IMG/VR virus record: IMGVR_UViG_3300042294_002813
Coordinates: 1 to 64,000 of that record
Reading direction: 5' to 3' (one strand)
Source: a virus
DNA length: 64,000 nt
Shown: piece after piece, positions 1 through 64,000 of the stretch
How the letters are laid out: the number at the start of each line of letters is the position of its first letter
Position numbering within the stretch: the stretch's first letter is position 1
The notes under the pieces: generated by a model
Databases searched by the model: none
The model's input: the letters and a program-made list of their open reading frames with translations, nothing else
What the model was told of the DNA's origin: nothing
Translations under genes and position numbers: made by a program

Positions 1-239
1 AGATGCTTGTCATAGAAAGACAATTCTGGATCATCCTTGCTGAGTGAAAGAACACTCAGAAAATTTGGAAGATCATAGATACCAAAGTCATTTGGAAACG
101 ATTCCTTGACCGTGGCTTCTACTAGAATGTTTTTCTGAGGCGAAATTGTTGAAATTGTGTCGCCCTTCTTGAAGAAAATCCCCTGATTGATTTGGGAGAA
201 GTTCTTTAGAATGTTGATTGTATCCTGAGAAATTTTCAT
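1..239 (-). CDS. 45: DNA polymerase sliding clamp (T4 gp45-like), N-terminal part
   Basis: The gene runs off the left window edge, leaving the first 79 residues. The N-terminus (MKISQDTINILKNF, then INQGIFF) and the later segment IYDLPNFLSVLSL line up with T4 gp45 (MKLSKDTTALLKNF, INSGIM, IYDLNGFLGILSL). In T4, gp45 is the trimeric clamp for DNA polymerase and also the mobile activator of late transcription together with gp55 and gp33. A gp55 homologue lies at 12621-13196, so the dual role probably holds here. A GGAG ribosome site sits just upstream of the ATG, and a sigma-70-like promoter lies at 267-295. The C-terminal domain is outside the window. Confidence 0.9.
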   Translation of the reverse strand, partial: MKISQDTINILKNFSQINQGIFFKKGDTISTISPQKNILVEATVKESFPNDFGIYDLPNFLSVLSLSKDDPELSFYDKH

Positions 240-266
240 AATAAACTCCTTCAATGTATGAAGACA

Positions 267-295
267 ATAGTATCACATTAGTTTGGTGGAGTCAA
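267..295 (-). promoter_or_regulatory. sigma-70-like promoter for the clamp gene
   Basis: On the minus strand, TTGACT (290-295) is followed after 17 bp by TACTAT (267-272). An alternative -10, GATACT (269-274), carries an extended TGT just upstream with a 15-bp spacer. It overlaps the 3' end of the dNMP kinase gene and lies about 28 bp upstream of the clamp ATG. Confidence 0.5.
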
Positions 296-886
296 GCACT
301 CCAACATCAATTCAATCTCTTCTTCTAGATTTTCCTTTGTTCCATTGTTACTAATGGTATAATCAGTCTTATATCCCATCCACGCCCATTCTGAATAATG
401 AACATCTGGTTTTATTCCAGAATCACCATTATTATACATTGTTGCATGAATATACCATTCTGGTATTGCGCCTCTTTGTATTTCTACAATCTTGCCGCCC
501 ATCTTGTGAACGGAGTCAATTTCGTTTGGAAATCTTACATCTGTGATTACATAATCACGATTTAGTTTTATTCTTTTTTCCAAACAAGCAACCCAGAAAT
601 CTGTATGAATGCAATCGCGCATACATTCAGTTCCTATTATTTGTAGAATGTATCTTGGTGTTATATCTTTACCAAACCTTTCAGACCACCATGGATCTTT
701 ACTTTCGCGAAACTCCCTAGACTCTTGTGTATCGCCTTCCAATAAATGACGAGGCCAGCCAAATAGACTTGCGGTAATTTCCTTAAGAGGAGCAGCGAAA
801 GATTCGGTGAAGAATCCTCGCTGCGCCAATATTTCACCCGCAGTACCTTTGCCTGAGCCAATGGTACCAACGAATCCTATGATCAT
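278..886 (-). CDS. 1: deoxynucleoside monophosphate kinase (T4 gp1-like)
   Basis: 202 residues. The N-terminal P-loop is GTIGSGKGT (residues 7-15), followed by a typical dNMP kinase layout: SFAAPLKE substrate-side segment, the QIIGTE segment, and YVITDVRFPNE near residue 115. T4 gp1 phosphorylates dTMP, dGMP and hydroxymethyl-dCMP to feed dNTP synthesis; the substrate range of this protein cannot be read from sequence. Its start overlaps the stop of the preceding glycosyltransferase-like gene by 4 bp (ATGA), so the two are translationally coupled. It lies directly before the sliding clamp gene, in a DNA metabolism context. Confidence 0.85.
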   Translation of the reverse strand: MIIGFVGTIGSGKGTAGEILAQRGFFTESFAAPLKEITASLFGWPRHLLEGDTQESREFRESKDPWWSERFGKDITPRYILQIIGTECMRDCIHTDFWVACLEKRIKLNRDYVITDVRFPNEIDSVHKMGGKIVEIQRGAIPEWYIHATMYNNGDSGIKPDVHYSEWAWMGYKTDYTISNNGTKENLEEEIELMLECLTPPN

Positions 887-1698
887 ATGCGTCCTGTATA
901 CTGAGCAATCTTAGATAGGTCGCCAGTAAACGCAAATGTTCCGACATGTTGTGTCTTCATCCAAGGACACAGCCAAATCTTGATACCGATCTTGCGAGAC
1001 ATCTGACAGAAGAAATAATCTTCCGACAAATATCTCTCCGATGATCCTGGTGCATTTGGACCACGATCAATGATCGTATCAAAATACGCATGAATGTAGC
1101 GAGATCCGTCAAAGTGCTTTTGACCGACATGATCTGGCTTATAACGATATTCTGGAAATGCGTCTTCAAATTTCTTGAAGACTTCACGCTTGATCATCAT
1201 GAAACCTGTACCGATTTCCATGACTTCAAGAGGTTCAGTAATTGAAAACTGCTTTGTTCCGGCTACTGGATTGAAAACGAATTCACCAATCAATCCATCA
1301 AGTTCGCCCGGAGAAATATCAGGCTTGTTCTTAACGGCCTGTGCGACATTACCCCAATTAATCGACTTCTTGGGATATGGTCCACCAATAATTTCTTTAT
1401 CTAGAGCAAGAAGAGTTACAACATCTTGTGGATTGAAATGAATGTCAGAATCCAAAAACAAGAGATGCGTAAATCCTTCATTACGAAGAAATTCATCAGT
1501 AAGATAATTTCTTGCGCGAGTAATAAGTGATTCGTTAAATAGAAATGAAAACTTGGCTTCAACGCCATATTGATTTAGAATAGCTTGTAGATCCAAGCAG
1601 GACTTCATGTAAAGTCCATTTGCCATACCACCGTACATTGGTGTGGCGATAAACAATTTTCTTTTTCTTAGTTCCTCAACAGAGATAGAAATTTCCAT
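883..1698 (-). CDS. glycosyltransferase-like protein (GT-A fold)
   Basis: 271 residues starting at the ATG at 1698, which has GGAG six bases upstream; an in-frame GTG 12 bp further up is less likely. The segment LLFLDSD, near residue 80, carries the DxD nucleotide-sugar/metal motif of GT-A glycosyltransferases, and SEDYFFC near residue 230 fits the acceptor-side acidic motif of GT2-like enzymes. Such proteins are common in T4-like phages of aquatic bacteria. The acceptor could be phage DNA, a virion protein or host surface glycan; nothing here decides. It is coupled to the dNMP kinase gene by a 4-bp overlap. Confidence 0.7.
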   Translation of the reverse strand: MEISISVEELRKRKLFIATPMYGGMANGLYMKSCLDLQAILNQYGVEAKFSFLFNESLITRARNYLTDEFLRNEGFTHLLFLDSDIHFNPQDVVTLLALDKEIIGGPYPKKSINWGNVAQAVKNKPDISPGELDGLIGEFVFNPVAGTKQFSITEPLEVMEIGTGFMMIKREVFKKFEDAFPEYRYKPDHVGQKHFDGSRYIHAYFDTIIDRGPNAPGSSERYLSEDYFFCQMSRKIGIKIWLCPWMKTQHVGTFAFTGDLSKIAQYTGRI

Positions 1699-1738
1699 AG
1701 TATACTCCACTCAAAAAATGATTACTAAACCATACTCC

Positions 1739-1746
1739 TATTTAGT
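1739..1746 (-). promoter_or_regulatory. possible late-type promoter (ACTAAATA)
   Basis: ACTAAATA lies 41 bp upstream of the glycosyltransferase-like start and just after the terminator. It differs from the T4 late consensus TATAAATA at the first two positions, so this is a weak candidate. Confidence 0.25.
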
Positions 1747-1759
1747 TAGCAAATAGAAA

Positions 1760-1785
1760 GAAGGGGAAGATTTCCCTTCCCCTTC
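1760..1785 (-). terminator. hairpin terminator after the HTH gene
   Basis: A perfect 10-bp stem (GAAGGGGAAG / CTTCCCCTTC, 1760-1769 with 1776-1785) and a 6-nt loop, followed on the minus strand by the T-rich CTTTCTATTT. It lies between the HTH gene stop and the glycosyltransferase-like gene. The U-tract is imperfect, so termination may be partial. Confidence 0.6.
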
Positions 1786-1808
1786 AATAGGCTCAACCTA
1801 TACTAAAC

Positions 1809-2078
1809 TCAGGCAGAACGACGAGTCTTGGTCTTGCGAGCAGCAGCCTTCATGGCCTTGGTAGGAGTACCAAGACGATAAACGCGAACAGTGCTGCCAT
1901 CGCCACGACGCTTCAGGTTCGTGTAGATTGCGTGACCGTCCTGACGCAGCTCATGAATGCGCTGCGCAACGTTCTTGATACCAAAACGATTGCGACCCTG
2001 TGCAACCGAAAAAGTATTGTACGATGAGTTGCCCTTCAGAACCGAAAGCATACGAGCCTTAGCAGAAATCTTAGCCAT
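1809..2078 (-). CDS. small helix-turn-helix DNA-binding protein
   Basis: 89 residues, strongly basic. The segment around residues 10-55 (ARMLSVLKG, then FGIKNVAQRIHELRQDGHAI) matches the winged-helix pattern of the HTH_39 phage family, in which a short helix pair is followed by a R.xELRxxG turn and a beta wing. The C-terminus is a Lys/Arg-rich tail. The gene stands alone between two hairpin terminators and has its own near-perfect sigma-70 promoter (2158-2186), so it is probably expressed as a monocistronic early regulator. Its target is unknown. Confidence 0.65.
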   Translation of the reverse strand: MAKISAKARMLSVLKGNSSYNTFSVAQGRNRFGIKNVAQRIHELRQDGHAIYTNLKRRGDGSTVRVYRLGTPTKAMKAAARKTKTRRSA

Positions 2079-2109
2079 TTATTACACTCCATAACAAAAG
2101 GTTGCATCG

Positions 2110-2147
2110 AAAAAAACGGAGCGGCGAGCAACCAAATACGCCGCTCC
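2110..2147 (-). terminator. strong intrinsic terminator between the MoxR gene and the HTH gene
   Basis: A perfect 9-bp GC-rich stem (GGAGCGGCG / CGCCGCTCC, 2118-2126 with 2139-2147), 12-nt loop, and then on the minus strand G followed by seven Ts (2110-2116). It ends the MoxR transcript. It also lies a few bases downstream of the consensus promoter at 2158-2186, so it may act as an attenuator for the HTH gene. Confidence 0.85.
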
Positions 2148-2157
2148 ATTATTCAGT

Positions 2158-2186
2158 ATTATATCAATACCGAATTGGTTTGTCAA
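2158..2186 (-). promoter_or_regulatory. consensus sigma-70 promoter for the HTH gene
   Basis: On the minus strand, TTGACA (2181-2186), a 17-bp spacer, and TATAAT (2158-2163): both hexamers match the bacterial consensus exactly. The expected start of transcription is near 2151, directly before the hairpin at 2118-2147. Confidence 0.85.
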
Positions 2187-2189
2187 GCA

Positions 2190-3383
2190 TTAAAACACAA
2201 TCTCGTTAGCCTGCTTGATCTTTTCTTCAAGAGATGCATCCGTCGTTGCTGTAGACGTTTCCGTATTAGCAACAACAGGAGCATTAGCCTCTGCATCAAT
2301 CTTTGTATACAGATCCATGAACGAAGTCTTGGTGTCAAGATCAAAACGATTCAGACACAGACGAATTGCCTTCATGCGATCACGACTGAAGATCTTGTAT
2401 GCGTCGCAAATATGCACAAGACGACGAGTGGAAATAATCTCGGTCGTGCCGCCATCGTAATAGGTACGACGAATTGCATCTGCCCACTTGATAAGCAGCT
2501 CAACAAAGGTCTTGTCATCCTCCGTACGATCCAGAAGATTATGTAGAATCTTCTTCTCGGTTACGGCAGGCGGATACTCCTGCTCCATCGTGATAGAGAA
2601 ACGTTCCAGAAACGCCTCGTTCATGACGTTAGTGCCAATGAAGCGGCCATCGTCAGAACCACGACCCTTGGTATTTGCAGTAGCGATTACAGTAAATCCA
2701 CGAGCCGGCTGAACCAGCTTGTTGATCTTCTTGATGAAGACAGACTTGCCTTCAAGCACGGGCTGAAGACACATAAGCTTGATGGTACCAAGGTCAACCT
2801 CGTCCAGAAGAAGAACCGCACCACGCTCCATCGCCATCACAACGGGACCATTATGCCACACAGTCTGACCATCGACAAGACGGAAACCACCAATCAGGTC
2901 GTCCTCGTCAGTCTCAGCCGTGATGTTCACGCGAACCATCTCGCGGCGAGCCTTGGCACAAGCCTGCTCGACCATCATGGTCTTGCCGTTGCCAGACAGA
3001 CCAGTGATATAGACTGGATAGAACATCTTGGATGAGATGATCGACTCAACATCCGAGAAGTTACCAAAGGGAACGTAATTCTTATTGGGAGTCGGAATCA
3101 AAGACTCCGAGATGTTTGTACCAATAGTCTGAAGATTCATCGTAGTTGCCTGTGGCATAGGAGTTTCCGAAACAGAAGGTATAGGAGTTTCTACAGCACC
3201 AATGCTGGGAAGTTTATAGACACCGCGAGAGTGACGATACTGATCGTCAATCGCGATCCACCTAGGCCACTTGAAGTTATGAGCGCGGCAAAGTTCCTTG
3301 GCATCCTTGCGAGAAATGGTAGTCATATACCCGTTCTGGTTAGCCAGTCGAATGAAAGCAATCTGCTTTTCCGTAAGCGACAT
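2190..3383 (-). CDS. MoxR/CobS-type AAA+ ATPase
   Basis: 397 residues from the ATG at 3383, chosen because GAGG precedes it at good spacing; the reading frame is open further upstream. Walker A is GLSGNGKT (residues 128-135), Walker B is LLLDEVD, and ATANTKGRG supplies the sensor region, all typical of MoxR/CbbQ/CobS AAA+ proteins. Phage copies are usually annotated as cobaltochelatase CobS, but the family mostly acts as chaperones working with a VWA-domain partner. That partner is encoded immediately upstream (3434-5764), so the pair probably works together. It has its own sigma-70 promoter at 3409-3437 and is followed by a strong terminator. Confidence 0.85.
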   Translation of the reverse strand: MSLTEKQIAFIRLANQNGYMTTISRKDAKELCRAHNFKWPRWIAIDDQYRHSRGVYKLPSIGAVETPIPSVSETPMPQATTMNLQTIGTNISESLIPTPNKNYVPFGNFSDVESIISSKMFYPVYITGLSGNGKTMMVEQACAKARREMVRVNITAETDEDDLIGGFRLVDGQTVWHNGPVVMAMERGAVLLLDEVDLGTIKLMCLQPVLEGKSVFIKKINKLVQPARGFTVIATANTKGRGSDDGRFIGTNVMNEAFLERFSITMEQEYPPAVTEKKILHNLLDRTEDDKTFVELLIKWADAIRRTYYDGGTTEIISTRRLVHICDAYKIFSRDRMKAIRLCLNRFDLDTKTSFMDLYTKIDAEANAPVVANTETSTATTDASLEEKIKQANEIVF

Positions 3384-3408
3384 ATTTTCCTCTATCAAGT
3401 TATAATTT

Positions 3409-3437
3409 AGTATACGATATATGATTGGTATAATCAA
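3409..3437 (-). promoter_or_regulatory. sigma-70 promoter for the MoxR ATPase gene
   Basis: TTGATT (3432-3437), 17-bp spacer, TATACT (3409-3414) on the minus strand. It overlaps the last codons of the VWA gene and ends 26 bp before the MoxR ATG. Confidence 0.75.
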
Positions 3438-5764
3438 GCACTAATTTTCTCAATGAACCGGGAAAGAACAATACGATTGTCCAACTTGTTCTTGGAATAC
3501 TTGGCAAAGACCTTCGCAATGCTCTTTGCTGTAGTTGCCTTACCAAGATTAAGTTCGGTGGTCTGAATGTTCATCTCCTCAGCCTTGAGAATGTAGTACA
3601 CCGAATAACCAAGATTGGTAACTTCAATGTACTTGTTCTTTACATAGTCCTTATACAGCTTCTCGACCTGATTTGGATCTGCTGAATACTGTGAGAAAGA
3701 CATGGAATTCACTCGACCGGAATTTATATAGTATCCAATCACATTCGTTCCAGTTCTTTCGCGCAGACGATTCAAGAAGATTGCCGTTGTGGCAGATTTA
3801 TCCCACAGATTATCGACAACAGCTTCACTCTTGGTAACGGTATCACGAAGAACCACATCTTGAGTATATGGATTATAGCCCTTGTTCCTAACCTCAATAC
3901 TGTCTGTATCCTCGCCATCGGTAAGAATGACGGTGTTGACGATCTGAAGCTTATGCTTCGCACGAAAAGCATTGACAATGCTTGTCGCACAAACAATAGT
4001 CGCATCCAAAGGAGTAGAACCGAAAGTAAACGGCCTGATATCTACAGCAGCATTCATTTTCCTAAAGAACTTGCATAGCATCAGAAGATTACCAATAGCC
4101 TGATTGAACTCGCCTTCCTTCATCCTTGAAGACAGCAACTGAAGCAGAGACAAGCTTGAATTGATAAGCAAATCACCATCCTTGTATGAATGCTGACGTG
4201 CTTCGATAGCACTGATCTCTTCGGCGGACATATTCTTATGTCCATATACATTTGAAAATGCATAAACGTCAAACGGAATCTGAACACGCTTGCAGAACAT
4301 GACCATATTTACAAGCTGCTCAATCAATCCAGAAATTGAAGTTGTCATCGATCCAGACCAATCAATGAACATGACAAGTCCATGATTCTTTCCGGTAGGC
4401 ACATTGGTGATGCGCTTGAACAGGTCATCATTATACTTGTAGGTATGCAGCTTGTTGGTATTGATCACACCAGTCTTGGAAATTGACGAGCGAGAATAGG
4501 TATCAGCCGCCTTTCGCATCTCAAATTCCTTGACCATGTATGAAATTACCGCAGCGTTCTCCGAACGGAACTTGATGCACTCTGCAAGAACCTGCTCCTT
4601 GGTATGACCAGGAATAAATCCATATATGTCGCCGCGACGAGCCACCTCAGAAAGACCGACGAAGCCATTGCCACCATCATGAACCTGCTTGTAAGGCACA
4701 ATCCAATTATGACCGTTGACCTCGGGAATGTTTACATAAACATAGCCCTTGGTCCCTTCCCTAACGAGTTCATCCTTCTTGGATTCCCAAGACTCCTGAG
4801 TCTCGGAAGTCGGATTCTGTCTAAATCCCTCATCAAGAGGAGACTTGGTCTCCTGATCGGAAATTTCATCTTCGTCGGAAGAACTGGTCTCCGAATCATC
4901 ATCTTCGGAATCAGAAGAACCCTCCTCTTCATCGTCCTTGCCGGATTCACCAGCAGAACCTTCATCCGAAGTCTTGCCGTCAGACTTGTCGGATTCATCT
5001 GAGTCATCGGAATTTTCCGAAGAAGAATCGTCAACCTCATCAGATTCTTCACCAGACTCCTCGCCAGACTCGTCTTCATACGGCATGGAAAACTCACCAC
5101 TCTCATCGGGATAGAACTCCGAATCGTCGTAATAGTTTTCCTCGTCATTCTCAGGCTGATCTTCCTTATGTTCCTTACAATAAGTATAGATTGCCTGAGC
5201 AGCCTTGACAACGTCGTCAAAGCTTTCGCAATTCTCAGCCATTTCAACCAGCTTCTTTTCAGCCGGAGTGAAGTCGATGATGATTGCAGAACCAAGCTTC
5301 AAATGAAGATTGATGCGGTCAATCAGACCGTAAGACTTGATGCTACGTCCAGCGGTGCCAAAGAAATTGCGATCCAGCAAATCCTTATAGCCAAGGGAGA
5401 AGGAACGACGCATACCAGGATAACGACGACGCACAAGCTTCTCAATGCGACCGTCTTCGATCACATTCAAAAACATCTTGGAACCGCGAGGGTTCTTGGC
5501 ATCAATCGATTCGATGGCATTCTTTAGAATATCCGCTGACGGCGGAGTGTCAAGAGCGTGACCGACCTCGTGTCCGACGAGCGTATCATAGATGTTGCCA
5601 GTCATGTTCTTCCAAATTGGAAGGACAAGAAGACGCTTCTCAACATCAAAATACGCCGTGCGAACCGCACGATGCTCGACGGTCAGGTTTTCGTTTGCCA
5701 TGAGACGCGCAAGCTGACTCTTGGCTTCCCTATGAATTTGGGAGTTGCTGTTTTCTGTCATCAT
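3434..5764 (-). CDS. VWA-domain protein with N-terminal HExxH motif (CobT-like)
   Basis: 776 residues from the ATG at 5764 (a second ATG follows directly). Three parts are visible: an N-terminal domain with HEVGHALD at residues 65-72, an HExxH zinc-peptidase signature; a very acidic, Ser/Asp/Glu-rich linker at about 202-310; and a C-terminal von Willebrand A domain with the MIDAS motif DWSGSM at 468-473 and a second MIDAS segment in VILTDGED. This is the layout of CobT/DUF2201-like partners of MoxR ATPases. Its ATPase partner follows at 2190-3383. In CobN-type chelatases such pairs drive metal insertion, but no chelatase subunit is seen here; a remodelling or protease-like role is equally possible. 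Confidence 0.75.
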   Translation of the reverse strand: MMTENSNSQIHREAKSQLARLMANENLTVEHRAVRTAYFDVEKRLLVLPIWKNMTGNIYDTLVGHEVGHALDTPPSADILKNAIESIDAKNPRGSKMFLNVIEDGRIEKLVRRRYPGMRRSFSLGYKDLLDRNFFGTAGRSIKSYGLIDRINLHLKLGSAIIIDFTPAEKKLVEMAENCESFDDVVKAAQAIYTYCKEHKEDQPENDEENYYDDSEFYPDESGEFSMPYEDESGEESGEESDEVDDSSSENSDDSDESDKSDGKTSDEGSAGESGKDDEEEGSSDSEDDDSETSSSDEDEISDQETKSPLDEGFRQNPTSETQESWESKKDELVREGTKGYVYVNIPEVNGHNWIVPYKQVHDGGNGFVGLSEVARRGDIYGFIPGHTKEQVLAECIKFRSENAAVISYMVKEFEMRKAADTYSRSSISKTGVINTNKLHTYKYNDDLFKRITNVPTGKNHGLVMFIDWSGSMTTSISGLIEQLVNMVMFCKRVQIPFDVYAFSNVYGHKNMSAEEISAIEARQHSYKDGDLLINSSLSLLQLLSSRMKEGEFNQAIGNLLMLCKFFRKMNAAVDIRPFTFGSTPLDATIVCATSIVNAFRAKHKLQIVNTVILTDGEDTDSIEVRNKGYNPYTQDVVLRDTVTKSEAVVDNLWDKSATTAIFLNRLRERTGTNVIGYYINSGRVNSMSFSQYSADPNQVEKLYKDYVKNKYIEVTNLGYSVYYILKAEEMNIQTTELNLGKATTAKSIAKVFAKYSKNKLDNRIVLSRFIEKISA

Positions 5765-5770
5765 GTGGTT

Positions 5771-5799
5771 AGTATACTCTGCTGTTTTGGTAAAGACAA
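5771..5799 (-). promoter_or_regulatory. sigma-70 promoter for the VWA gene
   Basis: TTGTCT (5794-5799), 17-bp spacer, TATACT (5771-5776) on the minus strand, ending 7 bp before the VWA gene ATG. It thus predicts a very short leader. A short inverted repeat (GGACT/AGTCC) lies just upstream. Confidence 0.65.
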
Positions 5800-5841
5800 G
5801 GACTTTTTTAGTCCACCACATATCTATATTGGAATTGCGAA

Positions 5842-6540
5842 TTAGTCCTTGATGGCAATGAATCCAGTAAATGCATAGTTTTGCCAGAATGTATCAATTG
5901 AATTCTTGTTGAATCCTGCCTCAATGCACATATTGATCAATTCATCTCTGGTATTTGCCTTCAACATGGAACGAAGCTTCTTTTCCTTGGTCATGATATC
6001 ATCATACTCAAAACTCTGACGTTTGAAGTCATAGTATGTGAAGGTTCTCATCTCCTGAATTAGGGAATGATTCGACAAAGTCTTTTCAGCAAAGATGAAT
6101 GCTCCACCAGGAATTAGACTGTCATAAATTTGGTTTATGACATTTTGACGATCTTGCCTTGGCATGAATTGCAAGGTAAAGATTGATGTCACCAATGAAG
6201 TCTTGGCTGAAAATTCGACCTCGCGAACATCACCGCAGAAAAAACCAAGATTTGATGGAATGTTATTGTTTTCAGATTCTTGAAAATGGGGATAGAAATC
6301 TTCTTCGATTTCAATGCCAATATATTGGGCTTTCTGAGCAATAGTCTTGTTCTGTTCAATCATTGCCTTGAGCATCTTGCCCGTCGAACAACCAATATCG
6401 TACACAATGGTATCGTTTTCAACAAAGTACTGCGAAAGATTGATGACATCACCAATTAGATCATTGTACCCACGAATTGACTGACTAATGTGATTATCAA
6501 AGCCCTCTTCGCGCTGGGCAAAGGTAAATTTCTGTGTCAT
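5842..6540 (-). CDS. cmoA: CmoA-like carboxy-S-adenosyl-L-methionine synthase
   Basis: 232 residues. E. coli CmoA turns SAM and prephenate into carboxy-SAM (Cx-SAM), normally used by CmoB for tRNA cmo5U34. The similarity is clear along the chain: YDIGCSTG (residues 47-54) against YDLGCSLG, GDVRE, FTLQFMP (121-127) against FTLQFLE, QIYDSLIPGGA against KIYQGLNPGGA, and DFKR (171-174). LRSML (189-193) places Arg190 at the position of E. coli Arg199, which I recall as a ligand of the Cx-SAM carboxylate. No CmoB is present in the window. The gene overlaps the AsnB-like gene by 4 bp (ATGA), with GGAG upstream, and ends the modification operon. A plain SAM methyltransferase is the alternative, but the CmoA-specific segments argue against it. 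Confidence 0.85.
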   Translation of the reverse strand: MTQKFTFAQREEGFDNHISQSIRGYNDLIGDVINLSQYFVENDTIVYDIGCSTGKMLKAMIEQNKTIAQKAQYIGIEIEEDFYPHFQESENNNIPSNLGFFCGDVREVEFSAKTSLVTSIFTLQFMPRQDRQNVINQIYDSLIPGGAFIFAEKTLSNHSLIQEMRTFTYYDFKRQSFEYDDIMTKEKKLRSMLKANTRDELINMCIEAGFNKNSIDTFWQNYAFTGFIAIKD

Positions 6541-7328
6541 CTATTGCTCCAATCCTTGCAAATGTCCATGATACGTTTTCTTTTACGATAGTTGATCATT
6601 ATATCAGGTATCAGAACAGAGTCAAACAATTTATCTATTCCAGATCCCAGTTGCAGATTGATATGCTTCTTGACACCACCAAACTGTGCAAACTCGACAA
6701 ATGCTTCTACTACATGATGCTTTTGGTATGGTTGATTGAGTTCGTACCAATCTTTGCTCCAAAAGAATTCTTTTACTGCATCCGTGAGATATGGAGTTAT
6801 GAATGTCTTGTTGTGTCTATCGGCAATTTTCTTGTGCCAAAGATGTCCTGCACGATGATCAATCTTGAAATAGTCTTCTCTAAACTCGTTGAATTTTTCC
6901 ATCGTATGCTTATAGTGTATGTTTGCTTTCTTCGATACGCCATAGTAACCATCAGCTGCCCATCCACTCAAAACTTCGGTCTCTTCTATTTGTGGATACA
7001 CATATAGAAATGGAAAACAACATTCATAGTGTGTCTTCTTTACACATTCAATTTCACGACGAAGACGCATGAAATCATTTGATACGTTGTCAGTTGGAAC
7101 TTCTATTGTCTTGCATGACCAACCCATGATGTTGCATATTTCATTTGCTTTTTGTGCATCATATGTTGGTTGATCTTTTAGATGAAAAGTATACGCTGTG
7201 ATCTTCTTACCCAGCCTATGAGCGGCAAGAGCCACAGAAATGCTATCAACGCCGCCGGATAAGAGTACAGCGACGTTGACATCCTTTGAAGATTTTTCTA
7301 GTTCATCGCATAGTATTTTGTCTATCAT
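6537..7328 (-). CDS. asparagine-synthetase-like ATP-dependent ligase domain (PP-loop)
   Basis: 263 residues. The PP-loop SGGVDS (24-29) binds ATP pyrophosphate, and VLSGWAADGYYG (119-130) corresponds to the LSGEGADELFGGY motif of the AsnB synthetase domain. AsnB-type domains activate a carboxylate as acyl-AMP and join it to an amine. The N-terminal glutaminase domain of AsnB is missing, so ammonia or another amine would have to come from solution or a partner. It overlaps the methyltransferase gene by 26 bp with no good ribosome site of its own, suggesting coupling, and overlaps the CmoA gene by 4 bp. In this setting the natural substrate may be a carboxymethyl group on cytosine; that is inference. 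QueC- or TilS-like chemistry is the alternative. Confidence 0.7.
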   Translation of the reverse strand: MIDKILCDELEKSSKDVNVAVLLSGGVDSISVALAAHRLGKKITAYTFHLKDQPTYDAQKANEICNIMGWSCKTIEVPTDNVSNDFMRLRREIECVKKTHYECCFPFLYVYPQIEETEVLSGWAADGYYGVSKKANIHYKHTMEKFNEFREDYFKIDHRAGHLWHKKIADRHNKTFITPYLTDAVKEFFWSKDWYELNQPYQKHHVVEAFVEFAQFGGVKKHINLQLGSGIDKLFDSVLIPDIMINYRKRKRIMDICKDWSNR

Positions 7329-8541
7329 TATATGGTTTCAAAACATTCTCATAAATGCTGCTTGCCAATGCAGCCATCATCTTGGGCGCGACCATTCGAC
7401 CGATACGTTCGGCTTGTTGATCAAAATTACCAGTAAGAACAAAGTCCTCAGGAAGACTCATGATACGCTTCAATTCCTTGATCGTGAACTTTCTATTTTC
7501 GGCATAGTGAAATACACCTGAGACAGATTTCTGTTGTCCACGTTGTGTCAACGTAGGACATGGAAGATCTGGACATGGACGAATCATGTTGAAACATGAT
7601 GCCTTTGGATTCCAATCGCGGTATTCCTTGTCGGAAGGCTTTGTGTGTCTTGTAGGATTGAATGGAAGTTTCGTGATCCAATCTTTTTGAAATCCTCCCA
7701 TGACATAGTCCTTGAGTTCTTGAATCTCATTTGGATCGTTTTCTACATCTTCGATAGCTTGGCGAAGCGTCACATGCTTTGTATGTGTTGGATTAGGAAA
7801 CACGATTGAATGCATATTCAGAAAGTTCAAATCTAGAGCATCACAAACATCTTCACGAATGCATACGAAAAGAGTGCGCTCTCTACCTTGCGGAACTCCA
7901 AAGTCTGCGGCATTCAAGACTTGATATGTTACTTGATAGCCAATCTTTTCAAACGAGTTGATGAACTCATACAGCTTTTCTTTAGCTTCACCAAAAGTGA
8001 TACCCTTGACGTTCTCGGCAACAATTACCTTTGGCTTGATTTCTTCGGCGATGCGAATGAATTCAAGAAACAGGTTTTCAATACTCTCGACAGTCTTTCC
8101 GTCCGAGTACTTCTTAACACCTTCTTGAACTTCAATATCACCTTCTTCAATGACATTGCCTTCGTCGTCAAAATATGAATTGCGTGTATCTTTGACATAT
8201 CCAGCCCAACCCTTTTCTCTCTTGCCAGCAACAGAAAATGCAGAGCATGGAGGTGAGCCATCAAGTAAATCAAGTTCACCTGGCTTTAGACCAGCCGTCT
8301 CTAGAAAGTCCTTACCTGTCAATTTCTTGATGTCGCCGGGAATGATCTTTGTATCTGGAAAATTTGTCGAGTATGTCTTGATTGCTTCTTCAACGAATTC
8401 ATTGATTGCAATGATATTTCCACCCGCAAGACGATAGCCGGTGGAAGATCCACCGCCACCTGCAAATGTGGAAATGACGTTGAACAGTCTTCTCGCTGAA
8501 GACTCTTTTACATCGGCAACAGTATATTTCTGGTACATCAT
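7303..8541 (-). CDS. C5-cytosine DNA methyltransferase, predicted carboxymethyltransferase
   Basis: 412 residues (ATG at 8541, second ATG at 8538). All key C5-methyltransferase motifs are present in order: motif I FAGGGGSSTGYRLAG (26-40), motif IV GSPPCSAFS with catalytic Cys99, motif VI ENVKG (176-180), motif VIII QGRER (218-222), a short target-recognition region (about 225-345), motif IX KELKRIMSLP (355-364) and motif X (377-395). In motif X the usual Gly-Asn is Gly-Arg (ERIGRMVAP, Arg382, codon 7396-7398). The equivalent Asn in M.MpeI (N374), changed to a basic residue, allows use of carboxy-SAM. With CmoA encoded two genes downstream, a 5-carboxymethylcytosine product is predicted. No restriction endonuclease gene is adjacent. 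Target sequence unknown. Confidence 0.85.
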   Translation of the reverse strand: MMYQKYTVADVKESSARRLFNVISTFAGGGGSSTGYRLAGGNIIAINEFVEEAIKTYSTNFPDTKIIPGDIKKLTGKDFLETAGLKPGELDLLDGSPPCSAFSVAGKREKGWAGYVKDTRNSYFDDEGNVIEEGDIEVQEGVKKYSDGKTVESIENLFLEFIRIAEEIKPKVIVAENVKGITFGEAKEKLYEFINSFEKIGYQVTYQVLNAADFGVPQGRERTLFVCIREDVCDALDLNFLNMHSIVFPNPTHTKHVTLRQAIEDVENDPNEIQELKDYVMGGFQKDWITKLPFNPTRHTKPSDKEYRDWNPKASCFNMIRPCPDLPCPTLTQRGQQKSVSGVFHYAENRKFTIKELKRIMSLPEDFVLTGNFDQQAERIGRMVAPKMMAALASSIYENVLKPYNDRQNTMR

Positions 8542-8560
8542 ATCATCCCATAAAAAACGT

Positions 8561-8589
8561 ATTATACATCAAATCAATCGGTTTCTCTA
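8561..8589 (-). promoter_or_regulatory. probable sigma-70 promoter of the modification operon
   Basis: A perfect -10 hexamer TATAAT (8561-8566, minus strand) with a weak -35 TAGAGA 17 bp upstream (8584-8589). The predicted start of transcription is about 13 bp before the methyltransferase ATG. Confidence 0.5.
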
Positions 8590-8783
8590 TACTTATTTTT
8601 CGTTATTTCGTTCCAATATGAATCATCATCTTCCAATTTCCTTGCAATCTTATATAGTCTAATCATATGATCACTCATGTTGTCTTCGCCGTGAACATTG
8701 ATTAGTCTATCGCGAAGCCAATGCAAAAAATCACTATCACTCATCATGAGATTATCCCAATACATGAATTCACTTTGAATCAT
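8574..8783 (-). CDS. small conserved phage protein of unknown function
   Basis: 69 residues, acidic and mostly helical. The segment SDSDFLHWLRDRL with a following HMIRLYKIARKLED resembles the small T4-like phage proteins with an F.YWL.G pattern, whose function is unknown. It overlaps the peptide deformylase gene by 14 bp. The upstream ATG at 8783 lies beyond a poor ribosome site; internal Met codons at residues 7 and 13-14 are possible starts. Confidence 0.55.
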   Translation of the reverse strand: MIQSEFMYWDNLMMSDSDFLHWLRDRLINVHGEDNMSDHMIRLYKIARKLEDDDSYWNEITKNKYRETD

Positions 8784-9345
8784 TTCTAGTCATCTTAATA
8801 CGCATCTTGCGTTCTTTTTCTCTTGCCATCATCAGAGTAGTTTTACCAACTCTCTCGGTAAAGCAAATGCCATCAAGATGATCATATTCGTGCTGAATGC
8901 AACGAGCGGTAAGACCAGTAAACTTGTCTTCTTTCCATTCACCACTAACGTGTTGATACTTGACCTTGATTTCTTGTGGACGAGAAACTTTGAAGAATAG
9001 ACGTTTGAACGTCAAGCAACCTTCAAGATGATCATCTTCTCTTTGAGATCTTTCAATGATTTCTGGATTGAAGAATACCTGCTTGTTCGTATTGTCATAT
9101 CCAACGACAAATACACGATAAGGTATGCCAACTTGCGGCGCAGCCAAACCAAGACCACTATGCTTGAACATCGTCTCGAAAAGAGATGACGCAAGATGAA
9201 TTGGATCAATTGGCGGATTTGCAAAATCAAATGGCTTGCAAACTTGCTTCAATACTGGATCCGTAGATTTGACTAGATCATATATTTCATACGGTCTTAT
9301 TGTTTGCGCCGCCGTATTGATCTTTAGCATTCCGTTTTCTATCAT
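8770..9345 (-). CDS. def: peptide deformylase
   Basis: 191 residues from the ATG at 9345, which is preceded by GTGAGGA; the frame stays open further up. The three deformylase motifs are complete: GLGLAAPQ (64-71), EGCLTF (108-113, metal-binding Cys110) and QHEYDHLDG (151-159, HExxH metal site). The enzyme removes the formyl group from nascent proteins. Phage deformylases are common in aquatic T4-like phages, where they may speed maturation of abundant proteins. It sits between small unknown genes downstream of 46/47. Confidence 0.92.
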   Translation of the reverse strand: MIENGMLKINTAAQTIRPYEIYDLVKSTDPVLKQVCKPFDFANPPIDPIHLASSLFETMFKHSGLGLAAPQVGIPYRVFVVGYDNTNKQVFFNPEIIERSQREDDHLEGCLTFKRLFFKVSRPQEIKVKYQHVSGEWKEDKFTGLTARCIQHEYDHLDGICFTERVGKTTLMMAREKERKMRIKMTRNDSK

Positions 9346-9352
9346 CTTATCC

Positions 9353-9649
9353 TCACTTGATATTTGCAATCAAAGCCACATCTTCTTTATCAGCCAAATA
9401 ACATCTGGCACGATAGATCATATCAAATTTATCCGAATGAGATTCTTTTGTAAATAGTACAAGATTTTCCTTCAACAATGTTCTAGCCATTTCGTTGGCT
9501 AGTTTTTCTTTTATGAGATCTTCGAAGATCTGCTTCTTGTCTATCGACATATTTTCTAACCAAAATTCTGTCACAGTATGTTGTACCGTCACAATCTTGG
9601 TTTTTACTGCATGCGTTTGAACATTGGAAGAATCATCATTATACATCAT
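9353..9649 (-). CDS. hypothetical protein
   Basis: 98 residues, no recognised family. A central amphipathic helix (IFEDLIKEKLANEMARTLL) is flanked by a beta-rich N-terminus; the sequence has no signal peptide or membrane segment. The ATG at 9649 overlaps the stop of gene 46 and AAGGA precedes it. Tight packing in the 55-47-46 operon suggests early or middle expression. Confidence 0.6.
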   Translation of the reverse strand: MMYNDDSSNVQTHAVKTKIVTVQHTVTEFWLENMSIDKKQIFEDLIKEKLANEMARTLLKENLVLFTKESHSDKFDMIYRARCYLADKEDVALIANIK

Positions 9650-11361
9650 TTCACAATCCTTGAAAAATTATTGATCTTTTCAAACTTGATTATTGATCTA
9701 AACTTGTCAAACAAAATATCGCCCTTGTGACTAATAACAAAAACATTGGTATCACTACTTATGGAGTTCAAAATCTTCAGTAGTTCTTCCGTTCCATTTG
9801 AGTCTAATGAACTATCAAAGATTTCATCCAGTATCAGCAAATTGGTATTCACGCTATTCTTCATCTTGGCAATTGCTCTCCAAGTGAATAGTAGTGCCAG
9901 ATCGATCTTTTGCTTTTCGCCTTCGGAGAAATTCTCGTAGGCAAATTCATCACGATGGCGAGACTTGATGACCTCCTCAAAGCTTTCATTGATATTGAAA
10001 TTGACATAGAACTCCATGCTACTCAAATACTTGTTGATTAGCTTGTTCATGACTGGAAGATATTGCTTTATGATCTTGGTTTTGATACCAGTATCTTTCA
10101 GTAGAATAGAAACTTGTTCATGATGATGCTTATCATTGACCAATCTCTTCTCGTCTTCAACAAGATCATTCAGTTGCTTTTCAAGTGCTTTTAGATCATC
10201 AGTATGCGTTGTGTCTATTGTCTTGTTCTGCTCAATGGTATCAATTTCTTTTTGTAGCTTCTGGATATAACCATTGACTGCAGTAATAGTTGCATTTTTT
10301 TCCTGAGACTTGAATGTCTTGTCCTTTATCTTTTTCAACGTCTTTTGGATCTGAGCAATTTGCGTATTGATCTTCTCCAATTCATTATCTATTTCCTTAA
10401 GACCATTGCCGTATTCTGCAATCTTGTCTTGAAATGTCTGAATCTGGGTTTTCTTGAAATCTTCGCTAATTGATTGACGACATGTCGGGCAATCATCATT
10501 GGTTTCATAGAAATTAATTTCGCTCTGTGCCTTCTCGGCATTGTCTTGTATCTTGACGATGAGACTGTTTAGCTTGTTGGACTTGCCAACCAGCTTCTTC
10601 TCACCAACGACTTCAGATTGAAGCTTAACGATCTCTTGATCAAGAGACGCCTTTTCTTTTTCCAAAGTAACTATTTGAGATTTGCTATTTGCAATGTCTC
10701 TTTGTGTCTTTTCAATATGAAGAGTTTTTGTATTGGTAATCTCATTGATCAACTTTTTCGTTGATTCGATCTTGACCTTTACAACTTCCCTACGATGAGA
10801 AACGTCACTCATCTCATCCTTGATTGCTTGAAGCTTTTGCTTCAATACAACATTCATGGACGAAAAGATTTGTATATCCAAAAGATCTTCTATGATTGCA
10901 CGACGATCTGCAGCAGACAACTGCATGAACGGAACAAAGGTAGATGAACCAAGAACTACGATCTGGGTAAACGACTTGTAGTTCATCTTGAGAATGAACT
11001 TTTCAAGATACTCTTGGTAATCTCGCGAAGACGCATCTTGATTGACTAGTTCATTGTCACAATAGATTTCAAACTTGCCCGGCTTGATTCCGCGAAGGAT
11101 CTTGTAGGATTTCTTACCTATTATAAACTCTATCTCGACAACGCAGTCTTTTTCATTGACGCTATTCAATAGCCCTGGCTTATTGATACCGCGAAATGGT
11201 TTACCAAATAGAGCGAAAGTCAACGCATCCAAGAGTGTTGACTTTCCGCTTCCATTGTTTCCTACGATTAGTGTTGTAGGAGATTTGTTTAGTGTAATCT
11301 CCGTGAAGTCATTTCCTGTAGAAAGAAAGTTTCTCCAACGAACTTTTTCAAAGAGTATCAT
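9646..11361 (-). CDS. 46: SbcC/Rad50-like recombination nuclease subunit (T4 gp46)
   Basis: 571 residues. N-terminal Walker A GNNGSGKST (about 34-42), a long two-part coiled coil with a zinc hook DDCPTC near residue 290, and a C-terminal half with the ABC signature FSEGEKQ and Walker B LLILDE. gp46 and gp47 form the Mre11/Rad50-type complex that resects DNA ends in T4 recombination-dependent replication and degrades host DNA. It overlaps gene 47 upstream by 4 bp. Length is close to T4 gp46 (560). Confidence 0.95.
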   Translation of the reverse strand: MILFEKVRWRNFLSTGNDFTEITLNKSPTTLIVGNNGSGKSTLLDALTFALFGKPFRGINKPGLLNSVNEKDCVVEIEFIIGKKSYKILRGIKPGKFEIYCDNELVNQDASSRDYQEYLEKFILKMNYKSFTQIVVLGSSTFVPFMQLSAADRRAIIEDLLDIQIFSSMNVVLKQKLQAIKDEMSDVSHRREVVKVKIESTKKLINEITNTKTLHIEKTQRDIANSKSQIVTLEKEKASLDQEIVKLQSEVVGEKKLVGKSNKLNSLIVKIQDNAEKAQSEINFYETNDDCPTCRQSISEDFKKTQIQTFQDKIAEYGNGLKEIDNELEKINTQIAQIQKTLKKIKDKTFKSQEKNATITAVNGYIQKLQKEIDTIEQNKTIDTTHTDDLKALEKQLNDLVEDEKRLVNDKHHHEQVSILLKDTGIKTKIIKQYLPVMNKLINKYLSSMEFYVNFNINESFEEVIKSRHRDEFAYENFSEGEKQKIDLALLFTWRAIAKMKNSVNTNLLILDEIFDSSLDSNGTEELLKILNSISSDTNVFVISHKGDILFDKFRSIIKFEKINNFSRIVK

Positions 11362-12425
11362 ACTTTTTCCAAATTTATTGCTTCCAGATAAAGTTCTCTG
11401 AGAATTGATTTGAGTTTATCAGCAGAATCCATTTGAAGACCATCGACATACTTATCAAGTATGGTCATGGTATCTTCACCTTCATCTATGATATCACTAT
11501 CGTCCTTATTTGTCAAATCGGAAAAGTCTTCCACGATGCTTATGTCCAAAGGAGCAGCATCGATCAACTTTTGCATGAATCGCTCAAACAAGAATGGATT
11601 GGTCTTGTGCAAAACCAAAATCTTCACATATGTTCCTGTGTACTCGCTGAAATCAAGCTTTTTCAACTTATCGAAGTCCAAATCGTTCTTGTCATCATAT
11701 GTAATCTTGAAGAACATTTGATATGGATTTTCAACGAATGCCAGTTCCCTTGTATCTGTATCAAACACGTGGAATCCACGCTTATCATCATAGTCTGCCC
11801 ATGTCATTTGATATTGATTGCCTAGATAAACAATATGACCATCTGTAGACTTGTGGTGAAAATGACCAGAAAGAACCATTTCAAACTTGTCAAATACCGA
11901 ACGATTCATTCCATCGCGACAAACATTACCGCGATCCATTTCAAATCCAGCTATCTCAAGATGACCAAATGCTACCTGTGCTCTGCTTGCCTTGATGTGG
12001 TCAAGAGTTCTTTGCTGATTTTCGACGTTAATCCAAGGTAACAGGCAAATGTCAAAATTATCAATAGAGATGTCGCAAGGTTCCTTATAAACTCGAATGG
12101 TATCACTCTGTTCAAAAAGTTCTTCAATCGCATTGATATCGTTTGTATTCTTGTATGGAACATCATGGTTTCCTACCAATACATGCAGCTTTACATTCAT
12201 CTCCTTTAGACGACCAAAGAACTTGTTTCTCCAACGATTGAGGATGACATAGTTGATGAACTTGCGACGATCAACGATATCGCCAAGATGAATGACTGTG
12301 TCTATGTTGTTTTCCTTGAGATATGGAAAAAAGACATTGTCCCAAAAACGAAAAAAATAATCATCAAACGCAAGAGAATCATTTCTTGCGCCAGCATGAG
12401 TATCGTTAATGAGAGCAATCTTCAC
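11358..12425 (-). CDS. 47: SbcD/Mre11-like nuclease subunit (T4 gp47)
   Basis: 355 residues with the calcineurin-like phosphoesterase motifs in order: INDTHAG (6-12), HLGDIVDRR (46-54), VGNHD and GHFHHK. These bind the two catalytic metals. With gp46 it forms the end-resection nuclease. Overlaps by 4 bp with the neighbouring genes on both sides show one tightly coupled transcription unit. Confidence 0.95.
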   Translation of the reverse strand: MKIALINDTHAGARNDSLAFDDYFFRFWDNVFFPYLKENNIDTVIHLGDIVDRRKFINYVILNRWRNKFFGRLKEMNVKLHVLVGNHDVPYKNTNDINAIEELFEQSDTIRVYKEPCDISIDNFDICLLPWINVENQQRTLDHIKASRAQVAFGHLEIAGFEMDRGNVCRDGMNRSVFDKFEMVLSGHFHHKSTDGHIVYLGNQYQMTWADYDDKRGFHVFDTDTRELAFVENPYQMFFKITYDDKNDLDFDKLKKLDFSEYTGTYVKILVLHKTNPFLFERFMQKLIDAAPLDISIVEDFSDLTNKDDSDIIDEGEDTMTILDKYVDGLQMDSADKLKSILRELYLEAINLEKV

Positions 12426-12628
12426 TTGGACGCTCTCTTGAAAGGAGTTACATTGCGATTGGCTTTGGCATACTCTGCATCATACTTTGCTATCTTGTCA
12501 TTCATAAGATCGCGCATACGCACAAGACGTTGACGAAAGTTTTGTCTCTTCCAAACATCTTGCGATTGATCCAGCATGTTTTTCATCAAGTATTCAATCT
12601 GACTTGGTAATGACTCTTGTTCAGCCAT
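12422..12628 (-). CDS. small hypothetical protein
   Basis: 68 residues, charged and helical, with a basic C-terminus (NRNVTPFKRASK). No family is recognised. It overlaps gene 47 by 4 bp and gene 55 by 8 bp, so it is part of the same operon and very probably translated. Confidence 0.6.
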   Translation of the reverse strand: MAEQESLPSQIEYLMKNMLDQSQDVWKRQNFRQRLVRMRDLMNDKIAKYDAEYAKANRNVTPFKRASK

Positions 12629-13196
12629 TTGTATCTCCTTCGTAAAACTTTTCTATTCCTGTTTTTTTGGTAGACTTTTCTTTCTTTACCTTTCGACTCT
12701 GTTCAAAATTTTCAATGAACTCGGCCATGTTGTCGTATATTTCCTGACCTTTAACAACGCTAGATTTAATCTCTGTACCCAAAAGTTCAAGATCTTCACC
12801 AGTAATGTCATCAAATATTCTTGAATTTTCCAGAGACTTGTATTTGACGTATTGTTGTTTCTTTTCTTTAGAGATTCTACGAATGAAAGCATAATACACT
12901 ATTTGAGTGAAATATGCAAACGGATTCTTCGATTTCTTTGGATCAAAATTCTCGAAATACATGAGACAATTCTCGATTGCATCGGCAATCATTTCGTCTC
13001 GGTATGAGTAGTTTGCAAAGTTTGGTCTATACGATAGATGCTCGGCAATCTTCATGAAGCATTCCCCTATGTAATTTGGTATGGGGGGCTTCTCTTCCTT
13101 GTTTCGTTTTGCTTTCCTAACCGCCTTTTGATATTTGATGAGGACGGATAGGAATTCTTCGTTATTGACATAATGATTAGATGGGGTTTTTTTCAT
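12621..13196 (-). CDS. 55: late-transcription sigma factor (T4 gp55-like)
   Basis: 191 residues. The central part (YSYRDEMIADAIENCLMYFENFDP, then NPFAYFTQIVYYAFIRRI) is a sigma region 2 and matches the conserved core of T4 gp55, which directs host RNA polymerase to the late promoter TATAAATA. Many such octamers occur in front of structural genes here, which supports the call. No gp33 co-activator was identified in the window. The C-terminal tail is lysine-rich. Its own promoter was not found with confidence. Confidence 0.9.
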   Translation of the reverse strand: MKKTPSNHYVNNEEFLSVLIKYQKAVRKAKRNKEEKPPIPNYIGECFMKIAEHLSYRPNFANYSYRDEMIADAIENCLMYFENFDPKKSKNPFAYFTQIVYYAFIRRISKEKKQQYVKYKSLENSRIFDDITGEDLELLGTEIKSSVVKGQEIYDNMAEFIENFEQSRKVKKEKSTKKTGIEKFYEGDTNG

Positions 13197-13249
13197 GACG
13201 ATTTTCCTTGACTTTCACTTGACAAAGCGATACACTTCTAGTGTTCAGC

Positions 13250-13627
13250 TCAATGCAATAATCTCTTTTGATTGTTTAGTAGCTTGATGAGACTTGAATA
13301 TGCATCTGATGCTTCTTCGTCTTCCTCATCATCGTGATCTGAATCCATATCACTCGCTTCATTCTTTTGAAGACACTCTTTATAGAATTCCTTAGTGCGA
13401 AGAGATGTACTTGAAATCACGATAGTCTCTTCCTTGCTAATGACAAAGGAACTAGTCTCGACAAAGTCTGATGGTACCCACTCCTGAAACGACAATAGAA
13501 TACGACCAGTAGGATCTGCATACTGTCTAATTGCCATTGGATTCTCTAGAGTGACATCATTACCTTCAATCGAAGTATTGGAGATGATGTCAGTTCCATT
13601 CTTTAACTTTATGTAGAGTATTTCCAT
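13250..13627 (-). CDS. hypothetical protein, possible Sm-like fold
   Basis: 125 residues. The N-terminal 60 residues (EILYIKLKNGTDIIS, then VTLENPMAI and LSFQEWVP) follow the beta pattern of small Sm-like phage proteins found near uvsW in T4 relatives. The C-terminal half is acidic (SDHDDEEDEEASD). The function is unknown; the resemblance to an Sm fold is by pattern only. It lies 2 bp from uvsW. Confidence 0.6.
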   Translation of the reverse strand: MEILYIKLKNGTDIISNTSIEGNDVTLENPMAIRQYADPTGRILLSFQEWVPSDFVETSSFVISKEETIVISSTSLRTKEFYKECLQKNEASDMDSDHDDEEDEEASDAYSSLIKLLNNQKRLLH

Positions 13628-13629
13628 TT

Positions 13630-15117
13630 TTATACCTTGATTTCTATATTATATAGTTTGAACTCAAAACGTTCTTCGGAGTATATTCTAACACGTTCTT
13701 GGAAATGTTTCAAGGTAAAATTCTCATGTTTCTTATATCTTAGATCATCCGCAATATCAAAAAGCACAGCTTTTTTCTTGTTGTCTCCTAGTCGAAGACC
13801 TCTACCAATTGATTGCAGATTTCGAATTCGACTCTTTGATGGAGAGGCAAATATGATATTGTGTAGATTGCGAACGTTGATACCTGTAGAGAATGTTCCA
13901 TAAGATGCAACAATGATTGCATTGTTTTCTTTCTCGACAATCGCACGAATATCTTCTCTGGTCTCAGTTTCCGTTCCACCATGAACGAAAAAGACTTTTC
14001 TTCCATCAGCTTTTTCTTCAATCAACTTGTGCAATCCCTTTCCATGATTATCTACATATTGGAAAAGAATCAATGTGTTCCCCTCTAGCGAGAGAACCAA
14101 ATTACGAATAAACTTGTTTCGAGCATCGCTGGTAACAAGATATTTCATCTCATCGATATATTTGGCATCTTTTAGAAGACGACAAATCTCTTCCGGATAT
14201 TTTAGCACAAGACACTTGATCTCAAAGTCCGAGAGCTGTTTCTTATCGATTAGTTCTTTTGTGGTCACGGTCTTTCGCACTGGTCCAAAAAGACCTTCAA
14301 GAACAAGCTTGTGCGTCTTTGTTCCGTCGAGTGTACCTGTCATGCCAATTCGTAGAGATGCTTTGTCCAAGTTTGTCATGATCGTTGTCAATGACTTGGC
14401 TTTGAAATTGTGTGCTTCGTCTCCAATCACCCACTCGTAGTTGAAGTAGTGCTTGGGTAGTGTATACAAAGATTGCCATGTTGAGATTGTGACAAGTTTG
14501 TCGGAAAACTTTTCACGACCAGAATAAATTCTGTGGATATTTTCTTCTACACTCCAGCCATTCTTTGTAGAGTAATCTTGGAAATCTGAATATAGCTGCT
14601 CGACAAGAGATGTCGTTGGTACGATAATTAGACCTTTTTTGTCTTGATCGGTCATGTATCTTGTGATAAGATATGCTATTAATGATTTACCTGATGCTGT
14701 TGGAGATATAAGCATTTGTCTACGATTACGTATGGAATACGCGAACGCTTCAATCTGATAGTCGCGAGCGTCAATATCTTTGTTACGACTTTGTATATGC
14801 AGGGAGTCGGCATATTCCTTTGCTTCGTGAAGGGAGAAGGATGTCGTTTGAAGAACCTCATCATCATAGACAAGGGTGTATTTTCTTTCCTTAGCGAATG
14901 ACTCAAGATGTGTTATGAGTCCGTAGTACAGTGTGGATGTTCTAGTATCATACAAACGTATCTTGCCATCCCACACTCTACTTTTGAATGCTGGAGTAAA
15001 TTGATATCCAGGAACATAGAATGTAAAATATTCTGATATTTCGCGAGCGACGCCGCGCTCGCAAGAGATCATTATGTATGCTTCATCTTTTTTTGCTACG
15101 ATTATTTTTTCAGACAC
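13630..15117 (-). CDS. uvsW: UvsW-type DNA/RNA helicase
   Basis: 495 residues of superfamily 2 helicase: motif I SPTASGKS near residue 138, motif II GDEAHNF, motif III GMTGTL, and motif VI QSIGRGLR. T4 UvsW unwinds R-loops and branched DNA and drives the switch from origin- to recombination-dependent replication. Length matches T4 UvsW (about 500). It overlaps uvsY by 8 bp. Confidence 0.93.
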   Translation of the reverse strand: MSEKIIVAKKDEAYIMISCERGVAREISEYFTFYVPGYQFTPAFKSRVWDGKIRLYDTRTSTLYYGLITHLESFAKERKYTLVYDDEVLQTTSFSLHEAKEYADSLHIQSRNKDIDARDYQIEAFAYSIRNRRQMLISPTASGKSLIAYLITRYMTDQDKKGLIIVPTTSLVEQLYSDFQDYSTKNGWSVEENIHRIYSGREKFSDKLVTISTWQSLYTLPKHYFNYEWVIGDEAHNFKAKSLTTIMTNLDKASLRIGMTGTLDGTKTHKLVLEGLFGPVRKTVTTKELIDKKQLSDFEIKCLVLKYPEEICRLLKDAKYIDEMKYLVTSDARNKFIRNLVLSLEGNTLILFQYVDNHGKGLHKLIEEKADGRKVFFVHGGTETETREDIRAIVEKENNAIIVASYGTFSTGINVRNLHNIIFASPSKSRIRNLQSIGRGLRLGDNKKKAVLFDIADDLRYKKHENFTLKHFQERVRIYSEERFEFKLYNIEIKV

Positions 15118-15553
15118 CTTGTGTAAACTTCTGCCATTCTATAGCGTTCTTCAAGTTGAAGCTTCGCTGATGGATTTCCTTGATGATCTTTTCGCAACAA
15201 TCTACGAAAAGTTCCGTATAGTTTAATTTAGTCTGGATTTCTAGCACATCATCATCGCCAGATATCATTGTGCTTATGTCTGCGCGAAGATACTTTTCAC
15301 GCATTGGCTCCCAACCAAGTTCAGTCAGTTCATCTGTTCCGTTCAGCTTACCGTCGTAATATCTCCACTTCAATTTGGTAAGTTTATTGAGATCAAATTG
15401 AAGTTTTTGACAACGCATCTTTTGCGTCTTGTACACTTCTATGTACTTTGAATGCAGGGACGATAGGCGAATGGATTCTGTACCAAGTTCCGTACTATCG
15501 ATCTGTGAGTCTTTTTTCCACGACTCCATTAGGTCATCTATGTTCTTGATCAT
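15110..15553 (-). CDS. uvsY: UvsY recombination mediator
   Basis: 147 residues from the ATG at 15553, preceded by AAGGA. The pattern matches T4 UvsY: an N-terminal DLMESWKKDSQIDSTEL against DLQEELKKDVFIDSTKL, YYDGKLNG against YYSGRGDG, and a central DDDVLEIQTKLNY against DKDVLKVDTSLQY. UvsY loads UvsX recombinase on gp32-coated single strands. UvsX and gp32 genes are outside this window. A strong promoter (15581-15609) lies immediately upstream. Confidence 0.88.
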   Translation of the reverse strand: MIKNIDDLMESWKKDSQIDSTELGTESIRLSSLHSKYIEVYKTQKMRCQKLQFDLNKLTKLKWRYYDGKLNGTDELTELGWEPMREKYLRADISTMISGDDDVLEIQTKLNYTELFVDCCEKIIKEIHQRSFNLKNAIEWQKFTQGV

Positions 15554-15580
15554 AATATAAATTCCTTGGAATATTAGTGC

Positions 15581-15609
15581 AATATACACTAAAACTCAAA
15601 GAATGTCAA
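15581..15609 (-). promoter_or_regulatory. sigma-70 promoter for uvsY-uvsW
   Basis: TTGACA (15604-15609), 17-bp spacer, TATATT (15581-15586) on the minus strand. It overlaps the end of the tube-like gene and marks the border between late head genes and middle recombination genes. Confidence 0.75.
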
Positions 15610-16114
15610 CATCAAAATAGGTATATCTGAATGATGCACGCGCAGATAGTATTGTGTTTGCATCGGCGGTATAATTGAACCCTATAGATGATACTGATGT
15701 GGGATAGCAGTTTCTAAACGTGACACGAATATTTGGTGTATTTTTATTTGACATGATTGTCATTGTTGCATCGCTGGTTGTTCCGCCAAAATCTTTATTT
15801 TCTTTTATCAAGCGACGATGTTGTTCAAAGTTTTTAGGGAATGTAAGACCAATAATCCAATTATGAATTTCAAGCCATGAGCGTAGGTCTTCATCTATCA
15901 AGAATGAGACATCGAATGGTTCATATCTTACTTTATCACCTGGCAAGTAATAGTCAACAAATGGGGTGCTTCTAGTCACTTCGGACATTGATAATCCTGG
16001 TAGACTAAAGTTTTGACAAAAATATATTAGATTAGGAAGTCTTGTAAACGACAACTGAAATTTTGTCGCCTGAAGAAAACTTGTATTTGTTGGTTGTTGA
16101 TTTAATTTTGCCAT
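15596..16114 (-). CDS. tail-tube-like structural protein (gp19/gp54 superfamily)
   Basis: 172 residues. FQLSFTRLPNLIYFCQNFSLPGLSM followed by a charged DYYLPGDKVRYEPFDVSFLID segment and a conserved EIHNWIIGLTFP segment match the tail-tube fold family (T4 gp19, gp54). It stands apart from the main tube gene (24513-25064), downstream of gene 23, and has its own late promoter and terminator. It may be a tube-end or tube-initiator paralogue. It is not similar to T4 gp3, which some relatives carry at this place. Confidence 0.65.
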   Translation of the reverse strand: MAKLNQQPTNTSFLQATKFQLSFTRLPNLIYFCQNFSLPGLSMSEVTRSTPFVDYYLPGDKVRYEPFDVSFLIDEDLRSWLEIHNWIIGLTFPKNFEQHRRLIKENKDFGGTTSDATMTIMSNKNTPNIRVTFRNCYPTSVSSIGFNYTADANTILSARASFRYTYFDVDIL

Positions 16115-16129
16115 AACTTACCTCTGTAG

Positions 16130-16137
16130 TATTTATG
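16130..16137 (-). promoter_or_regulatory. T4-type late promoter (CATAAATA)
   Basis: One mismatch to TATAAATA, 16 bp upstream of the tube-like gene start and 4 bp after the terminator of gene 23. Confidence 0.7.
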
Positions 16138-16140
16138 AAC

Positions 16141-16169
16141 AAAAAGAGGGGGAACCGAAGTTCCCCCTC
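16141..16169 (-). terminator. gene 23 terminator with UUCG tetraloop
   Basis: On the minus strand, a perfect 10-bp stem GAGGGGGAAC / GTTCCCCCTC (16146-16155 with 16160-16169) closes a TTCG loop as C(UUCG)G, followed by TTTTTG. This is an ideal intrinsic terminator for the capsid transcript; C(UUCG)G hairpins are well known from T4 mRNAs. Confidence 0.95.
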
Positions 16170-16203
16170 AAGTTGTAGTAACGCTTTCTTATTGTTCTTC
16201 AGA

Positions 16204-17538
16204 TCACAGAAGGTTTGAAACCTTGAAGATACGATAGTAGACGTTTGAACGATTTGATAGGCGTCCAAGACCTGCTGTTACACCTTCAGCAAATGGATTT
16301 GCGACCATTCCGTAACGTGTCTTGAATCCGATACGTGGCTGGAATGTGTCTTGTCCGATTGCACGAACCATCTGTAGAGGAACATATGGGCAGTAGAACA
16401 GACCAGCGTCATAAGGTGATGTACCCTTATAACCAACTGTTACTAGTTCAGATGTGTTTGTTCCTGCTGTTGTTGAACCGTAGTAAGGATCGATGTAGAC
16501 CTTGATACGGTTGTGTAGAAGACCGGCAAATGTGTTGCCTGTGTCGTCTACCTGTAGATCAGCCTGAAGTGCTGGGGTATACTGTAGTACGCCTGCCATT
16601 GCCATTGCAGAAGCAACGTCAGATGAGCAGATTACTAGGTTACCCTTACCACGACGGGTTGCACGAGCGATTACGTTTGCTTCGCGTTCGATCTGGAAGA
16701 TCAGACCCTTGAACTTTTCAACTGACCAACGACCATTTGAGTCGGTGTCTAGGTCGAATGTTCCTGCTGTTGTTGTACCAGCTGAGCAACCAAGTACAGC
16801 TGTAGAATACACTGTACGGATTACTTCACGGTTGATTTCTGCAAGAATTTCGGTTGACAGAATGTTTGCCAACTCAGTTTCTGCATCAAGACCATGAATT
16901 GCCTTCAAGTCCTGAGCAAGTTCTAGAGTGTATTCTGCCTTCAATGCACGCTCACGAGCAGTTACTGTAACTTTTTCGATTGAGAATGCCATTTCAGCAA
17001 ATAGGTTTGTACCAGAGTCGCCAAGAGCTTCACCCTGAGCTGTTGTCATACCGTTACCAGTGTTGGAAAGAGTATAGTCTTCAATTCCTGGTGTAGAAGT
17101 CTGATGATTCTGTGATGCACCGTTTGCACCAAGCTTGTTTGCAGCTGAGAACTTTGTGTTAGCTTCGTTGAAGAGAGCTTCTGTTCCAGTCTGTGAGTCA
17201 AACTTTGAACGCATTGCGAAGATCAAGCCTGTTGGACCTGTCATTGGCTGAACGCCGCAGATGTCGTATGCGATCAAGTTTGGAAGGGCACGACGAACCA
17301 GCGAGATCAAGATCGGATCGTAGTTGCTGATTGAAGAGCCAGTTGCGTTTGTTGGAGCTGATTCAGATAGGAATGAACGATCACCGCCCATGAATGCTGC
17401 TTGCTGAGAAGAAGCAATCTGCTGGTTTTCAAGAACCATAGCTGTAACAGCTCTCTTGTAAGGATCCGCGATCTTTGGAAGTTCTGGATGATCCAGAACA
17501 GGACCCCACTTGTTGACTAGTTGTTCAGTAAGTTGCAT
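16204..17538 (-). CDS. 23: major capsid protein (T4 gp23)
   Basis: 444 residues, HK97-fold capsid protein of the T4 family. The N-terminus has an amphipathic delta-like region (LVNKWGPVLDHPELPKI), and LSE at 57-59 is a gp21-type cleavage site ((I/L)xE), close to T4's cut after Glu65. Downstream are family segments such as DPILISLVRRALPNLIAYDICGVQPM and TGLIFAMRS. Cleavage would leave about 385 residues. AAAGGAG precedes the start; codon usage is relatively regular as expected for the most expressed gene. No separate vertex protein gp24 is seen in the window. Confidence 0.95.
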   Translation of the reverse strand: MQLTEQLVNKWGPVLDHPELPKIADPYKRAVTAMVLENQQIASSQQAAFMGGDRSFLSESAPTNATGSSISNYDPILISLVRRALPNLIAYDICGVQPMTGPTGLIFAMRSKFDSQTGTEALFNEANTKFSAANKLGANGASQNHQTSTPGIEDYTLSNTGNGMTTAQGEALGDSGTNLFAEMAFSIEKVTVTARERALKAEYTLELAQDLKAIHGLDAETELANILSTEILAEINREVIRTVYSTAVLGCSAGTTTAGTFDLDTDSNGRWSVEKFKGLIFQIEREANVIARATRRGKGNLVICSSDVASAMAMAGVLQYTPALQADLQVDDTGNTFAGLLHNRIKVYIDPYYGSTTAGTNTSELVTVGYKGTSPYDAGLFYCPYVPLQMVRAIGQDTFQPRIGFKTRYGMVANPFAEGVTAGLGRLSNRSNVYYRIFKVSNLL

Positions 17539-17562
17539 TTTTAGTAAACTCCTTTTGAATTA

Positions 17563-18726
17563 TTATTTTAAAACTGTGCGACTAATTGACTTGACATATG
17601 CGTCCATGATTGGATCTGCACCTGTCTTGTTTTCTTTTTGTTTTTGTTCTGCAAGACTCTGGGCTTGTTCCACAACATCTGTTTCTTCATCAAGTCTTAC
17701 GTTATTTGACTTTGATGATACTGCTGCAGGGAAATAGTTTTCGCGTAGTGTCTTGAGACCGTCTACGAAGTCTTCAATGCTTGTAAACTCAATGCCTTCC
17801 GACAATGACTTTAGCTTCTCAATTTGAGTTGCAGTTAGACCTTCGCAAATATCGTAAATTGCTTCCATTTTTTTGTATTCATTTAGATTTTTATTGATTT
17901 CAATTGTGGCAGCAATTTGTTCGTTTAGCTTGTTTTCCAGTTCAACGACATGAGCTGTCATTTCCTCAACAACGCTCACCTTTTCTTCTGGAATATCAAT
18001 GTAGTGTTCTACGAACAGATTACGAAGACCTGCAATGAAGTCTTCGGTTAGTTCGGAACGAAGACCAGATTCAATTGCCAACTCGTTTTCCTTGACCCAT
18101 TCTTCAACGACGTAATTTAGATAGTCGTCTACTTTTTCGGTCATTTCTTCCTTGAGTTGTTCAGAAACCTGCTCTAGGATTTCTGCATACTGTTCTTGAA
18201 TTTGTTCTTCAATTTCTTTTGCTTTTGCATTTACAGCTGCTTCAAAGATTACTGCAGCCTTGTTCATGAAGTCTTCAGAAAGATTTTCACCATGGAAAAG
18301 AGCGTCAAGATCTTCCTTCATGGAATATTCTTCATAATCTTCATCGTCTTCTTTCTTGCTCTTCTTGGTGTGCTTTTCTTCTTCTTCGTCTTCCTCTTCC
18401 TTCATCATTTTCTTGTCTTCTTCTTCCTCTTCTTCTTCCATTTGAGGAGAAGCGCCTTTCATAGACTCCTTAGAAGCAGGTGCTGGCTGTGCTCCTGGTG
18501 GCTTTGCTCCGCCAACTGCAGCAATAGCCCTTGTGATGCCAGCCTCATCAGCAGAAGCAATAGCAGGCTGAACTAGTGCTGGATGACCTTCTTGACCAGG
18601 TGTGCCAACTGAAGGATTTGGACCTGTTGAACCAAAAGGTTCAGATACTCTTGACATTGGTGCCAAAGAAGCCATGTTGCCTGAAAGAATGGCTGCAGCT
18701 GCTTCAGCTAGATTTTTCTTTGCCAT
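17563..18726 (-). CDS. 22: prohead scaffold/core protein (T4 gp22)
   Basis: 387 residues, low complexity and helical. An acidic Glu/Lys-rich stretch lies at about 95-145, followed by long heptad-rich helices (DFMNKAAVIFEAAVNAKAKEI and onward), as expected for the T4 core scaffold. NLSED offers a gp21-type cleavage site. The position between genes 21 and 23 is the T4 order. The N-terminal 90 residues are Pro/Ala/Gly-rich, unlike T4 gp22. A perfect late promoter lies at 18754-18761. Confidence 0.88.
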   Translation of the reverse strand: MAKKNLAEAAAAILSGNMASLAPMSRVSEPFGSTGPNPSVGTPGQEGHPALVQPAIASADEAGITRAIAAVGGAKPPGAQPAPASKESMKGASPQMEEEEEEEDKKMMKEEEDEEEEKHTKKSKKEDDEDYEEYSMKEDLDALFHGENLSEDFMNKAAVIFEAAVNAKAKEIEEQIQEQYAEILEQVSEQLKEEMTEKVDDYLNYVVEEWVKENELAIESGLRSELTEDFIAGLRNLFVEHYIDIPEEKVSVVEEMTAHVVELENKLNEQIAATIEINKNLNEYKKMEAIYDICEGLTATQIEKLKSLSEGIEFTSIEDFVDGLKTLRENYFPAAVSSKSNNVRLDEETDVVEQAQSLAEQKQKENKTGADPIMDAYVKSISRTVLK

Positions 18727-18753
18727 GTTTACTATTACTCCTTTATATTTGAC

Positions 18754-18761
18754 TATTTATA
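18754..18761 (-). promoter_or_regulatory. T4-type late promoter (TATAAATA) before 22-23
   Basis: Exact T4 late consensus, 28 bp upstream of the gene 22 start. It probably drives genes 22 and 23 up to the terminator at 16141-16169. Confidence 0.88.
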
Positions 18762-18765
18762 ATAA

Positions 18766-19413
18766 TTAAAGTTTTGAAAGAAAGTTTTTGAATTGGCGTA
18801 GTGCGACATCTTCAAAATCTCGTCTACTTGCCTCATTCAAAGCTTTTTTTGCATGATCATAGTCAACTTCTTTCCATTGACCATTATCAATTACCCATTC
18901 CTTGCCTTCCATGATGCCTCTTACAAATGCATCTGGAGCTGATGGATCTGCAACAATGTCTGCTGCTGTAGCCAGATAAAAATCATCTTGTACCATATTC
19001 ACGCCGTTTCTGGCCTTTAGTGAACCTAATCCTCTAGAAGATACACCCAACTTGGCGCCTTCATCAATCAAATTCTTCACAATTTTTCCATAAGGAGTGT
19101 CTAGTATCTTAGCTTTACCCACATAATTCGTGCCTTCTTGTCTCAAATCCTTGATCATGTGTGATACGCGATCCAAATTGATCGTTGGAGTATCTGGATG
19201 ACCAAGTTCACCAAATGCACGATTTTGCATGATGTAATTAGAAGTATATCTTTGTACTTCTCTTTGTAGAATATCCATTGGATATACTCTACCATTTCTA
19301 TTTTGACGTTCAGCTTGTAGGAATACGCCCTCAATAAAATGTTCTTTTTGACCTGTTGTATTTTCTTCGGTCAGATAGCGTACTTCTTCTACAACTTCTT
19401 TTATAAGCTTCAT
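18766..19413 (-). CDS. 21: prohead core protease (T4 gp21)
   Basis: 215 residues, family U9/S78-like serine protease. RNGRVYP (39-45), FGELGHP with catalytic His72, and GVSSRGLG with the catalytic Ser at 125/126 are the diagnostic segments. T4 gp21 cuts core and capsid precursors after (I/L)xE. It overlaps the basic core-like gene upstream by 4 bp. Confidence 0.93.
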   Translation of the reverse strand: MKLIKEVVEEVRYLTEENTTGQKEHFIEGVFLQAERQNRNGRVYPMDILQREVQRYTSNYIMQNRAFGELGHPDTPTINLDRVSHMIKDLRQEGTNYVGKAKILDTPYGKIVKNLIDEGAKLGVSSRGLGSLKARNGVNMVQDDFYLATAADIVADPSAPDAFVRGIMEGKEWVIDNGQWKEVDYDHAKKALNEASRRDFEDVALRQFKNFLSKL

Positions 19414-19850
19414 CTTATACCTAAAGCCTTTCTTTTCATCATTGAACGTTTGCGCTTCTGTAGTGCGCGAAATAGTTTAGCACGACGCTTGACTTTTGCA
19501 CGACGAGCACCCATCTTTCTTGCTCTTTTTTCGGCTTGTGTCATACGAATAAGCTTTCCGCCGCGTATTGTCATGCCAGGAACAGCAGATCTTTTTACAC
19601 GACGTTGAACTTTTCCAGCACGAATTCGTGCCTTGATAATCTTGAAGCGACCATTGTTAATGACATTACCTTCGTTCATATTCTCAATTTGTTCTGCAAG
19701 TTCTGCAATATCATACTTTGCGGCAACAATCTTTTTTGCTTCTACCAATTTTTGCTTCAAAATTTCTACAAAAGATTCGGAAAGATTTTCGGAAGCTTCA
19801 TTTAGATTATCTGAAATTATTGAATCGACTAAATTTCTTGTTGATGACAT
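19410..19850 (-). CDS. basic prohead-core-like protein (gp68 position)
   Basis: 146 residues. The N-terminal half is acidic and helical with two gp21-type sites (LNE, LSE near residues 16-25); the C-terminal half is extremely Lys/Arg-rich. It sits directly upstream of gene 21 where T4 has 67/68. I infer a core or internal head protein whose basic tail contacts packaged DNA. No motif confirms orthology with T4 gp68. Confidence 0.6.
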   Translation of the reverse strand: MSSTRNLVDSIISDNLNEASENLSESFVEILKQKLVEAKKIVAAKYDIAELAEQIENMNEGNVINNGRFKIIKARIRAGKVQRRVKRSAVPGMTIRGGKLIRMTQAEKRARKMGARRAKVKRRAKLFRALQKRKRSMMKRKALGIR

Positions 19851-19853
19851 TAA

Positions 19854-20324
19854 TTAGCTCCCAAATGATCCGTAGTCGCTTGAATATTTTCTAAAATCTG
19901 CGATGATCGTATATGAACAACCTGTAGAAGCAAAATTTATCGTTTGTAGACCAACATTCCCATTTGCTCCGGCACCAGTTGCATTGTTTGTAATAACAAT
20001 ACCATCGCCACCTTCTGCAAAGTCCATTTGTCCTCGACCTGACAATGTCAACATTGTTTGATTTGGTGTGCCAGTCCAATACAACTCAACATAACCATTT
20101 CCTGACGCTTGACCTGGAGCAACGTCATAAATCACTTTCTTTAGAGCTAAACGATAAATTGATTTGCGATCAGTTCCTGATCCAAGAAGCTGATTATTCG
20201 CATTTAATGAAAAATTCAATGCACCTGCATCAATTTTTACAACAGCTGCTTCAGCAGTATTGCCCGTCCATTTATAAACGACTCTTCTTTCAGAATCAAT
20301 TAGTTTTTGTGATGTATTTGCCAT
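19854..20324 (-). CDS. hypothetical structural protein in the head cluster
   Basis: 156 residues, beta-rich, Gly/Asn/Thr-rich, with no charged low-complexity region. KIDAGALNFS, VELYWTG and MDFAEGGDGIVITNN suggest a beta-sandwich such as a head decoration or accessory protein. The call is by composition and position only, 3 bp from its neighbours on both sides. Confidence 0.5.
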   Translation of the reverse strand: MANTSQKLIDSERRVVYKWTGNTAEAAVVKIDAGALNFSLNANNQLLGSGTDRKSIYRLALKKVIYDVAPGQASGNGYVELYWTGTPNQTMLTLSGRGQMDFAEGGDGIVITNNATGAGANGNVGLQTINFASTGCSYTIIADFRKYSSDYGSFGS

Positions 20325-20327
20325 TTC

Positions 20328-20819
20328 TTATAATCCTGTATGTGCGCCATGAGCAAAGGCGGCAACTTTTGCAAAACTATTTTTGTCTTTGTTTACCATT
20401 CTTTCAATTTTATATTTATTGGTCGTATTTACATTATTATAAAGATTAACGATTGCTTGTGCAGTCATAGCATCTACTTTCATTGACAAATTATCTTCAA
20501 AAGAGACATCTAAAGGTTCACCATTTTCTACTATTTGCATTAATACACCAATGTTACCTCTTGGTACCCATTCTTCATTGAATTGATTGAATTGGACGAT
20601 GTCTTTTTTACCAAAATTTGGTCCATGATATGGAATGCTTACATATTGATCAATCTTATCTGCATAGTATAGAGCAACTCTTTTCCCATCTGGAAAAACG
20701 CGAATAGCTTTGCGTTTTAAGATAATGATATTTGGAGGATCAATATAATGATCCTCTTTGATCAATGTCTTGTCTTCTTTAGTTATTGATTCGGAAAAAA
20801 AGCTTTTGATTGTCTTCAT
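20328..20819 (-). CDS. hypothetical protein with capsid-targeting-like N-terminus
   Basis: 163 residues. The first ten residues, MKTIKSFFSE, resemble the T4 capsid-targeting sequence of internal proteins (MKTYQEFIAE in IPIII), which is cut off by gp21. The rest is a compact mixed domain (IIILKRKAIRVFPDGKRVALYYADKIDQY) with a late Met/Ala-rich helix. I infer an internal head protein delivered or retained in the capsid; the body has no family I recognise. Confidence 0.5.
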   Translation of the reverse strand: MKTIKSFFSESITKEDKTLIKEDHYIDPPNIIILKRKAIRVFPDGKRVALYYADKIDQYVSIPYHGPNFGKKDIVQFNQFNEEWVPRGNIGVLMQIVENGEPLDVSFEDNLSMKVDAMTAQAIVNLYNNVNTTNKYKIERMVNKDKNSFAKVAAFAHGAHTGL

Positions 20820-20827
20820 TTTTATAT

Positions 20828-20986
20828 TTATTTTGCCTGAAAAAACTTTTTAGCTACATCAGATTTCATATTTTCTAGTGTAGATACTGCTTTTTTTGAA
20901 ATAATCCCAGATATATCTTCTTTTAAAGAAGCATATTTCTGATTATAGATGTCTTCAACAATTTCTTTTTTTACTTGATTGCTCAT
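20828..20986 (-). CDS. 52-residue prohead-core module protein
   Basis: 52 residues, a stand-alone copy of the N-terminal module of the next two genes: KKEIVEDIYNQKYASLKEDI, IISKKAVSTLENMK, VAKKFFQAK. The module resembles T4 gp67 in its helix pattern. It starts at 20986 and ends in a TAA just before the next start. The match to its neighbours, not length, supports it as real. It may be either a functional core peptide or the remnant of a shortened gene. Confidence 0.7.
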   Translation of the reverse strand: MSNQVKKEIVEDIYNQKYASLKEDISGIISKKAVSTLENMKSDVAKKFFQAK

Positions 20987-20999
20987 TTGATTATCTCTC

Positions 21000-22103
21000 T
21001 TAGCTTGTAGGTGGTCTTGTAATTCTTCCCTTAGATTCTATAGGGGGTTGTGGTCCAGCACCACCTGAAAATGGATTTCCTAATGGCGCACTACCCACTC
21101 TTGATCTCCATTGACCTGTTGCTGCGTCACGATTAACAGTAGGTTGTGCGGGATTATAAGCAGGGTTGCTTGGACTTACATATCGACCAGTTGCTGGGTC
21201 TTTATACCATGAACGTTCTCTACGTTGAGTTCCTGTTTCACTTCTTGATGATTGTGAAGATGGTGCTTCTTGACTTCTTGGTGCAGGTAAAGCACGAGGT
21301 GGTGCAGGTAAAGCGAGAGGGGCTTTAGGTTTTGGTAGTGCAGCAAGTTCAGGTGGCGTTGATGTTTTGGATTTTGACATCAAACGCTTTAATAAAGAGG
21401 CACCTGCTGCCGAAGCCGCAGCTGTCAAGGCATCTGCTGCAGATGCTCCACTGGGTTGATTTTCACGCTCTTTTTGTTTAGCTCTATCAGCTTGTCTCCA
21501 CTGATTTACTCCAGAACCACCTTGTGGCTGAGAGGTGTCAGCTGCTCCAGGCACTGGTCTTGATGCCGATGCCGGCGCAGGTGCAGGTGCAGCTGGCGCA
21601 GGTGCAGGTGCAGGTGCTTGTCTAGGTGCTGGTCTAGAAGGAGCCGCAGGTCTTGGTGCAGGTGCTGGTGCAGGGGCTACTGGTGGTGTATATCCAGGCT
21701 CACTTGGGCCAGCAGAAGTAGAAGGTGCAGAAGGCATTATTAAAGCAGGAGCTTCTATTTGACTTGGTTGAGTTGGTTTTTTTTGTGAGGCAACATCTCG
21801 TGAAGGTGCTTTACCACTAAATTGATCTTTCGCATCTTTTAACCAATCACTAACAGAAGAATACTCTTGTCCTGTATGAGTTGATACAGTAGGTGCTGAT
21901 CTTCCTAGTCTTGCATAATCTAATGTTCGATCCCAAGACTTATCTTCAGAATCACCTTCGTTCAATGAGAAAAACTTTTTACCAGCATAAACCTTTTTAT
22001 GCTCTAAAATTGAAATTACTTTTTCAGAAATAACTTTAGATATATCTTCTTTAAGAGAAGCATAATTTTGATTATAGATGTTTTCTATTATTTCTTTTTT
22101 CAT
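21000..22103 (-). CDS. prohead-core-module protein with long Pro/Ala-rich tail
   Basis: 367 residues. The N-terminal 48 residues (KKEIIENIYNQNYASLKEDI, ISEKVISILEHKK, AGKKFFSLNE) are the shared module and end in LNE, a gp21-type cleavage site. The remainder is low-complexity: Pro/Ala-rich (about 90-190), Ser/Ala-rich and disordered, ending with a YKDPATGRYVSP-like segment. I infer a precursor whose helical module joins it to the prohead core and whose tail stays in the head after cleavage. Confidence 0.65.
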   Translation of the reverse strand: MKKEIIENIYNQNYASLKEDISKVISEKVISILEHKKVYAGKKFFSLNEGDSEDKSWDRTLDYARLGRSAPTVSTHTGQEYSSVSDWLKDAKDQFSGKAPSRDVASQKKPTQPSQIEAPALIMPSAPSTSAGPSEPGYTPPVAPAPAPAPRPAAPSRPAPRQAPAPAPAPAAPAPAPASASRPVPGAADTSQPQGGSGVNQWRQADRAKQKERENQPSGASAADALTAAASAAGASLLKRLMSKSKTSTPPELAALPKPKAPLALPAPPRALPAPRSQEAPSSQSSRSETGTQRRERSWYKDPATGRYVSPSNPAYNPAQPTVNRDAATGQWRSRVGSAPLGNPFSGGAGPQPPIESKGRITRPPTS

Positions 22104-22114
22104 TTCTAATAACC

Positions 22115-22750
22115 TTAAACATTTCTTCTTGATTGTAAGAATGAATCGACTGCACCCCTTTCAGCAGCAACACCAACATATGATCTGGTAATTGGTTCTC
22201 TGTCTGCTCTATCTGAAGAGCCATGCGATCCAGATGATCTTGAAACTGGCTGTGATGCATCTGCCGCATCTGGATGTGCTGATGGCATAGGAATTTGAGG
22301 CTGACTTGCTGCTGGAGCAGGTGTTGGTGTTTGTGATGCTGCTGGATTTGGTGATTGTCCGCCTGATGGTTGTTGTGCTGCAGCTGGTGCAGGTCTCTGT
22401 TGTCTACCAGTGCTATATGTTCTTTCTACATTGTCAGCAGCTCTCCATGGAAATGTTGTATCACCACGATCTACTGCGTCCGCGAAAGCAGAACGAAAAC
22501 TTTGTGCTGGATCAGATGGTCTTCTATAAACAGGATAATTTCCACCTCTTGTTTGCACAGAACCCACTGGATCATTAGGTCCTTCATTGACCATCTTTTT
22601 ATTGAATAAAGCTTTTGCAGCTTCAATCTTCATATTTTCCAATAAAGATGTAGCTTTTTGTGAGATTATTGTGGAAAAATCTTCTTTCAAAGAAACAAAT
22701 CGATTGCCGTAAATGTCCTCGACAATTTTTTTTGTAATTTCTTTGCTCAT
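22115..22750 (-). CDS. prohead-core-module protein with Pro/Ser-rich tail
   Basis: 211 residues. The N-terminal module (KKIVEDIYGNRFVSLKEDF, IISQKATSLLENMK, EAAKALFNKK) is paralogous to the two preceding entries, followed by VNE/G, a possible gp21 site, then a Pro/Ser/Ala-rich disordered tail. It overlaps the portal gene by 4 bp and takes the position of T4 gene 67. The short length and module agree with gp67; the tail does not. Confidence 0.65.
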   Translation of the reverse strand: MSKEITKKIVEDIYGNRFVSLKEDFSTIISQKATSLLENMKIEAAKALFNKKMVNEGPNDPVGSVQTRGGNYPVYRRPSDPAQSFRSAFADAVDRGDTTFPWRAADNVERTYSTGRQQRPAPAAAQQPSGGQSPNPAASQTPTPAPAASQPQIPMPSAHPDAADASQPVSRSSGSHGSSDRADREPITRSYVGVAAERGAVDSFLQSRRNV

Positions 22751-24468
22751 AAAACTTCTCTTCGATTTTTTATTACTCTTAGTATATTATTTAGATTGGA
22801 TTTATCCTCAACTTTTAGCTGAGTTTTGACAGCATTATCCAATGCCGACTCTCCAGGATTGGTTGTATTTTGAAATGCAGTATTGACATCAACTTGTGGT
22901 GTAGTCCCATCTGGTTGAGGTGCCAACGGACTCGTTGGCTGCATTTGTTGATCCATTGCTTGTTGTTGTTCCATGGCCGCTTGTTGTTCAACAGCAATTT
23001 GTTGATCAATTTCTTGTATATCATCATCTGTTTGATTCAGAATGTTCTTACGAACCCATAAAGTAGAGAAATACTTACCAATATAAGGATCTGCAAATTG
23101 AAGTACCGTTATACGATTTTGAATCAATTCTGCTTTCTTTAGCTCTTCAAAATTATTGTCCGTTATAAAATCGTAATAGATATTTTCTTTGAAATAATCC
23201 CACTCTTCGACTGTGCAAATTCCCTTCAATGATAGTTGCACACGCAAAGCTTCATCAAACAAAGTTGAAAACTTGTTGCGAAGTCTAAACACGAACTTTG
23301 AGAACTTCAATTCGTCTCTTGTAATTTCAGACGCTCTACCAATAGAGAAACCTTGTTGCATTTCCAAACGAGAAATTGGAATGCCAAGAGACTTGTATAG
23401 CTTGCGTTCAAAGTACTTGACATCTTCCATTTCGCCAAGATTTTGACCACCTGGAAGAGTTTGAATTTCTGTACCTTTACCACCTTCACGGCGAGGTAGC
23501 CAAAAGTCTTCAAGCATTGATAGATGCTTGCGATCATCTCTGATTTCGCCTGTACTTGAGTCATACACAAGCTTGTTACGATACTTGACCATGATGTCGC
23601 GAAGATATTGTTCAGCCTTGACCTTAGGCAAGTTGCCTACGTCGATGTAGAACACGCGACGTTCTGGTGCGCGAGATAAACGATAAATGACAGTTGCGTC
23701 TTCGACCATACGTAACTGGTTTAGTGGCTTGATGGCCTTGTGCAAATATGATAGAACCATTGCACGACGAGAATCCATCAAACCAGAATTTACGTTGACG
23801 ATTGCATCTGGTGCAATTCTCATACCAAGATTTGAATGTGCGCCAATAATACCACGTTCATTATAGAGATAGTATTCGCGAGCCGTCTTGATGATATCGC
23901 CGCCTGTTGCAGGATCTTTCATTTTTTGAATTTCACGAACTTTACGAATACGTCTTGGATCAATGTATCTTAGTTCCTTGATACCATCTCTTGGTCTAGT
24001 TTCATCAATGACGACATGGTAGAACATTCTTCCGTCAATGTACCAACGACGAAATAGTTCTGAACCCATATTACCAAAGTTCAACATTCTAAGAATATTT
24101 TCAAATTCTTCGCGAATTCTCTTTTTTATAGTATCGGATACTTTTAGATCATCAATATTGATTGTTAGAGGTTCTTCGTGACCCTGCATGACGATTGCTT
24201 CATTGACGATGTCATCAATTGCAGTTTCAAGTTCTGGCTGCATTGCCATTTCACGATAGCGTGTGATGAGTTCGATTTCGTTACGAACAACACCTTCCAA
24301 ATCGACATAGGTGCCAAAATACGCCCCTGTCTGAAGCGTAACGGCACCGTCGTCATTTTGAGGAAGAGCAAAAGACTTTTCTGTTATGTTAGAAATGTCT
24401 TTTGGCTCTTCCTGTTTCTTGGTCTTTTCGTTTGTTATTTGAAACCCAAATAACTTCCAATTAGCCAT
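22747..24468 (-). CDS. 20: portal protein (T4 gp20)
   Basis: 573 residues. Family segments include ETAIDDIVNEAIV, RRWYIDGRMFYHVVID, YIDPRRIRKVREI, and YFERKLYKSLGIPISR near residue 360. The dodecameric portal is the packaging channel and the initiator of head assembly. The C-terminus carries a Gln-rich stretch (QQAAMEQQQAMDQQ) typical of T4-like portals from aquatic phages. T4 gp20 is 524 residues. Confidence 0.95.
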   Translation of the reverse strand: MANWKLFGFQITNEKTKKQEEPKDISNITEKSFALPQNDDGAVTLQTGAYFGTYVDLEGVVRNEIELITRYREMAMQPELETAIDDIVNEAIVMQGHEEPLTINIDDLKVSDTIKKRIREEFENILRMLNFGNMGSELFRRWYIDGRMFYHVVIDETRPRDGIKELRYIDPRRIRKVREIQKMKDPATGGDIIKTAREYYLYNERGIIGAHSNLGMRIAPDAIVNVNSGLMDSRRAMVLSYLHKAIKPLNQLRMVEDATVIYRLSRAPERRVFYIDVGNLPKVKAEQYLRDIMVKYRNKLVYDSSTGEIRDDRKHLSMLEDFWLPRREGGKGTEIQTLPGGQNLGEMEDVKYFERKLYKSLGIPISRLEMQQGFSIGRASEITRDELKFSKFVFRLRNKFSTLFDEALRVQLSLKGICTVEEWDYFKENIYYDFITDNNFEELKKAELIQNRITVLQFADPYIGKYFSTLWVRKNILNQTDDDIQEIDQQIAVEQQAAMEQQQAMDQQMQPTSPLAPQPDGTTPQVDVNTAFQNTTNPGESALDNAVKTQLKVEDKSNLNNILRVIKNRREVL

Positions 24469-24512
24469 TTACTTTTCCCTTCAAAAATATCATGATATAA
24501 GATGCAAAAAAA

Positions 24513-25064
24513 TTATGCTCTACCGTCAGTAGTATCTGACAACCAGTACTGATATTGGAATGTTACTGCGAATTCTTCAATTGTATCGTTTGCACCCCAA
24601 TCAAGATCGATTGGTGAAACGTCAATTGGGAACATTCCTACAAACTTGTATGTTTTGATAGGAAATCCAGTTTTTCCAAATTGTCTAACAGTTGCTTGTA
24701 CTGAATAGTTTCTTGAATTCACAAAAGTTGGTGATCTTCTATTTGATTCGTGCTGATTGATAGCACTTAGCCATCTTTCAAATGAGTTCTTGACTAGAAA
24801 ATCTTCATCATTGATTACCGTAACTGCCCAATCAGGAAACACTCTATTTCCTGCAAACTTTACTTCACGACCAAAGTATGGTACAACTACTGAACCAATT
24901 GATGATCCAGGTAGCTGCGCAGTTCTGCACATGAACGTGAATTCACGACTAAAACCAGCAGCTCCAAGAATACCAGCAGGAAGGGTCAAGCTTACATCGA
25001 ACAGATTTGGTCTTGCCCCATCATAATTCATTGCTGTGCGAAATTCTTGAATATTAAAAGGCAT
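24513..25064 (-). CDS. 19: tail tube protein (T4 gp19)
   Basis: 183 residues. FDVSLTLP, FMCRTAQLPGSSIG, VPYFGREVKFAGNR and a C-terminal EFAVTFQYQYW are the gp19 signature. It forms the inner tube hexamers through which DNA passes. Its place between sheath and portal genes is the T4 order, and it has a late-type promoter at 25091-25098. Confidence 0.93.
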   Translation of the reverse strand: MPFNIQEFRTAMNYDGARPNLFDVSLTLPAGILGAAGFSREFTFMCRTAQLPGSSIGSVVVPYFGREVKFAGNRVFPDWAVTVINDEDFLVKNSFERWLSAINQHESNRRSPTFVNSRNYSVQATVRQFGKTGFPIKTYKFVGMFPIDVSPIDLDWGANDTIEEFAVTFQYQYWLSDTTDGRA

Positions 25065-25090
25065 CTAAAATACTCCCGTTTTATTTTCTA

Positions 25091-25098
25091 TTTATTAG
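25091..25098 (-). promoter_or_regulatory. T4-type late promoter (AATAAATA) before gene 19
   Basis: One mismatch to TATAAATA, 27 bp upstream of gene 19 and overlapping the stop region of gene 18. Confidence 0.6.
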
Positions 25099-26846
25099 AA
25101 TCTTCCAACTATTTCTTCAAATGCTACGCCAGTTCTAACAGCAACGAAGTTCAATTGAATGAAGTTGATTGATCGTGCAGGCTTGATGTAAATGTCACCA
25201 ATAAATTCATTACGATCAATAACTTCTGGAGTATTGTTTGTTTCGTCGCAAACAACTCTAAAATCATAAATTCCACGAAGACCTTGTACGTCTCTCAAGA
25301 ATGGTTCAACTAGAGAGACAAATTGTGAACGTGTAAATTCATCGTTGAATTCAAATAGAGAATACTTTGCTGCTGTAGCAATTGCTTTCTCAAGAACAAT
25401 GAATAGACGACGAACGTTAATGCGTTCAAATGCTGAAGGCTTAGTCAACATTGTCTTGTCACCAAACAATACCGTTCCTTCACCAGGGAACGCAACAACA
25501 GGATTTACGCCAATCTTATACAAATCATCACGATTTGTCTTGTTTGGATTCCAAGAAAGCTTTACGACATTTTTGATCTGACCGCGGTTTAATCCTGCTG
25601 GAGAGAACCAAGGATCATTTGTGGTGTCAGTACGAGCGCATAGTCCTGCAATATCTGCATTTAGAGGGATCCAACGATACACGTTGTTGTACTTGTCGAA
25701 CATGTACTTCCAACCGGAATCAAATACTGCATAAGAAGATGAACGAAAGATGTTTGTGTTCTTTTGTGTGGTAATTGCAGTTACTTCGCTACCCGGATTA
25801 TTGACCACATTAGCTGAAGATGGAGACAAGAATGCAACGCAGTCTTTTCTATATTCAGCGACATTGTCGATGATATATTGTGCTACGGTTCCGCTTGCAT
25901 CACCAGTAATCAACAATGAAACATCAACTGAATCGCCGTCTTTTAGTTTATCCCAAGAAACTTGCTTATTTGCATCAGTTGCTGAAGCATATACGCCACC
26001 AGATAGCGTTGTTCCATTTGCTACTCCAGATGACAATCCACCAACACCAACATATGTTACGCCGCTTGTTGCGACTGTTCCCCAATTTGTTGTGTTAGCA
26101 GGATGTGATAGCCAACGAATCCAGTTTGATTGAGAAGCCAGAACATCACCGTAGAAGTTTGGTGAACCGTCCCAGTTTTTAGCGTCAGATGCGACTGATA
26201 GATTTTTCCAAGTTTCTAGAACTGCACCAGCAGCATTTGTACCCGCTGGGGTTCCGCCCGTTGCGATTTGACCTGTTGCGTCAATGACAACAACGTGAAT
26301 TTCGTCGTTTGCTGCTCCTTTTGAAGCAGCATATTGTGATGTGCCGGGTGCAGCATCAAAGAATGAGTTATATGCCCAAGATGAGAATAGAGATGCATTT
26401 CCTGCTGGGCAGTATGCTACTTTGATTGAGTTTCCTAGGGCACCCGGATGTGTTGCGGCAACGCCAATGAAATTGGTATTACCCCAGCCACTATTTGCTG
26501 TAGTTGTTGCTCTGTATGTATTGAACCACTGATCGTTGTTTTCGATCAATACACCAGTTCCGTTTGCTGTAGCATTTTTTGAGCTAGAATTGATTGCGCG
26601 AACAACTTTCAAGTTGTTGCCATATGCCAAGAAGCTTGCAGCAGAAAAGAATGAAATAGCTGAATTATTTGTTGGCTTGCCAAAAATGTTGACAAGGGTG
26701 TTTTCACTATCAAGGGTTATGATCGTATTGGCAGGACCCCATTCGAAATCACCCACAAAACCGCCGTTTGTAGTAGAGACGGCAGGAATTATAGTAGTTA
26801 GGTCAATTTCAGTAGTAACTACGCCCGGACTCAATTGAAATGCCAT
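25095..26846 (-). CDS. 18: tail sheath protein (T4 gp18)
   Basis: 583 residues. The start LSPGVVTTEIDLT and the C-terminal region (RSQFVSLVEPFLRDVQGLRGI, then DVRFV-like VVCDETNN, GDIYIKPARSINFI) are the sheath hallmarks used for subunit linking in contraction. The middle domain is variable and beta-rich, as in other sheaths. A perfect late promoter precedes it. Confidence 0.95.
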   Translation of the reverse strand: MAFQLSPGVVTTEIDLTTIIPAVSTTNGGFVGDFEWGPANTIITLDSENTLVNIFGKPTNNSAISFFSAASFLAYGNNLKVVRAINSSSKNATANGTGVLIENNDQWFNTYRATTTANSGWGNTNFIGVAATHPGALGNSIKVAYCPAGNASLFSSWAYNSFFDAAPGTSQYAASKGAANDEIHVVVIDATGQIATGGTPAGTNAAGAVLETWKNLSVASDAKNWDGSPNFYGDVLASQSNWIRWLSHPANTTNWGTVATSGVTYVGVGGLSSGVANGTTLSGGVYASATDANKQVSWDKLKDGDSVDVSLLITGDASGTVAQYIIDNVAEYRKDCVAFLSPSSANVVNNPGSEVTAITTQKNTNIFRSSSYAVFDSGWKYMFDKYNNVYRWIPLNADIAGLCARTDTTNDPWFSPAGLNRGQIKNVVKLSWNPNKTNRDDLYKIGVNPVVAFPGEGTVLFGDKTMLTKPSAFERINVRRLFIVLEKAIATAAKYSLFEFNDEFTRSQFVSLVEPFLRDVQGLRGIYDFRVVCDETNNTPEVIDRNEFIGDIYIKPARSINFIQLNFVAVRTGVAFEEIVGRF

Positions 26847-26891
26847 TGTTTACTCCTTTCAGAAGTAGAGATCTTTGATGCTTGTATCAAA

Positions 26892-26899
26892 TATTTATA
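26892..26899 (-). promoter_or_regulatory. T4-type late promoter (TATAAATA) before gene 18
   Basis: Exact late consensus 46 bp upstream of the sheath start, in the 66-bp gap after gene 17. Confidence 0.85.
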
Positions 26900-26912
26900 G
26901 AAATTGCAGTTT

Positions 26913-28586
26913 TCACCAGCGACCTCTCCAATCATAGTCATAACTATCTAATGGCGCTTTTAATCGTCTGTCCTCAACCCATAATCTTTCTTGTCTGTCA
27001 ATATTATCCATCAAATCTATGCGATCTAAACCATCATCTACCACACCAAAGGGGACAATGTCCTCTTGTGATATATTTAGTTGTTCTTTTTGAAGCACTG
27101 TGCGAATGTCTCCGCTTAAAGACTCTCTAAAGTTTCTTTGAGCTATAAACCAAGCAAAAAGCACTAGAGTCATAGCTAAATCGTCATGACTACCTTCTTC
27201 CGCAGCAAAAGATTCGCGAGTTGCAACAAAAGTCATCAATTCCATGATGGTATCTGAATCCATGATTAGCAACTTATCACTTTCAATCAATGTTTTCAAG
27301 TTTGAGCAACCAATTCTCTTTGTAGCCACAGATGTCTTGACACCAAACTGTATCTTTTTTGTGTGACCAAATGACATTTGTTGACCTTGTCGAGGCTTGA
27401 TTTGTATCTTGACAAGATTATCATATTCAAGTTCATGATGTATGATATCAGCTATTTGCTGACCAATATCATTGATTTCTACAAGCACATAGGCATTGTT
27501 ATAAGCAGTTCCGGCATTGAAAACTAAAGTTGGAAATAGTAGAGGAGATATCTCTTTATCCCTAAACTTTGCTACTTGTTTATAGGGAACAGTTGTAACA
27601 TCTATGACCGAAAAGGCAGAATAATCCAGACCTTGACCTCTAGCCACATCGACGGTAACGACATATGTATGATCTTTTTGCGGTTCTTCAATAATATCCA
27701 ATTTGCCATCTTGACGAACAGGATTGTTGAACACAAGCGTCTTGAGCTTTGCTCCAGATATCAATGTATGAGAAGAGCCGACAAATTCAGTTTCAAACTC
27801 GACCCTAAACTGATCAACTGATGTGTTTCTTATCGTTTCTTCTTTCCATCTTTCATCACGACCTGGAACTTCGGACCAATGAACTTCAATCGGCACATAA
27901 TTGCTTCTCTTATTTGTAGCATCTGACCACATACGATAGAAGTGATTCAATCCGTTAGGTGTAGAAACTACAAGAACCTGAGATGTTTTACCAGAAGAAA
28001 TCGTAGGATACACAGAATTGAAGAATTGATCGGCTTGATTGTTTGGAACGAATGCGTATTCGTCAAGGAATAGAATGTTATATGATCCACCACGAACTGC
28101 GCTTGATGATGTTGCAGCAGCTAGAACTTTTGATCCGTTTTCTAGTTCAATGTTACCCTTGTTCCAGGTAACAATTCCTTGTTGCAACCAAATCGGCAGA
28201 TTTTCATATGCAAGCTGTAGACGACTCAATAGTTCGCGAGCAGTTGATCCTTTATTTGCAAGCATTGCAACACTTGTGTTATCACGAAATAGAATCTGAT
28301 GTAAAAGATATGCGATAATCGTTGTAGATTTACCAACCTGACGTGGCATTTTACAAACGACGAAACGATTTTTGTGAAATGTTTCAAGCATGTGTTTTTG
28401 GAATTTCCACATCTTGAAAGGAACAAGACCTTCATCGACGTTGACAATCTTGATATAGTTCAATGCAAAGTAAACAGGATCTTCGGAACATCTCACATAT
28501 TCCTTGACTTGATCTTCAGTCCACTCAATCTTGACGCCTGCGCGCTTAAGATTCGGATTGGACATATATGCAATAGTATCAGCCAT
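26913..28586 (-). CDS. 17: large terminase subunit (T4 gp17)
   Basis: 557 residues. ATPase domain: Walker A MPRQVGKST near residue 90 and Walker B ILFLDEYAF. Nuclease domain: VDVARGQGLDYSAF with the catalytic Asp, and SHDDLAMTLVLF near residue 470. It packages DNA by the headful mechanism as in T4. It overlaps gene 16 by 8 bp. A second possible start is Met8. Confidence 0.96.
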   Translation of the reverse strand: MADTIAYMSNPNLKRAGVKIEWTEDQVKEYVRCSEDPVYFALNYIKIVNVDEGLVPFKMWKFQKHMLETFHKNRFVVCKMPRQVGKSTTIIAYLLHQILFRDNTSVAMLANKGSTARELLSRLQLAYENLPIWLQQGIVTWNKGNIELENGSKVLAAATSSSAVRGGSYNILFLDEYAFVPNNQADQFFNSVYPTISSGKTSQVLVVSTPNGLNHFYRMWSDATNKRSNYVPIEVHWSEVPGRDERWKEETIRNTSVDQFRVEFETEFVGSSHTLISGAKLKTLVFNNPVRQDGKLDIIEEPQKDHTYVVTVDVARGQGLDYSAFSVIDVTTVPYKQVAKFRDKEISPLLFPTLVFNAGTAYNNAYVLVEINDIGQQIADIIHHELEYDNLVKIQIKPRQGQQMSFGHTKKIQFGVKTSVATKRIGCSNLKTLIESDKLLIMDSDTIMELMTFVATRESFAAEEGSHDDLAMTLVLFAWFIAQRNFRESLSGDIRTVLQKEQLNISQEDIVPFGVVDDGLDRIDLMDNIDRQERLWVEDRRLKAPLDSYDYDWRGRW

Positions 28587-28992
28587 CGGTCTGTTGTTCT
28601 TTGTTTTGTCTTAATAGTTTTTGAAGTTCTGCTGTTGATCCAACAAATACTGCATTTTGTACATTTACGCCGCTAGAAGACTTTGGTGTATCTTCATTCA
28701 ATTCTTTCATTTTCTTTTGTAGATCAATCAATTCTTTTGTTACTTCTGATATGTTCTTTATCATACCAGCAACAACTTCATATGCTCTTGGACTTTCGCT
28801 TTGTTTAGCGACAAAGAGCAATTCATCAAGTGCTTCTTCACCTTTTCGAACAAGATTACGAATTGTTTGACGACTTAAATCGTAATCTGTCTGCGTATCA
28901 TTTTGAGGTTCTGCTTGAACAGGAACTATTTCCTGTTTCTTTACTGGTTCGATATTCAATATCTCACTCAAGTTATCATCAATCTTGCTCAT
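28579..28992 (-). CDS. 16: small terminase subunit (T4 gp16)
   Basis: 137 residues. The central helical part (DYDLSRQTIRNLVRKGEEALDELL, SPRAYEVVAGMIKNI, TKELIDLQKKMKEL) is typical of T4-like gp16, forming the coiled-coil ring that regulates the packaging motor. It lies directly before gene 17 with an 8-bp overlap. Confidence 0.88.
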   Translation of the reverse strand: MSKIDDNLSEILNIEPVKKQEIVPVQAEPQNDTQTDYDLSRQTIRNLVRKGEEALDELLFVAKQSESPRAYEVVAGMIKNISEVTKELIDLQKKMKELNEDTPKSSSGVNVQNAVFVGSTAELQKLLRQNKEQQTDG

Positions 28993-30050
28993 TATAATCC
29001 TAGTGTATTGGGAAATTCTATTATCGTTTCCGTAAATCCAAAGTCGCTATTCACATTTGCAGTTGTTGGATCTGGAACAACTGTTGCAATTACCAGTTTG
29101 ATATTTGAAACATACGAACTCGATACATTCCAATTAGCTCCAGATGACGCGCCAGTTATTTCTACATTACTTACAAAAGCACCAAACGAATTTTTCGATC
29201 CATACACATTTTTTATGTATAGCTTTCTATTTGATGTATCATGTTCAATGACTTCAGCTTTTGCATCAGCAAATTCATATGAAGTGCCTTGCCAAATTGT
29301 TTCTCCGGTCTTGAACGAACTAAATCCCCCCGATTGAAGATCTAGAACATATATCGAAGAACCACCAGATGTTCCGCTTGAGAATGTACCATACATATTC
29401 GTATTTGCTTTTTTAATGATCTTGGAATCTGAAATAGGACCAAATAGCATTGCTTTGACCGTAAATGTCAAATCAAATATGACAACACGAGTTGCATCTT
29501 GATCGTGTGGTCCTTCAGAATCAACAGTATATCTAACAGACTTCAATATGATCGGAACATCTTTCTTGATACCCATTGTGCTAACAAGATCTAGAGTCAT
29601 GGTATAGTCGGGATTGAAAATCGGCAAGATTTGTTCTACAATCTGCCAACCATCTTCAATATTACGAACATATATTGAAAGACTAAAATCATAATTATAT
29701 GGAACGCCCATGTACTGTGTTTTTTGAGTTGTATTTGTAGCAGTAGCAAGATTTGTGTTTCGTATCATGCTACTTTGTTTTCTAGAAGGATCATAATCAA
29801 CGCCTGAGATTTCAAAAGACATTCTAGGTAGTGTTACCTGAATGCTTTTTAGCAAATTTGGATCACCTTTTATGCGATTATAGAATTTTTCTTTCTGTGC
29901 ATATACTATGGGAACAAGAACACGCTCAAGTTCCGTTGTTCCTGCCTTATTGTATCGCACAAGTTGAATTTCATTGAATAGTGATCCAAATGCAACAACA
30001 ATCTTTCTGGTTATGCGATGATAGAAATGATTGCCAAATATTCCAGACAT
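28992..30050 (-). CDS. 15: tail completion/sheath terminator (T4 gp15)
   Basis: 352 residues from the ATG at 30050, which overlaps the stop of gene 14; an upstream TTG is less likely. IFGNHFYHRITRKIVVAFGSLFNEI and VPIVYAQKEKF, then RMSFEISGVDYD, are gp15 family signatures. gp15 caps the tail and joins it to the head. It is about 80 residues longer than T4 gp15, with an extra Gly/Ser/Asn-rich beta domain at the C-terminus. Confidence 0.9.
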   Translation of the reverse strand: MSGIFGNHFYHRITRKIVVAFGSLFNEIQLVRYNKAGTTELERVLVPIVYAQKEKFYNRIKGDPNLLKSIQVTLPRMSFEISGVDYDPSRKQSSMIRNTNLATATNTTQKTQYMGVPYNYDFSLSIYVRNIEDGWQIVEQILPIFNPDYTMTLDLVSTMGIKKDVPIILKSVRYTVDSEGPHDQDATRVVIFDLTFTVKAMLFGPISDSKIIKKANTNMYGTFSSGTSGGSSIYVLDLQSGGFSSFKTGETIWQGTSYEFADAKAEVIEHDTSNRKLYIKNVYGSKNSFGAFVSNVEITGASSGANWNVSSSYVSNIKLVIATVVPDPTTANVNSDFGFTETIIEFPNTLGL

Positions 30051-30934
30051 CAAGGTTCTCCGAATGGATTAGTTTCGGTAAAATCAATGATGCCATTTGC
30101 ATCAGTTTGTATCTCAAGATTGTTTGTCAATTCGTCAGATACTCCGTCGAAATCTTGTCTATTGAATGTAGTCAATGTAAAGTTTGAATTTGATGTTGAT
30201 CCAATGACATTAGCTCCTGTAGAAAAAGTACCCTTGATATTGATCAATTGTAGCATATTGTTTGATGGGAACCAATTTTTGACTATCGCAGTCGATGTTG
30301 CTGATGCTAGGCTTGAACCCTGATACACGATCTCTTCTCTCTTGTATGCGCCGCTTCCTCCAGCGACCATTGCCATGTTTTGGGTATACGAATATGCGCG
30401 ACCAACATCATCAATTTCCTTGACGCCCGTCGCAAATCTTTCATTTGAAAATTTGTACAATTCCATACTCAATTCATAGTAATAAAATAGTGGAGGACGA
30501 CGACCAAGAGTATAGAAGTTTCTTTCTTCTTCCACATACTTGATTTCATATAAATTGGCTAAAGCTGCAATATAAACAAGATCTCCTTCACGAGGTCTTG
30601 GATATGCTGCAACAGGAACATATTTTTCATATGTGCGACGAGCAACAACTACCCTAATGGAGTCGCGAATTTCTAGACCAAACTTGCTAAAGAATTCACC
30701 AGGACCTTCAAATCCAGCAACTGATTGAATGTACATTTCCATTGAATATGCAGCATTATAAAGCTTTACTGTATCTTCTCCATAAATCAAATCTTCATCG
30801 CTTAAAGATTTTCTTGGTACGTAATATACATCAGCACCATATTGTCTTATGGATTCGATGATAAGATCTTCGGCAAGAAGTTGTTCTTGCGTAACTACAC
30901 CTGGAAAATTATTGAAGTAGTGATTTACTGCCAT
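30050..30934 (-). CDS. 14: neck protein (T4 gp14)
   Basis: 294 residues. EQLLAEDLIIESIRQYGADVYYVPR near the N-terminus and FEGPGEFFSKFGLEIRD near residue 80 are the conserved gp14 segments. It joins head and tail in the neck. A homing endonuclease gene separates it from gene 13. Confidence 0.9.
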   Translation of the reverse strand: MAVNHYFNNFPGVVTQEQLLAEDLIIESIRQYGADVYYVPRKSLSDEDLIYGEDTVKLYNAAYSMEMYIQSVAGFEGPGEFFSKFGLEIRDSIRVVVARRTYEKYVPVAAYPRPREGDLVYIAALANLYEIKYVEEERNFYTLGRRPPLFYYYELSMELYKFSNERFATGVKEIDDVGRAYSYTQNMAMVAGGSGAYKREEIVYQGSSLASATSTAIVKNWFPSNNMLQLINIKGTFSTGANVIGSTSNSNFTLTTFNRQDFDGVSDELTNNLEIQTDANGIIDFTETNPFGEP

Positions 30935-30937
30935 CTG

Positions 30938-31717
30938 TTATACTTTTTTCTTTATTTTACCTTTAACCCATTGAGTTCCTGGACAAATAGAACTTCTTTT
31001 ATTTATTATGCCATTATTCCACCAAAAAGAATTCTTGAACATATCAATATTTTTGGGAATACGTCCCTTTAAAGAGGAACTTATTTTTTTACTTATTTGT
31101 TCTTGTAATTCTTTAGAATGTTTCTTACCAAAAAATGGATTATTTTCACCACTCAATCTATCACTCAGTTTTTGCTTTGTTTCTTCTGAAAGCTTTCTAC
31201 CCTTTAAACTCATACTATTAGCTTGACCAATTTTTCTTTTTGTTTCTTCAGTTCTTTTCTTACCCCTATTAGAATTAGCTCTCTTCGTCTTCTCTTCCTC
31301 ACTTTGTACTCTATCTTTATTCTTCTCCCAAATAGCTTCCATTTTTTCGCGAACATCATCGCGAGACATAGCAGCTTTTGTATTTTTTGAAATCTTTTCG
31401 TTTATAGTCAATCGTTTTTCATCATCTAGATTTGTCCAGTGATTAAATTTAGTATTAATTAAATTGTAATATTTGACTCCAAGTTCTTCATCTTTTATAA
31501 GTTGAAGCCACTTATATTCAGTTTCTAGAAGATTATTTTTATCTATATTTCTTTGAATTATACGACGTTTAAAATCTTGTGGTCTTCTTCTATACGCATC
31601 TCTCATTCTATTTGATGAACATATATAACCATCGTTCGGCATACCAAAATGACAACCAAGATAATACATTTTTCTTTTTACATCATACCACAAATATATA
31701 AATCCATTTTTTTCCAT
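30938..31717 (-). CDS. GIY-YIG/NUMOD homing endonuclease (Seg-like)
   Basis: 259 residues, mostly Lys/Arg/Asn/Ser. The N-terminus FIYLWYDVKRKMYYLGCHFG fits a GIY-YIG nuclease core (degenerate GIY, clear YYLG), and two NUMOD3 DNA-binding repeats follow (RTEETKRKIGQANS and GRKLSEETKQKLSDRLSGEN with NPFFGKKHS). It lies free-standing between genes 13 and 14, 3 bp before gene 14, and carries its own exact late promoter. Composition (A/T-richer, Lys-rich) differs from the flanking neck genes, as expected of a mobile gene. Confidence 0.85.
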   Translation of the reverse strand: MEKNGFIYLWYDVKRKMYYLGCHFGMPNDGYICSSNRMRDAYRRRPQDFKRRIIQRNIDKNNLLETEYKWLQLIKDEELGVKYYNLINTKFNHWTNLDDEKRLTINEKISKNTKAAMSRDDVREKMEAIWEKNKDRVQSEEEKTKRANSNRGKKRTEETKRKIGQANSMSLKGRKLSEETKQKLSDRLSGENNPFFGKKHSKELQEQISKKISSSLKGRIPKNIDMFKNSFWWNNGIINKRSSICPGTQWVKGKIKKKV

Positions 31718-31744
31718 CGCGATCTCCTTAAAAATATCACGATG

Positions 31745-31752
31745 TATTTATA
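31745..31752 (-). promoter_or_regulatory. T4-type late promoter (TATAAATA) before the homing endonuclease
   Basis: Exact late consensus 28 bp before the endonuclease ATG and just after the gene 13 stop. It probably also serves gene 14. Confidence 0.8.
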
Positions 31753-31765
31753 CAAACCGAGTGTC

Positions 31766-32725
31766 TCAGCCCAAAATAAATTCCGGTGGAACTTCGTACT
31801 TGCTTTGCATTTCTTGTTCAAGAGCAGATATTTCACTTTCTGCTTCTTCAAAAATTTGTTGTCCATTTAGCTGAACACCACCAGGAAGCTGAATACCACT
31901 AAACTTCTTTAGATTTAGTCCCCATTGACGCTTGATGAGCGCAGTAGCATATCTCTTCAACCAACGATCATTATATACGTCCGTATATGAATTTGGATCA
32001 ATAATCTTATATCCCTCAACGATCAAATACTCACCGGCTTGAATATCTGTGCCCCACTGCAAATCAACATATAATCTATTTTGATGTCTATTGAATCTAA
32101 TTGGTTGTTCACCAGAGAACAACATGTCCAATGTGCGTAGATGTTGCTGTGTCAACACGAAATTGACATATGATGTTGAAGTAAAGTCATATAGTTCATG
32201 CAGTCGCAACTGATAGCGAAGATCAAACATATTTACTGTAGCATTTGTTGATGATAGGGGGAATATTCTTGTAACACCAGTAATTGAATCTGCTGCACCT
32301 ACAACATTTATTGGAACTGTATTTGCACTTGAAGAATATGTCGAATTCATAACCATTGAACCCTTGTCATTAATTGACAAGACGGTTTTTGTTTCTCCAT
32401 TTATAGTCAACTGGGTAACTCCAGCTGCAAATTCGGCAGCAAAATTAGTTCCTGATCCAGTAACCGTAGCATTTCCAGAAACAACTGTAGCCGCTCCAGA
32501 AGCTTGAGTCATATCAATATATTGACGATCAACATCGGTTTGTGTTACTAAATGCTTTAGATAAATCTTTTGAATTGCATCATAATGATAATCTTGATAA
32601 AACTGAAGAGCATCATCAATGCGATCTTCTACTTGATCGTCGTCAACATTTATGTCAATTACTGGAAAACCAAGACGACGCTTGCAATAGTCTATTAGAT
32701 TTTCTCTAGAACTTGGTACAGCCAT
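31766..32725 (-). CDS. 13: neck/head completion protein (T4 gp13)
   Basis: 319 residues. The N-terminus (ENLIDYCKRRLGFPVIDINV, DDQVEDRIDDALQFYQDYH) is the gp13 signature; later segments DLRYQLRLHELYDFTS and RWLKRYATALIKRQWG fit too. Length is close to T4 gp13 (309). With gp14 it seals the packaged head. Confidence 0.92.
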   Translation of the reverse strand: MAVPSSRENLIDYCKRRLGFPVIDINVDDDQVEDRIDDALQFYQDYHYDAIQKIYLKHLVTQTDVDRQYIDMTQASGAATVVSGNATVTGSGTNFAAEFAAGVTQLTINGETKTVLSINDKGSMVMNSTYSSSANTVPINVVGAADSITGVTRIFPLSSTNATVNMFDLRYQLRLHELYDFTSTSYVNFVLTQQHLRTLDMLFSGEQPIRFNRHQNRLYVDLQWGTDIQAGEYLIVEGYKIIDPNSYTDVYNDRWLKRYATALIKRQWGLNLKKFSGIQLPGGVQLNGQQIFEEAESEISALEQEMQSKYEVPPEFILG

Positions 32726-32738
32726 TTTATTTTCCCAA

Positions 32739-32894
32739 TTATTGTTGTTTTATTTGTTGTTCTGCAGTTTTTACTAAAGTATTAATTAAGTTTACAGAAA
32801 CTTCATACGGCATTTTACCCAAAGAAGTTAAAATTAAATTTAATTGATCAATTGTCAATTCAAGAGAAATAATTTTTTGATTGTTTTCCATCAT
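32739..32894 (-). CDS. small hypothetical protein before gene 13
   Basis: 50-51 residues. Two adjacent ATGs (32894, 32891) follow GGAGG; the second is better spaced. The sequence is one amphipathic helix pair, with QLNLILTSLGKMPYEVSVNLI as its core and a Gln/Lys-rich end. It has a late-type promoter at 32916-32923 and lies 13 bp from gene 13. Good ribosome site and promoter make it real; function unknown. Confidence 0.7.
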   Translation of the reverse strand: MMENNQKIISLELTIDQLNLILTSLGKMPYEVSVNLINTLVKTAEQQIKQQ

Positions 32895-32915
32895 AAACCT
32901 CCATTGTTATACTAA

Positions 32916-32923
32916 TATTTATC
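32916..32923 (-). promoter_or_regulatory. T4-type late promoter (GATAAATA) before the small gene and gene 13
   Basis: One mismatch to TATAAATA, 22-25 bp upstream of the small gene start. Confidence 0.65.
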
Positions 32924-33014
32924 ATGATACTGGACCATTTCTAGTACCTAAGGCAATATATGTAATATTCGAATTACCGGAAACGGAGTTTCCCTCTCCA
33001 TTAGGATCTGACAT
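32922..33014 (-). CDS. possible mini-gene overlapping the fibre gene end
   Basis: A 30-residue frame starting at an ATG inside the last codons of the large fibre gene and ending within the late promoter. The product (SDPNGEGNSVSG, NITYIALGTRNGPVS) looks like the end of a fibre protein rather than random translation. No good ribosome site is visible. It could be a translated peptide or the remnant of a former fibre tip in another frame. Confidence 0.3.
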   Translation of the reverse strand: MSDPNGEGNSVSGNSNITYIALGTRNGPVS

Positions 33015-36000
33015 CAGGTATCATTGCACCATACATGTTTGTGCCGTCCGAAACGAATGAGAATATGTCTACTGCATTTGTAGTTGCTGTTAGTGTTGGA
33101 GCAACGTTTGCTGTAAATTTATACTGTCTACCCCATGTTAATGTACTTCCGCCGGATGATGTATTTTGTTGTACACGAAGAATATACGTTCCAACACGAA
33201 TATTTGTTGCATTTGATATTGATCTAGCGCCGCCAAGAGTTACTGTAGCAATTCTTCCTAATGACGCATCCCATGAAATTATTGCACCATCAGTTAATGT
33301 TTGAGAAAGAACATTTGCTTTTGCATCAGTTACAGATCCAACAATATCTAATGTCGCAGCTGGTGATGATGTACCGATGCCAACTTTGCCGCTGCTATCG
33401 ATGTTCAATCTTGGCTGCCAAGTGAGAGCGGCTCCCGCACCACCCGAATTTACGGGTGCGGCTGCAATAGATACTCCATTTGTAGGGCCGCCAAAATTAT
33501 TTCCAATACCCCATGCCATCCCATTTTCGTTATATTTCCATGCACCGTCATAATATGCATTTACCATATATACCATATAGTCAGATTGTAGTGTAGATGA
33601 GCCCGCTACATGAAGACTTGCTTTCGGTGTTGTTGTTCCAATGCCGACGTTCCCGCTGCTGTCGATCCGCATGCGCTCGGAGCCGCCCGCGTTTAACGTC
33701 ATTGAGGCGGGAGACGCACCATCTGTCTGGATGCTGACACCACTTGTGCCAGCGCCATTAAAGATCTGAAGCTGGCTGTTCCCAGACACACGGATATTGC
33801 CGCTTACATCCAGCTTTGTGCCGGGCGACGACGTCCCGATGCCCATGTTCCCGCTGCTGTCGATCCGCATGCGCTCAATGTTGTTAGTACCAAAAACAAG
33901 CGGATATGGATCATATACAAAAACTTCCAAATTGCCGTTTTGCGACTCAATTCGTGATGTGGACGCAATTCTTCGGGCGTACATATGAATGCGTTCACTA
34001 CCTGTAGTATTTGTTAGTCGAAAGGTTTCACCTGTGGTATGTGATATTTCTAATGGAACACTAGGTGCTGATGTTCCAATTCCAACTTGTCCTGCAGAAC
34101 CAATACGCATACGTTCAGTAAGTGATGTTCCAAATACAAGTGTATTTGCTGCAGGCGAATGTATAAACGATAATCCAGTGCCACCCCAATATATTCCAGC
34201 ATTAGCACTGGTTGCAAATGCTATATTAGCGCCAGACATGACAAGATTGCCAGTCATTGTGTTACCAGTTTTTAATACCCCAGCATTAGCTCTAGCAAAA
34301 GCTGCATCTGCAGTTATGTTAGCTGTATTAGCTCTAGCAAATGCTTCAGATGCAATAACATTTGCGGTATTAGCTTTATCATATGCACCAGATGCAATTG
34401 TGTTCGCATCATTGGCTCTAGCAAAGGCAGAATCTGCAGTTATATTAGCTGTGTTAGCTTTATCAAAAGCTGCAACCGCAAACACGTTAGCTATGTTAGC
34501 TTTATCAAACGCTGATGATGCAACTATATTTGCACTATTAGCTTTGTCAAATGCAGCATTAGAAATGGCAGATGTTGCATTGGCCTGTGCAAATGCACCA
34601 TTTGCATGTGTACGTGCTGTGTTAGCTTGATCATAAGCAGCATTGGCTAAGCCAGATGTTATGTTTTGAGCAGCAAATGCTGATGTTGCAAACACATTAG
34701 CTATGTTAGCTTTATCAAATGCTATAGAAAGTGTTGGAACTATATTTACACCTGCTACTGTCGAAGAAATTGCAATTACAACAGTATTGGCAATTAAATT
34801 ACCTTTATAATAATTTGCGTTCACATTTGATAATGCAAATGAAGGATGTGCAATATTAATTATGTCATTTGCTACGATTTCTGGAGTATATCCATTGAAT
34901 ATAAGATATTCTTTACTGGTTGCATCTCTAATAAATCCAGTATGTGCATTTACTCCATCATTATAATGTCCAACAAAACCAATATCTACTAAATCAGAAA
35001 AATAGTTGCTATTTGCCAAAAATATTAAAGAATCATTAATAACTAGTGAAGAAACATTGAAAACTGTAGAATTTCCTATTACAATTAGATTTCCTGAAAT
35101 AGAAACATCGCCTGAAATAGTTCCGCCTGTTGATGGAAATGCTGCGTTAGCTTTATCAAACGCTGATGATGCAACTATATTTGCACTATTAGCTTTATCA
35201 TATGCATTAGAAGCAATTACATTAGCACTATTGGCTTGATCAAACGCTGATGATGCAATTACGTTTGCAATGTTAGCTTTATCGTATGCTGCTGATGCAA
35301 CTATATTTGCACTATTAGCTTTATCATATGCACCTGATGCAATTACGTTTGCTGTGTTAGCTTTATCAAATGCTGCTGATGCAATTACGTTTGCTGTATT
35401 AGCTTGATCGAATGCAAGATTGGCAATAAGATTAGCTGCATTAGCTCTAGCAAAGGCAGAGTCTGCAGTTGTGTTAGCTGTGTTAGCTTTATCAAAAGCT
35501 GCAACCGCAAACACGTTTGCTGTGTTAGCTTTGTCATATGCAAGATTAGCAATTAAGTTGGCAGCATTGGCTTGGGCAAAAGCAGCATCTGCAGTTATAT
35601 TTGCACTATTAGCTTTATCATATGCACCTGATGCAATTACGTTTGCAATGTTAGCTTTATCGTATGCTGCTGATGCAATAACGTTAGAAACATTGGCTTT
35701 ATCAAATGCAACGTTGGCTATAACTAATGTAACATTTTGTGCATCATACGCACTGATAGCTATTACATTGGCAATATTGGCTTTGTCATAAGCATCAGAT
35801 GCAATTACATTAGCAACATTAGCTTTATCATATGCTCCAGATGCTATAACGTTTGCACCATTAGCTTTATCAAATGCACCAGAAGCAATTATATTAGCAC
35901 TATTAGCTTTATCAAATGAAGAATTAGCTATGACTAATGTGACATTTTGTGCATCATATGCACTTGAAGCAATACCATTAGCAGCATTGGCTTTATCATA

Positions 36001-37248
36001 TGCACCAGAAGCAATTATATTAGCACTATTAGCTTTATCATATGCAAGATTGGCAATAAGATTAGCTGCATTAGCTCTAGCAAAGGCAGAGTCTGCAGTT
36101 GTGTTAGCTGTGTTAGCTTTATCATATGCTAGATTGGCAATTAAATTAGCAACATTGGCTCTAGCAAAGGCAGAGTCTGCAGTTGTGTTAGCTGTGTTAG
36201 CTTTATCGTATGCTAGGTTAGCTATGAGATTAATTACGTTAGCTAGAGCGAAAGCATCGTCTGCGGTTATGTTAGCCGTGTTGGCTTTATCATATGCACC
36301 AGATGCAATTGTGTTTGCTATGTTTGCTTTATCAAATGCAGAAGATGCAACAATTGTTGCAAATGCAGCATTGTCAGTTGCAATATTAGCTTGATTATAA
36401 GCTGAAGATGCAATTATTTCAACAGAGTTTCCTTTATCAAACGCAGCAGATGCGACGACGTTAGAACTATTAGCTTGAGCAAAAGCTGCAACTGCAAATA
36501 CGTTTGCTGTATTTGCTTTATCAAACGCAGCAATTGCAAGTTCACCTGATGCAAGATTGGCTTTATCAAATGCTGCAGACGCAATGATGTTAGCAACATT
36601 AGCAAAATTAAATGCTGCAGATGCAACAATGTTAGAACTATTGGCCTTATCAAACGCAGCAGATGCGACGATGTTAGAACTATTAGCTTGAGCAAAAGCT
36701 GCAACTGCAAATACGTTTGCTGTATTTGCTTTATCAAATGCAAGATTTGCAATCAAATTAGCTGCATTAGCTTTAGCAAATGCTGCAACAGCAAATACGT
36801 TTGCCGTATTAGCTCTATCAAATGCAAGATTAGCAATCAGATTTGCCGCATTAGCTTGAGCAAAAGCTGCAACTGCAAATACGTTTGCTGTATTTGCTTT
36901 ATCAAATGCAAGATTTGCAATCAAATTAGCTGCATTAGCTTTAGCAAATGCTGCAACTGAAGTTGTATTAGCGGTATTAGCTTGATTGAATGCAGCTACA
37001 GCAGTTGTGTTAGCTACGTTGGCTTGAGCGAAAGCAAGATTAGCTTGGTCAAATGCAGCAGAACCATTTCCAGTTCCACCACCGCCTCCACTTCCACTTA
37101 TACTAAGAACTGTACCATTTGCTGCTTTATAGAACAGTAGTCCATCGGCATAGTTTAATGCTAATTCTCCAAATTCTAAATTTGCAGCAGTTGGAGTATT
37201 TCCAGTAGTTCCTGAATTTTTTAAAATAATAGTTGTAGTATTTGCCAT
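33001..37248 (-). CDS. large repeat-containing tail fibre protein
   Basis: 1415 residues. A short N-terminal attachment part is followed by about 45 copies of a 14-residue repeat of the type AFDKANTANVIASG, in two blocks split by a beta-rich insert (about residues 705-835). The C-terminal third has VGIGT motifs (GNVGIGTTTPKASLHV type) and SERMRIDSSG repeats, then a final module ending in SDGTNMYGAMIPDV. The alanine heptads suggest a trimeric coiled shaft. It overlaps or abuts two small structural genes upstream, probably its attachment partners. It is probably a long tail fibre used in host recognition. Confidence 0.88.
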   Translation of the reverse strand: MANTTTIILKNSGTTGNTPTAANLEFGELALNYADGLLFYKAANGTVLSISGSGGGGGTGNGSAAFDQANLAFAQANVANTTAVAAFNQANTANTTSVAAFAKANAANLIANLAFDKANTANVFAVAAFAQANAANLIANLAFDRANTANVFAVAAFAKANAANLIANLAFDKANTANVFAVAAFAQANSSNIVASAAFDKANSSNIVASAAFNFANVANIIASAAFDKANLASGELAIAAFDKANTANVFAVAAFAQANSSNVVASAAFDKGNSVEIIASSAYNQANIATDNAAFATIVASSAFDKANIANTIASGAYDKANTANITADDAFALANVINLIANLAYDKANTANTTADSAFARANVANLIANLAYDKANTANTTADSAFARANAANLIANLAYDKANSANIIASGAYDKANAANGIASSAYDAQNVTLVIANSSFDKANSANIIASGAFDKANGANVIASGAYDKANVANVIASDAYDKANIANVIAISAYDAQNVTLVIANVAFDKANVSNVIASAAYDKANIANVIASGAYDKANSANITADAAFAQANAANLIANLAYDKANTANVFAVAAFDKANTANTTADSAFARANAANLIANLAFDQANTANVIASAAFDKANTANVIASGAYDKANSANIVASAAYDKANIANVIASSAFDQANSANVIASNAYDKANSANIVASSAFDKANAAFPSTGGTISGDVSISGNLIVIGNSTVFNVSSLVINDSLIFLANSNYFSDLVDIGFVGHYNDGVNAHTGFIRDATSKEYLIFNGYTPEIVANDIINIAHPSFALSNVNANYYKGNLIANTVVIAISSTVAGVNIVPTLSIAFDKANIANVFATSAFAAQNITSGLANAAYDQANTARTHANGAFAQANATSAISNAAFDKANSANIVASSAFDKANIANVFAVAAFDKANTANITADSAFARANDANTIASGAYDKANTANVIASEAFARANTANITADAAFARANAGVLKTGNTMTGNLVMSGANIAFATSANAGIYWGGTGLSFIHSPAANTLVFGTSLTERMRIGSAGQVGIGTSAPSVPLEISHTTGETFRLTNTTGSERIHMYARRIASTSRIESQNGNLEVFVYDPYPLVFGTNNIERMRIDSSGNMGIGTSSPGTKLDVSGNIRVSGNSQLQIFNGAGTSGVSIQTDGASPASMTLNAGGSERMRIDSSGNVGIGTTTPKASLHVAGSSTLQSDYMVYMVNAYYDGAWKYNENGMAWGIGNNFGGPTNGVSIAAAPVNSGGAGAALTWQPRLNIDSSGKVGIGTSSPAATLDIVGSVTDAKANVLSQTLTDGAIISWDASLGRIATVTLGGARSISNATNIRVGTYILRVQQNTSSGGSTLTWGRQYKFTANVAPTLTATTNAVDIFSFVSDGTNMYGAMIPDVRS
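34280..37070 (-). repeat. tandem 42-bp coding repeats (14-residue units)
   Basis: Two blocks (about 35130-37070 and 34280-34740) of 42-bp units encoding A-F-x-x-A-N-x-A-N-x-x-A-x-x. Units differ at many third positions but several adjacent pairs are nearly identical, which makes unequal crossing-over and copy number change likely. Confidence 0.85.
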
Positions 37249-37481
37249 TAGAAAGTACCACCAAATATTACGGGAAGTGCTTTTATTTCATATTTTAAAG
37301 TTTCCGAATTGTAAACAAGAGTACTATTATTGCTTGAATCTATAATCGAAACATCTGTTAGTCCTGCTAGCGTTGTAGTTGCAACGGCACTTGGAGTCAA
37401 GCTTCTTACTTTTTGCTGGTTTTGTGAATTTATGCTAACCGCAGTTGAACTAGGACCTGCAATTCTAACAGCTATTGTCAT
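37248..37481 (-). CDS. small fibre-associated structural protein
   Basis: 77 residues. LAGLTDVSIIDSSNNSTLVYNSETLKYE fits the short LxDV...LxYd...W beta motif common on tail fibres and their attachment proteins. It overlaps the large fibre start by 1 bp and lies 1 bp from the next gene; it is probably part of the fibre base. Confidence 0.6.
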   Translation of the reverse strand: MTIAVRIAGPSSTAVSINSQNQQKVRSLTPSAVATTTLAGLTDVSIIDSSNNSTLVYNSETLKYEIKALPVIFGGTF

Positions 37482-37482
37482 T

Positions 37483-37818
37483 TTAAGATACCTTAGGCGT
37501 TACCGTAAGAATACCCTCAATAACTCTAGTTACCACGCTTCCCGGACTAGTAGTTTTTACATCATAAACATATCTTCCGGCCTTGATGTTTGTTGAGACA
37601 CCAGATGACAATGCAATCGTTACATTTCCGTTTGCGGCATCATTTATTGTTGATGTAAAAACGGCAGTATTGTTTACTGAATAATAAGATTTCTTGATAT
37701 TCGCATTGATAGAATATCCGGAAACATTAATAGGCAAGTTTGTTGTGTCGTCTGTTAGGGTTAGAATTGTGCTAAAAGTAGAACCCTGGTCTACTATGAG
37801 TTCTGCATATGATGCCAT
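37483..37818 (-). CDS. small Ig-like structural protein
   Basis: 111 residues, all beta: AELIVDQGSTFSTILTLTDD, NVSGYSINANIKKSYYS, AGRYVYDVKTTSPG. The pattern resembles the N-terminal Ig-like domain of BppU-type baseplate proteins that anchor fibres. Position directly before the fibre genes supports an attachment role. Confidence 0.6.
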   Translation of the reverse strand: MASYAELIVDQGSTFSTILTLTDDTTNLPINVSGYSINANIKKSYYSVNNTAVFTSTINDAANGNVTIALSSGVSTNIKAGRYVYDVKTTSPGSVVTRVIEGILTVTPKVS

Positions 37819-37869
37819 TGTCTTACCTTTTTAGCTATTTAGTATAAGTGGCAAATCGCTTTTTTGAAA

Positions 37870-39072
37870 TCAAGTACTATGAAATTTTCTTAAAACGCCT
37901 ATTTTATAATTGTGATAATAACTAATTAGTCCATCATATACTTGCCCATGCGAATAAACAAAAGGTCTTGCTCGCTTGACAACCTGTTTTAAACCCTCTC
38001 TCCATATAAGATTTGCCCTATTATCAACATATCCATCAATAAACCAAGTGTCAAAATCCGTGTGCCAATCAAAAATACCTTTATCAGCTTGAAACCAAGT
38101 CTTATTCCATGTAGTGTACAATATTGGTCGAAGAAGCCTTTCGCTCACAAGTCTAAGAAATCCAGGTACCATATTTCTTGGTGTTTGAAGACTAAAAAAG
38201 TTTCTTAGACCAGGATCAATTTCAATACATTTTTTTATTAAATGGGCTTGCTTGCATAACATATCACATGCATCAGGACTCCAATAAAAATATTCAACCG
38301 TCGTATTTGTATAGTCTTTCATATATTCTCCAACAGGAGATATATTTGTTAATCTATCTGAAAACCTTAAGTAAACAAAGTCATTAGTATCATCAATAAC
38401 AACTTTTGGTTTATCAATCCCCATTACAACTGCAATCTTTTTATCTTTGTCAACTCTTTTTCTAAAGTCTGAAAAATGAATATAATTGTATCTCGTAACA
38501 TCAACAGGATTAAGTTCCTCACGCATTTTCAAAAACCAATTTTCTTCAGAATTGGCAAATGAATCAAACAAATGATCCGTCATATCATAGACACTAATCT
38601 TTGTCTGTGGAGCAATTGCTTGTATTTCTTTTATTCTTGGAATTGCCTGCAGCTTATGTTCCGATGCATGTGCATATTTTGCATCAGTAACATTAGGATC
38701 AATTACAGCAAATTTTTCATTTCCTTTGTCCAAACAATTTACAATAATTTCATCTATATGAAGGTTTTGACGAAGAAAAGACATTACAACATTATGACTA
38801 TCTGCTCCGCCACTATAACTAATTATGATATAGTCATATTTTTCACGAAGTTCTCTTGCTCGTTTATTGTAAAGTTGATCCAATGTCGCTTCGGGTTCTT
38901 GAAGCCAGTTATAATTGGAAAAAATATCTTCGTTGAAATACCATTTGACAAGACTAAGAGGATCTACATTTTCCTTGACATTGTTGGCAATATGCGTTGC
39001 AAAGATACACGCATGAATTTTTGATTCCAACTCTTTTTTACCAACAGTATAATAACCAAGTTTTTTATTCAT
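37870..39072 (-). CDS. PP-loop ATP pyrophosphatase-like protein
   Basis: 400 residues. SGGADS at 87-92 after YDYIIISY is an N-type ATP pyrophosphatase loop, as in PAPS reductase, TilS, GMP synthetase and AsnB families. A large C-terminal region (about 200-400) with many aromatics (WKTWFQADKGIFDW-like) has no match I know. Similar proteins are frequent in aquatic T4-like phages, often labelled PAPS reductase or adenine nucleotide alpha hydrolase. The substrate is unknown. It overlaps the next gene by 4 bp and sits in the fibre region. Confidence 0.65.
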   Translation of the reverse strand: MNKKLGYYTVGKKELESKIHACIFATHIANNVKENVDPLSLVKWYFNEDIFSNYNWLQEPEATLDQLYNKRARELREKYDYIIISYSGGADSHNVVMSFLRQNLHIDEIIVNCLDKGNEKFAVIDPNVTDAKYAHASEHKLQAIPRIKEIQAIAPQTKISVYDMTDHLFDSFANSEENWFLKMREELNPVDVTRYNYIHFSDFRKRVDKDKKIAVVMGIDKPKVVIDDTNDFVYLRFSDRLTNISPVGEYMKDYTNTTVEYFYWSPDACDMLCKQAHLIKKCIEIDPGLRNFFSLQTPRNMVPGFLRLVSERLLRPILYTTWNKTWFQADKGIFDWHTDFDTWFIDGYVDNRANLIWREGLKQVVKRARPFVYSHGQVYDGLISYYHNYKIGVLRKFHST

Positions 39073-39542
39073 TGTGTGTTTGAAGTATTTGCACTTGAAT
39101 TGTTTAGAAGTTCGTTAATTAGATTTTCAATATGATCTTCACTCAATGTACTTTCTGTATTTGCATTCGTATCAATAGTATCAATAGAAAATACTGGTTT
39201 GATGGCATCAAATTCTGTATTTAATAGATTGGAAACAACATTTAAGGAAGTATCTATTTGAGGATCGAGAATATCGTGTCTTAGCTTAAACCAATCATAA
39301 GGCGCTCCGTCGTTTGCAATTTTCTTAATTTGCTCTTCCGTAATAGGAGGATCAGTTTGCCATATATTGAAGTTATAATCTGTTTGACATCTTTGTGGTG
39401 ATCCATCGCTTCTTCTAGCTATAGTCCCATCTGGATTGTATGATGTTGCTAGACTATCTTCAGTTAGCAAATTAGTATAGTATCTCACGATCATTGAGTG
39501 CTGTGAAGAATCAACATCAATTATTTTAAACTTGACTTCCAT
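39069..39542 (-). CDS. hypothetical protein of the fibre cluster
   Basis: 157 residues. MEVKFKIIDVDSSQHSMIVRYYTN and CQTDYNFNIWQTDPP are conserved-looking segments that I associate with T4-like aquatic phage proteins of unknown function, possibly tail assembly. The C-terminus is Asn/Ser/Thr-rich. Expressed from an exact late promoter at 39574-39581. Confidence 0.55.
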   Translation of the reverse strand: MEVKFKIIDVDSSQHSMIVRYYTNLLTEDSLATSYNPDGTIARRSDGSPQRCQTDYNFNIWQTDPPITEEQIKKIANDGAPYDWFKLRHDILDPQIDTSLNVVSNLLNTEFDAIKPVFSIDTIDTNANTESTLSEDHIENLINELLNNSSANTSNTQ

Positions 39543-39561
39543 TTCCCTACTCCGATATATA
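39532..39561 (+). promoter_or_regulatory. possible sigma-70 promoter for the oxygenase gene
   Basis: TTGACT (39532-39537), 18-bp spacer, TATATA (39556-39561) on the plus strand, 43 bp upstream of the oxygenase ATG. It overlaps the beginning of the opposite-strand gene. Confidence 0.35.
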
Positions 39562-39573
39562 ACTATGTATCTT

Positions 39574-39581
39574 TATTTATA
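39574..39581 (-). promoter_or_regulatory. T4-type late promoter (TATAAATA)
   Basis: Exact consensus 32 bp before the 39542 start, in the divergent gap with the oxygenase gene. Confidence 0.8.
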
Positions 39582-39603
39582 ATGACCCAACTTGAGGAAA
39601 ATA

Positions 39604-40221
39604 ATGTACAAAGACATTACAAATAATCCAGAGGAAAGAATGTGTACAACATATAGTTGGGCATATTGGGATAATGCATTTTCTGAAGAAGAATTAACAA
39701 ATTTAGAAAGATACTGTCAAATAGAACAAACAGAAAAAGCAACTGTTGTTGGTACCAATGACATTAACGAAACAGAAAAGATAAGAAAATCAAGAATTAA
39801 ATTCTATAGTAAAAATGAAAATAATGCATGGTTTTTTAATAGAGTAAATGAAATAAGCAAAATTATAAATGAAAGCTACTACAATTATGAATTAAACGGA
39901 TATGCTGATTTCCAATACACAGAATATCATGGTAATGAAAGTGGTGAATATAACTGGCACATGGATATGCTTCATGGTCAAAATAAATTTAATATAACAA
40001 GAAAATTGTCTCTTGTAATGTGTTTGTCCGATCCGGAAAAAGACTTTGTTGGAGGAGAATTTGAAATCAATGTGGGAAATCAAGAAGAACCCGAAACCAT
40101 ATTAATGAAAAAAGGTAGAATGATATTCTTTCCTTCATACATTATTCATAGGGTAAAACCAGTGACCAAGGGCATTCGTAAAACAATAGTAATTTGGATT
40201 ACTGGTCCTAAATTTGTATGA
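39604..40221 (+). CDS. 2-oxoglutarate/Fe(II)-dependent oxygenase
   Basis: 205 residues from the ATG at 39604 (GAGG upstream; an in-frame TTG at 39592 is unlikely). The double-stranded beta-helix residues are visible: WHMD with His119 and Asp121, GGEFEI at 150-155, IIHRV with His182, and Arg192 for 2-oxoglutarate. This is the prolyl-4-hydroxylase/PiuC-like layout. It is the only rightward gene between 1 and 62.4 kb and its code is A-rich, pointing to a later acquisition. The substrate may be a fibre protein, a small molecule or a host protein; DNA is not excluded, but it lacks the look of a TET/JBP enzyme. Confidence 0.8.
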   Translation: MYKDITNNPEERMCTTYSWAYWDNAFSEEELTNLERYCQIEQTEKATVVGTNDINETEKIRKSRIKFYSKNENNAWFFNRVNEISKIINESYYNYELNGYADFQYTEYHGNESGEYNWHMDMLHGQNKFNITRKLSLVMCLSDPEKDFVGGEFEINVGNQEEPETILMKKGRMIFFPSYIIHRVKPVTKGIRKTIVIWITGPKFV

Positions 40222-41763
40222 TTAGTTTGAAGTATTTCCAACTACAGTACCAAAAGCAACAAATCTAATCAAATTATTGCCAGAAATACCAAATCCCGTA
40301 TTACCAACATTTCCTGTTGCTCCGGCAGCACCTCCGGCTCTTGCGCCATATGTTGTATTGAATGCATATCCAGCGTTATTTCCGCCAGGAGAACCGGCAA
40401 CGCCAAGATTTCCACCAGAACCGCCCGGTCCAGCAGTATATGTAGAACCGCCGCCGCCAGCACCACCAGCGCCGCCAAGTGTAGCCGTTCCATTTGCTCC
40501 AGCTGATCCATTAACATTACTAGGTCCTCCTGCGCCGCCAAGACCAATAGGAGAACCGGCACCGCCGCCGCCACCGCCGCCGCCGTGATATTGACCAACA
40601 CCTTTACTTGGTGTAAATCCTAGAGCACCACCGCCACCACCGCCACCACCGCCACCACCGCCAGGACCGCCGGTACCGCCTATGATAGAACCTTGATTAT
40701 TCATTACTATGACAAATGACGTTGCATTTGTTCCAGGAAATGTATATGGATATTGATGTAATTTTAGATAATCTAAACGTAAAAAGTTTCCTTCAGAAGT
40801 AGAATTTACAACAAATCTCATATTTCCTGCTGCACTTTCAGGATGAGTTTTTAATAGAACACCATCACGATATACTTTTAATACACCATCAATTTCACGA
40901 ACAAGAGAAAAAACATTTGCAGCAGAAACATTTGACGTTAGTGAGTGTACATTTGCACCCTTTTCTTGTACGACATCCGCACTTGCAGCAGAATGGACTA
41001 TGGCAAGACCAACGGTCGGAGCAGGATCAACTCCACCAACCCAATGAGTTGATGTAGCGGAAAACATACCGGCGGCATAAAAGTTTCCGGAAGTGCTTCC
41101 AATATTTCCTTGATCTTGTGTTCTATAAATTCCAACCGTTCCTGCGGCATTAGCTGAACTAGCACTTACTAGTTTATACTCCAAAGTAAAAGGAACATTT
41201 GCATTTATATCAAAATTATAGTATATTGTTGTTCTTATGTTTGTGCCTAGAGAACCGCCACCTTCTAAATTATCTCCGCTAACACCCCAAGTCCAACTAG
41301 AATTTGTACCAATCCAATTTGTGTTGGCATTACTAACAAAAGTATTTGAGTTTGAACTGTAATTTATAATGCCAACATTACTTGTGTTTGCTTCAGCTTG
41401 AAAGCCTGGACTACCATTAGCACCAACACCACCAGTTCCACCAGCAGAACCTGGTGCAACTGGATTTGTGGGATATCCTGCTCCGGGACCGCCTGCACCA
41501 CCAGAACCAGAAATACCAGTAACTCCTATATTCCCAACAATATTAGCTGAGTTTCTTATCACAATATATGTAGAATTTGCCCAGCCAAATCCAGTTCTAA
41601 GTGCTGAAATATTTGCAGAATTACTCGTAATGTTTGCATTGATCAAGCAAAAAACATTTAAAGGATATGATGGCGAATTTGCCCTTGCTCGCAAATTGAC
41701 ATTGTTTGCAACAGAGTTTATGTTTATTAGTATATTTGGTCTAGTGACAAGTGGTAGAAACAT
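40222..41763 (-). CDS. glycine-rich tail fibre adhesin
   Basis: 513 residues. Three parts: an N-terminal fibre module (LININSVANNVNLRARANSP), a central concanavalin-like beta sandwich (about 140-345, with VFSLVREIDGVLKVYRDGVLL), and a C-terminal region of glycine runs of up to twelve residues separated by loops (GGAGGPSN, GGSTYTAGPGGSGG). Such glycine blocks form polyglycine type II layers in the gp38 adhesin of phage S16. I infer a receptor-binding tip. Confidence 0.72.
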   Translation of the reverse strand: MFLPLVTRPNILININSVANNVNLRARANSPSYPLNVFCLINANITSNSANISALRTGFGWANSTYIVIRNSANIVGNIGVTGISGSGGAGGPGAGYPTNPVAPGSAGGTGGVGANGSPGFQAEANTSNVGIINYSSNSNTFVSNANTNWIGTNSSWTWGVSGDNLEGGGSLGTNIRTTIYYNFDINANVPFTLEYKLVSASSANAAGTVGIYRTQDQGNIGSTSGNFYAAGMFSATSTHWVGGVDPAPTVGLAIVHSAASADVVQEKGANVHSLTSNVSAANVFSLVREIDGVLKVYRDGVLLKTHPESAAGNMRFVVNSTSEGNFLRLDYLKLHQYPYTFPGTNATSFVIVMNNQGSIIGGTGGPGGGGGGGGGGGGALGFTPSKGVGQYHGGGGGGGGAGSPIGLGGAGGPSNVNGSAGANGTATLGGAGGAGGGGSTYTAGPGGSGGNLGVAGSPGGNNAGYAFNTTYGARAGGAAGATGNVGNTGFGISGNNLIRFVAFGTVVGNTSN

Positions 41764-41764
41764 T

Positions 41765-42496
41765 TTATCCTACGTCAGGAATGAATGAGCCGTATAATTT
41801 TGATCCATCAGAAATGAAAGTAAACACATCACGAGAATTCGCTGTTGTAGTTAATGGCGGAGCAATATTCCCTGTAAAACGATATCCTTGTTCAAAAGTA
41901 AGTGAGCTACCACCAGACGTATTTTGCACTACATGAAGAACATATGTACCAACACGAATATTTGTTATGTTTGATAGAACACGATTTCCATTCAATGTAA
42001 CCGTAGCAATTTGTCCATTTGATGCATCCCATGTTATAGTTGCAGCATCAGTCAATGTTTGCGAAAGAATATTGGCTTTTGCGGTATCGACAAGACCGCC
42101 GGTCATGCAAATATTTGACGATACGTTGATATTTGGAACAACTAAGGTTCCAGTCATCGTGTCGCCCGTGCGAAGAACCGTATTACTTGCATTGTTGTTT
42201 GCAACATTAGCTTTGTCAAAAGCGGCAGCTGCAATTACATTTGCTGTATTTGCTTTATCAAATGCTAGATTTGCAATCAAATTTGCAGCATTAGCGCGAG
42301 CAAAAGTTGAGGCAAGCAAAGATACTACATTCAAAGTTCCAAAAAACAACGTATTTGCTGTAACAACATTTGCAGTCACACTACGATAAGTCGTAAGACC
42401 ATCGCCAAGCAAGTCATTTGTGACAACAATCAGCTGATTAGTCGTCACTCTCCATTCATCAAATGTGTTCGTGAGTGCTACATTACTGATTGCCAT
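41765..42496 (-). CDS. short tail fibre protein, paralogue
   Basis: 243 residues. N-terminus MAISNVALTNTFDEW is shared with the collar protein at 42929-43813; three AFDKANTANV repeats follow; the C-terminal 110 residues (ANILSQTLTDAATITWDAS, ending FISDGSKLYGSFIPDVG) are a copy of the C-terminal module of the large fibre (33001-37248). It is a mosaic of two other fibre genes in the same window. Confidence 0.8.
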   Translation of the reverse strand: MAISNVALTNTFDEWRVTTNQLIVVTNDLLGDGLTTYRSVTANVVTANTLFFGTLNVVSLLASTFARANAANLIANLAFDKANTANVIAAAAFDKANVANNNASNTVLRTGDTMTGTLVVPNINVSSNICMTGGLVDTAKANILSQTLTDAATITWDASNGQIATVTLNGNRVLSNITNIRVGTYVLHVVQNTSGGSSLTFEQGYRFTGNIAPPLTTTANSRDVFTFISDGSKLYGSFIPDVG

Positions 42497-42510
42497 TTAA
42501 GGTAACTCCG

Positions 42511-42918
42511 TTATTTTTTCGCATTCTCATAAGCTTCTAATGCTTGTGATCTATAACTCCAACCTTGTTTTGGATCAAATTTTTCCAAGTCGCTAGTTGA
42601 CTTGCAATCATTCCATTTCTTGTAATTTGTAGCAAATTCTTCATCTCTTGTTTTAAGAACATTCATATATGCTGCAGCAAACAAGTTTTCTAGTTGTTTT
42701 CTGTTTAAGCTTCGTACAGTTCCATCGTGTGTTCTTACAGAAAAAGTTTGTACCCCGCCTATATATCCAATCAACAAATGTGAAAATTCGTGTGAGTTAA
42801 AACAATATATCACATCATCACAAAGAAAATCTTTATGAGTTAGTCCAAAAGTAAATTCGCTAACAAGTAAAGCAAATTTTTTATGTCTTTCTGCTTCAAA
42901 TTTGATATTTTCGTTCAT
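42511..42918 (-). CDS. hypothetical protein with HExxH motif in the fibre cluster
   Basis: 135 residues. HEFSH (43-47) in the context NSHEFSHLLIGY is an HExxH zinc-site motif. The rest is helical and charged, with RTHDGTVRSLNRKQLENLF near the middle. No family is recognised. It sits between two fibre genes; a small metalloprotease, an assembly factor or chance are possible. Confidence 0.55.
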   Translation of the reverse strand: MNENIKFEAERHKKFALLVSEFTFGLTHKDFLCDDVIYCFNSHEFSHLLIGYIGGVQTFSVRTHDGTVRSLNRKQLENLFAAAYMNVLKTRDEEFATNYKKWNDCKSTSDLEKFDPKQGWSYRSQALEAYENAKK

Positions 42919-42928
42919 ATGATTCCCG

Positions 42929-43813
42929 TTATGTCTTGATTATGTAATTTAGTATCATGGTTGGCTGCATATTTTGGTGAGGATAGTTTTCACCAACTGT
43001 AGTGTTTATATCATCTGCCACAGGTAGAGGTGTGTTGTCACCAAATGCTGGATTGGTTGTTGATGTTGTGCTTCTAATATTAAATGTTGGCAATTGAGCT
43101 GTAGTTAGAATATGTGTTTGCGTACCACCATTTGCGCCCAATGTAGTTCCAGCAATACCGCTATTTGCATTTGATCCAGATGCAGTTACTCGTAGTGCAG
43201 CAGTTCCGCCCATATCGTCACGGCCAGCAACAACTCTACCACGAAGATCAGGAAGATTAAACGTATTTACTCCGTCTCCTGATCCGTATGTAGTACCAAT
43301 TGCAGAATAAAGAGATGAATATGTTGTTCTAGAAATAGCATTGCCTGAACACAATAGCCATCCAGTAGGCTCTGAAGAACCTGCATATGGCATGATGACG
43401 CCCGAAGGAACACCCGTGTTTGCAGCATTAAATGCTGAAACTGCTACGACGTTTGCGGTATTTGCTTGGTCAAAAGCTGCGGATCCAGTTGATTGTGCTG
43501 CATCAGCTTTTGTGCAAGCAGTATTTGCTTTGTCAAATGCGCCAGAAGCTATAACATTTGCTGTATTAGCTTTATCAAACGCTAGATTCGCAATTAAATT
43601 TGCTGCATTAGCACGAGCAAATGCAGCAGTTGGAAGTGTAATTACATCAACGCCGTTCGCGTATATTGTATTTCCACTAATTACATTTGCTTTAACATTT
43701 CGATATGTTTGAAGACCGTCATCAAGAACGTCGTTAAGAGCAACTACGGTTTGATTTGTAACTAATCTCCATTGATCAAATGTGTTAGTTAAAGCAACGT
43801 TACTAATTGCCAT
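42929..43813 (-). CDS. tail fibre protein with phage collar domain (gp12-like)
   Basis: 294 residues. N-terminal attachment module as in 41765-42496, several 14-residue AFDKANTA repeats, then the phage tail collar domain: PSGVIMPYAGSSEPTGWLLCSG, YSSLYSAIGTTYG, FNLPDLRGRVVAGRDDM. The C-terminus (NYPHQNMQPTMILNYIIKT) is the typical collar ending. The domain is found in T4 gp12 short tail fibres. Confidence 0.85.
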   Translation of the reverse strand: MAISNVALTNTFDQWRLVTNQTVVALNDVLDDGLQTYRNVKANVISGNTIYANGVDVITLPTAAFARANAANLIANLAFDKANTANVIASGAFDKANTACTKADAAQSTGSAAFDQANTANVVAVSAFNAANTGVPSGVIMPYAGSSEPTGWLLCSGNAISRTTYSSLYSAIGTTYGSGDGVNTFNLPDLRGRVVAGRDDMGGTAALRVTASGSNANSGIAGTTLGANGGTQTHILTTAQLPTFNIRSTTSTTNPAFGDNTPLPVADDINTTVGENYPHQNMQPTMILNYIIKT

Positions 43814-44019
43814 TATTTGTTCTCCGATAACAGAGCAAGAATCTTATTCATTGTGTCCTTAATTTCAGCTACTTCTTCTTTCAAAGTATTTATTTCATTA
43901 ACTTTAGACATCATGTTTTTTTTCACTTTATATTCGTCCAACTGTGCTCTATTTGTGTTTAGAATTGCTTTTGAATTTATATCACGAACATATTGCGTAT
44001 CGGTAATCTTGACTTTCAT
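43813..44019 (-). CDS. small coiled-coil protein
   Basis: 68 residues from the ATG at 44019, preceded by AGGATGA; the open frame extends further up. The C-terminal two thirds form a coiled coil (VNEINTLKEEVAEIKDTMNKILALL). Overlapping the stop of 44024-45517 only through its ribosome site, it lies between baseplate and fibre genes. It could be a fibre chaperone like gp57A or a structural linker. Confidence 0.6.
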   Translation of the reverse strand: MKVKITDTQYVRDINSKAILNTNRAQLDEYKVKKNMMSKVNEINTLKEEVAEIKDTMNKILALLSENK

Positions 44020-44023
44020 TTTA

Positions 44024-45517
44024 TCATCCTGCCGGCAACGCAATTACACGCATATCTCTAACTTTAGGAACAAGAGTAGTATCTGGACTACTTAGTACAA
44101 TCTTGACTGCAAAGAACTTGAATGTTTCATATGTTGTTCCACCACTTGAATATATAACCAAATCGGTGTTTAGAGATGGTCTATATTCATATTCAATGTA
44201 ATCATTGTAGTTTGTTGATGTCACTCCCGATGGCGTCTTTTGCTCCATCTTGAAATATGATTTTACATCAAAATCATCGGGATCATCAGCGTTCAAAATC
44301 TTGTAGTATACTTCAATTCCCGTCGTAGGTGGCTTATATGCAGTCAAGAACACGCGAAGATCCGAAGAGTCAAAGCCATCGTTTAGCTGTACGCGACGAC
44401 TAATATAACGAGCAAGATAATTACCACCAGACGATCTTGTTTCACCAAGAACAATTGCCGAAGCGTTTCTTGTCGCCCCGCCTTCAGAGATTGTAATAGT
44501 TGGCGTGCTTGTATACCCAGAACCACCAGCTGTAACAACGATGTTTCTAACTACGTTTGCTACAACGTTTGCTGTTGCCGTTGCACCTGAACCACCACCA
44601 CCAGAAATTGTAACTGTTGGATTTGTGTGTCCTGCGCCGCCGTCAGTTACCACAATTGTCGAATTTGAAAGATTTGCATTATTGATGATATTTTCAATTG
44701 AAAACAAACCAAGTCTTTGTACGTCAATCATTGGAGACACATCTGGATTTAGTGTCGCGAAATCTGCCTTCAATATAAAGTGATTTGAATTATCAATCTT
44801 TCTACGACCTAAACCATCATTAAATTCATAGTCTTTGTTTGTCAAAAATCCTGTATACGAAGAATCGACTATCCCCGTTGACTTCAATGTGGCTTTATAT
44901 GAATAATCTAGTGTAGATGTAGCAAATTTCATCTGATCTGATCGAACGTACATTAAGTCCATCTCGACATTTGAAGACGGAGAACGAACGTTGAAGACTC
45001 CTGATCCTGAACTTGCCGTAGAAAATACGCACTTATTCACGACAAACATCAGATCTTCGTCTGCAAAAGGTATCCATTCTGATGCATTTTGTGGCTTATA
45101 CAAAACGCCGGTATTCGGTTGCTTAGATACAGACCTATCACTACCAACTAGTGTTTGACCAACTTTGGCTGAAAATAGAACATATTCAGGACTATCTGAA
45201 TACACGACAAGAGCATATTCACCGCCAGGTTCAAGATATACTGGAGCTGGAAAAGTAAAAGACGTTTTTGTATCAGAATCATTTGAATCTGGTTGGTCTG
45301 ATGTTTTTACATTTATCGCATCAACAGAGACTTTTGATAAGGGTATGGCATAATTTGATAGGGGAAATCCATTTCTTGTTGGACGCAACTGTACTTCGAC
45401 GGAAAGTATTCCTGATGAATCTTTATTTGCGAAAAATAGATCAACGCTAGAGACAAATACGCCCTCTCTGTAAAGAGTTCCATCTACGAAAAATGTTTGT
45501 GCTAGAATTGCTGGCAT
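44024..45517 (-). CDS. baseplate or fibre-base structural protein with GGxGY repeats
   Basis: 497 residues. The N-terminal 180 residues ([45 protein letters not shown]) form a beta-sandwich typical of structural proteins next to the DUF4815 gene. In the middle, two copies of a GGxGY...[15 protein letters not shown] repeat occur (about 300-360). The C-terminus resembles a baseplate attachment domain. Probably the T4 gp9/gp11 region equivalent; no direct homology visible. Confidence 0.6.
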
Positions 45518-45550
45518 TTACTATTTCTTTCCTATATCTTTCATTTTATA

Positions 45551-48500
45551 TTAAAAATTTGGTCCTGATTGTTGTGCGCCCATCGGGTCGGGATCGTTAT
45601 AATTATTTTCATAAACCGGATTATATGTTGGCTCTGGTAATCTGGTTGCAGTTACGCCCACAGAAACGCCAATCAATCCTTGTGCATAGAATTTACTTTC
45701 ACCAACAGTCGTTGCACCATTAGCTGAACCATTAGCAAGATTACTTATTCTAAACATTCTCTCGCCGGTTCTAAACTTCAACGTACTATTGCTTGGTACA
45801 ACAAATGTGCCGGCAAGTTGACCAAATTCATTTGTCTTTGAATCGCCAATCGAATATCTTGTATTTGATCCTGGTGTTACAGAGAAGCCTGCAGTGTTTC
45901 TTGCAGATCTCGTTGAGCCAATATACGCATCAATTGTATAAGAAGATCCAACACCTAAACCATCAACAAAGTAGATTGTATTTCCTACATACCAACTATC
46001 CGTGTTTGCTGCATCAAATGCAAGATTGATCGTAGTTGAATTTGCACTTCTTGCAGTACCTGAATAGTGTCTATATTCTACAACAATACCTGTATTTGAA
46101 GACCTTGCACCTGTCCAAGTTTGTCCAGCTATCACATTCCCGCTAACGTCTGCAACATATGCAACATTAGATGATGACAATGTCTTTGACAAGATAACAT
46201 TTGCAGTATTACCCGATCCCGAAGTAATTCTTTCACCATCGGCTTTATCAAAGAAATTATTTCCAGAAAATACTAATTCGTTAGCTCTCTGCACATAATT
46301 GGTTACGTTCACATCATCAAAGTAATAATATACAACTTTTCTTGGTCTCAGAGATGTTGCAACAAAATCAATATCGATTTGACGCATGATCGGAGTAACA
46401 CCAAGGTTTACGACACGATCATTTACAGTTTGAGAAATTTGATCAAATGAAGAGCGACGCAGGAATCCGTTCTGATAGCCGCCAAATGTCGTTGTTCTAT
46501 TTACACCATTTTCCCAAATTTGTAGTCCATTTCTTCCCTGCTCATTCACATCATTTGTAACAATTTCTGCACCAGTAGAGCGCGTTTCCCAATGACCGAA
46601 TTCTGCATCAAATGCAGATGTTGTGCCACTTAGTGCTGATTGCAGAGATGAATACCCGTCGTTTTCGCCAGTATAATTGACGACAACGTCTGGCAAATCA
46701 TATTTGTTGAAATAGAAATCTGATTGTGGAATTAATTGAACTGATCCGATAAATCGTGCAAATAGATATGGCTGCACTTCAACTGTTTGCGAAGAAACGT
46801 TTTGAACAATCATTTCTTCTGTCGTATACGGAAGCAATACAAGACCCGATTTATATGTTAATCCTGTACTTGCGCTAAAATCATAGTCCAAGTAGTGTGA
46901 ATTTGTATTAGTTGACGGACGAAGTTCTTCTGTTCTAGTGTCGATTGAACACTTGTAATCAATGTTTCTTACGTCACCGACAGAATGTCCCTTGAACGAA
47001 TCGACAAGTATACCATTCTTTGTGCGATCAAGGCCGTTAACATCCTTGATTGACATGATTTCAGTATCTTTTTCGACCAAATTCAACGCCGTGTAATACT
47101 CTAAATTTTCAATTCTCTTTTCTAGAGAACCGATATCACGCATCGTGTAGCGTTTGTTTTCAACGTACTTTACTATTACATTTGCTGGAGATGCCGTGTA
47201 AGGAGCAATGGTCAAATTATACAGAACCATTGATCCTTCAGGTTCTCTAGGAGGAACTGGATTTAGAGAAGAGACGCCCTTAACAACGCTAAACAATCTG
47301 TCTTTTGTCAATACGATCTTGTCTTTTCTTGCCAAATAATATTGATAATCGGCAGAAAATTCTTCATTAGGAAGACCGACTCTAAAGGTTTGTAGAGTAT
47401 ATCCGGGCGAAGTGTTTGAGTTGTCTTGTCTTCTTGGTCTAAAATCTATGCAGTCTCTTAGATCATATGTTTCGCCTGATGATGCACTTGTATATTGTGG
47501 AATATTGTTATAATATGGATAGGAATCGACAGAGAAATATCCTAGACCGTCACTACCACCAGTTTCGTGTTTGAAATAACTAAAGCAAACTACAACATTT
47601 CCTGTTGGTGGCGAATTTCCTGGAAGAAAGACAATTCCGCCATGATCATAATGATCATCTCTTTGTCCATTGTCAAGAGAGTATCTTGATGTAATGTCAT
47701 TATATGAAGATAAAACAGTTCCGCTTGTGAAAGCAGCAGACCCGATATCATATATCTTGTTTATTTCATAAACGTCAGATGTGTACAAGCTATCTTTTTG
47801 ACCTGGTGTCTTGTTTGGCGCGGAAAGATGAACTTGACCAGCTGCAGAATAGATAGAAACATTTGCAAATGTTGCATTTGCTGTTCCACCTTGCGTTTGA
47901 ATATGTGTGGAATTTGAAGTAACTAGAGTCTTCAACTTCTCATTTATTTTTGATCCAGAAGTTATCGAAACTTTTGCCAAAATGTCAGCTATGAATGTAT
48001 TTGCTTGAGGCGCCGTGAAAGTTGCTGTTGGCGTTCCTCCATTATTAACGACAATGCTTGCACTACCTGTTGTCATAGGTAGAATTGCACCGTTTGCTCC
48101 AATCGTTGAACCTAGATTGTCGCGAATAACAACAATGAAGTTTTCCAATGCTTGAGTAGTTGACTGTGTACCATTTGCAAGAAATACTTCTCCAACACCA
48201 GCACTAATTGACCCAGTTGTTCCGCTTGTAAAGGATACTGCAGTACCCAACACCTTGAAGTAGTCGTATGTTTGATCAGTTATACCCTGCTTGACATAGT
48301 TTTGTGGTAGCTCAAATAGCAACTTGTTGTATCTAGGATCGGTAATTACTGTATTGCTACCATATTTGCTTGATGCATCAACGTCCATAGAGCCGCCAAT
48401 AGAAACTGGAGTTCCAGTTACGATATTTGCCATGCTCTTGATATCTCTAGATGAGAAATCTATTGACCAACGATCAGCGTTTGCTTGAGCTGTTGATATG

Positions 48501-50047
48501 GCAATATTTGAGTCAAGAGTTGCTGTTCTCGTAGTTTCATCATAGCTTACGATTGTTCTGGTCACTCCCGACAATGCACCATTTGCAATTCTTATGACCG
48601 AACCTAGATATGCGTTTGCAACGTTTGCTACAGTTTGTGCCGATGTTTCATTTGACACATTTGCTAGTACAATTTTATCATTTGATGTATTTGCAAATAT
48701 TGTTCCGGTTACATTTGAGAATGAAAAATCATTCAAATAAACTCTATATTTGTATGAATATGAATTTGCTGTATTTCCAGCACTATCATAGTCAACATTT
48801 ATTATTCTTGCTGTTCCAACTTTAGTCGCTGCGTATGAGGTTGGATTTACTGTATTAATTTGACCGCGAACAACCGAATGCAAATCAACAAGTTGCGGAC
48901 CAATTCCAGAATCATCTATTTTGAAAAATCCGGTTGATGTTGCGCCGCCAGTAGAATTTGCATTTGTCGCAACAACATAATTTCCATAATTCAATGATAG
49001 TGGATAATTATTTACATTCGAAGATTGTCTTGATCTTTCAACATCTAGATTGAATGAACTATATGTTTCATATTCAAATCCTTGAACATAAGCTTTTCCA
49101 GGACTTAATGTTGCAGTAAATAGCTCCGCATTTGGAGTTGTGTTTGCATGATCTCTCAATCGAATTGTGAATGGTCTGACTGTGTAGCTACCCGACTCGT
49201 CATTTGTTCTTCTTGCTAGTGTTTTTTCCAACTCGGAATAAATTGGATACTTGACAATATTCTTGATGTATCCGTCTTCAACACGAAGAAGTTCAATGAA
49301 CTGGCTATCATCGGTACTATCAAGTGTGCGCTTGGCAAGAGTTAGAGTTATCTTGTAGCGAGAAGCGCCTGGAGCCTGATAATTTGATGCTTCTAATGCA
49401 GGATCAAGAAGAGATGTATCTGATGTTGGAAGAACAATGCTTTTGTCTAGTTCTAATCCAACACGATATGATGGAGATGTTGAATACTTGTCGAGAATGA
49501 TCGTTTGTGCTTCAACTCTTGAAAAATATCCATCGACAAACATTACACCTTCAGAAATACTTGCAACTGTTCCTAGACCTTCTGGTCCAGAAATTACTGC
49601 AAAGTTTGATGTGTTTGATGCCTTGATCGTATCATTTGCGAAAGTGTCTCCAGAAATATAATTGACCATCAATACTGGAGATGAACCGGTTTCATATGTC
49701 AACACAAACGCTGTTGCTTGAGTTGTTGCTGTGTTTGTTGTATTATTGACATACTTGCGATCAAAATTTGCAACCGTGATATCTGAACCAATATATTGGG
49801 ATGATAGATTTAGAGCCGTCGCCTTTGACGTTGAAATTTGTGCTCCAGTTACAATACTTCCATTCTTGAAAACGTGATCTCCAAAACGTTGAACCTGTTT
49901 TTGAAGAATTGTTTGTAGCTGGGTTAATTCGCGAGCCTGAACAGCATAACCTGGACGAAACAGGATATTATAGAAATCCTTTGTCTCATCGTAGTCATTA
50001 TAGTATGGAGAATCTACTGCTTCTGTGGGTACAATCTTATCTACCAT
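45551..50047 (-). CDS. large baseplate structural protein (DUF4815 family)
   Basis: 1498 residues. The N-terminus (YYNDYDETKDFYNILFRPGYAVQARELTQLQ) is the DUF4815 signature found in T4-like aquatic phages next to genes 8 and 6, where it takes the place of gp10-like wedge proteins. Later parts are long beta-rich repeats with a conserved region near 900-1150 (TYDLRDCIDFRPRR, RYTMRDIGSLEKRIENLEYYTALN). It probably forms the baseplate rim and carries fibres. Confidence 0.8.
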   Translation of the reverse strand: MVDKIVPTEAVDSPYYNDYDETKDFYNILFRPGYAVQARELTQLQTILQKQVQRFGDHVFKNGSIVTGAQISTSKATALNLSSQYIGSDITVANFDRKYVNNTTNTATTQATAFVLTYETGSSPVLMVNYISGDTFANDTIKASNTSNFAVISGPEGLGTVASISEGVMFVDGYFSRVEAQTIILDKYSTSPSYRVGLELDKSIVLPTSDTSLLDPALEASNYQAPGASRYKITLTLAKRTLDSTDDSQFIELLRVEDGYIKNIVKYPIYSELEKTLARRTNDESGSYTVRPFTIRLRDHANTTPNAELFTATLSPGKAYVQGFEYETYSSFNLDVERSRQSSNVNNYPLSLNYGNYVVATNANSTGGATSTGFFKIDDSGIGPQLVDLHSVVRGQINTVNPTSYAATKVGTARIINVDYDSAGNTANSYSYKYRVYLNDFSFSNVTGTIFANTSNDKIVLANVSNETSAQTVANVANAYLGSVIRIANGALSGVTRTIVSYDETTRTATLDSNIAISTAQANADRWSIDFSSRDIKSMANIVTGTPVSIGGSMDVDASSKYGSNTVITDPRYNKLLFELPQNYVKQGITDQTYDYFKVLGTAVSFTSGTTGSISAGVGEVFLANGTQSTTQALENFIVVIRDNLGSTIGANGAILPMTTGSASIVVNNGGTPTATFTAPQANTFIADILAKVSITSGSKINEKLKTLVTSNSTHIQTQGGTANATFANVSIYSAAGQVHLSAPNKTPGQKDSLYTSDVYEINKIYDIGSAAFTSGTVLSSYNDITSRYSLDNGQRDDHYDHGGIVFLPGNSPPTGNVVVCFSYFKHETGGSDGLGYFSVDSYPYYNNIPQYTSASSGETYDLRDCIDFRPRRQDNSNTSPGYTLQTFRVGLPNEEFSADYQYYLARKDKIVLTKDRLFSVVKGVSSLNPVPPREPEGSMVLYNLTIAPYTASPANVIVKYVENKRYTMRDIGSLEKRIENLEYYTALNLVEKDTEIMSIKDVNGLDRTKNGILVDSFKGHSVGDVRNIDYKCSIDTRTEELRPSTNTNSHYLDYDFSASTGLTYKSGLVLLPYTTEEMIVQNVSSQTVEVQPYLFARFIGSVQLIPQSDFYFNKYDLPDVVVNYTGENDGYSSLQSALSGTTSAFDAEFGHWETRSTGAEIVTNDVNEQGRNGLQIWENGVNRTTTFGGYQNGFLRRSSFDQISQTVNDRVVNLGVTPIMRQIDIDFVATSLRPRKVVYYYFDDVNVTNYVQRANELVFSGNNFFDKADGERITSGSGNTANVILSKTLSSSNVAYVADVSGNVIAGQTWTGARSSNTGIVVEYRHYSGTARSANSTTINLAFDAANTDSWYVGNTIYFVDGLGVGSSYTIDAYIGSTRSARNTAGFSVTPGSNTRYSIGDSKTNEFGQLAGTFVVPSNSTLKFRTGERMFRISNLANGSANGATTVGESKFYAQGLIGVSVGVTATRLPEPTYNPVYENNYNDPDPMGAQQSGPNF

Positions 50048-50056
50048 CTTTTATCC

Positions 50057-51379
50057 TTAGTACTTTATGACTATTTTCATTAATTCTGCCTGATCATCCG
50101 TTCTGGATATAGGTGTTATATTGTCTATGTATATGACATGCCCAGAGCGATTTTTTAATTCGGGATTTATTATCGATGCAATAAATCGATTTGCTCCGGA
50201 TGTTTGTCCATTTAAAGTTGTGGCTGTTGGTGTTCCAGTATATTCACTGACTTTCATTATATTCGTTGATGTATTCCACGATAAAACACGAGCACTAAAA
50301 GTTGCTAAATCTAAAGATGATCCTTGATACACATATTCGTCAGAAACATAATCAGGCCCTGCTCCTGCAATTGCTAATGTTAGCGTTTGAGAAAATACAG
50401 TATTTGTAAAAGCGTTTGAAGAACCGTATATCAAAGGATCTTTTATAATACTCACTTGTCTATAATCATTATTTGCAATCAAAACACCATCTTCATCACC
50501 ATCTACCCTTACACTCATTATAATATTTGAGCCGCCAAGTTCATAAACTGGATTTTTTCCATGACCGCCAGGAGGACCAATTATTGCGCGAGCAACTGCA
50601 CCAGAACCCCCACCACCTGAAATTGTAACATTTGCCGTAGTGTAGTTCGTTCCTCTTGTCGTTACAATCACATTTGCTATTGTGTTGCTTGTGGTATTAA
50701 CGTAAGCGACTGCTGTGGCGTCTAAACCATCTCCCGAAATAGAAACAGTAATGTTTGATGTATTTGTATAATTTGAACCGCCGTTTGAAACTAAAATGAT
50801 ATCAATGGCACCATCAACTGCTGCCGTTTGCACTGCGTACTGTTGTGAGGCATCGTCTAGTGTTAGTGTTTTGACTGGCATCCATTCATCAGTTAAAAAC
50901 TTCTGTCTTTCTTTCGTATTTAACGTGTACATATATTTCCAAACATAACCATCAGCTTCTGTACTAGCAAAATTTGAAATAACGTATGTTGGCTTCGCCG
51001 TTGAATTTGCAGAATTGTTATTATAAAGACATTTATAGACATTATATTCATCAGTTATGACGTAAAAATTTGTATTTGCATCAAACAAAGTGCTAGATGT
51101 ATCATCATAGTTTTGATACACCGTGTTTGTTGTCCAATTTTTTCTAGGAATGGCTAACGATATATCATTTCCAGTTATTTTTTTTCCACCAATCAAATTT
51201 CTCCAAACATCATCTCGATCACTTACAGAATCTACTGCTGTATTAGGTAAAGAGTCGTTTGCCCATGGAGTATTTTTACCATATCCTATGTACAGTACAG
51301 TTGCAGCAGGCTCTGAAACTGATTCCAGAAGCTGTTCTGCGGAATTAATTCTAAGATTTTTTGTAGTTATAGCTGTCAT
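50057..51379 (-). CDS. 8: baseplate wedge protein (T4 gp8-like)
   Basis: 440 residues. The N-terminal half fits the gp8 pattern: VLYIGYGKNTPWAND, DDVWRNLIGGKKI, NFYVITDEYNVYKCLYNN and WKYMYTL. A GGxGY-type beta repeat (VSNGGSNYTNTSNITVSISGDG) is inserted at about 200-270, which explains the extra length over T4 gp8 (334). Confidence 0.75.
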   Translation of the reverse strand: MTAITTKNLRINSAEQLLESVSEPAATVLYIGYGKNTPWANDSLPNTAVDSVSDRDDVWRNLIGGKKITGNDISLAIPRKNWTTNTVYQNYDDTSSTLFDANTNFYVITDEYNVYKCLYNNNSANSTAKPTYVISNFASTEADGYVWKYMYTLNTKERQKFLTDEWMPVKTLTLDDASQQYAVQTAAVDGAIDIILVSNGGSNYTNTSNITVSISGDGLDATAVAYVNTTSNTIANVIVTTRGTNYTTANVTISGGGGSGAVARAIIGPPGGHGKNPVYELGGSNIIMSVRVDGDEDGVLIANNDYRQVSIIKDPLIYGSSNAFTNTVFSQTLTLAIAGAGPDYVSDEYVYQGSSLDLATFSARVLSWNTSTNIMKVSEYTGTPTATTLNGQTSGANRFIASIINPELKNRSGHVIYIDNITPISRTDDQAELMKIVIKY

Positions 51380-51403
51380 ATAGAAAAACTCTATTGTAAT
51401 TTG

Positions 51404-51411
51404 TATTTATG
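51404..51411 (-). promoter_or_regulatory. T4-type late promoter (CATAAATA) before gene 8
   Basis: One mismatch to TATAAATA, 25 bp before the gene 8 start and overlapping the end of the preceding gene. Confidence 0.65.
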
Positions 51412-54400
51412 CAGGTTCACTTGAAGTATTTGAACAATTAGTTATGTTGTTTGCAAATGTGAAGTTGTTGGCTATGCCACTATTTGTGTTTGCAAACAGG
51501 CCATTGCTCTTTAGATAAATTGAAGGTGTTATATTCAAATTAACTCTTCCCATATAACCATTTGAGGCTTGCATGTTGCTTGGTAATAGAACTCCATTAG
51601 CACCAATAAAGAAAGTTCTGATTGTTGTATTTGCAATATCTGCATAATTATTTGAAAACCAAAATTCAGATAAGCAACCACGATATGAACGTGTAAGATT
51701 TGGTTCAGATCCTATAGAAACATTGCTTCCAGTATAGTCTATCTGGCCAAAATTTATTAAATCTAGTCTAGTTGAATTGATATCATTTAGATAGACTTTA
51801 CATGCTGAATTTGAAGATAAATCCCATGTTGCAACAAAATGATTCCATGTATTTTTAAATATCAAAGTTGACGTATTTGTCGTTAGTTCTAGAAGAGGAA
51901 GATTTGCTGCATTTCTCGCGGTAATTCTTATTATATCACCGTCTGTATTTTGTGTAATTGGATATGCAAGAGGGGCAAGAACATCGCCATCGCCCAACAA
52001 AGCTTCTACTGTTATATTAGCATCTACCCCAGCACCCTCTATTGATAAAATTGGAAATGCATTCGCATCATAACCAAATCCACCAACAATATGACCGGAA
52101 TCTGTTGTATATGGAGTTAGTTCTGTTCTGATAATAGAACCAGAAGCATTCACAATTGCTTTTGCATTTGCACCAAAGCCATATCCACCAACAACGTTTG
52201 TGAATATTATTTTTGCATTATTTGAATAACCGGATCCCGCAGAATTAATTTTCAATCGACCGATTATACCAAGAGCCTTTATCATTGAATTGCCAGAAGC
52301 TTCTGCTGTTGTCGATAGAATATTGTATCCAGCTCCAGGATCATTCAATGCAACTAGATAAATTGGACCTGTATTCGCATATTCGAAATAGGTCAAAGTT
52401 GTTAACAACGATGTATTTGCATTTCCACCAGAAGAATTGCTATAAGCACCAATTGCAGTCAAATTATAAGTGTTTATAACATCAGAATTTATATTGTAAG
52501 TATTTGGATGAACACTTCCATCATCTAGAACTTGCACAATTGTTGCATTTGCAGAAGTTCCTGTTCCAGATATGACTATCGTATCATTTGGAAATTTTCT
52601 AAATCCGGCACCACCAGAGATAACAACAAGATCGGCAATTTTTCCTAATAATGTATTTGCTCTTTTTGTCAACGATACAGAGAATCGTTGTGATGTCTGT
52701 GAATTGGAGTTATTTGAAATAGAAAATATTGTTTGGTCATTTGCAAAACTAGTTGGTCTAAACCAAAAGCTTATTGTTCCGGTTGAACCATTTGATGTAT
52801 TTCCCAATGCTTCAGTTTTATACAAAATGGAATTTGAACCATTAAAATCAATTGAATTTGTGACGTAAGGAATATAACTGCTTGTGTTAGATAAGCCAAC
52901 ATTTATTGTATCATCAACTACTGGTTCTGAAATATAAAGATATTCACCAAATAGCTTCAATCCTGCAGGATGAATATAATTCAACGCATATTGCTTATAT
53001 TCATTCAACGCTCTTTTTACTTTTATAACATAACTAAAATTCTGATAATAATCTCTATTTTCAAGATAGTTTGAACTACTCAACAATCCCGTATCGTCTT
53101 TAAATCTTCCCGGATAAGTATATGTTCCTACCGTTAGTGTAACATTTGCTGTTGCAAGACCATCACCGCTATTTGTAAAATCAAGAGTTGGCGGAGTAAC
53201 ATAACCCACCCCTCTATTTGTAATTGTTAATTCTTCAATTACTCCGATAGATCCTGTATTAGAAGTAAGTTCATCGCCAAATCCAAGAAGTGCAGAAACA
53301 ACTATATTAGCACCCGAGCCAGATCCGCTAATTGATACATTTGGAAGATGTGTCATGCTATATCCAGCACCACCTATCAAATGACCAGGACCTAAAAGAG
53401 TCAAATTTGTACCGATAATTGTTCCTGTAGCATTTGTTACTACATTTCCATTTGCACCATATCCAAACCCACCAGGAATATTCGTAAATATTAATGTTGC
53501 CCCATTCGAATAGCCGGTTCCGCCGTCATTGATCTTTAATCTACCAATAATACCTAGATTTTTTATTCTTGTATTTGCTTCTATGGATGCTGTCGGTAAT
53601 GACGTATAATTATTTCCTCCACTAGAAACTCTAATAGCCACTACAGGACCGGTATTTGAATAAGCAAAAAAAGTCAACGTATTAACTAGAGCAGTATTTG
53701 CATTTCCACCAGAAGAATTGCTATAAGCACCAATTGTAGTCAAATTATAAGTGTTTATAACATCAGAATTTATATTGTAAGTATTTGGATGAACACTATT
53801 ATCAGTAAGAACTTGAATTACATTTGCATTTGCTCCTGCGCCACCGCCGCCCGAAAACAAAATAAAATCTGAGACTCTAAATCCTGCACCACCAGATATA
53901 ACCGAAACATTTGAAATATTTCCTGAAGAAACATCAGATATAATTACGGAACCACCAGAACCACCACCACCCACAACTGGTATTGAAGTTCCTATTGTAT
54001 AGCCTGAACCACCATTTGTTAGTGCTACACTTGAAATAAATCCACTTAGAATATCTGCCGATAGCGTTTCATTATTAGCATTTTTTATGAAAACTTGTTC
54101 TCCTGAAATAAAATCGCCATTTTTATTAGAAATGAAAAATTCATTTATTTTCGTTCCGCTTTCATATGAAACAAAAATTCTTTCAACAAAAGCTGATGCT
54201 TGTGATGTGTTTCCAACTACTTTCGTGCTTTCAAACTTTTTTAAATTAATAATAGAATCGTCTACAATTTCATTTATTTCAATATTAGACAAACGAATGG
54301 ATTGCTCAACAAGCCATTTTCCAGAAGATGCTATTAGAATATCATTTTTTGGATAATATAATTCTGGATCTTCGTTGAATAATAATCTAAAGAAAAAATT

Positions 54401-54739
54401 ATATGATTTTTCAGTACCTTTAGCTCTATAAAAATCTTTTATATTTTTTAGTAATTTTGATTTATCAGAAGATACTTCTTTTGGTATTAGAGTTAAAAAT
54501 TCATTGTATAAATGATCATTAAATTCAGTTAATCCAGTATCTGTAATTTTATCTGTATCAAAATATTTTGTAAGATTTTTTGCTCTTTCAACTGTTTTTC
54601 CATACGATAAAACAGTATTTGACTGTTCAAGATATTCATAATATGCTTTCACAAATGCTATGAAAGTGGGATGATCTGAACGAACAAATTCGGGTAATTG
54701 ACTACTTACAACAGTAGAAATCTTGTTGTTTGTTGTCAT
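51407..54739 (-). CDS. giant baseplate structural protein with LamG-like domain (gp7 position)
   Basis: 1110 residues. The N-terminal 170 residues (LPEFVRSDHPTFIAFVKAYYEYLE, LLKNIKDFYRAKGTEKSYNFFFRLLF) are a conserved helical domain of T4-like aquatic phage baseplate proteins, perhaps the gp7 equivalent. GGxGY beta repeats follow. A LamG/concanavalin-like domain starts near residue 640 (STGTISFWFRP) but is interrupted by about 190 residues that duplicate residues 320-500, then resumes (RITARNAANLPLLEL, WNHFVATWDLS). Position between genes 6 and 8 matches T4 gene 7; direct sequence homology with T4 gp7 is not visible. Confidence 0.7.
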   Translation of the reverse strand: MTTNNKISTVVSSQLPEFVRSDHPTFIAFVKAYYEYLEQSNTVLSYGKTVERAKNLTKYFDTDKITDTGLTEFNDHLYNEFLTLIPKEVSSDKSKLLKNIKDFYRAKGTEKSYNFFFRLLFNEDPELYYPKNDILIASSGKWLVEQSIRLSNIEINEIVDDSIINLKKFESTKVVGNTSQASAFVERIFVSYESGTKINEFFISNKNGDFISGEQVFIKNANNETLSADILSGFISSVALTNGGSGYTIGTSIPVVGGGGSGGSVIISDVSSGNISNVSVISGGAGFRVSDFILFSGGGGAGANANVIQVLTDNSVHPNTYNINSDVINTYNLTTIGAYSNSSGGNANTALVNTLTFFAYSNTGPVVAIRVSSGGNNYTSLPTASIEANTRIKNLGIIGRLKINDGGTGYSNGATLIFTNIPGGFGYGANGNVVTNATGTIIGTNLTLLGPGHLIGGAGYSMTHLPNVSISGSGSGANIVVSALLGFGDELTSNTGSIGVIEELTITNRGVGYVTPPTLDFTNSGDGLATANVTLTVGTYTYPGRFKDDTGLLSSSNYLENRDYYQNFSYVIKVKRALNEYKQYALNYIHPAGLKLFGEYLYISEPVVDDTINVGLSNTSSYIPYVTNSIDFNGSNSILYKTEALGNTSNGSTGTISFWFRPTSFANDQTIFSISNNSNSQTSQRFSVSLTKRANTLLGKIADLVVISGGAGFRKFPNDTIVISGTGTSANATIVQVLDDGSVHPNTYNINSDVINTYNLTAIGAYSNSSGGNANTSLLTTLTYFEYANTGPIYLVALNDPGAGYNILSTTAEASGNSMIKALGIIGRLKINSAGSGYSNNAKIIFTNVVGGYGFGANAKAIVNASGSIIRTELTPYTTDSGHIVGGFGYDANAFPILSIEGAGVDANITVEALLGDGDVLAPLAYPITQNTDGDIIRITARNAANLPLLELTTNTSTLIFKNTWNHFVATWDLSSNSACKVYLNDINSTRLDLINFGQIDYTGSNVSIGSEPNLTRSYRGCLSEFWFSNNYADIANTTIRTFFIGANGVLLPSNMQASNGYMGRVNLNITPSIYLKSNGLFANTNSGIANNFTFANNITNCSNTSSEPA
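52413..52516 (-). repeat. direct repeat, copy in the LamG insert
   Basis: 104 bp with a single mismatch to 53694-53797, 1281 bp away in the same gene and frame. It is the best preserved part of a longer coding duplication. Confidence 0.9.
53694..53797 (-). repeat. direct repeat, upstream copy
   Basis: Matches 52413-52516 with one mismatch (C/T). The high DNA identity suggests a recent duplication or gene conversion. Confidence 0.9.
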
Positions 54740-56817
54740 TCGATTTCATTCTCCATGACAATCTGGATTGCTGTTGAATCTTCAGAATCAATTGAAAGTA
54801 GTCTATTTCTCAACGGTTGCAATGTTTTTTGAAGAGGATAGGCATTTAAAGTTAAAATGCCCAAATCATAATTAGGATTAGTTGCAATTGAAATTGGTTT
54901 AAAATTGTATATGTTTATTCTACCTGTTCTGTAATTTATATCGCCAAAATTACTATTCAATATCACTTTTTCTCCAGTTGTTGAAGCAATGTAGTAGGCT
55001 CTAAGAGTTCCTACTTCCTCTGAAAGAATAGGTATTGCTACGGCCCCAGAACCTGTAGAATCAGTAATCGCGATTGTTGCTCCAGAATAATCGGATCCTT
55101 TATTAATAATTTCTACTGAAATTATTTTACCGTTTACAACGACTGCTTTTCCTGTAGCCCCCGCACCATCGCCAGTTATTGTGACTGTGGGACTGTCTGA
55201 ATATCCAGATCCAGAATTTGTTACTGAAACACTGTCGACGCCTGTAAAAGATAGGGGTGTCTCTTCTATAAGAGCATCTCTTTCGACACCAAATCCATCA
55301 TAAATCTTAAAGGTTGGATAAGAATAAAGTTTTTCACTATAAAGTCCGCGACTCAAAGGAACGTTGAAATTTATTTCATAGTTTTTTTGTTGAGTAGTGG
55401 ATGGCTGGAATCTTTTTTGAACAATAGTTGAAACGTCAGTTCCTAAAAATGAATTTTCTGAAAGAGTTATCAAGTTTTGTAATTTTGACGAACGATATGT
55501 AGAATTAAATTTTTCTAAATCAGTATCATTATAAGTCGTTATCGTATTTGTCACAATATTTTTTAATTGATTTTCATCATTTGTTGTCTGATTTGAATCA
55601 TAGTTTACTTTTATTTCTAATTTTAGATAAAGATATTCTGGATCAACAATTTCTGCAGTAACTGTCAATACATTTCTATTTGCAACTAATTCGTTAATAA
55701 TTCTATCTTTTTCAATATTTGTAATCACATAACCAGACTTTGGCTTCATTGAAATGAATATTTTTCCATAAACTACAGGATCATTTTCTTCTCCACCCCA
55801 CACAGAAATTGTTTCTATGTTTGGATAATCTTTAAGAAGCAATGTTCCATAGTCATCTTTTGTGACTGCTCTGTTTTGCGCGGTATAGAATTTAGGAGCC
55901 AAAAACTTTATTCTATCAATAGTATCTCTTTGTGCTCCGCCAGCAGCTGCAGAAATTGAATTGACCACAACGTTTGAGAAATTCAAAATCGATGTCGTAA
56001 GAGTGAATGAATTTGCCTTGTTTGATACATCCCCGCTTGTTGACAAATACCTTAGCTGAACAATATTTCCGTCATCCAAATTTTTGCCGATATAACCATC
56101 ACCAAAATAAAGAGTATATCTATTAGCATCTGATTCTTCCAAGAAATATACTTTTGAATTTGAATCTAGAGTTGTTACATCATCGGCCAATAGATAAGTT
56201 GATTTTGTACTATCTGTATCTGAATTCTGTACAGTTACAAGCAATGTTGATGTATCAATGTTTGCTTCCGGAATTAGAAAGCGTCTTCTGGTGTTTGTTA
56301 CATCTACACCAACGTTGTATGAGATATTTTCACCCTGTGTTATCCGTACATTGCTAAAGGTGTATGTGTTTGACGTAACATTCTTGGATGCGGAATAAGC
56401 TTCCAAATTTACAAACGTATAGTTGGTTCCATCTATCTGTTCTGATTCAAATTGTGAGTATGCAGGTAGAGTTATCGTTGAATAGCCGCTGGTCGGAGTA
56501 GTATCTTCAACAACGATATTTACTTCTGCGCGCGAGCCTACCATAGAAGTTGGAACATAATTCAAATGCTTGGCGTGCGACACGACAGAATTTCTTAATA
56601 GCGCACTATCAAGAAACATTTCGTTTCCTACCATGTTTAGATAATATGCCATATAGTGAGTGTTGTATGCCAGAACATCAAGAAGAATATTTAATCCAGA
56701 ACCTTCAAAGTCATAATCTGTAAATTGATTTTGACTACGCAGATAATCTCTTAGATTGCCTTTGATCGTATCAAAGTCGAGTTCCGCAATTCTAAAAACA
56801 GTATTAGATGCTGCCAT
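54736..56817 (-). CDS. 6: baseplate wedge protein (T4 gp6)
   Basis: 693 residues. FDTIKGNLRDYLRSQNQFTDYDFEG, LDVLAYNTHYMAYYLNMVGNE and KHLNYVPTSM are gp6/J-family hallmarks; NRAVTKDDYGTLLLKDYPNI and VWGGEENDPVVYGKIFI occur in the middle. gp6 forms the ring of the wedge. A GGxGY-type repeat (SVTNSGSGYSDSPTVTITGDG) is present near residue 530. Overlaps the next gene by 4 bp. Confidence 0.93.
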   Translation of the reverse strand: MAASNTVFRIAELDFDTIKGNLRDYLRSQNQFTDYDFEGSGLNILLDVLAYNTHYMAYYLNMVGNEMFLDSALLRNSVVSHAKHLNYVPTSMVGSRAEVNIVVEDTTPTSGYSTITLPAYSQFESEQIDGTNYTFVNLEAYSASKNVTSNTYTFSNVRITQGENISYNVGVDVTNTRRRFLIPEANIDTSTLLVTVQNSDTDSTKSTYLLADDVTTLDSNSKVYFLEESDANRYTLYFGDGYIGKNLDDGNIVQLRYLSTSGDVSNKANSFTLTTSILNFSNVVVNSISAAAGGAQRDTIDRIKFLAPKFYTAQNRAVTKDDYGTLLLKDYPNIETISVWGGEENDPVVYGKIFISMKPKSGYVITNIEKDRIINELVANRNVLTVTAEIVDPEYLYLKLEIKVNYDSNQTTNDENQLKNIVTNTITTYNDTDLEKFNSTYRSSKLQNLITLSENSFLGTDVSTIVQKRFQPSTTQQKNYEINFNVPLSRGLYSEKLYSYPTFKIYDGFGVERDALIEETPLSFTGVDSVSVTNSGSGYSDSPTVTITGDGAGATGKAVVVNGKIISVEIINKGSDYSGATIAITDSTGSGAVAIPILSEEVGTLRAYYIASTTGEKVILNSNFGDINYRTGRINIYNFKPISIATNPNYDLGILTLNAYPLQKTLQPLRNRLLSIDSEDSTAIQIVMENEIE

Positions 56818-56818
56818 A

Positions 56819-57214
56819 TTATCTTACTCTTTCCAAAAATACGTTTATTGTTGTTGGAGTTGCTTGATTGACTATGTAAAATGATATAGAAACATCATAT
56901 CTATTCATATCTTCTTGGGCTTGTACAACCACATCGATAAGAGAAACTCGAGGATCAAAGTTGTTTATTACATCTTTGACGGCAGTTTTAATATTTTGAG
57001 CCGTCATAGCATTAACATTTTCAAACAATAATTGACGAATTACACCACCAACTTCAGGATGAAATGGTTTATCATAGTTGGCCATATTGACAAGATTTCG
57101 CAATGATCTAATTATTGCTTGATCACCAATGCGTGTCGCGACATCATTTGTTGCAGGATGTCGCGTGAAATTTAAGTCTAAATCTCTAAATGTTCTTGTG
57201 GATAAAGCTACCAT
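56819..57214 (-). CDS. 25: baseplate wedge protein (T4 gp25)
   Basis: 131 residues, the gpW/gp25 family: RDLDLNFTRHPATNDVA at the start, FHPEVGGVIRQLLFEN in the middle and NNFDPRVSLIDVVVQ corresponding to the EPR motif region. gp25 joins wedge and sheath initiation. The start abuts the unknown gene at 57223-57978. Confidence 0.93.
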   Translation of the reverse strand: MVALSTRTFRDLDLNFTRHPATNDVATRIGDQAIIRSLRNLVNMANYDKPFHPEVGGVIRQLLFENVNAMTAQNIKTAVKDVINNFDPRVSLIDVVVQAQEDMNRYDVSISFYIVNQATPTTINVFLERVR

Positions 57215-57222
57215 GATTATAT

Positions 57223-57978
57223 TTATCGTGATAATTTAGATAGCAAACTAGTTTGCCCTATTTGATTTTCCAATATAAATCTGCCACACGGATCGTTATA
57301 CATATAGTCTAAAAGTGAAGATAGCGCAGCTTGTCTTAATGTTTCTAGTGCCTGATTAAAAAAGTTTTGATCGGCAGCTATTATTGCGGCAAGTGCCGCT
57401 TTGATAGAATTGACTTGATCCAATATTTCAGTCAAGTCGGCCAAGCAACCATTGATTTGCTCAATAAACGATGCTAACTGACTAGCATAACCATTAAGTT
57501 GCTCTCCGGAAAATAGTCCTGTCATATTACCTAGAACGCCCAAACAACCCGAAGCTTGATCGACAGTATTAACTAAATCTTTTATTGATCGTCCGACAGA
57601 CAATATTCTTTCAAGTCCTGGTGTTGCATTTCCAGCACTACCTGCTATTACTCCTGATAATGTATTGACATGTGTTGTAAAGGCGGTAACTTGCTCGGAC
57701 AATCCGCCAGTTCCAGTTAATGCGGTTGTCAGATTTGTTTTAGCTTCGGATGTATAATTTAAACATGTAGAATTTGATATTGCACTAACTATGCCGTTTA
57801 TCCCGCTAGATACTTGATTGATATTTTGTATGACCGGATTTCTAAAAAGTGATGCTTGACCGCTAGTAGCTATTTCTTCAAAAATATTTCTAACAGTTGG
57901 GTTTATTGGCAAATTACCAATCGCTGTTGCTACCTCTGGAATAGGCACAATGCTTGGAATTGGAAAACCTATTGTCAT
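57223..57978 (-). CDS. hypothetical baseplate-cluster protein
   Basis: 251 residues, Ala/Ser/Asn/Gly-rich and largely helical, with four Cys residues and a C-terminal NDPCGRFILENQIGQTSLL. No T4 homologue is recognised. The position between the PAAR tip and gene 25, and the even spacing, suggest a virion component of the hub or wedge. Confidence 0.6.
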   Translation of the reverse strand: MTIGFPIPSIVPIPEVATAIGNLPINPTVRNIFEEIATSGQASLFRNPVIQNINQVSSGINGIVSAISNSTCLNYTSEAKTNLTTALTGTGGLSEQVTAFTTHVNTLSGVIAGSAGNATPGLERILSVGRSIKDLVNTVDQASGCLGVLGNMTGLFSGEQLNGYASQLASFIEQINGCLADLTEILDQVNSIKAALAAIIAADQNFFNQALETLRQAALSSLLDYMYNDPCGRFILENQIGQTSLLSKLSR

Positions 57979-57999
57979 ATTATTTTTTCTCCTATCATA

Positions 58000-58287
58000 T
58001 TATCCTGCAAAGCAAGTTCCGGCACCAGTTAAAATTGTAGAACCGCAATCTATAGGATCGCCAACTCTACTACATTGAAATCCATTAATGTATACGGTTC
58101 CCGATCCTGATGCCAAAATTCCATCGTGACATCCTTGATTTGGACAACAATGTGAAACCCAATGATCACCCTGTCTATGAACACCTAGACCCTCAACATA
58201 AACGTCACCACTTGCCGTATCATTCGGCCTTTGGGGCCAACACCCATGACCCGTACATATATCACCCAATCTAGAAATTGCAGGCAT
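58000..58287 (-). CDS. 5.4: PAAR-domain spike tip protein (T4 gp5.4-like)
   Basis: 95 residues. GDICTGHGCWP, HRQGDHWVSHCCPNQGCHDG and NGFQCSRVGDPIDCGSTI form the PAAR fold with paired Cys and His residues that bind a metal ion. It sharpens the central spike made by gp5, encoded 13 bp upstream. Confidence 0.92.
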   Translation of the reverse strand: MPAISRLGDICTGHGCWPQRPNDTASGDVYVEGLGVHRQGDHWVSHCCPNQGCHDGILASGSGTVYINGFQCSRVGDPIDCGSTILTGAGTCFAG

Positions 58288-58300
58288 TTTTCATTCCATC

Positions 58301-59260
58301 TTAGTTTAGATCTATTCTTGGTGCTCTAAAACTCATGTAGCTCGATGATGTAACACTATACGTTCCTGCAACTTGTGTTGTCATATCGCCATCAACTTTT
58401 ACATCTGCACTACCCTTGACAAATATTTTACCTTGACCATTGATCGTAATATTGCAATCTCCCATGATCAATACATTATTATCTGACATTACTATTTCGT
58501 ACTTGTCTTTTACTACTTTTGTAACTTTTGTTCCATCTGGATATATTTCTTCAAAAGTTCCCGAACGATGAGTAGTTTGAATTCTTTCCGCACCTGGAGT
58601 ATCATCGACTTCTAGAACATGACCGGATTCTGATTCATATACATGATTGTATGGATATTTTGCGTTATATTGTGTTTCGGGCTCAGACCATGTTGAACCT
58701 TTAGTAGATGTTTCTACATTCTGTATACGATTATTTTTTCTCTCTTCTACAATTGTATCAGTAATATTTTCATTTCTTGCCAATTTACTTACAGTCGATT
58801 CATTCACAGTTTCCGGATACCGTGTTGCTTGACCTTCAACTATGAATACACCTTCTCCATCTTGAGTATAATCTTTCGATTTCGGCTTTCTTGGAGAATC
58901 GCTCAACTGAGTTGGTGTTCTTTGATCAGAAAATCCTTTATCTATTCTTGGCACAGATTCAGGAATGCCCGGAACAATTCCTAGCATAACAGGAAACTGT
59001 GCATCATCCGAATCAAGGAAGAAACCAAATACCATATCCCCTTCCTTTGCAGCGATTCCTGTTCCTGTATTCGTATTCAAAGGCATTACAGGATGTGCCC
59101 AGGGAAGATCGGATGTTGGTATCAAATTCTTGTTTTCGGTGTGCCATCCATAAATTCTGACTTGACAACGACCTATCAATAAAGGATCCTTGCGATTTTC
59201 AATGACACCAAACCACCAGACAAATCCATCTAGTCCCATAAAATTATTGCGATTTATCAT
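58301..59260 (-). CDS. 5: baseplate central spike (T4 gp5-like, no lysozyme domain)
   Basis: 319 residues. The N-terminal OB-fold (FVWWFGVIENRKDPLLIGRCQVRIYGWH, DLPWAHPVMPL, GDMVFGFFLD) matches gp5/VgrG. After a linker (about 110-215) comes a C-terminal beta-helix (NVLIMGDCNITINGQGKIFV, GSADVKVDGD). The lysozyme domain of T4 gp5 is missing: the linker has no lysozyme-like segment. T4 gp5 is 575 residues. Confidence 0.9.
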   Translation of the reverse strand: MINRNNFMGLDGFVWWFGVIENRKDPLLIGRCQVRIYGWHTENKNLIPTSDLPWAHPVMPLNTNTGTGIAAKEGDMVFGFFLDSDDAQFPVMLGIVPGIPESVPRIDKGFSDQRTPTQLSDSPRKPKSKDYTQDGEGVFIVEGQATRYPETVNESTVSKLARNENITDTIVEERKNNRIQNVETSTKGSTWSEPETQYNAKYPYNHVYESESGHVLEVDDTPGAERIQTTHRSGTFEEIYPDGTKVTKVVKDKYEIVMSDNNVLIMGDCNITINGQGKIFVKGSADVKVDGDMTTQVAGTYSVTSSSYMSFRAPRIDLN

Positions 59261-60636
59261 GATTTCTTTATCTCATTGATTAGTGCTAAACTATTTTCCG
59301 CTTGTGGATATGGCTTTGATAGACAATCTCGTGTTGCTTCAACAATCATTTCATAGTTATCCAAATTTATTTTGTGTCGAATCGCGGTTAGCAAATATCT
59401 TCCGCTGTAGAAAGGATTCTCATTTGATGCGCCTGGATTTTTAGCCCCGACAAGAGGAATTTGAAATTCTATGATGTCGCCAACCGTGATATATGTATCG
59501 CCCGGAATAACTAATTTTAACTTGAAGTAATCCAGCTGATTTATTTGTGTTATGCGTTGCAATAGCCATTTTTCAACCAGATTTTGTTTTATTGATGGTT
59601 GTTTACTTGAAATCACGCTATCAGTATCATGTGATCTATTTGTTGGATACATTCTCATCAATGAATATGAATTTTCATATACTTTTTTCTTGAATCTATC
59701 TTCATATTCGTTTTGAAAAGAAAATGCGCTTCCTTGTTTCTCTATATGTGAAGTAATATTGAATAATTCATCATACCTCATGGCATAGTCTGTAGCTTCT
59801 AATTTGACCAAGTCAATTGTCTTAATTGTGCTTGAAAACATACCCGAGGTTATTCCTGACAAAACGTCGAACATTTTCATGAATTCATATTTCACAACAT
59901 CTCTAATCTCAGATACAGATGTATCAGTTTTTTCGGGAGGTGCGTTTTTGGGTCCGAAACTATATTTTGCTTTAGTGTTTCCTTGAAACAAAGTTTCTAG
60001 AGACTTGAAGTTATAACCTTGAGTATTTTCATAAAACATGAATGTCGCACCACGACTTTTTGCCGAAGATGAAACAGTTCTTGAAGCAAGCCATGATATA
60101 GCGGTTAATGGATTCAAAAATGGAATTATTACGTCATGAACTCCAGATGTGTTTTCTATATTTGTTGCTCTTAGTTTTTCCGGAGTTACTTTTAACTGTT
60201 TTGTCAATATGTCAGTAACAATACTCGACATCGTTTTTCCACGATAAGATTTTGAAATACGACGAGATGCAGAAACTACGTTTTCTTCAGAGCAAAAATT
60301 CAACAAATATGTTTGATTTGATGTGGTTGCTTGTTTTACAGTTCCTGGAGTCATTTTATAGATACGAAAACTTTTTTCAAAAAGAACTTTTCTTTCGGAT
60401 CCGGGTTTTTCAATGACTACTCGTAGAAATTCAAATCCAGATAGAGGTAAGGTTGCAATCAAATCATTTGAATCATTTAAAAGTGCATATCCTGAAATTG
60501 TTGAATTGTAAATATCTTCAAAAATATCCAATTCTAAAAGTAATGCTCTTATATTAATACCAGAACCATTGGTATTAACTATGAATAACTCTTTTATTAC
60601 GTAATTTTTTTCGTTAGTATATAAAAAATCAGACAT
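59257..60636 (-). CDS. 27: baseplate hub protein (T4 gp27-like)
   Basis: 459 residues. Early ALLLELDIFEDIYNSTISGYALLND and late GDIIEFQIPLVG, YSGRYLLTAIRHKINLDNYEMIVEATRD are typical of gp27-like hub proteins in aquatic T4 relatives. It forms the trimer to which the gp5 spike binds, and overlaps gene 5 by 4 bp. Confidence 0.85.
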   Translation of the reverse strand: MSDFLYTNEKNYVIKELFIVNTNGSGINIRALLLELDIFEDIYNSTISGYALLNDSNDLIATLPLSGFEFLRVVIEKPGSERKVLFEKSFRIYKMTPGTVKQATTSNQTYLLNFCSEENVVSASRRISKSYRGKTMSSIVTDILTKQLKVTPEKLRATNIENTSGVHDVIIPFLNPLTAISWLASRTVSSSAKSRGATFMFYENTQGYNFKSLETLFQGNTKAKYSFGPKNAPPEKTDTSVSEIRDVVKYEFMKMFDVLSGITSGMFSSTIKTIDLVKLEATDYAMRYDELFNITSHIEKQGSAFSFQNEYEDRFKKKVYENSYSLMRMYPTNRSHDTDSVISSKQPSIKQNLVEKWLLQRITQINQLDYFKLKLVIPGDTYITVGDIIEFQIPLVGAKNPGASNENPFYSGRYLLTAIRHKINLDNYEMIVEATRDCLSKPYPQAENSLALINEIKKS

Positions 60637-61249
60637 TTGTCAATATAGAAAATAGTTCTTGTTCTATTTGAAGAGCATATGCAGCGTTTATTATCTTTAT
60701 TTCTCTTTTTGCTTCATTTTGTTCTTCTTCATAGTCGTAATATGATACAGCATTCTTGGTCGTAACTATTTGAACGGTATTACCATCTTTCAAATTGATT
60801 GTTTCCGTACTACTTGATGCCAAATTTGCATATGTGTTGTAGTCAAGTTCATACTTGTTTACTGTTATGGTTCCTGTGACAGAATCCGTTTTTGTCACCA
60901 CTTTTTCGTAGTGATGATATGTTGTTTTTGCAGTTGCAATTGAACCATATTTGTTTTCAACATAAGATGAAAAATTTGTATATGTCAATGGCCAGTCGTA
61001 TGTCGGATCAGTTATGTTATTTGCAAGAAGAATGATCCAATGACGATTTGAATTGCCGTAGTATTTTGAAGCTAGTATTTCTGGAGTATCACCATCAGAA
61101 ATTTGATACTTGTAAAATACTGTAGATTCATTTTCAATACTAGGTAAAAATCTAGTGCGAACAAATAAATTCGATACAAGTTTGAGACTCTTGTTTGATG
61201 AATTTGTTAGATCGTATAAAGCTATGGGAAAATCAGTAAAATATGCCAT
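60629..61249 (-). CDS. 53: baseplate wedge protein (T4 gp53)
   Basis: 206 residues. YFTDFPIALYD at the start and YQISDGDTPEILASKYYGNSNRHWIILLANNI in the middle match gp53, which has a LysM-like fold in this part. It closes wedge-to-wedge contacts in the baseplate. Overlaps genes on both sides. Confidence 0.9.
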   Translation of the reverse strand: MAYFTDFPIALYDLTNSSNKSLKLVSNLFVRTRFLPSIENESTVFYKYQISDGDTPEILASKYYGNSNRHWIILLANNITDPTYDWPLTYTNFSSYVENKYGSIATAKTTYHHYEKVVTKTDSVTGTITVNKYELDYNTYANLASSSTETINLKDGNTVQIVTTKNAVSYYDYEEEQNEAKREIKIINAAYALQIEQELFSILTNV

Positions 61250-62397
61250 TAGTAGCCCTCATCAACCATTTCTCTTGTTATGATATTGGTTTCTATGAAA
61301 GATAGTCTCATTCTTATTTGAACTGGCATTCCATCATCAAATGTTACAAATCCGCCTGTTGGTGTATAGTCGACCATGACATCACTTAAAACACATGTAG
61401 AAAGTCTAGGAAGATTAGTGTTTTCGACAAATCCTCCGCCAGTACCAGCACTACCATTGATTCTTTCATTTGAATTTACGTCAGGATTTGGATTTGGATT
61501 TGATTGTCCTTTTCTCAAAAATGTTATCTCAAACTGGGATGGTGGAATCATAATGTAGTTTACTAGCGATCCTACTCCACTTTGGCTATTATTAAGAAAT
61601 TCAGGAGCTGAATGTCTTCTAAATTCATAAATTATTTTCCAAACATCATCAGCTTCTTTTGCACTTTTTGGAGAAAAAATAAAATCAAAATTAAACGCTC
61701 TAAGAAGAGGACTAACATATAAAACTTCAACAACAGGATTGAGAGCATAACCAAATAAACTAGTAGCTGTTCTTAATGCTGGTGTCAATACACCTCTATC
61801 AAATTTACTAAGACCCATTGTTCCAGAACCTATTCTTGCAGCTAAACTTGGATCCATGCCGCGCTGGCGGGCTACCGCACCTGTCGCGGCTCCCACGGCA
61901 GCGGCTGCGGCGGCTGCTCCGCCTGTTAATCCTATCGCTAAATTACCTGCTTCTCCAAGAGATCCAGTTAATGCTTGTGTTCCTGCAACTAAACTAGTAC
62001 CAATAATACCAAGTTTTTCCAACAAGCTTGGAGTTTCAAAGTTTTGTCTATTATCAACAACTATCGTATCAGGCATATACAATGAAATGGCTCTTTTTAT
62101 TCTTGTAAATTTTCTTGTTAAACTAGGAGTATTTTGAAGATTTCGATCTCTTCTTGACTGAAATCCTGCATTTGGTCCTGTAGCATTTTCGGCGGGTGTT
62201 TCTCGTTTTGACAAATCATTTGAATTATCGTGAACATTGATATTAAATAGCATAGCATGTGATAGATTTTCAATGTCAATAGGATAATTCAAAGAAGAAA
62301 ATTGATAGGGATTGTTTGCAAGCGTAGCTAAGGGTCCAGCCCCCATTCTACCGCCAAAATCATCTTTTCTTGTAGCTTGTCTATAATCTGCTGCCAT
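61249..62397 (-). CDS. 48: baseplate tail tube cap (T4 gp48)
   Basis: 382 residues. RIKRAISLYMPDTIVV, NPVVEVLYVSPLLRAFNFDFIFSPKS, DVWKIIYEFRRHSAPEF and DVMVDYTPTGGFVTFDDGMPVQI are the gp48 family signatures. It forms the platform on which the tube starts, together with gp54 (encoded divergently). An Ala/Gly-rich hydrophobic stretch lies at about 155-180. Confidence 0.92.
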   Translation of the reverse strand: MAADYRQATRKDDFGGRMGAGPLATLANNPYQFSSLNYPIDIENLSHAMLFNINVHDNSNDLSKRETPAENATGPNAGFQSRRDRNLQNTPSLTRKFTRIKRAISLYMPDTIVVDNRQNFETPSLLEKLGIIGTSLVAGTQALTGSLGEAGNLAIGLTGGAAAAAAAVGAATGAVARQRGMDPSLAARIGSGTMGLSKFDRGVLTPALRTATSLFGYALNPVVEVLYVSPLLRAFNFDFIFSPKSAKEADDVWKIIYEFRRHSAPEFLNNSQSGVGSLVNYIMIPPSQFEITFLRKGQSNPNPNPDVNSNERINGSAGTGGGFVENTNLPRLSTCVLSDVMVDYTPTGGFVTFDDGMPVQIRMRLSFIETNIITREMVDEGY

Positions 62398-62404
62398 CTA
62401 AATA
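62397..62404 (+). promoter_or_regulatory. possible late promoter (TCTAAATA), rightward
   Basis: One mismatch to TATAAATA on the plus strand, 26 bp before the gene 4 ATG, overlapping the first codon of gene 48. Confidence 0.45.
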
Positions 62405-62422
62405 TTTCCGTAACTTTTACTA

Positions 62423-62430
62423 TATTTATC
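62423..62430 (-). promoter_or_regulatory. T4-type late promoter (GATAAATA), leftward
   Basis: One mismatch to TATAAATA, 26 bp before the gene 48 ATG and directly abutting the gene 4 ATG on the other strand. Confidence 0.65.
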
Positions 62431-62868
62431 ATGTCATACAAAGGCCGCTTCATACCAACAAATAGTCAAAAATATCGCGGAGATCCCACACGAATCATAT
62501 ATCGTAGTCTTTGGGAGCGTCGTGTCATGGTTTTTCTTGATGAAAACCCGTCAGTCATACAATGGTCTTCTGAAGAAATAGTGATACCTTATCTCTCTCC
62601 CGTTGATCGCAAAGTGCATCGTTACTTTCCCGATTTCTATGTCAAAGTTCGCGATAAAGACAACAAGATACGAGAGATGATATGGGAAATAAAGCCACAA
62701 AAAGAGTCAGTGCCGCCTAAGAAAAGATCAAGAGTAACGCAAAAATACATAACCGAAATAGTCACTTGGGGAGTCAATGATGCCAAGTGGAAAGCAGCTC
62801 AGGAATACTGTCTCGACCGAAATTGGCAATTCAAGGTTCTCACAGAAAATGATCTTGGAATCAAATAA
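62431..62868 (+). CDS. 4: head completion protein (T4 gp4)
   Basis: 145 residues from the ATG at 62431. PTNSQKYRGDPTRIIYRSLWERRVMVF, WSSEEIVIPYLSPVDRKVHRYFPDFYV and IWEIKP follow T4 gp4 (150 residues) closely. The E...D...ExK arrangement resembles TnsA-like nucleases. gp4 finishes the DNA-filled head before tail joining. Confidence 0.93.
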   Translation: MSYKGRFIPTNSQKYRGDPTRIIYRSLWERRVMVFLDENPSVIQWSSEEIVIPYLSPVDRKVHRYFPDFYVKVRDKDNKIREMIWEIKPQKESVPPKKRSRVTQKYITEIVTWGVNDAKWKAAQEYCLDRNWQFKVLTENDLGIK

Positions 62869-62876
62869 ATATCATT

Positions 62877-63437
62877 ATGCCAATTATAGACAAAAGACAA
62901 AGAAGAATAGAACGAGCGAATTTATCCGCTAGCACACAAAAAGCTAGAGAATGGATTCAAAAAAAAGCGGATGAACTAAAAAGTTCTAGCCGCAGAGATC
63001 TTTTGCGCGACACAAAACGCAAAGAAACGTCATTTCATCTTGGCGCAATGTATTTCTTTGTGTATAATCCAAAAACGAAAGACATATTACCAAGATACGA
63101 CATGTTTCCTCTAGTCATTCCATTTGATAGATTTGGAGATGGATTTATTGGAGTTAATTTACATTATCTTTCGGTAGGAACAAGATTGGGTCTTCTAAAT
63201 CAATTGAGTGTGTTTACAAATGACAACAAATATGACGAAAAGACAAGATTTACATTCACATATGCCGTCTTAAAAAATCTTCCAATTGATGCTAAACCAG
63301 CAGTGAAAAGATATTTGACATCAAACATACGTTCAAGATTCATAAAAATAGATGCAAGTGAATGGGATATTGCGGCGTCATTGCCTGTTGAAAGTTTCAT
63401 ATATCCTGAAAAAAATAAAAATGCTTCGCCAATCTAA
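62877..63437 (+). CDS. conserved T4-like phage protein of unknown function
   Basis: 186 residues. MYFFVYNPKTKD, LPRYDMFPLVIPFDRFGDGFIGVNLHYL and SRFIKIDASEWDIAASLP are segments I recognise from T4-like aquatic phages as a conserved protein near genes 4 and 54. Its function is unknown; a hub or tail assembly role is suggested only by position. Confidence 0.7.
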   Translation: MPIIDKRQRRIERANLSASTQKAREWIQKKADELKSSSRRDLLRDTKRKETSFHLGAMYFFVYNPKTKDILPRYDMFPLVIPFDRFGDGFIGVNLHYLSVGTRLGLLNQLSVFTNDNKYDEKTRFTFTYAVLKNLPIDAKPAVKRYLTSNIRSRFIKIDASEWDIAASLPVESFIYPEKNKNASPI

Positions 63438-63449
63438 AAGGAAATAAAG

Positions 63450-64000
63450 ATGGCAGATATCAATAAATTTCTATCAGCTATAAACAAGTACTCTGATTTT
63501 CAAAGACAAAGTAGATTTCAAGTAAGATTTCCACAAGGAATTCCTGGATCATTATCTTCCGATTCACAACTTGAGTATAAATGTGAATCCGTAGAAATAC
63601 CAGGTAGAAGTCTCAACACATTTGAACATAGAACCTATGGTCCTGTAGTTAAATATCCAGTACAGTCATTTTTTAGTGAAATAACTTGTATGTTTTTTTG
63701 CACAGGAAATATTAGTAAACAACCTTTAACAGGAATGGTAGAAAAAAGAGTTTTTGAAGATTGGATGAATTGGATTAATACTTATCCAGTATCAGCCTCA
63801 CAAAAACCAGAAATCGCGTATCACAATTTCAAATACAAGACTGAGTACGCAAAAGAAATTATAATAGAGTGCTTCGATGTAAATCAGGGTCGTAGCTATT
63901 CAATTTACATTGTAAATGCGTATCCAGTATCTGTTAGTCCTGTGACAATGAGTTGGACAAGTGAAGAAATAACTCGCGTTGCCGTATCGTTTAGTTATGA
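63450..64000 (+). CDS. 54: tail tube initiator (T4 gp54-like), partial
   Basis: At least 183 residues; the 3' end is beyond the window. AAGGA precedes the ATG. RFQVRFPQG, CESVEIPGRSLNTFEHRTYGP, FEDWMNWINTYP and a C-terminal VSPVTMSWTSEEITRVAVSFSY fit the tube fold family. Being next to genes 48 and 4, it is most likely the tube initiator gp54 rather than the tube itself, which is at 24513-25064. Confidence 0.75.
   Translation, partial: MADINKFLSAINKYSDFQRQSRFQVRFPQGIPGSLSSDSQLEYKCESVEIPGRSLNTFEHRTYGPVVKYPVQSFFSEITCMFFCTGNISKQPLTGMVEKRVFEDWMNWINTYPVSASQKPEIAYHNFKYKTEYAKEIIIECFDVNQGRSYSIYIVNAYPVSVSPVTMSWTSEEITRVAVSFSY

Follow-up and report, generated by a model that had tools for sequence, protein, structure and literature searches.

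The sequence studied here, called the window, is the whole stretch of 64,000 nt that was analysed; the parent virus record has 73,160 bases and its source is a T4-like virus of bacteria. The window carries a T4-type head operon on the minus strand, with genes in the order gp20, A, B, C, D, E, F, gp21, gp22 and gp23. The features used below are the following.

22747-24468, minus strand: portal protein gp20 (PF07230)
22115-22750, minus strand: gene A, gp67 paralogue of 211 aa; module at 22604-22750, then a neutral, predicted disordered tail of 157 aa
22580-22591, minus strand: predicted gp21 site of A, VNE/G at residues 54-57 (position derived from the ORF start)
21000-22103, minus strand: gene B, gp67 paralogue of 367 aa; module at 21969-22103, then a Pro/Ala/Ser tail of 317 aa
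21954-21965, minus strand: predicted gp21 site of B, LNE/G at residues 47-50 (position derived from the ORF start)
20828-20986, minus strand: gene C, bare gp67 of 52 aa; module at 20840-20986, without site or tail
20328-20819, minus strand: gene D, whose first 10 residues form a T4-type capsid targeting sequence (CTS), MKTIKSFFSE/S
19410-19850, minus strand: gene F, gp68-type core protein; module at 19713-19850, then MNE/G and a very basic tail
19668-19679, minus strand: MNE/G site of F (motif scan)
18766-19413, minus strand: prohead protease gp21 (PF03420, Peptidase_S77)
17563-18726, minus strand: scaffold protein gp22 (PF25623)
16204-17538, minus strand: major capsid protein gp23 (PF07068)

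A possible gp21 site, LSE/S, can also be read from the sequence of gp23 at residues 57-60. Between the head and tail genes lies an ORF at 30938-31717 (minus strand), whose start, GFIYLWYDVKRKMYYLGCHFG, resembles by eye a GIY-YIG homing endonuclease.

The shared module and its relation to gp67

The three ORFs A, B and C were found exactly where the initial annotation had put them, and the helical module it had described is common to all three (49-67% protein identity over 45-49 residues). It was right about tandem copies but counted only three, as a fourth module heads F. Across the 73,160-base record the module profile had four matches and no others (A, B, C and F, E 5.2e-17 or better); since these four were rows of the profile, this demonstrates only the absence of further matches.

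We built an HMM from A, B and C alone and searched 7,749 ORFs, taken from 93 loci and the window region. The first round recovered 44 ORFs at E < 1e-3 from the fetched loci and the window, with the best reversed decoy at E 2.1, and already matched the annotated gp67 of Edwardsiella phage PEi26 (E 3.5e-5). Six rounds brought in T4 gp67 at E 5e-8 (best reversed decoy 0.27), and the final model scored it at 2.4e-8. When A was compared by tblastn with 50,697 phage records, seven weak matches emerged, four of them gp67 or prohead core genes with the module aligned, each at E 1. The family phrog_1064, which contains T4 gp67 (E 1.7e-30), matched relatives at 1.2e-5 and about 5e-4, and the single-protein scan of A against it reached only 0.016. 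Foldseek of the A model against viral models found no match at E 0.001, as expected since the model is mostly disordered, and the PDB sequence search returned only three telomerase matches (E 0.61). The annotation of PEi26 gives the order portal-gp67-gp68-gp21-gp22-gp23, and the gp67 place of the window is likewise directly after the portal and before gp21. Judged by sequence homology, the module of about 45 residues is the N-terminal module of T4 gp67, a prohead core protein. The early designation as a prohead-core module is thus upheld by sequence and by the position after the portal.

A gp68-type core protein is expected to be encoded before gp21 and to have a basic C-terminal tail. F has both, with a tail of 86 aa and a net charge of +32, and was assigned by position and tail charge because it does not match T4 gp68 families (no hit to phrog_1049). 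The tails are positive in 72/73 gp68-type proteins. Profiles made of gp67 only and of gp68 only match each other at E 9e-12.

Within the window, a CTS-like pattern was present only in D and, weakly, in gp21, and A, B and C have no CTS. Short neighbours in relatives are also CTS-like (L010 2345-2593, L012 3718-4134, L014 7955-8218; e.g. MKTFKQFILE/A), so both kinds of putative head-targeting N-termini occur in one operon. The C-terminal half of D gave weak hits to phrog_4187 and to phrog_696, 'major head protein'.

Copy number and gene forms among relatives

The survey comprised 252 loci, obtained from three portal searches, a single search with B, another with C, and the loci of 13 named phages; together with the window it holds 253 sequences, with 127 distinct intervals complete from gp20 to gp21. 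The window was collapsed in this count with L001 and L027, which are 99.97% and 100% identical to it. At E < 1e-3, ten intervals had no module (nine belong to the 13 named phages, the tenth to a contig), 28 had one, 85 had two, two had three and two had four. In 106 of 117 intervals, the first module gene starts no more than 60 nt from the portal stop. Typically, then, a single gp67 follows the portal, and a single gp68-type gene lies closer to the protease. Three or four modules were seen only in L001, L027, L003 and L004, which form the window's own species cluster (4/127 intervals), and given the 85 intervals with two modules, the window represents an amplification of gp67. No module was found outside the gp20-gp21 intervals of the surveyed loci or outside the head interval of the window's own 73,160-base record, and 14 longer records had two strong module matches each. 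A candidate module at the C-terminus of the D family (E 0.001-0.02 in longer records) fell to E 1.7 or worse with a fuller model and was rejected, and a 256-aa frame with a weak module match in two longer records (E 0.001-0.02) was set aside.

The codon tree placed all copies of the window's cluster in one clade with support 95 (85 in the protein tree). B grouped with the second gene of the L003 cassette, L003 g2 (99 codon, 96 protein), and C was placed next to this pair (89 codon, 53 protein). With the amplification confined to this cluster, A, B and C are best explained as lineage-specific duplicates of gp67. The simple view of C as the original bare copy was not supported, as C groups with B.

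Searching for the module in other phages with different tails, as had been suggested, recovered it bare and with acidic, basic and long tails. Bare forms make up 69/234 distinct module proteins complete at the 3′ end. A bare protein of 51-55 aa is the sole gp67 in near relatives such as L006, L008, L010, L013, L019, L021 and L025; the exceptions are L015 (149 aa) and L016 (127 aa). C had been described as either the bare module or a decayed copy, and the former reading is right while decay is not favoured, because bare gp67 is common among near relatives and C is thus a normal gp67 form. An acidic tail was found in 68/81 distinct gp67-type proteins with tails longer than 10 aa. The window departs from this, as the net charge of the tail is +1 in A and +14 in B, and C is tailless. 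We treat the acidic tail as a variable trait of gp67, because bare forms are common.

We also identified the module as the C-terminus of a protein of 263-932 aa in 31 ORFs (26 distinct proteins), encoded after the portal (L031, L049-L067, L099-L138). Nine of these proteins were scanned; eight had DUF5661 (one also DUF6321) and one had Kyano_Gp96. In all 26 distinct proteins, the module start coincides with an ATG, preceded by GAGG, AGGA or GGAG whose first base lies 8-13 nt upstream, although the 26 genes are related and do not represent 26 independent events. The ATG and the ribosome site are kept even where the amino acids at the module start differ, and among other internal ATGs of the same genes only 28/497 have a ribosome site. 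We infer that bare gp67 may be made from the same large gene by internal initiation. A comparable second start is reported for T4 gene 21 (PMC9026906).

Tails and candidate gp21 sites

The tails are rich in Pro, Ala and Ser, as initially stated (P+A+S 39% in A and 47% in B), and they look coding, with GC by codon position of 0.60/0.62/0.15 in A and 0.61/0.68/0.15 in B. The DNA flanking the cassette in L003/L004 is about 98% identical to the window on both sides. Protein identity to L003 is 1.00 for the portal, F and gp21, 0.99 for E, 0.98 for gp22 and 0.93 for D; it is 0.23 for A and 0.30 for B, and C has no counterpart of its own. The tails are therefore replaced and the bare copy is absent in this sister population. 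L005 represents a third cassette type, cut off by the contig end. Near-perfect tandem repeats with periods of 24 to 96 nt fill parts of the tails (L003 7719-10427, L004 7719-10361). A repeated stretch of the second gene sets L003 and L004 apart by 22 residues, and this 66-nt difference within one repeat points to growth and loss by repeat slippage. The tails could in principle be near-neutral, functionless by-products of gene duplication and such slippage, with which the fast turnover and the tandem repeats would agree. We find this improbable, as the tail frames stay open over 159-487 codons, the codon-position signal is strong in A and B, and open tail frames are kept in all three cassette types seen.

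The A tail (22450-22520, minus strand) and L005 (6212-6823) have in common the segment NYPVY..SD.A..FRSAF.DA...GD..F.W, and the rest of the two tails differs. The segment is predicted to be helical in A (81-95) and is perhaps a small folded unit inside a disordered tail. The fast turnover of the A and B tails recalls, by analogy, the T-even internal proteins, a group reported to vary widely while keeping its targeting sequence (PMC3012670).

For T4 gp21, cleavage after L/I-X-E has been reported (PMC9026906); we used the looser motif [LIVMF]xE[GAS]. VNE/G in A and LNE/G in B, both already named in the initial annotation, are the sole such motifs in these proteins. A, B and the two L003 genes (g1 and g2) have one site each, directly after the module, with a shuffling chance of 0.023-0.028 each, and the remaining tails have zero sites where 0.12-0.68 would be expected; the four copies are not independent, since B is related to L003 g2 and A to L003 g1. 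With related sequences included in the counts, a site lies within -3 to +15 of the module end in 52/73 gp68-type proteins and in 7/9 gp67-type proteins with tails longer than 100 aa, but in only 13/44 distinct gp67-type proteins with tails longer than 20 aa. Most gp67s with a short acidic tail have no such site. The background in other ORFs is 7.0% of 29,305 windows of 18 residues. Counts in mixed proteins (39/52, and 28/67 representatives) overstate the case for gp67, because the gp68-type proteins drive them.

The remaining 31/44 gp67-type proteins without the motif would fit a situation in which A and B escape cleavage altogether and, as intact core subunits, either remain in the head or leave it, their motifs being due to chance. 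We give this little credence, as each of the four complete long-tailed copies in the cluster has the site immediately behind its module, and a site recurs in most gp68-type proteins. AlphaFold run on A with 43 sequences predicted helices at 3-14 and 18-54 with pLDDT of about 90. The second helix ends at residue 54, at the site, and is followed by a mostly low-confidence tail with the one further helix mentioned above. The module had been read as a core-binding propeptide which the protease removes from disordered cargo, and this is supported in part, namely by a gp21-type site after the module, with predicted helix before it and mostly disorder behind it in the A model.

Possible fate of the tails and comparison with known systems

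The best explanation for the tails of A and B, and the one towards which we lean, is that they are cargo targeted to the core and cut once. It draws on the gp67 homology and position, the single site after the module, where the predicted helix of A ends, the lineage-specific amplification, the turnover of the tails and the fusion of modules to large proteins in relatives. The gp67-type tails without the motif, the shortness of the motif with its 7% background, the reported degradation of T4 gp67 and the tails of A and B, neutral where those of gp67 are mostly acidic, speak against it. By analogy with T4 gp67, the helical module would co-assemble into the scaffolding core, to which C would supply the bare subunit, and the long disordered tails would enter the prohead with A and B. 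When the head matures, gp21 would cut A and B once after the module (VNE/G and LNE/G), and the module would depart with the core debris. The intact tail would stay in the head and might later be injected. The tails would be exchanged quickly, as T-even internal proteins are.

The main alternative, possible but in our view rather unlikely, is that the tails are scaffold, disordered neutral material that would fill the core or set its size and then, like the rest of gp67, be expelled or degraded before DNA packaging. T4 gp67 is said to be essential for core and head shape, to judge from the title of Keller 1986, and the tails are of low complexity with tandem repeats. Degradation of T4 gp67 and gp68 by gp21 is also reported, with gp67 ending as small peptides and not as a carrier (PMC9958956), although gp67 is also among the proteins listed inside the T4 head (PMC7697877). 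However, the tails have no further site of the motif used, so that intact pieces of 157 and 317 aa would have to exit the head, and a bare 52-aa gp67 is what the nearest relatives use to build theirs.

Whatever the fate of its tails, the window feature is real and homologous to a known core protein, and it is unusual in copy number, tails and turnover. It links the little-studied T4 core protein gp67 to possible cargo loading. Moreover, a large clade of environmental phages is seen to have gp67 and gp68 as an acidic/basic pair built on a common module, and the C-terminal-module genes lead to the prediction of nested gp67 translation. The CTS has already been used for packaging foreign proteins in T4, and should the tails remain in the head, the module would be a second capsid-loading tag beside it. 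More tentatively, the gp67 module may be a general head-loading tag usable at either protein end and separate from the CTS, amplified with a cut site and swappable tails in the window or placed in C-terminal fusions with a nested bare gp67 elsewhere, the tails being injected in an arms race with host defence. In the titles and abstract openings covered, no paper reports that gp67 and gp68 share a module, that gp67 is amplified or that it is nested in a larger gene.

Among known systems, T4 gp67 (PIP, phrog_1064) is close, with a homologous N-terminal module, a place behind the portal and an LIE/G that immediately follows the module, as the sites in A and B do. It is, however, a single copy with a short acidic tail, whereas in the window gp67 is present three times, twice with a long neutral tail and once bare. 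F resembles T4 gp68 in position and basic tail, but T4 gp68 itself gave no match to the module, unlike the gp68-type proteins of the window's clade. The T4 internal proteins IPI-IPIII are similar in having a conserved N-terminal targeting part, a gp21-type site and a diverse remainder (PMC9026906, PMC3012670). Their targeting part is the 10-residue CTS, whereas the module of A, B and C, some 45 residues long, is a core protein in its own right. The giant phage SPN3US can be likened by description, as long propeptides removed by the prohead protease and paralogous head proteins are reported for it (PMC5694885).
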